From NCBI GenBank assembly GCA_021847485.1, contig JAJZRA010000011.1:1-38680 (forward strand): DNA of 38,680 bases. Reading direction: 5' to 3'. The position numbers and the translations under genes were made by a program. Within the stretch, counting starts at the first letter, position 1. Each line of letters begins with the position of its first letter. Under the pieces are notes generated by a model. The model saw only the letters and a list, made by a program, of their open reading frames with translations. It searched no databases and was not told the DNA's origin. Below are positions 1 to 38,680 of the stretch, in pieces. The DNA is from a bacterium (GTDB lineage Bacteria; Elusimicrobiota; Elusimicrobia; Elusimicrobiales; UBA9959).

Positions 1-135
1 GGCGCGCTCCGCCCCGACCACGCGGGAGGCGAGGCGCATGATGGTGGTCAGCAGTTCCGAAATGTCGAGCTTGGAGGAAAGCAGCCGGCTGACCATCACC
101 AGCATCTCGAGGCTTTCCTGCGACTGCGTTATCAT
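1..135 (-). CDS. N-terminus of a signalling protein, GAF-like start (truncated by window edge)
   Basis: Reverse-strand ATG at 135 opens MITQSQESLEMLVMVSRLLSSKLDISELLTTIMRLASRVVGAERA, typical of the start of a GAF domain; continues off the window. Confidence 0.65.
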   Translation of the reverse strand, partial: MITQSQESLEMLVMVSRLLSSKLDISELLTTIMRLASRVVGAERA

Positions 136-147
136 CTTATCCCCGTA

Positions 148-999
148 TCAAAAGAATACCTGCAGCAGTATTTTATAATAATTCTTCCAGGCCGAGCCCT
201 CTTGCTTGTAGAGGTTGTACGCCAGGTCCAGCATGGACTTCTCGTTGAGGCCCAGCTTCAGGCCCAGCATGCCCGAGTGCGCGGCCGGCGCCCGCCTGAA
301 CGCTATTTTACTATATCCCGCGTAGACATGGCTGTCGAAATCGGGCCGCATGTTCCTGGCTATCTGGACGCCGGCGGTCCAGTCCGGCAGGGCGGTGACC
401 TGGCGGAAAGTGCCCAGCGAGGCCAGCTCGGACTGGTCCATGGCCGGGGTCACGAGGGACGCGTTGGAGACGCCGGAGGGCTTGCTGTAGGCGGCGCCGG
501 AGGCCAGGAAGTAGAACTGGCCGTAATAGGACTTCTCGAGCAGCAGCTCGTAGGCGCCCTGCCCGAAGGACTTTCGGTCCCCGCCCAGGACGAAGGCGCG
601 CTGCCTGGCCCAGGCCCCCGAGAGGGTAAGGCGCAGGTAGCTCTCGTCGTCCTCCTCGGTCAGCGAGGTCAGCAGGTAGAGCTTGCCGCCGCCGGCGCCG
701 GAGCGCGTCTCCGGGTTCACGGGGTAGACGAAAGGTTTCAGCGAGAGGGAGAACCTGTCGCCGGAGTACATCAGCGGCAGCCGGAAGGACCAGACCTTGT
801 CCTTGTAGACGGCCGAATCCTTGTAGAAAGCGGTATTGACGCCGGCCACCAGGCGCGGGTGAAGCTTGGTGAAGACGGTCAGCGTGTCCTTCTTGAGGCC
901 GTTGGAGCCCGTGGCGTAGTCGTTCTCGAGCCACCAGGCGGCGGAGGCGCGGGGAGCCAGCAGGGCGCAGAAGAGGGCGGCCGGGAGCAGGCGCTTCAT
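148..999 (-). CDS. Outer-membrane beta-barrel-like secreted protein
   Basis: Start at MKRLLPAALFCALLAPRASA (signal peptide), alternating aromatic/polar strands, C-terminal LLQVFF ending in Phe. Confidence 0.65.
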   Translation of the reverse strand: MKRLLPAALFCALLAPRASAAWWLENDYATGSNGLKKDTLTVFTKLHPRLVAGVNTAFYKDSAVYKDKVWSFRLPLMYSGDRFSLSLKPFVYPVNPETRSGAGGGKLYLLTSLTEEDDESYLRLTLSGAWARQRAFVLGGDRKSFGQGAYELLLEKSYYGQFYFLASGAAYSKPSGVSNASLVTPAMDQSELASLGTFRQVTALPDWTAGVQIARNMRPDFDSHVYAGYSKIAFRRAPAAHSGMLGLKLGLNEKSMLDLAYNLYKQEGSAWKNYYKILLQVFF

Positions 1000-1043
1000 A
1001 TGGGCTATATTATATATTATTGCCCCCGGAATCAACCGGGCGC

Positions 1044-1073
1044 GAAAAAGCCCTCCCGGAGGGGAGGGCTTTC
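1044..1073 (-). terminator. Rho-independent terminator downstream of the 1088-2041 gene
   Basis: aaaaagccctcccggaggggagggcttt; stem with T-tract on the minus strand. Confidence 0.65.
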
Positions 1074-1087
1074 GCGGGTCCGCGGGC

Positions 1088-2041
1088 TTACTTGCCGAGG
1101 AACAGGAAGAAGTACTGCAGGAAGTCGTAGAGGTCGCAGTTGACCAGCGTGACGTCGACCGGGGCCCCGTTCATGCCGCCGGAGAGGCGGCCGGTGACCT
1201 TGTCGTAGGAGAGGTCGACCGGGGCGTTGCGCGCGTAGCCTTTTACGGCTACGGTCCGGGCGGCGGCGTCGCCTTCGTTCATGGCGAACTCAAGGCGGAG
1301 CGGGGCGTTGTTGGAGTAGCCCTCGAGCAGGCCGCTGTTCCAGTTGACGGTGTACCCTACCGGGGAGTGGTTGGCGCCGCCGTAGACGGCGACCTCCTCG
1401 GTGCTCCAGGCGAACTTGAGGTCCACGGGGGAGAGATTGGCGCCGCCTGAGATGGTCTTCTCGTCGTGGTTTATCTTCACGTCCACCGGGGAGCCGTTCA
1501 TGCCGCCGGTTATGGTCCAGGCGATCTTGTCCAGCGTGATGTCGGCCGGGGAGCCGTTCAGGCCGCCCCTTACGGTGCCGATCCGCGCCGCGTAGGAGGA
1601 CCTGGAGCGGTTCAGGCCGAAGAGCTGGTCGAAGACCCGCTGCCCGACCTTCACCTGGGAGATATAGTAGTAGCGGGCGAGGCCCACCGCGTAATCCGCG
1701 GCGTTAAGGCCGGTCACGTCCACGAGGACCATGTAGCCGCCGAGGTTGTCCTGGTAGGGAGCGGCCTTGAAGCCGGCGTCGTTGAGCTCCTTGACCGCCT
1801 TGTCGATGTCCTGGCCGTGCTCGACCAGGCCGATCAGGGTGTCGTTCATGTCGGGCTGGGCCTCGTTGACGGCTATCTTGCGCAGCGTCATCCACTGGTT
1901 GGACTTGGGCGCGGCGGGGGACGGTACGGAGACCTCGGGAAGGGCGAGGCCTGCGCCGCTGATGGCACGGTTCTCGGCGGCGTTGAGCGCGCCGGTGAAG
2001 GAAATAACGGCTGCGGTGAGGATATAAGGCAGTTTGTTCAT
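1088..2041 (-). CDS. Secreted repeat protein with GG(M/A)NxSPVD repeats, unknown function
   Basis: Signal peptide MNKLPYILTAAVISFTGALNA; SD ggaggt; C-terminal half contains about seven copies of GG[MALS]Nx[SA]P[VA]Dhxh. Confidence 0.75.
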   Translation of the reverse strand: MNKLPYILTAAVISFTGALNAAENRAISGAGLALPEVSVPSPAAPKSNQWMTLRKIAVNEAQPDMNDTLIGLVEHGQDIDKAVKELNDAGFKAAPYQDNLGGYMVLVDVTGLNAADYAVGLARYYYISQVKVGQRVFDQLFGLNRSRSSYAARIGTVRGGLNGSPADITLDKIAWTITGGMNGSPVDVKINHDEKTISGGANLSPVDLKFAWSTEEVAVYGGANHSPVGYTVNWNSGLLEGYSNNAPLRLEFAMNEGDAAARTVAVKGYARNAPVDLSYDKVTGRLSGGMNGAPVDVTLVNCDLYDFLQYFFLFLGK

Positions 2042-2182
2042 TCGGGACCTCCGTCCTTAAGTGACTATATTGTGCCAGAATTCGGAAAGGCCCACAACGG
2101 ACCGAGGACCCGCGAGGCGGCCGTATTAGGGCCCACCCCGCCTGGGCCTTTAGGGCTGGGCCTTGCCAAAAAACGCGGACCC

Positions 2183-2210
2183 TTGACAGGTCAAAGCCGT
2201 CTGCTATAAT
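2183..2210 (+). promoter_or_regulatory. Consensus sigma70-type promoter TTGACA-N16-TATAAT for the C11 peptidase gene
   Basis: TTGACA at 2183-2188, TATAAT at 2205-2210, followed by ggagg and ATG at 2238. Confidence 0.8.
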
Positions 2211-2237
2211 ATTGGCGTCCGAACGCACGGAGGAACC

Positions 2238-3617
2238 ATGATCAAGATACTGCTCTCCCTGGCCGTCCTGCTGGCGCCTTACGCGGCGCAGGCCGGGGAT
2301 ACCCTCAAGCTGAATTTCGCCGGCGACACCTACGCCGCCGGCGCGCCGGCGGCGCCCGCGCCTTCGGCCGACAAGGCCGCCCTGCCGTCCGTCAAGGCCG
2401 GCAAGAAGAAGTGGACGGTGATGGTCTTCGTCAACGCCAAGAACAACCTCGAAGGCGCCGGCCTCCTCAACCTGAACATGATGGAGATGGTCGGTTCCGG
2501 CAAGGACGTCAACATCGTCGCCGAGCTCGGCCGCATGAACGGGCAGGAGGGCGACACCGCCGACGACGGCAACTGGACCGGCTCGCGCCGCATCTACGTC
2601 AAGAAGGACGCCGACATGGAGAAGATCTCCTCGCCGGTGGTCATGACCACGCCCAAGGTGGACATGGGCGACTACAAGCGCGCCGTGGACTTCGTGCTGT
2701 GGGCCAAGAAGAAGTACCCGGCCGAGAAGTACATGCTGATCCTGTGGGACCACGGCTCCGGCTGGATGGACCCCCGCAAGCAGGAGGCCTCCTCCGAGAA
2801 GGGCATCTCCTTCGACGACGAGACCGGCAACTATATCCGCACCCGCGAGATCGGCGAGATCGTCAAGCAGGCCGGCGGCGTGGACGTGCTGGCCTTCGAC
2901 GCCTGCCTGATGGAGATGGGCGAGGTGCTCGGCGAGGTGAAGGGCAGCGTCAAGGTGATGGTCGGCTCCGAGGAGACCATCCCCGGCGTCGGCAACCCGT
3001 ACCACCTCTTCCTGGGCGCGCTCTCGCGCGAGCCCGGCATGAGCGCCGAGAAACTCGGCGGCGTCATGGTGGAGGCCTATAAGGCCTTCTACACCGATAC
3101 CATCAAGAAAGGCGCGCAGCTGTCCGCCGTGCGCGTGGCCAAGGCCGGCGAGTTCGAGGCCCGGGTCAAGGCCTTCGCCGAGGCGGCCCGCGCCGCCAAC
3201 GACACGGCCGCCCTGAAGGCCGCCCGCGCCGGCGTGATGCGCTTCGACATGATAGGCGCCGGCAGCGACCCGAAGAAGCAGATCTCCTTCTACGGCGACC
3301 TGTACAACTACGCGCAGCTGCTGGAGGACAACCTGACCGTCGCCGGGCCCGCCGCGGACGACCTGCGGGCCAAGGCCGACGCGCTCAAGGACTTCATCTC
3401 GAAGGACCTCGTGATCGACAACGGCTACTTCGACAAGGACCGCACCGGGCGCTCGTTCTCCGATACGCACGGCATCTCGGTATACCTGCCGCCGGTCATC
3501 GAGAAGATCGACCAGGCCAAGCTGGAGGGGATCTTCGAGGGCAAGTACCAGGACTTCGAGTTCTCCAGGGCCACCGGCTGGCACGACTTCGTGACGTACC
3601 TGTACGGCGTGAAGTAG
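2238..3617 (+). CDS. Clostripain-like (peptidase family C11) secreted cysteine protease
   Basis: Signal peptide; WTVMVFVNAKNNLE, MLILWDHGSGW (catalytic His) and VLAFDACLMEMGEV (catalytic Cys) motifs of C11. Confidence 0.9.
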   Translation: MIKILLSLAVLLAPYAAQAGDTLKLNFAGDTYAAGAPAAPAPSADKAALPSVKAGKKKWTVMVFVNAKNNLEGAGLLNLNMMEMVGSGKDVNIVAELGRMNGQEGDTADDGNWTGSRRIYVKKDADMEKISSPVVMTTPKVDMGDYKRAVDFVLWAKKKYPAEKYMLILWDHGSGWMDPRKQEASSEKGISFDDETGNYIRTREIGEIVKQAGGVDVLAFDACLMEMGEVLGEVKGSVKVMVGSEETIPGVGNPYHLFLGALSREPGMSAEKLGGVMVEAYKAFYTDTIKKGAQLSAVRVAKAGEFEARVKAFAEAARAANDTAALKAARAGVMRFDMIGAGSDPKKQISFYGDLYNYAQLLEDNLTVAGPAADDLRAKADALKDFISKDLVIDNGYFDKDRTGRSFSDTHGISVYLPPVIEKIDQAKLEGIFEGKYQDFEFSRATGWHDFVTYLYGVK

Positions 3618-3626
3618 GCGGGGGCC

Positions 3627-3668
3627 GCCCCCCGCGCGAGAGCCCCCCGGCCGCCCGGGGGGCTTTTT
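3627..3668 (+). terminator. Intrinsic terminator, identical copy 1
   Basis: gccccccgcgcgagagccccccggccgcccggggggcttttt; strong GC stem plus T5. Confidence 0.85.
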
Positions 3669-3728
3669 ACGCCCCGGGCCGCGGCGGCCGTGAAATTTGT
3701 ATACTTTTTCAAGCAGCCAGGGAGGGTT

Positions 3729-4055
3729 ATGCCAGGATACCAGCACCCGTGCCGCTACTGCGGCGAACTTACGCCGGCGGACGCCGGCTTCTGTCCGGCC
3801 TGCGGCAGGGTAAACCCCGCGGGGGACCTCCGCTGCCCGAAGTGCCGCGCGCCCGTGAAGGAAGGCTGGAAGGCCTGCGCCGGCTGCGGTTTAAGGCTGG
3901 AGACCGTCTGCCCGAAGTGCGGCAAGACGGTCTTCTTCGGCGATTACTGCGCCTGCGGCGCCAGGCTCACGGTGGTCTGCAAGGCCTGCGGCGAGGAGCA
4001 GCCCCCGGTCTCCGGGACCTGCCGCAAATGCAAGAAGGAACTCGGAGGGAAATAG
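3729..4055 (+). CDS. Zinc-ribbon protein (multiple CxxC pairs)
   Basis: SD ggaggg before ATG at 3729; CRYCGE...CPACG, CPKC...CAGCG, CPKCG, CKACGE, CRKC. Confidence 0.75.
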   Translation: MPGYQHPCRYCGELTPADAGFCPACGRVNPAGDLRCPKCRAPVKEGWKACAGCGLRLETVCPKCGKTVFFGDYCACGARLTVVCKACGEEQPPVSGTCRKCKKELGGK

Positions 4056-4056
4056 C

Positions 4057-4722
4057 ATGTCCAGCATGATAGGCTTCACCAGCAACTTCGCCGACAACAG
4101 CACCGAGGCCGGTTTCCAGTTCACGTTCTACTGCGACACCTGCCGCGAGGGCTACAAGACCCGCTTCATGGAGTCCGCCACCTACAAGAAGAAAAAGTTC
4201 TTCAAGGGCCTGGGCGATATGATAGGGGTAGTGGCCCAACTCACCGGCCAGACCGGCATAGGCGGCAGCCTGGAGCGCGGCAGCGACGTCATCAGCGAAC
4301 GTTTTAGCGGCATGTCCCCCGAATGGCACAAGGAGCACGAGGCCGCCTTCGAGCAGGCGCAGAACGAGGCCAAGGGGCATTTCAAGCGCTGCCCGAAGTG
4401 CAACAAGTGGGTCTGCGAGACCTGCTGGAACGAGCAGGAAGGCCTCTGCGTGACGGACGCCCCACGTGCCAACGTGGAGATAGCCGCGGCCAGGTCCCAG
4501 AAAATGGTGCAGGACATACAGACCGCGGCGGCCGCCACGCCGGTCTTCGGCGGGAAGATAGAGAGCAAGCAGACCATCTGCGCCAGATGCGGCAAGCCTT
4601 CCGGCGAGGGGAAGTTCTGCAACAACTGCGGCGCCTCGCTGGAGATGCCCAAATGTCCGGCCTGCGGCGCGGCCAGCCAGCAGGGCGCGCGGTTCTGCGG
4701 CGGCTGCGGCGCGAAGCTCTGA
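4057..4722 (+). CDS. Zinc-ribbon domain protein, paired with the preceding gene
   Basis: CDTC, CPKCNKWVCETC and C-terminal CARCGKPSGEGKFCNNCG / CPACGAASQQGARFCGGCG double zinc ribbon. Confidence 0.75.
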   Translation: MSSMIGFTSNFADNSTEAGFQFTFYCDTCREGYKTRFMESATYKKKKFFKGLGDMIGVVAQLTGQTGIGGSLERGSDVISERFSGMSPEWHKEHEAAFEQAQNEAKGHFKRCPKCNKWVCETCWNEQEGLCVTDAPRANVEIAAARSQKMVQDIQTAAAATPVFGGKIESKQTICARCGKPSGEGKFCNNCGASLEMPKCPACGAASQQGARFCGGCGAKL

Positions 4723-4764
4723 GCCCCCCGCGCGAGAGCCCCCCGGCCGCCCGGGGGGCTTTTT
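4723..4764 (+). terminator. Intrinsic terminator, identical copy 2
   Basis: Same 42-nt sequence as 3627-3668. Confidence 0.85.
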
Positions 4765-4801
4765 TGCGCCCTGGAGCGGGCGATATTGTAGAATTTCAGC
4801 T

Positions 4802-5824
4802 ATGAAGCGAGTGCTGCTGGTCAATTTCGCGGAGTGCCCGGAGAACCTGCACTTCGAGCGGGCTTTCGCGCGCGCCGCGGCGCCGCGGCGCGGCCTGGCC
4901 GTGGACGTGCTGCACGACTTCGATTACCACTACGATTTCATCGGCACGCAGGAGCCGCCGCGCGGCCGGCGGACCCGCTACGCCGGGCTGGAGCGCCTCA
5001 AGGCCTCCTTCCGCGGCTGCGACGCCCTCGTCCTGCTGGACTTCCCCAAGCGCGCGCGCTGCGCCGCCGCCTTCCTGTGGCTGCTGCGGCACGCGCCGGC
5101 CGCCCGCAAGTACTACGTCGCCAACCACCTTATCCCGATGCCGGGCCAGAACGTCGCGGCCGACCTGGCGCGCCGCTGGCGGGCGCTTTCCGGGGTGCAG
5201 GCAGGCTGGATGCTGGAGTCCGACGACAGGACGCTCTGGGCCGCCGCCGGCCTGGATGGGCCGCGGCTGCGGACCCGCGGCTACGCGGCGGACTGCGTCT
5301 ACTACGCCCCTTCCGGCGCGCCCGCCGGGGACTACGTCTTCTCGGCCGGGTCCGCCGGCCGCGATTTCCCGGCGCTGGCCAGGGGCGCGGCGCTGGCCGG
5401 CTTCCGGCTGAAGGTGTTTACCGATTCCCGCGCCGGAGCGCTGCCCGCCGGGGCGGAGGCGGCGCCGCTCGCCGGGAACCTGCACAACCTGAAGGCCGCC
5501 GCCGAGGGGGCCGCCGCCGTGGCGATCCCGGTCGCGGACGGCTGCCGCAACGAGGCCGCCGGCAACTCCATCGCCTTCCTCTCGATGGCGCTCGGCCGCC
5601 CGGTGCTGGCCCGGCGCACGCCCTATATGGAGCGCTTCATCGAGGACGGCGTCAACGGCTTCCTCTATTCGAGGCTGTCGCCGGGTTCGCTGGCGCGCGG
5701 CCTGCGCCGCGTGCGCGCGCTCGGCCCCGCCGGGCTCCGGCGCCTCGGCGCCGCCGCGCGCCGCACCGTCCTGCGCAAGGCCAGCCTGGACCGTTTCTGC
5801 TCCGAGTTCGTCCGCCTGCTCTGA
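4802..5824 (+). CDS. Glycosyltransferase (GT4/group-1-like)
   Basis: C-terminal AVAIPVADGCRNEAAGNSIAFLSMALGRPVLARRTPYMERFIEDGVNGFLY typical of the GT-B nucleotide-sugar side. Confidence 0.65.
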   Translation: MKRVLLVNFAECPENLHFERAFARAAAPRRGLAVDVLHDFDYHYDFIGTQEPPRGRRTRYAGLERLKASFRGCDALVLLDFPKRARCAAAFLWLLRHAPAARKYYVANHLIPMPGQNVAADLARRWRALSGVQAGWMLESDDRTLWAAAGLDGPRLRTRGYAADCVYYAPSGAPAGDYVFSAGSAGRDFPALARGAALAGFRLKVFTDSRAGALPAGAEAAPLAGNLHNLKAAAEGAAAVAIPVADGCRNEAAGNSIAFLSMALGRPVLARRTPYMERFIEDGVNGFLYSRLSPGSLARGLRRVRALGPAGLRRLGAAARRTVLRKASLDRFCSEFVRLL

Positions 5825-5907
5825 GGGCCCCGCCGGTCCGTTCGCGGCCGTGCGCCGGGTCTTGATATAATTGTCGTGCGAGTCATCACATATCCAAGGA
5901 GAACGTT

Positions 5908-7962
5908 ATGAACCCTTTGCTGCTCGGTGAGGACCTGCCCAGGTACGACGAGATAAAGCCGGAGCACGTGGCCGAGGCCGTCGAGAAGATGATCTCCGAG
6001 GTGGAGCGGGGCGCCGCCCGCGTGGAGGCCGACCCTGCCCTGCCGGCTTGGGCTTCCGTGATCGAGGAACTCAACACGCTCGAGGACTGGTTCACCAGGG
6101 TCTGGGGCGCCGTTAGCCATCTGAACGTCGTCCGCAACGAGGCGGCCCTGCGCGAGGTCTACCAGGCCGCGCAGCCCAAGGTCGTGGCGTTGGGCCTGAG
6201 GCTGAACCAGTCGGCCGCGCTCTACCGGAAACTGCTCGCCATCAAGGAAGGCCCGCAGTGGGCCGGGCTCGACGCCGGCCAGCGCCGGGCCGTGGACAAC
6301 CGCCTCCTCTCCGCCAGGCTCGCCGGCATCGCGCTGGAGGGGGAGAAGAAGGAGCGCTTCAACAAGATCGAAGAGGAGCTCTCGCAGCTCGCCACCACCT
6401 TCACCAACAACGTCATAGACGCCACCAAGGAGTTCAAGCTGGTCCTCAAGGGCAAGGCCGAAGCGGACGGCCTGCCGCCCTCCGCCCGCGAGATGCTGGC
6501 CCATTCCTACGCCAGGCAGAACCCGCCGGCCAAGCCGGACCCCGAGAACGGCCCGTGGCTGCTGACGCTCGACGCGCCGGTCTACCTGGCCTACATGCAG
6601 TTCGCCAGGGACCGCGCGCTGCGCGAGAAGCTCTACCGCGCCTTCGTCTCGCGCGCCTCTTCCGGAGAGAAGGACAATACCCCGCTGATGGGGAGGATCC
6701 TCGAACTGCGCGCCGAGAAGGCCGCCCTGCTCGGTTACAAGAACTACGCCGAGGTCTCGCTGGCCGCCAAGATGGCCGGCGGCGTCGCCGAGGTGAACGC
6801 CCTGCTGGAGGAGCTGCTGAAGGCGGCCCAGGCGCCGGCCCGCGCGGAGCTCGCGGAGATCACCGCGCTCGCCAACGCCTCCGGCCAGGCCGGCGCGCTG
6901 CAGCACTGGGACGTGGCCTACTGGGCCAAGCGCCTGGAGGAGAAGAAGTTCGGCTACACCGACGAGGAGCTCAAGCCCTATTTCTCGCTCGAGAAGGTGC
7001 TGGCCGGCATGTTCTCGCTGGTGAACCGCCTCTTCGGCGTGACCGTGAAGGCCGCCGACGGAGAGGCCCGGACCTGGCACAAGGATGTCCGCTTCTTCAA
7101 GGTGTCCGACGCCTCGGGCCGGCAGATCGCCGCCTTCTTCCTGGACCCGTATTCCCGCCCGGAGAACAAGCGCGGCGGCGCCTGGATGGACGTCGTCGCG
7201 ATGAAGCGCGTGGCGCCCGGCGTGGACCGCCTGCCGGTGGCCACGCTGGTCTGCAACTTCACCCCGCCGGTGGGGGACAAGCCCTCGCTGATGTCCTTCG
7301 GCGAGGTCACCACGATGTTCCACGAGTTCGGCCACGGCCTGCAGCACATGCTGACGAAGGTGGCCTACCCCGACGTGTCCGGCATCAGCGGCGTCGAGTG
7401 GGACGCGGTGGAACTGCCCAGCCAGTTCATGGAGAACTGGTGCTACCATAAGCAGACGCTGCTCGGCATGGCCAGGCACTATAAGACCGGAGAGACGCTG
7501 CCTGAGGCGACGTTCGAGAAGATAAAGGCCGCGCGCTCGTTCCGGGCCGGCATGATGATGCTGCGGCAGCTGAACTTCGCGATGACCGACCTGGCCCTGC
7601 ACAGCGCGGCCAAGCCGGACATCAAGGCGGTCGAGCGCGAGGTGGCCTCCCGCACCGCGGTGATCCCGCCGCTCGAGGAGGACAGGTTCCTCTGCTCTTT
7701 CACGCACGTCTTCGCCGGCGGTTACGCGGCCGGCTACTACAGCTATAAGTGGGCCGAGGTGCTCAGCGCCGACGCCTTCGAGGCCTTCGAGGAGGCCGGC
7801 CTGGAGGACGCGGAGGCGCTGGCGCAGACCGGCGCCCGGTTCCGCGACACGGTGCTGGCCCTGGGCGGCAGCGTGCACCCGGCCGAGGTCTTCAAGACCT
7901 TCCGCGGCCGCTCCCCCAGCCCCAAGGCCCTCCTGCGCCACAACGGCCTGCTGAAGGTCTAA
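5908..7962 (+). CDS. M3 family oligopeptidase (oligopeptidase A / Dcp-like)
   Basis: TMFHEFGHGLQHML zinc-binding motif; GGYAAGYYSYKWAEVLSADAFEAFEEAG C-terminal signature. Confidence 0.95.
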   Translation: MNPLLLGEDLPRYDEIKPEHVAEAVEKMISEVERGAARVEADPALPAWASVIEELNTLEDWFTRVWGAVSHLNVVRNEAALREVYQAAQPKVVALGLRLNQSAALYRKLLAIKEGPQWAGLDAGQRRAVDNRLLSARLAGIALEGEKKERFNKIEEELSQLATTFTNNVIDATKEFKLVLKGKAEADGLPPSAREMLAHSYARQNPPAKPDPENGPWLLTLDAPVYLAYMQFARDRALREKLYRAFVSRASSGEKDNTPLMGRILELRAEKAALLGYKNYAEVSLAAKMAGGVAEVNALLEELLKAAQAPARAELAEITALANASGQAGALQHWDVAYWAKRLEEKKFGYTDEELKPYFSLEKVLAGMFSLVNRLFGVTVKAADGEARTWHKDVRFFKVSDASGRQIAAFFLDPYSRPENKRGGAWMDVVAMKRVAPGVDRLPVATLVCNFTPPVGDKPSLMSFGEVTTMFHEFGHGLQHMLTKVAYPDVSGISGVEWDAVELPSQFMENWCYHKQTLLGMARHYKTGETLPEATFEKIKAARSFRAGMMMLRQLNFAMTDLALHSAAKPDIKAVEREVASRTAVIPPLEEDRFLCSFTHVFAGGYAAGYYSYKWAEVLSADAFEAFEEAGLEDAEALAQTGARFRDTVLALGGSVHPAEVFKTFRGRSPSPKALLRHNGLLKV

Positions 7963-7968
7963 AAATAG

Positions 7969-8047
7969 AAAATAGGGACAGACACCTATTTCCCGGGCCG
8001 TCTTAGCGGGCGGTTTTAGCGGGAAAACAGGTGTCTGTCCCTATTTT
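7969..8047. repeat. REP/MITE-like palindrome with 19-bp perfect arms
   Basis: aaaatagggacagacacct (7969-7987) and aggtgtctgtccctatttt (8029-8047) are exact reverse complements; stem extends inward via tttcccg/cgggaaaa. Confidence 0.8.
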
Positions 8048-8122
8048 TGGGGATGCGCTTAATTTGTTAAGATTACTTTCGTAGTCCAATCCTGTACTGT
8101 CCGGTCTTGAGGTGCGCAACTG

Positions 8123-9655
<1,533 letters not shown>

Positions 9656-9677
9656 CCTGACCCCACGAGGAGGGAAG

Positions 9678-11135
9678 ATGCTTAAGGATCGGATAGAGCT
9701 GGGCCTGACCTTCGACGACGTGCTGCTGCAGCCGGCGAAGTCCTCGGTGATGCCGAGGGACACCGATATCTCCACGCGGCTGACGCGCTCGATAACGCTG
9801 AACGTGCCGCTGGTCTCGGCGGCCATGGACACCGTCACCGAGGCGGGCCTGGCCATCGCGATGGCCCGCGAGGGCGGCATAGGCATGATCCACAGGGCGA
9901 TGCCGGCGCACCAGCAGGCGCTGGAAGTGGCCAGGGTGAAAAAGCACGAGAGCGGCGTTATCTCCGACCCGCTGACGGTCTCGCCCGACGAGAAGCTCAA
10001 GGACGCGGTCGCGCTGATGGCCAAGCACGGCGTCTCCAGCGTGGCCGTGGTCTCGCGCGGGCGGCTCGTCGGCCTGCTGACCAACCGCGACCTGCGTTTC
10101 CTGAGGGACCTGGATAAGAAAGTCTCCACCGCGATGACGACGAGGCTCGTCACCGCCCGCCCCGGCACCACGCAGGAGCAGGCCGAGCGCCTGCTGCAGC
10201 GGCACCGCATCGAAAAGCTGCCGCTCGTGGGACGCAACGGGGAGCTGAAAGGCCTGATCACCGTGCGCGATATCCTCAATACGAGGCAGTATCCGAACGC
10301 CTGCAAGGACAGGGCCGGCCGGCTGCGCGTCGGCGCCGCGATAGGCGCGGGCCCCGACGCCGTGGAACGCGCGGGCCTGCTGGTGAAGGCCGGCGCCGAC
10401 GTGATCTCGCTGGACTCGGCCCACGGCCATTCCGCCAACGTCCTCGACACGCTGAAGGCCGTCAAGCGCCGCTACGGCTGCGAGGTGATAGCCGGCAACG
10501 TGGCCACCTACGAGGGCGCGCTGGACCTGATCAGGGCCGGCGCCGACGCGATCAAGGTGGGCATAGGCCCGGGCTCGATCTGCACGACGCGCGTGATCAG
10601 CGGCGTGGGCGTGCCGCAGCTCACCGCCGTTAGCGCCGCCGTCAAGGCCGCAGCCCGCAGCCGGACCCCGGTGATAGCCGACGGCGGCATCAAGTTCTCG
10701 GGCGACATCACGAAGGCCCTCGCGGCCGGCGCCGGCGCCGTGATGCTCGGCACGCTGCTCGCCGGCACCGAGGAGGCGCCCGGAGACATCATCCTCTACC
10801 AGGGCCGCAGCTACAAGGCCTACCGCGGCATGGGGTCCGTCGGCGCGATGGAGGCCGGCTCGAAGGACCGCTACGGCCAGTCCGGCGTGGAGAAGGAGAA
10901 GCTCGTGCCCGAGGGTATAGAGGGCCAGGTGCCGTATAAAGGCCCCGTCGCGAACATCGTGCATCAGCTCACCGGCGGCCTGCGCGCGGGCCTCGGCTAC
11001 TGCGGGTGCGCCAGCCTGGAGCAGCTGCGCCGCCGCGCGAAGTTCGTGCGGATCTCCGGCGCGGGGCTCAAGGAAAGCCACGTGCACGACGTGAAGGTCA
11101 CCAAGGAAACGCCGAACTACGCGCTGAACGGCTGA
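9678..11135 (+). CDS. guaB: IMP dehydrogenase
   Basis: [27 protein letters not shown] pair, [30 protein letters not shown]. Confidence 0.97.
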
Positions 11136-11149
11136 GCGGAGAAAAGACG

Positions 11150-11938
11150 ATGATCCACTGGTGCGCCTATTGCCAGAGCTATATCGGGGAGAGCGAGCCG
11201 TTCGACGACTTCTCCCTGACGCACGGCGTCTGCCGGAAATGCGCCAACAGCGGCGCCGCGGCCGCCCCCGACGCGGGGGAAAAGCTGCGCCCGCTGGCGG
11301 AGTTCTTCAGGAAGCTGCGCGCCGAAGTCCGGGCCGGCATAACGTCATCGGCGGACCTCTGGGCCGGGGAGGCTTTCAGGCTGGGGGTGAAGCCGCAGGA
11401 CCTGCTGATGGGTATACTGCAGCCGGCGCTCTACGAGATAGGCAGGCTGTGGGCGGGCGGCGCGGTGACGGTGGCGGCCGAGCACCGGTTCAGCGCCTTC
11501 GCCGAAGAGATGGTGGGCTCCGTCTTCGCGCATTACCCGGAGCTGGCCCGCGGGCGCCAGGCGGCTGAGCCCGACGTGCTCCTGACCTGCGCCGAAGGAA
11601 ATTACCACACGCTCGGCATACGGTTCCTCGAGGCCGGCCTGCTGGCCAACGGCCTGAAGACCTACGCCGTGCTGCCGGGGCTGCCCGCGGCCGAGACCGC
11701 CGCCCTGGCCGCCCGGCTGCGGCCGGTCGCCGTGGGTATATCCGTGGCCATGGAAGGCCAGCTCGGGTCCGCGCGGGAACTGGCGGAAATGCTCGGGCGC
11801 CTGCCGGAACGGGAGCGCCCGCTGCTGCTGCTCGGGGGCCTGCCGCTCAAGGAGGGCGCGCCGGCGCCGGCCGGGCCCGGCATCTTCGCCTGCAGGTCCC
11901 TCGCCGACGTGCCTTTCGGGCTCATCCGCCGGCGCTAG
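11150..11938 (+). CDS. Cobalamin (B12)-binding domain protein with N-terminal zinc-finger-like motif; CarH-like light/B12 sensor module
   Basis: N-terminal CAYC...CRKC; IGRLWAGGAVTVAAEHRF = W-x9-EH; GNYHTLG (GxxHxxG, lower-ligand His position). Confidence 0.75.
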   Translation: MIHWCAYCQSYIGESEPFDDFSLTHGVCRKCANSGAAAAPDAGEKLRPLAEFFRKLRAEVRAGITSSADLWAGEAFRLGVKPQDLLMGILQPALYEIGRLWAGGAVTVAAEHRFSAFAEEMVGSVFAHYPELARGRQAAEPDVLLTCAEGNYHTLGIRFLEAGLLANGLKTYAVLPGLPAAETAALAARLRPVAVGISVAMEGQLGSARELAEMLGRLPERERPLLLLGGLPLKEGAPAPAGPGIFACRSLADVPFGLIRRR

Positions 11939-11947
11939 GCCCCGGGC

Positions 11948-12406
11948 TCAGCGCCGCCCTTCCTCTTCGAAGCTGTTCATCAGGATCGAATTGTAGTAGG
12001 TGTCGCGGCCTACCTGTTTTACCGTGTTGAAGAAGCCGCAGACCCGCGCCCGCGTGCCCTTGCCGAAGGAAGGCAGGCGCAGCGAGATCACGTTGACGAA
12101 ATCGAAAGAGCCGTCCGGCGCCGTCTCGCGCAGGCTGAATACCGCGTAAGGGCGCACCAGCCTGTTGTCCACCACCCGCAGGTCCAGCACCTCGCCGTTC
12201 ACGCAGACCGACGCCGCCTCGTACTTCTCCGGGGAGCGGTTCAGGTCCATCACGGAGACCTGCGCGCGGTGCCGCTTGAAGGACGGCAGCTTGCACAGCC
12301 CCAGCAGGAAGCCCAGCAGCGCCAGGCCGGCGAGCGCGGCCGCGCAGCGTCCCCAGAAGTGCCCGAAGAACCAGGCCAGCAGGTCTTTCTTGTTCTCGTC
12401 CAGCAT
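11948..12406 (-). CDS. Membrane-anchored, OB-fold-like (tRNA_anti-like) protein, paralog 1
   Basis: N-terminal TM helix; VSVMDLNRSPEKYEAASVCVNGEVLDL..YAVFSLRET..FDFVNVIS parallels the neighbouring ORF. Confidence 0.55.
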   Translation of the reverse strand: MLDENKKDLLAWFFGHFWGRCAAALAGLALLGFLLGLCKLPSFKRHRAQVSVMDLNRSPEKYEAASVCVNGEVLDLRVVDNRLVRPYAVFSLRETAPDGSFDFVNVISLRLPSFGKGTRARVCGFFNTVKQVGRDTYYNSILMNSFEEEGRR

Positions 12407-12412
12407 AGCGGT

Positions 12413-12916
12413 CTAGAAGGCCCTGCTCCGGCGCGGCCCCGCCACGGGGCCCTCCGAGGGCGGGAGCTCCCCGGCCTTGAAGCGGCTCAGCAGGATGACG
12501 TTGTGATAAGTGTCCTTGTCCACCTGCTTCAGCGCGCTGAAGACGCCGCAGGCCGTCACCACGCCCCTGGGCGCCTCGACGTCCTCCCTGAAGGAGAGGA
12601 TGTTCACGAAATCGTAGTCGCCTGCGGCGCGGGTCTCCTTGAGGCTGAAGATCCGGTAGGCGGGGTCGCCGGGCTCCGCGCCGGCGTTTTGCAGGTTCAG
12701 GATGACGCCGCGCACGCAGACGGGCCGCCCGTTGTACCTGTCCGGCCTGGCGTTGATGTCGAAGACGGAGACCGTGCCGCCGCCGGGCAGCCTGGCCTTG
12801 CTGAAGCAGCCGAAGGCGTAGCCGCCCGCCACCGCCGCCGCCGAGACGAGCAGGATCTGGGCCCTGAATTCCCTCAGGACCCACGCAACCAGCCGCCTGG
12901 CGTTATAGTCGAGCAA
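12413..12916 (-). CDS. Membrane-anchored, OB-fold-like protein, paralog 2 (TTG start)
   Basis: VSVFDINARPDRYNGRPVCVRGVILNL..YRIFSLKET..YDFVNILSF..CGVFSALKQVDKDTYHNVILLSRF aligns with paralog 1; GGAGGGG SD. Confidence 0.55.
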   Translation of the reverse strand: MLDYNARRLVAWVLREFRAQILLVSAAAVAGGYAFGCFSKARLPGGGTVSVFDINARPDRYNGRPVCVRGVILNLQNAGAEPGDPAYRIFSLKETRAAGDYDFVNILSFREDVEAPRGVVTACGVFSALKQVDKDTYHNVILLSRFKAGELPPSEGPVAGPRRSRAF

Positions 12917-13031
12917 TAGCCCCTCCGTATCTCTACGGCACCCGTTGAACCGCCTGTTCTCTCAGTCCCCAAGACTGTAAGCAGAATATAGCAAATTTGC
13001 CGCGGCCCGGAACGCCTTTCCGGGCCGGGGG

Positions 13032-13811
13032 TCAGTCCCCGCTGAAATTGGGCTTGCGCTTCTCCAGGAAGGCCTTGATCCCTTCCTCGTAGTCGCCGCT
13101 GTTGTAGACCTTGCGCCTCAGCGCCTGGATGCGCTCGAAAGCGTCGGGGCTGAGCGGGTGGGCCTCGGAGAGGATGCGGAATTGCTCCTTGATCACGGAT
13201 ACCGCCAGCGGCGAGTTCGCCGCTATCCGGGCGGCCAGGCCGAAGGTGAACTCCTCTATCTGCGCCGAGGGCACGAGGTGGTTCAGGATGCCGAAATGGT
13301 AGGCGCGGTCGGCCTTGACCGGCTCGGCGGTGAAGAACATCTCCTTGGCGATGTTGGAGCCGACGCGGTTGATGAAGTGCATGATGCCGGAGGCGTTGTA
13401 GGGCAGGCCCATCTTGACCGGCGTGATGGCGAAGGAGGAGGTCTCGTCGCCCACGGCCAGGTCGCAGGTGACGGCCAGGTCGGTGGCGCCGCCCCAGACG
13501 CTGCCCTGGATCATCGCGATGACCGGCCCGGGGTAGTTCTGGATGGCGCGGAAGGCGGTCTCCATAGGGCTGTCGTAGGCGAGCGGGTCGTTGTGGACCT
13601 TGGGCAGCTGCGTGATGTCGTGGCCGGCGCTCCAGACCTTGGCGCCCTTTTCGGCGCGCAGCACTACCACCGACACCTTCCGGGCCTTGAACTCCTCGAG
13701 GGCGGCGACTATTTCGCCGCAGAGCTCCATGCTCAGCGCGTTGCGCCGCGCCGGGTTGTTGAGCGTCAGCGTCCCGACCTTGCCGTCCACGTTCCGCAGT
13801 ATCAGTCCCAT
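13032..13811 (-). CDS. scpB: Enoyl-CoA hydratase/isomerase family, methylmalonyl-CoA decarboxylase-like
   Basis: KVWSAGHDITQLP, PVIAMIQGSVWGGATDLAVTCDL, FAITPVKMGLPYNASGI and C-term FLEKRKPNFSGD closely resemble recalled E. coli ScpB/YgfG. Confidence 0.75.
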   Translation of the reverse strand: MGLILRNVDGKVGTLTLNNPARRNALSMELCGEIVAALEEFKARKVSVVVLRAEKGAKVWSAGHDITQLPKVHNDPLAYDSPMETAFRAIQNYPGPVIAMIQGSVWGGATDLAVTCDLAVGDETSSFAITPVKMGLPYNASGIMHFINRVGSNIAKEMFFTAEPVKADRAYHFGILNHLVPSAQIEEFTFGLAARIAANSPLAVSVIKEQFRILSEAHPLSPDAFERIQALRRKVYNSGDYEEGIKAFLEKRKPNFSGD

Positions 13812-13854
13812 GGTCCTCTCCTTAAGAAGCCTACCAGCATTGTATAATTAAAAA

Positions 13855-15099
13855 ATGCTGAAAATCCTGCCGCTCCTGCTCCTGCTCGCGCAGCCGCTTT
13901 GCGCCGCTCCCGCCTCTTGTCCCGGGCTGGACAAAGCCGCCGCCGGCGTGGCCTCCGCCGTGGCCGAAAAGCCGGCCGGCCTCGAGGGCCTCTTCGACGC
14001 GACCTTCTTCGAGAAGGTCTCGGCGGCGCAGATCTCCTCCGTCCTGTCCGGCGTCTACCGCAAGACCGGCCCGGTGACGGGGGTGACCCTGGTCAGCACC
14101 TCCCCGGCCTGCTCCGCTCACTACCTGCTCGGGACCTCCGGCGGGTGGCTGGTGCCCGCCGCCGTCACGCTCAACGCCGGGACCGGCCGCGTGGCCGGGA
14201 TCTTCTTCGGCGCCCCCTACCGCAAGGACGCCACGCTGGCCTCGGCGCGCGCCGAGCTGGCCGCCCTGCACGGCAAGGCCGGGCTCGAGGCGGTGCGCTT
14301 CGGCGAGAACCCGCAGGTCCTGGAGGAGCTCAACGCCGGCGACACCTTCGCCGTGGGCTCCGCGTTCAAGCTGTACGTGCTCGGCGCCATGCTCGAGGCG
14401 AAGGCCCCGTGGGCGAAAGTGGTGCGGCTGCGCGAGGAGGACAAGTCGCTGCCTACCGGCCGCCTGCGGACCTGGCCCGACGGCTCCCCGCTGACGCTGC
14501 ACACGCTGGCCACGCTGATGATCTCCGAGAGCGACAATACCGCCGCCGACGCGCTGATCTCGGCGCTCGGCCGCCGCCGTATCGAGGCCGCCCTGCCGGC
14601 CCTGGGCAACACCGCGCCGGACCAGCTGCGCCCCTTCCTGAAGACCTCGGAGTTCTTCCGGCTGAAGGCCGACCCGGAGGCGCTGCTGAAGTACCGCAAC
14701 CTGCCCGAGGAGCGCAAGTACGATCTCCTCGCCGGCCTGCGCGCGCCGCTGGCGCCGCCGGGCCCGGCGCCGTTCGGCCTGCGCGGCGCCGAATGGCTGG
14801 TCTCTCCCGCCGACCTGTGCCGCGTCATGAAGTATTTCCTCGACAAGGACGACAGGACCGCGCTGGAGGTGCTGGCCGTGAACCCCGGCCAGGACCTGTC
14901 GGCGGGCACGTTCCTCTACGCCGGCTACAAGGGCGGTTCCGAGCCCGGAGTGCTGGCGGCGGCCTGGCTGCTTAAGACGCGGAGCTCCGAGTGGTACTGC
15001 CTCGCGGCGGCGTGGAACGACGAGACCGCCGTCCTGGACGAGGCCGGTTTCTTCGGGATCATGAAGGGGGCCCTGCGCTCCCTGGCCGCCAGGGAGTGA
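13855..15099 (+). CDS. Secreted serine hydrolase, class A beta-lactamase-like with N-terminal NTF2/cystatin-like domain
   Basis: Signal peptide; SAFK (SxxK), SDN, KGG motifs in the correct order. Confidence 0.75.
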   Translation: MLKILPLLLLLAQPLCAAPASCPGLDKAAAGVASAVAEKPAGLEGLFDATFFEKVSAAQISSVLSGVYRKTGPVTGVTLVSTSPACSAHYLLGTSGGWLVPAAVTLNAGTGRVAGIFFGAPYRKDATLASARAELAALHGKAGLEAVRFGENPQVLEELNAGDTFAVGSAFKLYVLGAMLEAKAPWAKVVRLREEDKSLPTGRLRTWPDGSPLTLHTLATLMISESDNTAADALISALGRRRIEAALPALGNTAPDQLRPFLKTSEFFRLKADPEALLKYRNLPEERKYDLLAGLRAPLAPPGPAPFGLRGAEWLVSPADLCRVMKYFLDKDDRTALEVLAVNPGQDLSAGTFLYAGYKGGSEPGVLAAAWLLKTRSSEWYCLAAAWNDETAVLDEAGFFGIMKGALRSLAARE

Positions 15100-15135
15100 G
15101 CCCGGCCGTCCCCCGTAATAGTATAATTGCTGGAC

Positions 15136-16584
15136 ATGCCTCTCAAGAACAGGGAAAAAGAAACCCAGGAGACCGAGCTCCGGCTGCGCGCGCTCTACCG
15201 GAAGGCCTTCGGCCGCGACGCCGAGGTCTTCGAGCCCCTCCGTGCCGACGGTTCCGCGCGCCAGCTGTTCAGGCTGGGCGGCGGCTCGCGTTCGGCGGTG
15301 GGCGTCTTCGGCCCGGACAAGCTGGAGAACAGGGCTTTCCTGGAATTTTCCCGCCATTTCCGCCGCGAGAAGATGCCGGTGCCGGAGATCTACGCCGAGG
15401 ACCAGGCCCAGGGCGTCTACCTGGAGGAGGACCTCGGCAGCGTCACGCTCTTCGAGTACCTGAGCGCGGAGCGCAAGCCCGGCGGCGAGGTGCCGCCGCA
15501 GGTCATGGCGGCCTACGGCAAGGTGCTGGAATGGCTGCCGAAGTTCCAGGCGCAGGCGTCCCGCGGCCTCGACCTGAAGTACTGCTACCCGCGCGCGAGC
15601 TTCGACCGGCAGTCCATAATGTGGGACCTGAACTATTTCAAATACTACTTCCTGAAACTGGCCAAGATCCCGTTCAACGAGGCCAAGCTGGAGGAGGACT
15701 TCGCCCGCTTCGCGGACTTCCTGCTGGAAGCCCCGGCCGACTATTTCCTGTACCGCGACTTCCAGAGCCGCAACGTCATGCTGCGCCGCGGCGAGCCGTG
15801 GTTCATAGACTACCAGGGCGGGCGCCGCGGCGCCGCCCAGTACGACCTGGCCTCCCTGCTCTACGACGCCAAGGCGGACCTGCCGCCGGAGACGCGTTCG
15901 GAGCTGTGCCGCCTCTACTTCGCCGCCTCCGGGCTGGAACCTAAGGCCTTCATGCGGCACTACCACGCCTTCGTCTACATCCGCATCATGCAGGCGATGG
16001 GCGCCTACGGCCTGCGCGGCTTCTACGAGCGCAAGACCCATTTCCTCGCCAGCGTGCCCTACGCCGTGCGCAATATCGAATGGCTGCTGCGCAACGCCGA
16101 GCTGGAGGTCCGGGTGCCGGAACTGACGCAGTGCTTCAAGCGCATCGCGGCCTCCTCGTACCTGCGGCAGTTCGGCTCCACGAAGCTGGGACTCACGGTC
16201 CGGATCATGAGCTTCTCCTATAAGAACGGCGTGCCGCTCGACGAGCGCGGCCACGGCGGCGGCTTCGTCTTCGACTGCCGCGCGCTGCCGAACCCCGGCC
16301 GCAACGCCGAGCACGCGCCGCTCACCGGGCGCGACAAGCCCGTAGCCGACTTCCTGAAGAAGGAGCCGGAGGTCGCTAAGTACCTGGAGAACGTCTTCGC
16401 GCTGACGGACCAGAGCGTGGAGAACTACCTGTCCCGCAATTTCACGTCGCTGTCGGTCGGCTTCGGCTGCACCGGCGGCCGCCACCGTTCCGTCTACTGC
16501 GCCGAGGCCCTCGCCGAGCGCGTCCGCCGCAAGTACGGCGCGCGGGTGGAGCTGGTCCACCGCGAGCTGGGCCCCGCCAAATGA
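15136..16584 (+). CDS. Fusion: aminoglycoside-phosphotransferase/AmgK-like sugar kinase + RapZ C-terminal domain
   Basis: YFLYRDFQSRNVMLRRGEPWFIDYQGGRRGAAQYDLASLLYD (APH catalytic/Mg loops); then SFSYKNGVPLDERG..FDCRALPNPG..LTGRDKPV..FGCTGGRHRSVYCAEALAERV (RapZ-C). Confidence 0.88.
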   Translation: MPLKNREKETQETELRLRALYRKAFGRDAEVFEPLRADGSARQLFRLGGGSRSAVGVFGPDKLENRAFLEFSRHFRREKMPVPEIYAEDQAQGVYLEEDLGSVTLFEYLSAERKPGGEVPPQVMAAYGKVLEWLPKFQAQASRGLDLKYCYPRASFDRQSIMWDLNYFKYYFLKLAKIPFNEAKLEEDFARFADFLLEAPADYFLYRDFQSRNVMLRRGEPWFIDYQGGRRGAAQYDLASLLYDAKADLPPETRSELCRLYFAASGLEPKAFMRHYHAFVYIRIMQAMGAYGLRGFYERKTHFLASVPYAVRNIEWLLRNAELEVRVPELTQCFKRIAASSYLRQFGSTKLGLTVRIMSFSYKNGVPLDERGHGGGFVFDCRALPNPGRNAEHAPLTGRDKPVADFLKKEPEVAKYLENVFALTDQSVENYLSRNFTSLSVGFGCTGGRHRSVYCAEALAERVRRKYGARVELVHRELGPAK

Positions 16585-17294
16585 AGGCCATGGTCTTCGC
16601 GGCCGGGCTGGGCACGCGCCTGCGCCCGCTGACCGACCGGGTCCCAAAGGCCCTCGTCGAAGTGAACGGCGAGCCGCTGCTGGGCCTGGTCCTGCGCCGC
16701 CTCGCCGCGGCCGGCGTCACCGAGGCCGTCGTCAACGCCCACCATTTCCACGAGCGGATAGCCGCCTACCTGGCCTCGGGCCCGGTGCCCGGCCTGCGCG
16801 CCGTGCTCTCGGTGGAGGAGGGCGCCCCGCTGGAGACCGGCGGCGGCCTCAAGAAAGCCGCCGCGCTGCTGGCCGGCGGCGGCCCCTTCTTCGCCTACAA
16901 CGCCGACGTCTATTCCGAGATGGATTTGGCCGCGCTGATGCGGGCGCACACGGCTTCCGGCGCGCTCGCCACGCTGGCCGTGCGCGACCGTCCCTCGAAA
17001 CGCCGCCTGCTGTTCGACGCCGGGCTGAACCTCCGGGGCCGCGAGGGCTCCGCGGCCGGGCCGGGCCTGCGCCCGCTGGCCTTCAGCGGCATCCAGGCGC
17101 TTTCGCCGGCCATCCTGCCGAAGCTGACCGAGGAGGGGGTCTTCTCGCTGACCGCCGCTTACCTGCGCCTGGCGGCCGAAGGGGAGAAGGTGGCCGGCTT
17201 CCTGGACGAGTCGCCTTTCTGGTGCGACATAGGCGACCCGGAGCGCCTGGAGCTGGTGCGCCGCCGGGCCGCCGCCGCCCCGAAAAATATATAA
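16581..17294 (+). CDS. murU: Nucleotidyltransferase, MurU-like (N-acetylmuramate-1-phosphate uridylyltransferase)
   Basis: MKAMVFAAGLGTRLRPLTDRVPKALVEVNGEPLLGLVLRRL; PFFAYNADVYSEMDL; ATGA overlap with the upstream kinase. Confidence 0.75.
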   Translation: MKAMVFAAGLGTRLRPLTDRVPKALVEVNGEPLLGLVLRRLAAAGVTEAVVNAHHFHERIAAYLASGPVPGLRAVLSVEEGAPLETGGGLKKAAALLAGGGPFFAYNADVYSEMDLAALMRAHTASGALATLAVRDRPSKRRLLFDAGLNLRGREGSAAGPGLRPLAFSGIQALSPAILPKLTEEGVFSLTAAYLRLAAEGEKVAGFLDESPFWCDIGDPERLELVRRRAAAAPKNI

Positions 17295-17302
17295 TTACAG
17301 GG

Positions 17303-18334
17303 ATGACACGCCTCCTAGCGTCCCTTTTCTTCATGCTGGCCGCCCGCGCCTACGCGGGCGGCCCCGAGCTGCGGCCGCCGTGCTTCGACGGCGCCGCCTG
17401 CCCCGCCCTGGCCGCGGCGCTGCCCGAGCCGCCCGCCGCGCGTCCGGCGCCGGCCGCCCGTCCCGTGGTGATCTCCATCGTCGGGGTGGACTTCACCAAG
17501 GTGGGCATCGGCAAGCTGGAGATCGCCTACTTCAAGAAGATCATAGAGCATTTCAAGCCCGGCCACCGGCCGGACCAGGCCGCCTTCGACGACGGCCTGC
17601 GCGCGGTGGAGAAGGACCTGGCCGACTGCGAGCTCTACAAGGGCGACGCCTGCGGCCGCCAGCCCGACGACTACCTGGATTCCCGCCTCGCGCAGGTCCT
17701 GTCCGCGGAGCGCTACGAGATAGTCCCGGTGCGCTGGTCCCGCGATCCCGACGAGAGCGAGGCCGCCGTGCCGCTGGTCGAGGCCGAGATCCGGAGGATC
17801 TCCTCCAAGGCCCGCGCCGAGGGCCGTCCCGTCTACCTGGTGGCCCACAGCTGGGGCACCGTGCTGGCGCACACCGCGCTGCACCGCCTGGCCGTCACCG
17901 ACCCCGGCGTGCGCGTCGACAGGCTGATCACGCTCGGCTCGCCGCTGGTGCCGTCCACCTGGTGGCTGAACGTCTTCGTCAAGCACGAGATAGACGCGGG
18001 CCACCTGCAGCGCTACGTCTCCAAGCCGGCCAACGTCGGCCGCTGGGTCAACCTGTGGGCGAAGAACGACTATTTTTCCAACGAGATAAAGGCCGCGGAC
18101 CTCAACCTCCGCGAGGACGGCCAGACCGCGGACCTGGAGCGCCGCGTGAAGCTGGCCGCCGAGCAGGACCATTCGCTGCGCCCGGAGGCGCTGCGCGACC
18201 TGTTCTTCCTGAAGAGCCTTAAGGCGTGGCATTTCGCCTACATCTTCGACTTCCACGTCTACCTGAAGACCCTGCGCCGGGCGTACGACAGGAGCATCTT
18301 CAGGCCGGTCGTGGCTTCGGAGCTGGCCTACTAG
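17303..18334 (+). CDS. Secreted alpha/beta hydrolase (lipase-like)
   Basis: Signal peptide MTRLLASLFFMLAARAYAGG; VYLVAHSWGTVLAHTALHRL nucleophile elbow; ITLGSPLVPSTWW. Confidence 0.65.
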   Translation: MTRLLASLFFMLAARAYAGGPELRPPCFDGAACPALAAALPEPPAARPAPAARPVVISIVGVDFTKVGIGKLEIAYFKKIIEHFKPGHRPDQAAFDDGLRAVEKDLADCELYKGDACGRQPDDYLDSRLAQVLSAERYEIVPVRWSRDPDESEAAVPLVEAEIRRISSKARAEGRPVYLVAHSWGTVLAHTALHRLAVTDPGVRVDRLITLGSPLVPSTWWLNVFVKHEIDAGHLQRYVSKPANVGRWVNLWAKNDYFSNEIKAADLNLREDGQTADLERRVKLAAEQDHSLRPEALRDLFFLKSLKAWHFAYIFDFHVYLKTLRRAYDRSIFRPVVASELAY

Positions 18335-18353
18335 CCCGCCGGGCCCCGCTTTT

Positions 18354-18815
18354 ATGATAGCCATACCTCTCGCCGGGGCGGACCGCCAGGTCCCGCCCTT
18401 ACCCGGCCTTGAGAAGGCCCTGGAGTTCCTGCGCCGTCCCGGCGCGGCCGCGCTGCCTGACGGCGAGTACGAGCTGGACGGCCGGCGGGTCTACGCCATA
18501 GTCCAGCGCTACTCCACCGCCGCCGCGCCCGAGCCGCGCTTCGAGGCCCACCGGAGATATGTCGACGCGCAGTACGTCGCGGAGGGGGAGGAGGTCATAG
18601 GCTGGGCGCCGCTGGACCGCCTGGCCGTGACCGAGCCGTACGACCCGGCCAAGGATATCTGCTTCGGCCGCGCCGCCGGCGCCTGGACGCCGGTGCGGCT
18701 GGGAGCCGGCGAGCTGGCCTTGCTGTGGCCGGACGACGCCCACGCGCCGCGCCTGGCGGCCGGCGCCCCGGGCCCCGTCGTAAAGATCGTGGTGAAGGTG
18801 GAGGTGCCCGCATGA
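18354..18815 (+). CDS. YhcH/YjgK/YiaL family protein (DUF386)
   Basis: FEAHRRYVDAQYVAEGEEVIGWAPL and LLWPDDAHAP metal-site motifs. Confidence 0.85.
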   Translation: MIAIPLAGADRQVPPLPGLEKALEFLRRPGAAALPDGEYELDGRRVYAIVQRYSTAAAPEPRFEAHRRYVDAQYVAEGEEVIGWAPLDRLAVTEPYDPAKDICFGRAAGAWTPVRLGAGELALLWPDDAHAPRLAAGAPGPVVKIVVKVEVPA

Positions 18816-19225
18816 CGCTCAAGGAACTGGTGCGCGCTGTCCTGTATTACGAGATGGAGGACATCAACGTCTACGCCGAGGAGGCCGGCCTCTTCGGCGG
18901 CGACGCCCGCGCCGGCGCGGAGCTCGGCGCCCTCTATTCCCGCGTTTCCGAAGAGAAGCGCGGGCGCCTGCGCGAGCTGGGCCGCCTGCTGAAGGAGGGC
19001 ACCGGCTTCCGCCAGCGCCCCAACCCGGCGGCCCGCTCGCTCGAGGCCTCGCTGCGCGCGCACGTGGCCCGGACCGACGCCGCCGTGCGCAACTACGCCG
19101 CGCTGGCCAGGGTCATCATCAAGCCCGAGACCAAGGAGGCCCTGACCGGCATTATCCTGCGCGAGCAGGCCCTGCTGGCGGAGCTGCGCGCGCTGCAGGC
19201 GGCGCTTAAGAAGGACCCGGCGTGA
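18812..19225 (+). CDS. Ferritin-like/helical protein
   Basis: ATG at 18812 overlaps the previous stop; four-helix pattern with YYEMEDINVYAEEAG and a later E..L..E repeat. Confidence 0.45.
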   Translation: MTLKELVRAVLYYEMEDINVYAEEAGLFGGDARAGAELGALYSRVSEEKRGRLRELGRLLKEGTGFRQRPNPAARSLEASLRAHVARTDAAVRNYAALARVIIKPETKEALTGIILREQALLAELRALQAALKKDPA

Positions 19226-19995
19226 AGGGGCACAGGATAGCGGACGGCTCCGAGATCTACTGGGACGGCCTCCAGTACGACGCTTTCAACAGGCCGCAGA
19301 GCGACGACCTGCCTTTCTACCTGGCGGCCGCGCGCCGCGCCCGCGGCCCGGTGCTGGAGCTGGCCTGCGGCACCGGCCGCCTGACCATCCCTCTCGCGCG
19401 GGCCGGCCTGGACGTGACCGGCCTGGACGCGGCCGCGCCGATGCTGGCGCTGGCCGGGCGCAAGGCCGCCGCCGCCGGCGCGCGCGTCCAGTTCGTGAAG
19501 GGCGACGCCCGCCGTTTCAGGCTGGGCCGCCGCTTCAAGCTGGTCTTCCTCGCCTTCAACTCGCTGCAGCATTTCGGCCGGCCGGAGGACCTGGCGGGGC
19601 TCTTCGCCTCGGTCAGGCGGCACCTGGCTCCCGGGGGCAGGTTCGTCTTCGACGTCCCCAACCCGGACCCGCGCTACCTGGTCCGGGACCCGGACGAGCT
19701 GCTGCCGGTGGCCTATTACGACGACCCTTCCGGCAAGGGCAAGGTGCTGGTCAACGAGCGCTTCTCCTACGACAAGAAGACCCAGACCGTCCGCCTCGCC
19801 TGGCATTACCGCAGCGAGCGGACGGGGCGCACGCTCAAAAAAACGCTTAATTTACGCTGCTTTTTCCCCGAGGAGCTGCTGGCGCTGGTGCGCTGCAACG
19901 GCTTCCGGGTCCTGGCCCGGTACGGCGACCTGGACCGCGGCCCCTTCCGGTCGGACTCCCCCAGGCAGGTGCTGGCCTGCTCTCCCTTATTGTAA
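19222..19995 (+). CDS. Class I SAM-dependent methyltransferase
   Basis: VLELACGTGRLTIPLARAGLDVTGLDAAAPML motif I; overlaps the previous gene by ATGA-type overlap. Confidence 0.88.
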   Translation: MKGHRIADGSEIYWDGLQYDAFNRPQSDDLPFYLAAARRARGPVLELACGTGRLTIPLARAGLDVTGLDAAAPMLALAGRKAAAAGARVQFVKGDARRFRLGRRFKLVFLAFNSLQHFGRPEDLAGLFASVRRHLAPGGRFVFDVPNPDPRYLVRDPDELLPVAYYDDPSGKGKVLVNERFSYDKKTQTVRLAWHYRSERTGRTLKKTLNLRCFFPEELLALVRCNGFRVLARYGDLDRGPFRSDSPRQVLACSPLL

Positions 19996-20028
19996 AGCCT
20001 CCGGCCGATTTGCTATCATTAATCTACT

Positions 20029-20334
20029 ATGAATACCTATGAGTTAATGCTGATAATCAATCCTCAGCTCACCGACGCCGAGGTCGGCGAGGCGGTGGAG
20101 AAGGCCAAGAAGGTCCTCACCGACGAGAAGGGCGAGGTCCTCGCCGAGGACAGGCTGGGCCGCAAGAAGTTCTCCCACAACGTGGGCAAGAACCGCGACG
20201 GCTTCTACGTCTACATGAAGGTCAAGGCCGCTCCCGAGAGCCTCAAGACCATCCAGCACGCCTTCAAGCTGCAGGAGACCGTCCTGCGGGCCATGATGAT
20301 GAAGGCCGCCGTCGAGCCGGTCAAGAAGGCCTGA
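20029..20334 (+). CDS. rpsF: 30S ribosomal protein S6
   Basis: MNTYELMLIINPQLTDAEV; GFYVYMKVKAAPESL. Confidence 0.95.
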   Translation: MNTYELMLIINPQLTDAEVGEAVEKAKKVLTDEKGEVLAEDRLGRKKFSHNVGKNRDGFYVYMKVKAAPESLKTIQHAFKLQETVLRAMMMKAAVEPVKKA

Positions 20335-20359
20335 CGGTAACGCTATCATGGAATTAAGG

Positions 20360-20785
20360 ATGCCGGAGATAAACTCGGTGATGCTCGCGGGGCGTCTGAC
20401 CCGCGATCCCGAGGTGCGCTATACCCAGTCCCAGATGGCCGTGGCCAGCCTGGGCCTCGCGGTCAACCGCCGCGTGCAGGATAAATCCTCCGGCGAGTGG
20501 AAGGACGACACGATCTTCGTGACCGTCACCGTCTGGGGCCAGGCCGCCGAGCGCTGCAAGGAAAAGATGCGCAAGGGCACCCCGATCATGGTGGACGGCC
20601 GGCTTACCTCTTCCGAGTACACCGACAAGGCCGGCCAGAAGCGCAAGGAACTGAAGGTCACCGCGAACCGCGTGCAGCTGATGGCCTTCGAGAGCGGGGA
20701 GGGCGCGCCGCGTCCCGCCGCCAAGGAAGAAGCCGAGGCCGAGCCGAAGGGCGATTCCTCCGGCATCGAGGAAGTCCCTTTCTAA
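20360..20785 (+). CDS. ssb: Single-stranded DNA-binding protein
   Basis: INSVMLAGRLTRDPEVRYTQSQMAVASLGLAVNR; acidic tail GIEEVPF. Confidence 0.95.
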   Translation: MPEINSVMLAGRLTRDPEVRYTQSQMAVASLGLAVNRRVQDKSSGEWKDDTIFVTVTVWGQAAERCKEKMRKGTPIMVDGRLTSSEYTDKAGQKRKELKVTANRVQLMAFESGEGAPRPAAKEEAEAEPKGDSSGIEEVPF

Positions 20786-20806
20786 ATAAATCAGGAGCGT
20801 AACATT

Positions 20807-21124
20807 ATGGAGAACAAAGAAAATACCCCCAAGCCGGCCGAAACCGCCGCCGCCCCGGCCTCCGCGCCGCGGCCCCACGCCGGCCCCGGCCCGCGCCGCC
20901 CCGGCGGCCGCCGGTTCGCCCCGCGCCGCAAGGTCTGCCGCCTGTGCGCCGAGAAGATCGACCACGTGGACTACAAGCAGGTCCAGATCGTCAAGAGCTT
21001 CTGCACCGACACCGGCAAGATCCTGTCCCGCCGCATCACCGGCGCGTGCGCCAAGCACCAGCGCCAGATCATGAGGGCCGTGAAGATCAACCGCAACCTG
21101 TCGGTCCTGCCTTACAACGGCTAA
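20807..21124 (+). CDS. rpsR: 30S ribosomal protein S18 (C+ type with Pro/Ala-rich N-terminal extension)
   Basis: [63 protein letters not shown]. Confidence 0.95.
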
Positions 21125-21138
21125 TTACGGAGCATAAA

Positions 21139-21588
21139 ATGAAAGTCATACTGAAGAAAGACGTCTACAACCTGGGCCGCTCCGGCGAGATCAAGACCGT
21201 CAAGGACGGCTACGCCCGCAACTTCCTGATGCCGCGCGGCCTCGTCGAGATAGCTACCGAGGGCGCCCTGAAGGCCTGGAAGAACTCCGCCGAGAAGCGC
21301 TCCAAGCGCCAGGCCTCCGAGGACGCGGCCCTCAACGAGCTGGCCAAGCGCCTCTCCGCGATCACGCTGTCGTTCTCCCGCCCCGTCTCCGAAGAGGGCG
21401 TGATGTACGGCTCGGTCGCCAAGAGCGACATCATCAAGAACCTGGCCGCCGCCGACATCGAGATAGACAAGGACATGATCCGCCTGCCCGCCTCTATCAA
21501 GGCCGTCGGCACCGTCGAGGTCGAGATAGCCCTGAAGCCGCATATAACCGCCAAGATCAAGGTGGCGGTCTCGGCCCAGAGCAAGTAA
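21139..21588 (+). CDS. rplI: 50S ribosomal protein L9
   Basis: [40 protein letters not shown]. Confidence 0.95.
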
Positions 21589-21670
21589 GTCCGCTCCTCT
21601 AACGACGCCCGGGCCAGGCTCCCACGCCCGGCCCGGGCTTGATTTTCAGATAATACCGGGGGCTGTTCCC

Positions 21671-23050
21671 ATGGCCTACACAAAGGTTCCGCCGCATTCC
21701 ACCGAAGCCGAAATGGCCGTTCTCGGCGCTATGCTGATCGAGAAGGACGTGCTGGACGGCGTGATGGAGGTCCTGCAGCCCAAGCATTTCTACAGCGACG
21801 CCCACGCCCGCATCTACGAGTCCATCGTGGACCTGCGCCAGCGCAACCTGCCGGTGGACGTCGTCACGCTGACCGAGGAACTCAAGAAGACCGGCCGCCT
21901 GGAGGAGCTCGGCGGCCAGAAGTACCTGGCCGACCTGATGGAGAAGGTCTCCACCGCCGCCCACACGCAGGCCTACGCCAACATCGTCAAGGAAAAGGCG
22001 ATGCTGCGCGAGCTGATCCGCGTCTCCACCACCGTAGTCGAGAAGTCCTTCGAGGCCTCCGAAGAGGTCGAGGACATCATGGACTTCGCTCAGCAGCAGG
22101 TGATAGCCGTCGCGCAGAAGAACACCGACCACGGCTTCGCCGAAGCCTCCTCGCTGGCAGGCGAGACGCTCGGCCGCATAGAGAAGCTCTACGCGCAGCA
22201 TTCCGCCGTGACCGGCGTGCCGAGCGGCTTCACCAAGCTCGACGACATGACCGGCGGCTTCCAGCGGTCCGACCTGATCATCCTGGCGGCCCGCCCGTCC
22301 ATGGGCAAGACCGCCATGGCGCTGAACATGGCCTACCACGCCTGCGTCGAGAAGAAGGTGCCGACGGCCATCTTCTCGCTGGAGATGGACAAGCACTCGA
22401 TCATGCAGCGCATCATCTGCTCGGCCGCCCGCGCCAACCTGGGCGGCGTGCGCCGCGGCCAGCTGCCGCGCGAGATCTGGCCGCAGCTGACCCGCTACAC
22501 GGCCACCGTCGCAGAGGCCCCGCTCTACATAGACGACTCCTCCGGCCTGAACATCCTGGACATCCGCAACCGCACGCGCAAACTGATGAGCCAGCTGAAG
22601 AACGAGAACAAGACGCTCGGGCTCGTCGTGATCGACTACCTGCAGCTGATCCGCGGCACCGGCAGGAGCGAGAGCCGGCAGCAGGAGGTCGCCGAGATCT
22701 CCCGCCTGCTCAAGGACCTGGCCCGCAGCCTCGAGCTGCCGGTCATCGCGCTCTCGCAGCTGAACCGCCGCAGCGAGGACAAGGGCCGCGAGAGCAACCG
22801 TCCGCAGCTCTCCGACCTGCGCGACTCGGGCTCGATCGAGCAGGACGCCGACTTCGTCGGGATGATCCATCGCGAGGAGTACTACAAGCGCGAGGATCCC
22901 ACCGTGAAGAACCAGGCCACGCTGATCGTGGCCAAGCACCGCAACGGCCCCGTCGGGGACGTGCCGCTCGCCTTCTTCCACGAATACACCAGGTTCGACA
23001 ACCCCGTCGTCGGCGCCATCGACCCGGTGGCCGAAGAGGCCGTTTTCTAG
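21671..23050 (+). CDS. dnaB: Replicative DNA helicase
   Basis: PPHSTEAEMAVLGAMLIE; LIILAARPSMGKTAMALNMA; LSDLRDSGSIEQDADFVGMIHREEYY. Confidence 0.97.
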   Translation: MAYTKVPPHSTEAEMAVLGAMLIEKDVLDGVMEVLQPKHFYSDAHARIYESIVDLRQRNLPVDVVTLTEELKKTGRLEELGGQKYLADLMEKVSTAAHTQAYANIVKEKAMLRELIRVSTTVVEKSFEASEEVEDIMDFAQQQVIAVAQKNTDHGFAEASSLAGETLGRIEKLYAQHSAVTGVPSGFTKLDDMTGGFQRSDLIILAARPSMGKTAMALNMAYHACVEKKVPTAIFSLEMDKHSIMQRIICSAARANLGGVRRGQLPREIWPQLTRYTATVAEAPLYIDDSSGLNILDIRNRTRKLMSQLKNENKTLGLVVIDYLQLIRGTGRSESRQQEVAEISRLLKDLARSLELPVIALSQLNRRSEDKGRESNRPQLSDLRDSGSIEQDADFVGMIHREEYYKREDPTVKNQATLIVAKHRNGPVGDVPLAFFHEYTRFDNPVVGAIDPVAEEAVF

Positions 23051-23056
23051 GCCGTT

Positions 23057-24157
23057 ATGGCCGCGATACTGCGCCCCACCGTCGCCGAGGTCCGCCTCTC
23101 CGCCGTCAGGAACAACCTCCGGAAGCTCGCCGTCGCGGCCGCGCCCGCGCGGCTGCTGTTCGTCGTCAAGGCCAACGCCTACGGCCACGGCGCCGCGGAG
23201 CTCGCGCGCCTGGCCGAGCGCGAGAGGCTGGCCTGGGGCTTCGGCGTCTCCTCGGTGGAGGAGGGCCTCGCGCTGCGCGCGGCCGGCCTGGAAAGCCCGG
23301 TGCTGGTGCTCGGCAGCCTCTACCCCTTCGAGAGCTTCGTAGAGGCAATCAACGCCGACCTGATGGTGACGATAGCCAGCCTGGACGCCGCGCGGCAGGT
23401 AGTGGAGGCCGCGCGCCGGCTGGGCCGCAGGGCCGTCTGCCACATCAAGCTCGAGACCGGCATGGGGCGCATCGGCGCCCGCAAGCCGTCGCTGCTCAAG
23501 ATCTACGACGAGCTCGCCGCCGCGCCCGAGGTGGCCGTGGCCGGCGTTTACACGCACCTTTCCAGCGCCGATTCCGACCCCGATTATACCGGCCAGCAGC
23601 TGGCCATCTTCTCCGAGACGGCCGCCGAACTGGAGCGGCGCGGCGCGGCCGGCCTGACGCTGCACGCCGCCAACTCGGCCGCCACGATGAACTTCCCGGT
23701 CAGCCGCCTCGACATGGTGCGCTGCGGCATCGCGGCCTACGGCCTCGCCGACGGCTTCGAGCCGGCGCTGACGCTCAAGAGCCGCGTCGTTTTCGTCAAG
23801 AACGTGCGCGAGGGCGCCTGCGTCAGCTATAACCGCTCCTTCCGGGCCGGCCGGCCGATGCGGATAGCCACGATCCCTGCCGGCTACGGCGACGGCTACC
23901 TGCGCCGCTTCTCCAACAAGGCCGACGTGCTGATAGGCGGCCGCCGCTGCCGCGTCCTCGGCAACGTCACGATGGATATGACGATGGTGGACGTTACCGG
24001 CGTGAAAGAGGCCGCCGTCGGGTCCGAGGCCGTGCTGCTGGGCCGCCAGGGCGACGAGGAGATCACGGCGCAGGAGCTGGCCGCGCTGGCCGACACGATC
24101 ACCTACGAGATAGTCACGCTGCTGACCGGCCGCGTGCCGAGGACCTACGCCGAATGA
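23057..24157 (+). CDS. alr: Alanine racemase
   Basis: LLFVVKANAYGHGA PLP-lysine motif; IPAGYGDGYLRRFSNKADVLIGGRRCRVLGNVTMDMTMVDVT. Confidence 0.96.
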   Translation: MAAILRPTVAEVRLSAVRNNLRKLAVAAAPARLLFVVKANAYGHGAAELARLAERERLAWGFGVSSVEEGLALRAAGLESPVLVLGSLYPFESFVEAINADLMVTIASLDAARQVVEAARRLGRRAVCHIKLETGMGRIGARKPSLLKIYDELAAAPEVAVAGVYTHLSSADSDPDYTGQQLAIFSETAAELERRGAAGLTLHAANSAATMNFPVSRLDMVRCGIAAYGLADGFEPALTLKSRVVFVKNVREGACVSYNRSFRAGRPMRIATIPAGYGDGYLRRFSNKADVLIGGRRCRVLGNVTMDMTMVDVTGVKEAAVGSEAVLLGRQGDEEITAQELAALADTITYEIVTLLTGRVPRTYAE

Positions 24158-24942
24158 GGAGCGCCTTCGCCGAGAAAGTGGGGCGCGAGTTCATGGACCT
24201 GGCCATGGCGATGGGCCGCACCGCGCTGATGGTGAAGTCCGTGGCGTTCTGGTCCTTCCGCTCCCGCTTCGAGGCCGGCGAGGCCGCCAGGCAGGCGGTC
24301 AAGATCGGCGTCGACTCCTTCACGGTGACCGCGCTGACCAGCTTCTTCACCGGCATGGTGCTGGCGCTGCAGATGGGCCAGTCCACCAAGAACCTTTTCA
24401 ACGAGCCTATCTACGTCGGGACGATGGTGGCCTTCTCGATGCTCAAGGAGCTGGGCCCGGTGCTGACGTCCATAGTGGTGGCCGGCCGCGCCGGCGCCGT
24501 GGTGACGGCCGAGATCGGCACGATGCAGGTGACCGAGCAGATAGACGCGCTCTACACGCTGGGCACCAACCCGACGCGCTACCTGCTGGTGCCGCGCTAC
24601 CTGGCCTTCATGCTGACGCTGCCGCTCTTGACCGTGTTCGCCGACTTCATCGGCGTGATCGGCGGCTGCATAGTCGGCGTGGTCAAGCTGCACGTGCCCA
24701 CGTCGGTGTACTTCGACGACATCTTCACCTACCTCTCGATCTCCGACTTCATGCACGGTTTCCTGAAGACCTATTTCTTCGCCTTCATGATAGCGACCGT
24801 CTCCTGCTACAAGGGCCTCAACACCAGGGGCGGCGCCGAGGGCGTCGGCAAGTCCACGACGGAGGCCGTCGTGATCAGCATGGTGCTCGTGATGGTGCTG
24901 GACTACTTCATCAGCGCGTTCCTCGTGGCGGTGGGCGTATGA
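24154..24942 (+). CDS. mlaE: MlaE/YrbE-type ABC permease
   Basis: LTSFFTGMVLALQMG; ELGPVLTSIVVAGRAGAVVTAEIGTMQVTEQIDAL. Confidence 0.93.
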   Translation: MRSAFAEKVGREFMDLAMAMGRTALMVKSVAFWSFRSRFEAGEAARQAVKIGVDSFTVTALTSFFTGMVLALQMGQSTKNLFNEPIYVGTMVAFSMLKELGPVLTSIVVAGRAGAVVTAEIGTMQVTEQIDALYTLGTNPTRYLLVPRYLAFMLTLPLLTVFADFIGVIGGCIVGVVKLHVPTSVYFDDIFTYLSISDFMHGFLKTYFFAFMIATVSCYKGLNTRGGAEGVGKSTTEAVVISMVLVMVLDYFISAFLVAVGV

Positions 24943-25679
24943 TAGAGATCCGCGGGCTGACCAAGGTCTTCGGCGAGCACCGCGTGCTCGACGGCATTTC
25001 CGTGGACATCAGGGAAGGCGAGCTGTTCAGCGTGATAGGCCCGTCGGGCATGGGCAAGAGCACGTTCATCCGCTGCCTGATGCGGCTGCTGAAGCCGGAC
25101 GCTGGCAGCGTGAAGGTGGACGGCCAGGAGATGGCCTCCGTCACGAGCGAGTTCACGCTGGCCAAGATCCGCCGCTCTTTCGGCTACCTGTTCCAGGAGG
25201 GGGCGCTGTTCGACTCGCTGACGGTGTTCGAGAACGTGTCGTTCGGCCTGAAGTACCTGACCGACATCCCGAAGAGCGAGTACCCGCGCATCGTGCGGGA
25301 GAAGCTGGCGCTCGTGGGCCTGAAGGACGTCGAAGAGCTAAAGCCCGCCGAGCTGTCGGTGGGCATGAAGAAGCGCGTGGCGCTGGCCCGTTCGATCGCG
25401 GTGGAGCCGAAATACATCCTCTACGACGAGCCTACCACCGGCCTGGACCCGGTGACGACCGGCATGGTCAAGGACCTGATCACCGACATGCGCAAGAAAC
25501 TCGGCGTGACCTCGGTCGTGGTGACGCACGACATGAACCTGGCGCTCGAGATCTCGAGCCGCGTGGCGATGCTCAACAACGGCAAGTTCGTGGAGGTCTG
25601 CGAGCCGGCCTGCTTCCGCCGCTCCGACAACCCCGAAGTCCGGGAATTCATGCGCATCTCCCACATCTCCAAAGAGTAG
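24939..25679 (+). CDS. mlaF: MlaF-type ABC ATPase
   Basis: Walker A GPSGMGKST; signature LSVGMKKRVALARSIA; YDEPTTGLDPVT. Confidence 0.93.
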   Translation: MIEIRGLTKVFGEHRVLDGISVDIREGELFSVIGPSGMGKSTFIRCLMRLLKPDAGSVKVDGQEMASVTSEFTLAKIRRSFGYLFQEGALFDSLTVFENVSFGLKYLTDIPKSEYPRIVREKLALVGLKDVEELKPAELSVGMKKRVALARSIAVEPKYILYDEPTTGLDPVTTGMVKDLITDMRKKLGVTSVVVTHDMNLALEISSRVAMLNNGKFVEVCEPACFRRSDNPEVREFMRISHISKE

Positions 25680-25693
25680 TTCCCTCTGAAGGG

Positions 25694-25831
25694 GTCGGTC
25701 CGACAAGGGTATGCCTTCCTCGGGTCGGTGTCGGCCACACCGTGGCCGCACCTTGTTCGCTCAGGCCCGGCGCTTACGCAAGCCGGGCCTTCCGCGACAT
25801 CCCTCGAAAGGCATCCCCTTGTCGGCCCGAC
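25694..25831. repeat. Long imperfect inverted repeat enclosing two hairpins (structured RNA or REP-like element)
   Basis: gtcggtccgacaagggtatgcctt (25694-25717) vs aaggcatccccttgtcggcccgac (25808-25831): 22/24 complementary; inner hairpins at 25727-25752 and 25763-25790. Confidence 0.65.
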
Positions 25832-25913
25832 TTTGCTTCTCGCGGTCAGGGCCCCCCGGCCCGCGTCAGGGCCTGCGGTAGAAACATAAGGGGCGGAGGG
25901 GGCGGGATTTTTA

Positions 25914-25939
25914 TATAATGGATATCGTATATAGATATC
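25914..25939 (+). promoter_or_regulatory. -10 TATAAT with adjacent GATATC-N7-GATATC palindrome upstream of mlaD
   Basis: tataat at 25914-25919; gatatcgtatatagatatc at 25921-25939. Confidence 0.45.
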
Positions 25940-25958
25940 ATTGGGTTTTAAGGATCTC

Positions 25959-27251
25959 ATGAACGGCGAAATGAAGGTCGGGTTGTTCGTGCTGGCCGGG
26001 GCGGTGCTCTTCGGGGCCGCGCTCTTCCTGTTGGGGGACTATTCCTTCCAGAGCTACTACCCGGTCAAGGCCGAGTTCACCGACGTCGCAGGCCTGCCCG
26101 ACAAGGCGCTCGTCAAGCTCGCGGGCGTCGAGGTCGGCAAGATCAAGCGCATCTATCTGAAGAGGGATAAGGTCGTCGTCGAGATGGCCATCCTGGACGG
26201 CACCCGCATCTACCGCGGCGCGCGCTTCTCCGTCGGCGCCACCAGCGTCATCGGCTCCAAGTTCCTTCAGATCGACCAGGGCAACCCGGCGCTGGGCGCC
26301 ATCGAGCCCGGCGCCACCGTGACCGGCGAGGAGACCGTCCCGCTCGAGAAGGCCGTGGCCAAGGCGCTCGACAGCATCCAGGGCCTGGCCAAGGACATCC
26401 GCGGGGACGGTTCCACCGCGAAGAACCTGCAGGAGATCCTGGATAACCTGCGCGGCATCACCGCCAACATCAACGAGATGGTGGCCAACGGCCAGCCGCA
26501 CGCCGAGAAGGTGATGGAGCGGCTGGATTCGATCACCGCCAAGCTGGACTCGCTCGTCACCAAGATAGACCGCGGCGACGGCGTCGCCGGCGCGCTGGTC
26601 TCCGACCAGAAGATGAAGGAGAACGTCACCGCCGCCGTCACCAACCTGAAGGACGCCAGCGCCTCCATCAAGGACGTGCTCGGGCGCATCAACGGCTTCC
26701 GCACCTACTGGCGCTGGGATTACAACTACGAACCGCTCTCCGGGGCCGCCAAGAACAACTTCGGCCTGCGCATCTACCCGCGCGAGGGCCGGTACTACTA
26801 CCTGGGCGCCAACAACATCATCAGCACCAAGGATAAGATCGCCGGCGTCGACTACGAGAAGAACAACGCGGTGGACGCCCAGCTGGGCTGGGAGGTCGGC
26901 GCGTTCGACATGTACGCCGGCATCCTGCGCGGCACCGGCGGCGCCGGCGTGCGCTGGCGGCCGTTCTTCAACTCCAAGTGGGACAAGTTCACGCTGCTCG
27001 CCGAGGGCTCCGAGTTCGACCGCAACCGCGTGATCAAGGGGCGCCGCTTCGACGACCCGCGTTTCGACGCCGGCGTCATGTACTCTTTCAATAAGTACGT
27101 TTCCGCCGGCATGCGCCTTAACGACATGCTCGAGACCAAGATGGTGGACTACTCCGCCAGCGTCGCTTTCGAGGATAAGGACATCTCCTACCTGTTCGGC
27201 CTGATCAGCTTCGGCTCGGCCGGCGCCAAGGGAAGGAGCTCCTCCAACTAA
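25959..27251 (+). CDS. mlaD: MCE/MlaD-family protein with long C-terminal beta-barrel-like extension
   Basis: MKVGLFVLAGAVLFGAALF..YYPVKAEFTDVAGLPDKALVKLAGVEVGKI (MCE domain); coiled-coil-like middle; C-terminal third rich in amphipathic strands. Confidence 0.85.
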   Translation: MNGEMKVGLFVLAGAVLFGAALFLLGDYSFQSYYPVKAEFTDVAGLPDKALVKLAGVEVGKIKRIYLKRDKVVVEMAILDGTRIYRGARFSVGATSVIGSKFLQIDQGNPALGAIEPGATVTGEETVPLEKAVAKALDSIQGLAKDIRGDGSTAKNLQEILDNLRGITANINEMVANGQPHAEKVMERLDSITAKLDSLVTKIDRGDGVAGALVSDQKMKENVTAAVTNLKDASASIKDVLGRINGFRTYWRWDYNYEPLSGAAKNNFGLRIYPREGRYYYLGANNIISTKDKIAGVDYEKNNAVDAQLGWEVGAFDMYAGILRGTGGAGVRWRPFFNSKWDKFTLLAEGSEFDRNRVIKGRRFDDPRFDAGVMYSFNKYVSAGMRLNDMLETKMVDYSASVAFEDKDISYLFGLISFGSAGAKGRSSSN

Positions 27252-27252
27252 C

Positions 27253-28656
27253 ATGAAGCTCCGGACCGTCTACCGCTGCCAGCAGTGCGGCCAGGCCTAC
27301 CCCAAGTGGGCCGGTAAGTGCGCGTCCTGCGGCGGCTGGAACACGCTGGTGGAGGAGGCCGAGGAGGTCATGACCAAGGCCGCCGCCAAGAGCCGCGGCC
27401 TCACCGATTTTTCCGAACCGCCCGTAAAACTGTCCGAGGCCAGGGCCATGAAGGCCGAGCACGCCGCCACCGGCATAACCGAGCTGGACCGCGCGCTCGG
27501 CGGCGGCCTGGTGAAGGGCCAGGTGGTGCTGCTCGCCGGCCCGCCCGGCATCGGCAAGAGCACGCTGACGCTGGAGAGCTGCGCCGCGCTCGCCGCCGGT
27601 GCCTACAGGGCCGGCAAGGTGCTCTACGTCAGCGGCGAGGAGTCGCTCTCGCAGGTGGGCTCCCGCGCGGAGCGCCTCGGCGCCCGGCCCGACAACGTCT
27701 ACCTGATGGCCGAGACCAACCTCGCCCGCATCGTCGAGGAGTTCCGCAAGATAAAGCCGGCCTTCCTCGTCATAGATTCCATCCAGACCGTCTACCACCC
27801 CGAGTTCGTCGGCTCGCCGGGCTCCGTCGGCCAGATCCGCGAGTGCGCCTCCGAGCTGCTCAAGGTCTCCAAGGCCGCGGGCGCCCCGCTGTTCCTGCTG
27901 GGGCACGTCACCAAGGAAGGGTCGCTCGCCGGCCCCAAGGTGCTCGAGCACATCGTCGACACCGTCCTCTATTTCGACGCGGAGAAGAACAACGCCTTCC
28001 GCGTGCTGCGCCCGCACAAGAACCGCTTCGGCCCGGTGGACGAGACCGGCATCTTCGAGATGACCTCCAAGGGCCTGCGCTCGGTGGACGACGCCGGCCT
28101 GCTGCTGGCCGAGAGCGACCGCGACCGCGCGCTGGCGGGCCGCGCCTTCGCCGTGGCCTTCGAGGGCGCCCGGCCCATGCTGGCCGAGATCCAGGCGCTG
28201 GCCAGCAAGTCCTACCTGCCTTACCCGCGGCGCACCGTGACCGGGCTGGACCTCAACCGGGCGCAGATGCTGATCGCCGCGCTCGAGAAGAACGTCGGGC
28301 TGCGCTTCGACGAGATGGACGTTTTCGCCTCGCTCGCGGGAGGCATCAAGCTGAAGGACCCGGCGCTGGACCTGGCCTTCTGCGCCGCGCTGATCAGTTC
28401 CGCCAAGGACATCCCGCTGCCGCCCGACTGCGTCTTCATGGGCGAGGTGGGCATCCTGGCGCAGGCGTCGAGCCCGGGCTTCCTGGACCGGCGCCTGGCC
28501 GAGGCCGAAAGGCTCGGCTTCAGGACGGCTTTCGTCCCGAGGCCGCCGAAGAAGGACGAGGGGCGCTTCAAGGGCCTCCGCCTCGAGGTGGTGCGGGACA
28601 TGGGTGCGCTCAACGCTGCCCTGGCTAAATTAAGCAAAGAAGGAACAAGGAGCTAA
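27253..28656 (+). CDS. radA: DNA repair protein RadA
   Basis: N-terminal zinc finger CQQCGQAYPKWAGKCASCGGWNTLVEE; LLAGPPGIGKSTL; KNRFGPVDETGIFEM. Confidence 0.97.
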   Translation: MKLRTVYRCQQCGQAYPKWAGKCASCGGWNTLVEEAEEVMTKAAAKSRGLTDFSEPPVKLSEARAMKAEHAATGITELDRALGGGLVKGQVVLLAGPPGIGKSTLTLESCAALAAGAYRAGKVLYVSGEESLSQVGSRAERLGARPDNVYLMAETNLARIVEEFRKIKPAFLVIDSIQTVYHPEFVGSPGSVGQIRECASELLKVSKAAGAPLFLLGHVTKEGSLAGPKVLEHIVDTVLYFDAEKNNAFRVLRPHKNRFGPVDETGIFEMTSKGLRSVDDAGLLLAESDRDRALAGRAFAVAFEGARPMLAEIQALASKSYLPYPRRTVTGLDLNRAQMLIAALEKNVGLRFDEMDVFASLAGGIKLKDPALDLAFCAALISSAKDIPLPPDCVFMGEVGILAQASSPGFLDRRLAEAERLGFRTAFVPRPPKKDEGRFKGLRLEVVRDMGALNAALAKLSKEGTRS

Positions 28657-28657
28657 C

Positions 28658-29665
28658 ATGATAGTATGGATCTTCAGGGCGGTGGCCCTCGCAGGCACCC
28701 CGGTGCTGACGTGGCTGACCGTTTCCAAGGACCTCAAGGGCGCCGCTTTCGGCGTGCTGATAGGCCTGGTCATCATCGGCATAGAGTACGTCTTCGAGAG
28801 CGTCAGCCTGTTCTCGCTGATCATCGGCATCATCGGCGCCGTGGTCGGCGTGATCATCTCGAAGCTGCTCGACTACACGGTCTTCCAGATAGACAACGAC
28901 GCGTTCAGCACGCTGTGGCTGCGCTACAACATCATCGTGCGCTACGCGCTGGCGCTGCTCGGCATGGTCGTCAGCATCAAGAAGATCCCCGAGATCGACG
29001 ACCTCGACAAGAACATCCTGTCGCTGGGCCGCAAGGGCGCCAAGAACATGAAGGTGCTGGACCTCAGCGCCATCGTGGACGGGCGCGTGCTCGACATCTG
29101 CGACACGCACTTCATCACCGGCGGCATCATCACGCCGCGCTTCGTCGTGCAGGAGCTGCACTCGCTGGCCGAGAGCAGCGAGCCGATAGAGCGGGCCAAG
29201 GGCCGCCGCGGCCTCGACATCCTGGCCCGCCTGCAGGAGTCCCGCGATATCCCGTTCCGCGTGATCGACCGGGACATCAAGGACGTCGCCGACAACCAGA
29301 TCAAGCTGGTGACGATAGCCAAGGAGCTCGGCGCCTCCATCGTCACGATAGACTTCAACATCAACAAGCTGGCCGCGCTCGAGAACGTGACCGCGCTCAA
29401 CATCAACGACCTCTCGATGGCCCTCAAGCCGGTCGTTCTGCCCGGCGAGGACATGAGCGTCTTCGTCATGAAGGAAGGCAAGGAGAAAGCTCAGGGCGTG
29501 GGCTATCTCGACGACGGCACGATGATCGTCATCGAGGACGGCCGCGAGTATATCGGCAAGAAGGTGGACGCGTCCGTGCAGTCCATCCTGCAGACCTCGC
29601 AGGGCCGCATCATCTTCACCAGGGTCAAGGGCAAGGCCGCGGTGCAGGGGCCCAAGCAGCCCTGA
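28658..29665 (+). CDS. PIN/TRAM domain membrane protein (YacL-like)
   Basis: N-terminal TM helices; LDLSAIVDGRVLDICDTHFITGGIITPRFVVQELH PIN motif; C-terminal TRAM-like segment. Confidence 0.92.
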   Translation: MIVWIFRAVALAGTPVLTWLTVSKDLKGAAFGVLIGLVIIGIEYVFESVSLFSLIIGIIGAVVGVIISKLLDYTVFQIDNDAFSTLWLRYNIIVRYALALLGMVVSIKKIPEIDDLDKNILSLGRKGAKNMKVLDLSAIVDGRVLDICDTHFITGGIITPRFVVQELHSLAESSEPIERAKGRRGLDILARLQESRDIPFRVIDRDIKDVADNQIKLVTIAKELGASIVTIDFNINKLAALENVTALNINDLSMALKPVVLPGEDMSVFVMKEGKEKAQGVGYLDDGTMIVIEDGREYIGKKVDASVQSILQTSQGRIIFTRVKGKAAVQGPKQP

Positions 29666-29672
29666 GGCGGCC

Positions 29673-30866
29673 GTGCCGGGCAATAAGAACGCAGCCGGGG
29701 CCGCGGCCCTGATACTGGCCGGCGGCGCCGGCGCCAGGATGGGCCGCGAGAAGCAGTACCTGCCGCTGGCCGGGCGCCCGATGCTGGAGTGGACCGTCGA
29801 GGCTTTCGCCTCCAGCGGGCTGTTCTCCTGCATAGTCCTGGCGCTGGGGCCGGAGAACCTCGCCAAGTACGGGCCGGCCTGGGAAAAGGCCGGAGTGCGC
29901 GTGGCCCCGGCCGGCGCCACCCGGACCGAGTCGCTGCGCAGCGCGTTCCGGCTGGCCGACCCGGCCGCGGCCCTGGTGGCCGTGCACGACGGCGCGAGGC
30001 CGCTCGTGACGAAGAAGCTGATAAAGGCCTGCCTGGACAAGGCGGCCGAGGCCGGCGCCGCGGTGCCCGCGGTGCCCCTTAAGGACACGGTCAAGACCGT
30101 GTCCGCCGACGGCGCGGCCTTCGAGAGCACGCCGCCGCGGGCTTCGATGATGGCGGTGCAGACCCCGCAGTGCTACCGGCGGGAAGTGCTCGCCGCGATA
30201 CTGGAGCGCGCCGCCTCCGGCCGGGACTACACCGACGAGTCCCAGGTCCTGGAGGAGCTGGGCGTGAAGGCGGCCGTGGTGCCGTCGGACTACCGGAACA
30301 TCAAGGTCACCACGCCGGAAGACCTTTTGATAGCGGAGGCTTTTATGAAGGACGAGAAAGAGAAGACCGTATCCACCCGCGTTAAGGTCCCCGTGGCCCG
30401 CGCGGGCTTCGGCTACGACATCCACCGCATGGTGGAGGGGCGCCCGCTGATACTCGGCGGCGTCAGGATAGAGCACACGAAGGGCCTGCTCGGGCATTCC
30501 GACGGCGACGTCGTGCTGCACGCCGTCTGCGACGCGCTGCTGGGTTCCATTTCCGCCGGCGAGATCGGCGTCTACTTCCCGCCCACCGACCTTACGATCA
30601 TGGGCATCTCCAGCGCCGAGATAGCCAAGAAGACGCTGGAAGTGCTGGCCTCCCGGAAGGCCCGCATCGTCAACGTGGACATAACCATGGTGGCCGAGGA
30701 ACCCAAGCTCAAGCCGCATTACGAGGCCATCCGTTCTTCGGTCTCCCGGATACTCGGGCTGGACCCCGCCGACGTCAGCGTGAAGGCCAAGAGCCGCGAG
30801 GGCCTGGGCGACATAGGTCACGGCGAGGCCATGGTCTGCTACGCCGTAGCCAGCGTCATTAAATGA
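29673..30866 (+). CDS. ispDF: Bifunctional IspD/IspF enzyme (GTG start)
   Basis: AALILAGGAGARMGREKQYLPLAGRPML (IspD) and GFGYDIHRMVEGRPLILGGVRIEHTKGLLGHSDGDVVLHAVCDALLG (IspF). Confidence 0.95.
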   Translation: MPGNKNAAGAAALILAGGAGARMGREKQYLPLAGRPMLEWTVEAFASSGLFSCIVLALGPENLAKYGPAWEKAGVRVAPAGATRTESLRSAFRLADPAAALVAVHDGARPLVTKKLIKACLDKAAEAGAAVPAVPLKDTVKTVSADGAAFESTPPRASMMAVQTPQCYRREVLAAILERAASGRDYTDESQVLEELGVKAAVVPSDYRNIKVTTPEDLLIAEAFMKDEKEKTVSTRVKVPVARAGFGYDIHRMVEGRPLILGGVRIEHTKGLLGHSDGDVVLHAVCDALLGSISAGEIGVYFPPTDLTIMGISSAEIAKKTLEVLASRKARIVNVDITMVAEEPKLKPHYEAIRSSVSRILGLDPADVSVKAKSREGLGDIGHGEAMVCYAVASVIK

Positions 30867-31264
30867 GGCGCGCGCTGGCCGCCGCGGCCTGCGCGGCGCT
30901 GCTGTCCGCCTGCGGCGGGGCCAGGCCCGGCGCCAAGCCGGTGCCCCCTGACCAGGCCGCGGTCTACCAGAAGCGCGTCTTCAAGCTGGTCAGGATACCG
31001 GACCCGGACCTGGAAGCCTCGCTCGAGGGCATGCTGTCCGCCAGCTACGACGAGGCCATAAAGGCCCACGCCGGGGACAGGCCGCTGGACATAGGTTTTT
31101 CGTACTCGCTCGCGCCGCACGGCGCCGCGTACCCGTTCTCGGAGATAGAGGTGTCCTGCCTGATCCAGGCCCGCTACTCCCGGAGCAGGGGGCCGGAGCT
31201 CTGCGGCGAGTTCTTCAGGCGGCTGGGCGGCCGGATAGACGCCGCGCTGGCCGCCCGCCAGTAA
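30863..31264 (+). CDS. Putative lipoprotein
   Basis: MRRALAAAACAALLSACGGA lipobox; overlaps ispDF stop. Confidence 0.6.
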   Translation: MRRALAAAACAALLSACGGARPGAKPVPPDQAAVYQKRVFKLVRIPDPDLEASLEGMLSASYDEAIKAHAGDRPLDIGFSYSLAPHGAAYPFSEIEVSCLIQARYSRSRGPELCGEFFRRLGGRIDAALAARQ

Positions 31265-31277
31265 ACCAGAGGAAGAT

Positions 31278-32690
31278 ATGGACTTCAGGATCTACAACAC
31301 GATGGGCAGGGAGAAGCAGCTCTTCAAGCCGCTCAAGGCGGGGGAGGCCGGCATCTACACCTGCGGCCCCACGGTCTACCACTACGCCCACATCGGCAAC
31401 ATGCGCAGCTACGTCGCCGAGGACGGCCTCGTGCGCGCTATGCGCTTCCTGGGCTGGAAGGTCAAGCGCGTGATGAACATCACCGACGTGGGCCACCTGG
31501 TCTCCGACGCCGACACCGGCGAGGACAAGATGGAGCAGGGCGCCCGCCGCGAGGGCAAGAGCGCCTGGGACATCGCCAAGTTCTATACCGAGGCCTTCTT
31601 CAAGGATTTCGACGCGCTCAACTGCGCCCGCCCCGACGTGGTGTGTCCGGCCACCGACTACATCAAGGAGATGATAGACCTGGGGCTCACGCTGGAGAAG
31701 AAGGGCTTCACCTACCCGATAGCCGGCGACGGCGTCTATTTCGACACCGCCAAGCTGCCGGATTACGGCAAGCTGGCCGGCCGCGCCCACGTGGAGGGCA
31801 TCAAGGAGGGCGCGCGCGTGGAGGCCAACGCCGCCAAACGCAACCCCGTCGATTTCGCCGTCTGGAAGTTCGCCGCGCCCGGCGAGCAGCGCCAGATGGA
31901 ATGGGACTCGCCGTGGGGCAAGGGTTTCCCCGGCTGGCACATGGAGTGCTCGGCCATGGCGATGAAGCACCTCGGCGACACGATAGACATCCACTGCGGC
32001 GGCGAGGACCACGTGCCGGTGCACCATACCAACGAGATCGCCCAGTCCGAGGGCGCCACCGGCAAGCCCTTCAGCAATTACTGGATGCACGTGCGCTTCC
32101 TCGTCACCGGGGACGCCGGCAAGATGTCAAAGAGCTCCGGCGAGTTCCTCACGCTGGCTTCCGTCACCGGCCGCGGCTACGACCCGCTGGCCTACCGCTA
32201 CTACTGCCTGCTGACGCACTACCGCAAGCAGCTGGAATTCAGCTGGGAGGCCGTGGAGGCCGCCGCCCGCGGCCTGGACGGCCTGCGCGCGCTGGCCCTC
32301 AAGGTCAAGGAAGAGGCCGGCGGCGCCGCGCCCGCCGCCGACCGCGGAGCCAAATATTTCAAGGACTTCGAGGCCGCCCTCGCCGACGACGTCAACCTGC
32401 CCGCGGCCCTCGCCGTGCTGTGGGAGACGCTCAAGGACGGTTCGATACCGGCCGCGCAGCGCTACGCCTTCGCCCTGAAAGCGGAGGAGGTCACCGCGCT
32501 GGACCTCTTCAGGGTAAAAGAGGCCGGCGAACTGGCGCCCGAGCTCGCCGCCCTGATAACCGAGCGCGAGACCGCGCGCAAGAACAAGGATTGGAAGAAG
32601 TCGGACGAGCTGCGCAAAGCGCTCTCCGATAAAGGCGTACTGATAGAGGACACCCCGAAAGGCACCAAATGGAAACTGGCCCGCGGCTGA
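31278..32690 (+). CDS. cysS: Cysteinyl-tRNA synthetase
   Basis: YTCGPTVYHYAHIGNMRSYV, GWHMECSAMAMKHLG, GKMSKSSGEFLTL. Confidence 0.97.
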   Translation: MDFRIYNTMGREKQLFKPLKAGEAGIYTCGPTVYHYAHIGNMRSYVAEDGLVRAMRFLGWKVKRVMNITDVGHLVSDADTGEDKMEQGARREGKSAWDIAKFYTEAFFKDFDALNCARPDVVCPATDYIKEMIDLGLTLEKKGFTYPIAGDGVYFDTAKLPDYGKLAGRAHVEGIKEGARVEANAAKRNPVDFAVWKFAAPGEQRQMEWDSPWGKGFPGWHMECSAMAMKHLGDTIDIHCGGEDHVPVHHTNEIAQSEGATGKPFSNYWMHVRFLVTGDAGKMSKSSGEFLTLASVTGRGYDPLAYRYYCLLTHYRKQLEFSWEAVEAAARGLDGLRALALKVKEEAGGAAPAADRGAKYFKDFEAALADDVNLPAALAVLWETLKDGSIPAAQRYAFALKAEEVTALDLFRVKEAGELAPELAALITERETARKNKDWKKSDELRKALSDKGVLIEDTPKGTKWKLARG

Positions 32691-33661
32691 CACGTCTCGC
32701 TCTCGCCCTGCTGTTCATAACGCCCCTGCTCGCCGCCCCCGCGCGCGCGGCCGGGGCCTCCTCCGGGACCTCCCGGACCTACACCTTGAAGGACGGCTCC
32801 ACGCTGACCTACGGCGAGCCCGGCTTCTGGCGCACCATCGGCGCCATGCCGGCGGACCTGGGCACCTTCGTCACGGACAGCTTTTCGAAAGAGAACCTGC
32901 CGTGGCTGGGCGCCATCACGGCGTCCACGCTGATCCTGATCCATTACGACCAGACGCTCTATAACGGCGCCCGGCGCACCGGCCGCAAGCTGGGCATCTC
33001 CAGGGAAGATAAGACGAAGACGTACATCAAGCTGGGCGGCGTCTCGCTGTTCCGCGGCCCCAGCGACCTGGGATCTACGCTCTATTTCATCGGGGACGGC
33101 TGGATGACCATCGGCGCGTTCGGCTACCTGAAGATCTCCAACCTCTTCGAGCGCGACCCGCGCGCCTCCCAGACCGCCAACCAGCTGGTGGAGGGCCTGC
33201 TCGCCACCGGCCTGGTCACCGAGGTCATGAAGAACGTGACCGGCCGCGAGACCCCGTCGGCCGCCTCGGGCAAGGGCGGCGTGTGGCGCATGTTCCCCGG
33301 CCTGAACGAGTACGTGGCGCACCGCACTCGCTACGACGCTTTCCCTTCCGGCCACCTGGCCTCCAGCGCCATGACCATCACCGTCCTCGCCGAGAACTAC
33401 CCGGACAACAAGTACATCTGGCCGGTGGGCGGCGTGCTGCTGGGCGGGCTCTGCTTCCAGATGATGAACAACGGCGTGCACTGGGCCAGCGATTACCCGC
33501 TGGGCTTCGCCGTGGGCTACGGCATAGGCAAGGCCATCGCCGTTCACGGCCGCACGGCCGCCAGGCGCGGCCCGGCCCCGGTAAAGCAGGCGTCGCTCAC
33601 GCTGGCGCCGTACCTGTCCCCTTACGGCGCGGTGGGCGCGGGCGCGACGTACCGGTTCTGA
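32669..33661 (+). CDS. PAP2 family phosphatase, secreted
   Basis: Signal peptide; DAFPSGHLASSAM and GVHWASDYPLGFAVGYGIGK PAP2 motifs; C-terminal GATYRF. Confidence 0.85.
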   Translation: METGPRLTRLALALLFITPLLAAPARAAGASSGTSRTYTLKDGSTLTYGEPGFWRTIGAMPADLGTFVTDSFSKENLPWLGAITASTLILIHYDQTLYNGARRTGRKLGISREDKTKTYIKLGGVSLFRGPSDLGSTLYFIGDGWMTIGAFGYLKISNLFERDPRASQTANQLVEGLLATGLVTEVMKNVTGRETPSAASGKGGVWRMFPGLNEYVAHRTRYDAFPSGHLASSAMTITVLAENYPDNKYIWPVGGVLLGGLCFQMMNNGVHWASDYPLGFAVGYGIGKAIAVHGRTAARRGPAPVKQASLTLAPYLSPYGAVGAGATYRF

Positions 33662-33730
33662 CGTGAAAACGGCGGCGGGTTGTCTAAAAACGCGCAATTT
33701 TGCTAAAATATTCGGGTAGTAACGCCATAA

Positions 33731-33804
33731 GCGGGCGTGGTTCAATGGTAGAACGGGACCTTGCCAAGGTTCAGACGAGGGTTCGATTCCCTTCGCCCGC
33801 TCCA
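33731..33804 (+). tRNA. tRNA-Gly (anticodon GCC), CCA encoded
   Basis: Acceptor GCGGGCG/CGCCCGC, D-arm TTCAATGGTAGAA, anticodon loop cttGCCaag, TpsiC GGGTTCGATTCCC, TCCA end. Confidence 0.95.
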
Positions 33805-33820
33805 AAGATTTAAGGTACTA

Positions 33821-33845
33821 GGCCGTCCAGATGGACGGCCTTTTT
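33821..33845 (+). terminator. Terminator after tRNA-Gly
   Basis: ggccgtcc agat ggacggcc ttttt. Confidence 0.85.
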
Positions 33846-33932
33846 CTTTATGAGCGGGCGAAGGGAATAATTCCTTATAAAGAACGGTCGCTGCCGCTCC
33901 CTGTCGCCCGCTCCAAAAATTTAGATGAACAA

Positions 33933-33955
33933 GGCCGTCCTCCGGACGGCCTTTT
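33933..33955 (+). terminator. Second terminator in repeat array
   Basis: ggccgtcc tcc ggacggcc tttt. Confidence 0.8.
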
Positions 33956-34081
33956 CCTTTATGAGCGGGCGGAGGGAATCCTTCCTTACGGGGAGGCTCG
34001 CTGCCGCTCGCGTGTCGCCCGCTCCGAAGTGCGGGGGCGGCGGGTTTGACTTTGGGGGCGGGGGATGCGAGAATAGAGGGG

Positions 34082-34777
34082 ATGAAAGATATACAGGTTA
34101 TCGGGTTCGACGCGGACGATACGCTTTGGGTCACGGAGCCGCATTTCCAGGCGGCGGGCAGGGAGTTCGGCGGGCTGATGGCGCCGTGGGCTTCGGCGGA
34201 GAAAGCCGCCGAGGAGCTTTACGCCACGGAGATGGCAAACCTCGGGACCTACGGCTACGGCGCCAAGAGCGTGATGCTCTCGATGCTCGAGACCGCGCTG
34301 CGGCTGGGCGGGGACAAGGTGCCGGCGGCCACGCTGCGCCGCGTGCTGGAGTCCGGCCGGCGGCTGCTGGACTATCCCATGGAGCTGCTGCCCGGGGTGG
34401 AGGGCGTGCTCAAAGAGCTGCGCGGCCGTTACCGCCTGGTGCTCATCACCAAGGGCGACCTGCTGGACCAGGAACGCAAGCTGCGGGGGTCCGGGTTGAA
34501 GGCTTACTTCCACCACGTGCAGATCCTGAGCGACAAGCGCGAGAGCGATTACCGCGACCTGCTGGCCACGCTGGGCGTGGAGCCGCGGCGCTTCCTGATG
34601 GTGGGCAACTCGATGAAGTCCGACATTCTGCCGGTGCTGGCGCTGGGCGGCTGCGGGGTGTACATCCCTTATGAGGTCACCTGGCGGCACGAACATGTGG
34701 AAGGCGCGTCGCCCGATCCGGCCCGCTTCAGGCAGCTGAAGGATATTTCCGGATTGCCGGGCTTGCTGGCCCGCTAA
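34082..34777 (+). CDS. HAD-superfamily hydrolase
   Basis: VIGFDADDTLW motif I; LVLITKGD motif II; MVGNSMKSDILPVLALGG motif IV. Confidence 0.9.
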   Translation: MKDIQVIGFDADDTLWVTEPHFQAAGREFGGLMAPWASAEKAAEELYATEMANLGTYGYGAKSVMLSMLETALRLGGDKVPAATLRRVLESGRRLLDYPMELLPGVEGVLKELRGRYRLVLITKGDLLDQERKLRGSGLKAYFHHVQILSDKRESDYRDLLATLGVEPRRFLMVGNSMKSDILPVLALGGCGVYIPYEVTWRHEHVEGASPDPARFRQLKDISGLPGLLAR

Positions 34778-34792
34778 GTCCGGGCAAAAAAA

Positions 34793-34829
34793 GAAACCCC
34801 GCGGTCCCAAATCCGCGGGGTTCTTCTTT
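34793..34829. terminator. Bidirectional terminator between convergent genes
   Basis: gaaaccccgcgg tcccaaat ccgcggggttcttcttt flanked by A-run and T-run. Confidence 0.85.
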
Positions 34830-34842
34830 GCCGGACTAAAGA

Positions 34843-35424
34843 TCAGTCCGTGCAGTTGGCGGCGTGGTAGGTGTTCACCGCGTCGTGGTAGAGGTCGGTC
34901 ACGTTGCTGCCGACATGCCCGTCGGAGTCCGTGTAGATGGAAGGCCCGTGGACCACGATGTCGGCCGCGTCGGACGCGGTGTCGTAGGCGTGGCCGGCGA
35001 CATTGCCGACGTAATCGCCTACGGTATGGGCGTCTTCCCACCAGCCTTTGTCCTTCCCCGCGGCGGCCTCGAAGGAGTTCTTGCCGGCGAGCGGCTTCAC
35101 CTCGGAAGAGAGCTTGGAGATCTTGGAGGCTTTGGCGTTCACGAGCTGGTCAGCGGTCTGGCCGTAGATGTTGCGGGCCGGGCCGGCGGAGGTCTTGGAG
35201 GCGGAGACCGCCGAGGTTTCCTCGGAGGGGGAGGTCTTCTTGGTGAGGGAGCCGCTGAAGAAGTCGTTAAGGACGCCGCCGGCCTTGTTGAAATCCTTCT
35301 TCATATCCACGGAGGCGATCTTCTCGCCGGCCCCGGAGAGGCCCTCAAGGCTGCCGGCCGCCTGCGCGCCGGACACCGCCGCGAACACCGCCACTACCGC
35401 TACCGCTATGCCTTTCTTGTTCAT
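34843..35424 (-). CDS. Secreted protein of unknown function
   Basis: Signal peptide MNKKGIAVAVVAVFAAVSGAQAAG; SD aaggaaa; preceded by sigma54-type promoter. Confidence 0.75.
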   Translation of the reverse strand: MNKKGIAVAVVAVFAAVSGAQAAGSLEGLSGAGEKIASVDMKKDFNKAGGVLNDFFSGSLTKKTSPSEETSAVSASKTSAGPARNIYGQTADQLVNAKASKISKLSSEVKPLAGKNSFEAAAGKDKGWWEDAHTVGDYVGNVAGHAYDTASDAADIVVHGPSIYTDSDGHVGSNVTDLYHDAVNTYHAANCTD

Positions 35425-35477
35425 ATGTCGTTTCCTTTTTCCTGTTCTAGAGATTTGCGCTGCTATGCCCGCTACGG

Positions 35478-35493
35478 AGCAATTTTTGTGCCA
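35478..35493 (-). promoter_or_regulatory. Sigma54 (-24/-12) promoter for the 34843-35424 gene
   Basis: Minus strand TGGCAC-AAAAA-TTGCT (GG-N10-GC). Confidence 0.75.
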
Positions 35494-35532
35494 GCAACAG
35501 GGCTGGCGTTATATTTCAACTAATGGTGTAAT

Positions 35533-36267
35533 ATGGGAGCGATGGAAACGGCCAACGATGGATATGCGGCGGTCGGTCCGCGTCGAGAGGCGCGGACCGG
35601 GCTGGGCTTGGGTTTACGGCTGGCGGCGGTGCTGGCGCTGGGCTATCTTGGAGGCTTCCTGCTGACTCTGGCCGTGCCGCGGGGGGCGTCCGGGCCGGGG
35701 TATCTGTCCTCTGCTATACTGCAAACAGTACTCATTTTATTCTTTAACGCGGGCTTGGCGGCGGCGGGGACGGCTTACCTGACGGGGGCCTGGCCCCGCG
35801 TACTGCGCGGCTGGTTCCGCGCCGCGGGCACGGCGCGGGCCGTGTTCGCCGGTGTCGCCGCTGGCGCGGCGTTGTTCGCCGTCTACGGGGTGCTGTCCGC
35901 CTGGCCGTGGTCCGCGGGCGGCTTATCCGTTCACTTCAAACAGTTGGAGTCCTACGAGGTCATCGCAAGGGTTTTCAAGCACCTGGCGGGCCCGGCAGGA
36001 GAAGAGATGCTCTTCCGAGGCATGCTCTTTACCGTGCTGGCGCGCTTCGGCGCGCGGCGGGCGGTGCTGCTCAGTTCGCTGGTGTTCGCGCTGTTCCATC
36101 TTAACTCCGGCTCCTCCATGGACCTGCCGCAGGCGCTCCGGGTCGGCTGGTTCTTCTTCGCGGGAGCGGCCTACTGCGAGCTGTTCCGCCGGAGCGGCAG
36201 CCTGCTGCCCGCGATAGCCGCGCATTCCGGCTATAACTTGCTGACCAGCCTCTTCTACCTCGGCTGA
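35533..36267 (+). CDS. CPBP family intramembrane glutamic endopeptidase (alternative start 35542)
   Basis: AGPAGEEMLFRGMLF, VFALFHLNS, HSGYN motifs; multiple TM helices. Confidence 0.88.
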   Translation: MGAMETANDGYAAVGPRREARTGLGLGLRLAAVLALGYLGGFLLTLAVPRGASGPGYLSSAILQTVLILFFNAGLAAAGTAYLTGAWPRVLRGWFRAAGTARAVFAGVAAGAALFAVYGVLSAWPWSAGGLSVHFKQLESYEVIARVFKHLAGPAGEEMLFRGMLFTVLARFGARRAVLLSSLVFALFHLNSGSSMDLPQALRVGWFFFAGAAYCELFRRSGSLLPAIAAHSGYNLLTSLFYLG

Positions 36268-36334
36268 ATATTTCCGCGGCAAAAAAAAGACCTGCCCGCA
36301 GGGGCCGGTCCTTCGCTTTCCGCGCCGGGGTCAG
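36179..36334 (+). repeat. 156-bp direct repeat, copy 1 (CPBP 3' end + terminator + opposing stop codon)
   Basis: Aligned by eye with 37413-37568: 6 mismatches, no gaps. Confidence 0.92.
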
Positions 36335-36388
36335 GGCTGTGAGGGGGGCATGTTTACAATAGCGGAGTGGAAGAGGTAAAGTAGAGCA

Positions 36389-37390
36389 ATGAACGAACAG
36401 GCGGCGCGGATAACTGAAATAGGGACCCTCCTCTCACCGGAAAAAAGGATCGACACTTCTTTCTCCGTGATCTTTCTCAAAGGCGGCAAAGCGTTCAAGG
36501 TGAAAAGGGCGCTGCGCAACGGGTTCCTTGATTACTCAACTCTCGAGAAGAGGCGCGCCATGTGCGAGCGGGAGTTCCGGATCAACAGCCGGAATTCACC
36601 GGAGCTTTATCGCGGAGTGATCGCGGCGGCGCGTGGCCGCGGCGGGGAGCTGGAGCTTCATGCGAACGCTGCCGCCCCCGGCCACGACACGGTGGAGTAT
36701 CTCCTTGAGATGAACCGTTTTGAGGAGACAATGCTCTTGAGCCGCCTTGCCGCAGCAGGACGGCTGACCGACGGCCTTTGCTCGGATCTGGCCGGTAAGA
36801 TCGCCCTCATGCACGGCTCCTCTCCCCTGGTGGAGTTCGGGGATTATGCCGGTAATTTCGAGAACGTCGTCCGGATAATAATCCGGCAGTTCTCCGAATC
36901 CACTGTCGGTGTGATCCCTGAGAAGGCATCGCCGGAGATATCCGCGAAACTCCTCGCCGCGCTCGACAGGTGCCGGCCGGTGCTGGCCGCGCGCGCTAAG
37001 GACGGCTTCGTCCGGGAGTGCCATGGCGATCTGCATCTCGGCAACATCTGCCTGTTCAATGGAGCTCCCTGCATTTTCGACGCCGTGGAGTTCAATACCG
37101 AGTTCACGCGCATAGATACGCTCTACGATATCGCTTTTCTGATAATGGACTTGCATCATCATGGCTTGTCCGGCCAGGCCGGCCGCATAATGGAGGGCTA
37201 CCTCTCCGGTACCGGCACCTCGCGTGAGGCGTGGGAGGCCGTCATGCCGCTATACCTTGGTCTGCGCGCGGTGATCCGTTGCAGTATTTCGGCGGGTAGC
37301 CTGCGGGAGTGTCGTTCCAAGGAGACCGCGGCGCGGCTCAGGGAAGAGGCGCTTCGCTACTTCCGGGAAGCTGACGGTTTCCTTTCCTGA
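36389..37390 (+). CDS. Aminoglycoside-phosphotransferase-like kinase (COG2187-type, without AAA kinase half)
   Basis: VRECHGDLHLGNICLFNGAPCIFDAVEFNTEFTRIDTLYDIAFLIMDLHHHG; codon usage visibly less GC3-biased than neighbours. Confidence 0.8.
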   Translation: MNEQAARITEIGTLLSPEKRIDTSFSVIFLKGGKAFKVKRALRNGFLDYSTLEKRRAMCEREFRINSRNSPELYRGVIAAARGRGGELELHANAAAPGHDTVEYLLEMNRFEETMLLSRLAAAGRLTDGLCSDLAGKIALMHGSSPLVEFGDYAGNFENVVRIIIRQFSESTVGVIPEKASPEISAKLLAALDRCRPVLAARAKDGFVRECHGDLHLGNICLFNGAPCIFDAVEFNTEFTRIDTLYDIAFLIMDLHHHGLSGQAGRIMEGYLSGTGTSREAWEAVMPLYLGLRAVIRCSISAGSLRECRSKETAARLREEALRYFREADGFLS

Positions 37391-37412
37391 AGGTAAATTT
37401 CAAATATCTTCT

Positions 37413-37568
37413 AGCTGTTCCGCCGGAGCGGCAGCCTGCTGCCCGCGATAGCCGCGCATTCCGGCTATAACCTGCTGACCGCCCTCTTCTACCTCGGCTG
37501 AATATTTCCGCGGCAAAAAAAGGACCGGCCCGCAGGGACCGGTCCTTCGCTTTCCGCGCCGGGGTCAG
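37413..37568 (+). repeat. 156-bp direct repeat, copy 2
   Basis: Second copy of 36179-36334; contains a better-paired terminator GGACCGG..CCGGTCC. Confidence 0.92.
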
Positions 37569-38503
37569 AAGACTTCGTTGGTTAGGCAGTGGACGGAGCC
37601 GCCGGCGTAGCGGAAACTGGTCAGCGGGGCCACGTAGCGTTCGATGCCCATTTTCTTCAGCCTCTCCTCCACGCCGGGCGTGGAGAAGCGGCTGCAGTTG
37701 ACCATGACGCCGGGGGCTATCAGCGCGTTGACGGCGTAGTCGCCCAGCGTGTCGCCGGTGCCGGAGGAGTCCTGCGCGGTGACCTCGATGACCGGCACTT
37801 TGAGCGCGCGGATCTTGGCCATGCTCTTAGGCTTGATGCTGTCCGAGGCTATGATCAGCGCGGCCAGCCTGTTGTCCGCCGAGACTACCGGCGTGAAGAC
37901 GGTGTCGAGGTGGTAGCCGTCGGACTCCACCAGGATGTAGTGGTCGGGGCGCACGATGTCGCGCACGAAGTCGTGGCCTTTCTTGGAAGAGCGCGAGAGC
38001 CCGCCGAAGTAGTAGCTGCCTTCCGCGGTCTTGAGGAAGTTGATGTCGCCGCCCTCCAGGAAGGCGTCCTTCGGCGTGTCGATGACGGTCTTCTTGAGCT
38101 TGGAGGAGATCACCTGCGTGTGGAACTCGCCCTCGGTGATGCGGTCCTTCACGCTGAAGCGGCCCTTGATCCAGATGCTGCGGAAGATCATGCCGCCGTC
38201 GCGGATGAAGACGGCGTCGTGGTAGAGGCTGTCGGGGCGGTTGAGCTGCTCCGGGAAGGGGAAGATGTGCAGGTGGAAGCCGGCCAGCAGCAGCGTGTCC
38301 ACGAAGTTGAGCCATTCGCGGCGCAGCAGGTCCTGGTCGGGCACTATGCCGTGCTCCTTGGCGTAGAGCGTGGCGAAGTTGACGCTGGTCTCGGTCTCGC
38401 CCTTGTGGACGGGGTAGCCCTTGTGCCACATGCCTTTGACCTCGGGCGTGACGGGGGGCAGGCCCAAAATGACTATCTCACGGTTATGTTTATGCGCGTT
38501 CAT
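37565..38503 (-). CDS. Guanidino-group-modifying enzyme superfamily (arginine deiminase/DDAH/amidinotransferase-like)
   Basis: DAVFIRDGG, FLEGGDINF, YHLDTVFTPV and C-terminal GGSVHCLTNEVF catalytic motifs. Confidence 0.85.
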   Translation of the reverse strand: MNAHKHNREIVILGLPPVTPEVKGMWHKGYPVHKGETETSVNFATLYAKEHGIVPDQDLLRREWLNFVDTLLLAGFHLHIFPFPEQLNRPDSLYHDAVFIRDGGMIFRSIWIKGRFSVKDRITEGEFHTQVISSKLKKTVIDTPKDAFLEGGDINFLKTAEGSYYFGGLSRSSKKGHDFVRDIVRPDHYILVESDGYHLDTVFTPVVSADNRLAALIIASDSIKPKSMAKIRALKVPVIEVTAQDSSGTGDTLGDYAVNALIAPGVMVNCSRFSTPGVEERLKKMGIERYVAPLTSFRYAGGSVHCLTNEVF

Positions 38504-38612
38504 AGTTGCGGTTCCGGGAAGCAGGCGCTTAGTGTTCCTGTTTCTCATGGTAGCGGGTACTTCCTATATATTTTCGCATGATTGGGCCCGTAAGTCAAAA
38601 GACGCGGTCCTG

Positions 38613-38628
38613 TGGCATATAAATTGCT
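38613..38628 (+). promoter_or_regulatory. Sigma54 (-24/-12) promoter upstream of the gene starting at 38674
   Basis: TGGCAT-ATAAA-TTGCT (GG-N10-GC). Confidence 0.7.
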
Positions 38629-38673
38629 CCGTATGGGGTGTGGCTTGTGGACGAGACGGAACAAGGAGAATTT

Positions 38674-38680
38674 ATGATGA
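38674..38680 (+). CDS. Start of a gene truncated by window end
   Basis: caaggagaatttATGATGA: strong SD and ATG at 38674; only 7 nt visible. Confidence 0.55.

Follow-up and report, generated by a model that had tools for sequence, protein, structure and literature searches.

What kind of sequence is the tandem array of tRNA-like segments that lies behind a glycine tRNA gene in an uncultured Elusimicrobiota bacterium? The array was analysed within a stretch of 38,680 nt (the window), in which its gene neighbours are ordinary: cysteinyl-tRNA synthetase (31278-32690), a PAP2 phosphatase (32669-33661) and a HAD hydrolase (34082-34777). The host gene, tRNA-Gly(GCC), was located at 33731..33804 with ARAGORN and Rfam (RF00005, 68 bits) on the forward strand, as were all array features given below. 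The initial annotation had reported that the tRNA 3' end (TCGCCCGCTCC) recurs at 33793, 33904 and 34015 with a spacing of 111 nt, and the repeat search confirmed this. The shared terminator stem (GGCCGTCC/GGACGGCC) with different loops (AGAT in 33821-33840, TCC in 33933-33951) and the acceptor-like pairs GCGGGCG/CGCCCGC were likewise found as described. The proposed AGGGAA/TTCCTT hairpin is made up of the end of an inverted copy and the start of the core segment that follows it.

This inverted copy is the key feature of the array and was absent from the initial annotation: each unit opens with the tRNA 3' end in reverse complement. The copied target segment (A, with the start of the adjoining segment B) lies at 33786..33802 and covers the acceptor 3' strand, the T-stem 3' strand and the ATT of the T loop. 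Its exact reverse complement (A') opens unit 1 at 33852..33868 (17/17 nt) and is found again, with one mismatch, at the start of unit 2 (33963..33979, 16/17 nt). An inverted match of at least 12 nt to the tRNA end arose by chance in 3 of 20,000 shuffles of the next 250 nt.

The remaining parts were assigned by direct-repeat, repeat and core pattern comparison, as follows. The native copy of B (TCGCCCGCTCCA) ends the tRNA (33793..33804) and is followed by the native terminator, stem and T tail (33821..33845), which occupies the equal position in the empty locus of a related genome (G001). Behind the A' of unit 1 come a variable dinucleotide (33869-33870), a core of subfamily GGTCGCTGCCGCTCCC with the 3' end CTG (33871..33903), a second B, which is a direct repeat of the tRNA 3' end (33904..33915), and a duplicated terminator with conserved stem and loop TCC (33933..33957). 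Unit 2 continues with its variable junction (33980-33981), a core of subfamily GCTCGCTGCCGCTCGC with the 3' end GTG (33982..34014) and the third, terminal B (TCGCCCGCTCCG, 34015..34026). The two 111-nt units are identical at 71/111 positions in an ungapped alignment, and their cores belong to different subfamilies (GGTCGC..GCTCCC and GCTCGC..GCTCGC), so the array is not a fresh tandem duplication.

Element sites in general have the form A-B-x-A'-core-B, where B is the direct copy of the tRNA end, A' corresponds to A in reverse complement, and x stands for the duplicated flank, which for Gly-GCC is the native terminator as seen in G001. In some cases x is alike between different tRNAs of one genome (Gly-CCC and Gly-TCC in G005), so the element may carry part of x along. 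The core is about 33 nt long (TTCCTTATgGGGAAGCTCGCTGMCGCTCGCATG; consensus TCCTTATnGGGGAAGCTCGCTGCCGCTCGCATG), shows a C-G to G-C exchange between subfamilies and is bordered at both junctions by 1-4 variable bases.

All compared genomes were draft MAGs. A DNA search matched relatives in 32 of 61 genomes, nearly all of the same genus, and 129 distinct core copies were collected from 29 of the 32 same-genus genomes and a sister genus, so the unit is not a local oddity lacking conservation, the outcome that the initial annotation had linked to neutral duplication. A 16-base core pattern gave 0-19 copies per genome over the 32 same-genus genomes (mostly 0 for a reversed-pattern control). With a stricter pattern, 42 stretches were recovered from 85,462 species genomes, all in Elusimicrobiota or in bins with contigs matching this genus. 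The core was not found in IMG/VR, plasmids or phages, and carriage by viruses, plasmids or phages was rejected on these zero matches. Within the genome of the window, the full unit is confined to this locus; a related core lies behind tRNA-Gly(CCC), and degenerate units lie behind Gly(TCC) and Thr(GGT). No relevant account of the repeat came up in the literature searches, and it apparently represents an undescribed family of ~33-nt mobile repeats that seek tRNA ends.

The preference for tRNA genes is strong and oriented. Just 3' of a tRNA gene and on its strand lie 94 of the 129 core copies; in the opposite orientation none (0/129) directly follows a tRNA 3' end, and 34 have no tRNA within 400 nt. 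The host tRNAs are Gly-GCC, Gly-CCC, Gly-TCC, Thr-GGT and Trp-CCA. Of the 44 tRNAs in G018, the most complete genome, 5 carry a core (three Gly, Thr-GGT and Trp-CCA) and the other 39 do not; the empty ones include tRNA-Cys, Leu-CAA and Pro-GGG, which contain ATTCCC, and the T-arm motif alone was thereby ruled out as the target determinant. Away from tRNAs, the core was found at terminators (L094, L101, L115), at gene stops (L109, L124) and in frame within coding sequences, whose open frames measure 225, 428 and 628 aa (L123, L060 and, as a repeated linker, L074). The linker in L074 (G005) holds three 42-nt core repeats, in frame, that encode GESSLPLAIPA-type peptide repeats; the 628-aa frame is apparently a methionine synthase.

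Filled sites were compared with their empty counterparts in relatives, which showed that A' and core are inserted together with a direct duplication of the target. The duplicated part is B, with or without the spacer, and its length is unusually variable (about 20-60 nt). Empty tRNA loci were found in G001, G029, G033 and G036. At the Gly-GCC locus, G001 has gene and terminator with neither A' nor core, and G010 has two units, between flanks that are 95% and 92% identical. At one gene stop, G026/G027 have the element and G018 and G005 show an empty site; the insert comprises a ~22-25-nt duplication, the A' GCCCGAGT (matching the upstream ACTCGGGC in G027) and the core. The L125 site carries the element in G027 but not in G021 and others; it has a ~28-nt duplication and an A', lacking in the empty sites, that is a 22/22-nt inverted copy of the upstream sequence. 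At L123, 54 nt are inserted in frame into a coding sequence, and eight relatives lack them. Simple copies in G005 have inserts of ~33-34 nt and duplications of 32-37 nt, and in two of them a short inverted repeat was already present in the target. Such repeats are native to the target at L073 and L076, and A' therefore need not be new in every case. Some 'empty' tRNA sites could reflect precise loss, through recombination of the direct repeats, and some two-copy loci may be recombination products, not separate insertions.

Across hosts, non-tRNA hosts included, A' matches the local sequence, namely the reverse complement of what lies just upstream of the duplicated segment, and it is absent from the examined empty sites. 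Behind CACC tRNAs A' is GGTGATGGGAAT (GGTG, 9/9), behind CGCC tRNAs GGCGATGGGAAT (GGCG, 35) and behind CCCTT tRNAs GAAGGG. Over 12 nt, 51 of 87 tRNA-linked A' segments match perfectly and 31 have one mismatch. The Thr-GGT copy of G018 (L119) has a hybrid A', with a Gly-like end joined to a Thr-specific T-loop copy, and looks like a Gly-donor arm that was partly re-templated. In tRNAs A' ends at A58. A reverse-transcription stop at m1A58 was rejected as the cause of this T-loop end on the evidence of non-tRNA hosts (L125, L109) and of palindromes running into the 3' flank, both of which favour DNA as the template of A'. At the level of compared sequences, insertion, target duplication and a target-derived inverted arm are thus all demonstrated.

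The readings offered in the initial annotation were weighed against these data. Its suggestion of scars left by repeated integration at the tRNA 3' end is backed by the dispersed copies, the empty sites and the target duplications. It had also named a tRNA mimic or decoy and a processing substrate as possible roles. These were considered, along with an antisense to the tRNA 3' end and a 3'-trailer processing signal, as forms of a functional RNA cotranscribed with the tRNA; we regard such a role as very improbable. Many species keep the unit at orthologous tRNA loci, A' could pair over 12-17 nt with the tRNA, and the RNA of unit 1 folds at z=-4.3; one core pair is C-G in 116 copies and G-C in 11, letters which the search pattern itself restricted. 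However, folding of the core by itself does not surpass that of shuffled sequence (z=+0.6), nor does a Thr unit stand out (z=+0.5), and every unit sits behind a terminator. The same core follows terminators, lies at gene stops and is read in frame in coding sequences, and the acceptor-like ends vary with the host, which speaks against a mimic or decoy. Changes in A' comprise 6 pair-keeping and 5 pair-breaking transitions and 15 transversions; they show no wobble bias and no preference for keeping RNA pairs. A tRNA mimic or processing signal was rejected on core dispersal and this substitution pattern. The Rfam scan gave nothing above the gathering score except the tRNA itself, and a search for tRNA-like structure (T arm, anticodon-like domain) predicted only tRNA-Gly. 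The tRNA-like look of the units comes from insertion with an inverted target copy, not from tRNA mimicry.

It is likewise very unlikely that replication template switching and slippage at the tRNA made the inverted and the direct copies locally, with no mobile core. Template switching is a known maker of perfect inverted repeats, which it also maintains, by copying the neighbouring strand (PMC8794818), and some loci (L019, L029, L031, L012, L034) are each one long palindrome running through the terminator. But local events cannot produce a near-constant core of ~33 nt at non-homologous loci, the insertions at L125, L109 and L123 are new and lie in unrelated sequence, and the inverted repeats described here are, unlike template-switch hairpins, tied to insertion of that constant core. 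Local template switching is retained solely as the step producing A'.

Somewhat more credit, though we think it unlikely too, is due to mobilisation in trans by a known transposase or integrase system (RAYT/REP, casposase/Cas1, group IIC intron machinery or a tRNA-targeting tyrosine integrase), which many genomes may have lost since. To our knowledge, target-derived inverted arms are not a described product of any of the RAYT, Cas1, group IIC or tyrosine integrase enzymes. REP/BIME repeats are imperfect palindromes of ~30 nt, dispersed and sometimes in tandem, and are mobilised by RAYT (Y1) transposases. The core is a REP-like imperfect palindrome of similar size and arrangement, but Y1 genes do not track it: Y1_Tnp was detected in 27/32 genomes, including the core-less G001 and G029, and was absent from the core-bearing G002, G015, G025 and G031. 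Nor do we know of REPs that target tRNAs, duplicate their targets or carry copied target arms. Group IIC introns insert behind terminator hairpins, where core copies are also found, and a group II intron piece lies inside the copy at L028. The element, however, has no intron structure, RVT_1 was detected in 9/32 genomes and was absent from the core-rich G005, G018 and G026, and these introns make no target duplication. The 32-41-nt duplication around a 33-nt insert resembles Cas1 products, and casposon integration shares with the element the use of tRNA 3' ends, classical integrase and casposon targets, as well as target duplication and tandem insertion (PMC6614799). Against this, a Cas1 homologue was detected in only 2/32 genomes and is missing from the other 30, and the element differs from casposons in its single constant core, its inverted target arm and its lack of fixed terminal inverted repeats. 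The presence of group II intron RT, Y1 transposase and Cas1 does not track core copies, and all three were rejected as mobiliser on these distributions; no full-length autonomous parent of the core was seen. A tRNA-integrated genomic island would have an integrase gene and cargo between tRNA and att copy, for which the 111-nt units of the window are too short.

Among non-autonomous repeats, the element resembles MITEs in being short, dispersed and non-coding and in having a target-site duplication (~20-60 nt) with empty sites in relatives. It was not filed as a MITE because it has no fixed terminal inverted repeats: its terminal inverted arms change with the host target. Rickettsia palindromic elements (RPE) are also short, palindromic, clade-restricted, dispersed and non-coding, and are tolerated in frame in genes, but they measure ~150 bp (PMC10969869), compared with a core of ~33 nt here. 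The tRNA 3'-end preference, the target-derived arm and the long duplications of variable length set the element apart from both.

Other repeats were observed behind tRNAs. A second, unrelated tRNA-targeting family of ~127 nt (TCACGGATAARCCGCATAGCGGYTTTCCGCGAC...GGTCCTCAC) is present in 20/32 genomes; its copies often follow Arg, Met, Ala or Gln tRNAs and have copied T-arm pieces (L317:1633-1758, L320, L341, L347, L353, L363; about 22 copies aligned). Seven copies occur in the window's own genome, G000 (C33, C45, C58, C67, C70, C92, C113). This family forms three hairpins with strong covariation (compensatory changes in 18/41 pairs, few broken) and had no Rfam or IMG/VR match. Further repeat kinds and palindromes were seen in G018 behind tRNAs at L302 (Arg-TCG), L322 (Gln-TTG) and L327/L328 (Ser), including inverted T-arm copies (GAGGATTCGAA) and a GTGTCC..GCGCAGGATAG motif. 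The intron-like piece at L028 (G009, behind tRNA-Gly) is a truncated group II fragment (GTGTGCCCAGCATGAAACC and part of an RT) that begins at the A' start position of other Gly loci and has its end in the core. A further hairpin repeat (GGGGACGCTGATGACTTTATGAC...GTCATAAAGTCATCAGCGTCCCC) lies between the Gly-GCC terminator and the native flank in G001 (L196). In a genome of another genus (G035, L193), a different insert with GACGGGAATC and a direct copy, TTCGCCCGCTCCA, separates tRNA-Gly(GCC) from its terminator and is perhaps an older relative.

Probably, then, the array arose when a small non-autonomous palindromic mobile element, with a core of ~33 nt and restricted to one Elusimicrobiota group, inserted at least twice (or inserted once long ago and was then duplicated). 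Under the best reading, this element prefers tRNA 3' ends and, on inserting, gains its inverted arm as a copy of the target. The target would be cut with a stagger and new DNA synthesised from the break with the core as template. The polymerase would then switch once onto the neighbouring target strand, placing A' between duplication and core, before closure; the 1-4 variable bases at both core junctions fit template switching. Tandem arrays would form when a fresh copy of B is hit again. The tRNA stays intact because new material is placed behind its duplicated 3' end, and no host function is required to explain the array.

More tentatively, the element may retarget itself, its inverted arm being overwritten with a copy of the new target at each insertion. 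If so, it would always carry the reverse complement of its own site, by an undescribed transposition mechanism in which target-primed synthesis is coupled to a template switch, run by a novel Elusimicrobiota enzyme that would be common to at least one further structured element family. The filled and empty sites provide a clean comparative record of an inserted element with a fresh inverted target copy, and they call for caution, since apparent covariation of a pairing with a tRNA can stem from templating and not from selection on RNA structure. A puzzling tRNA-like array is thereby explained, and a repeat family that seeks tRNA ends is documented in a little-studied phylum.
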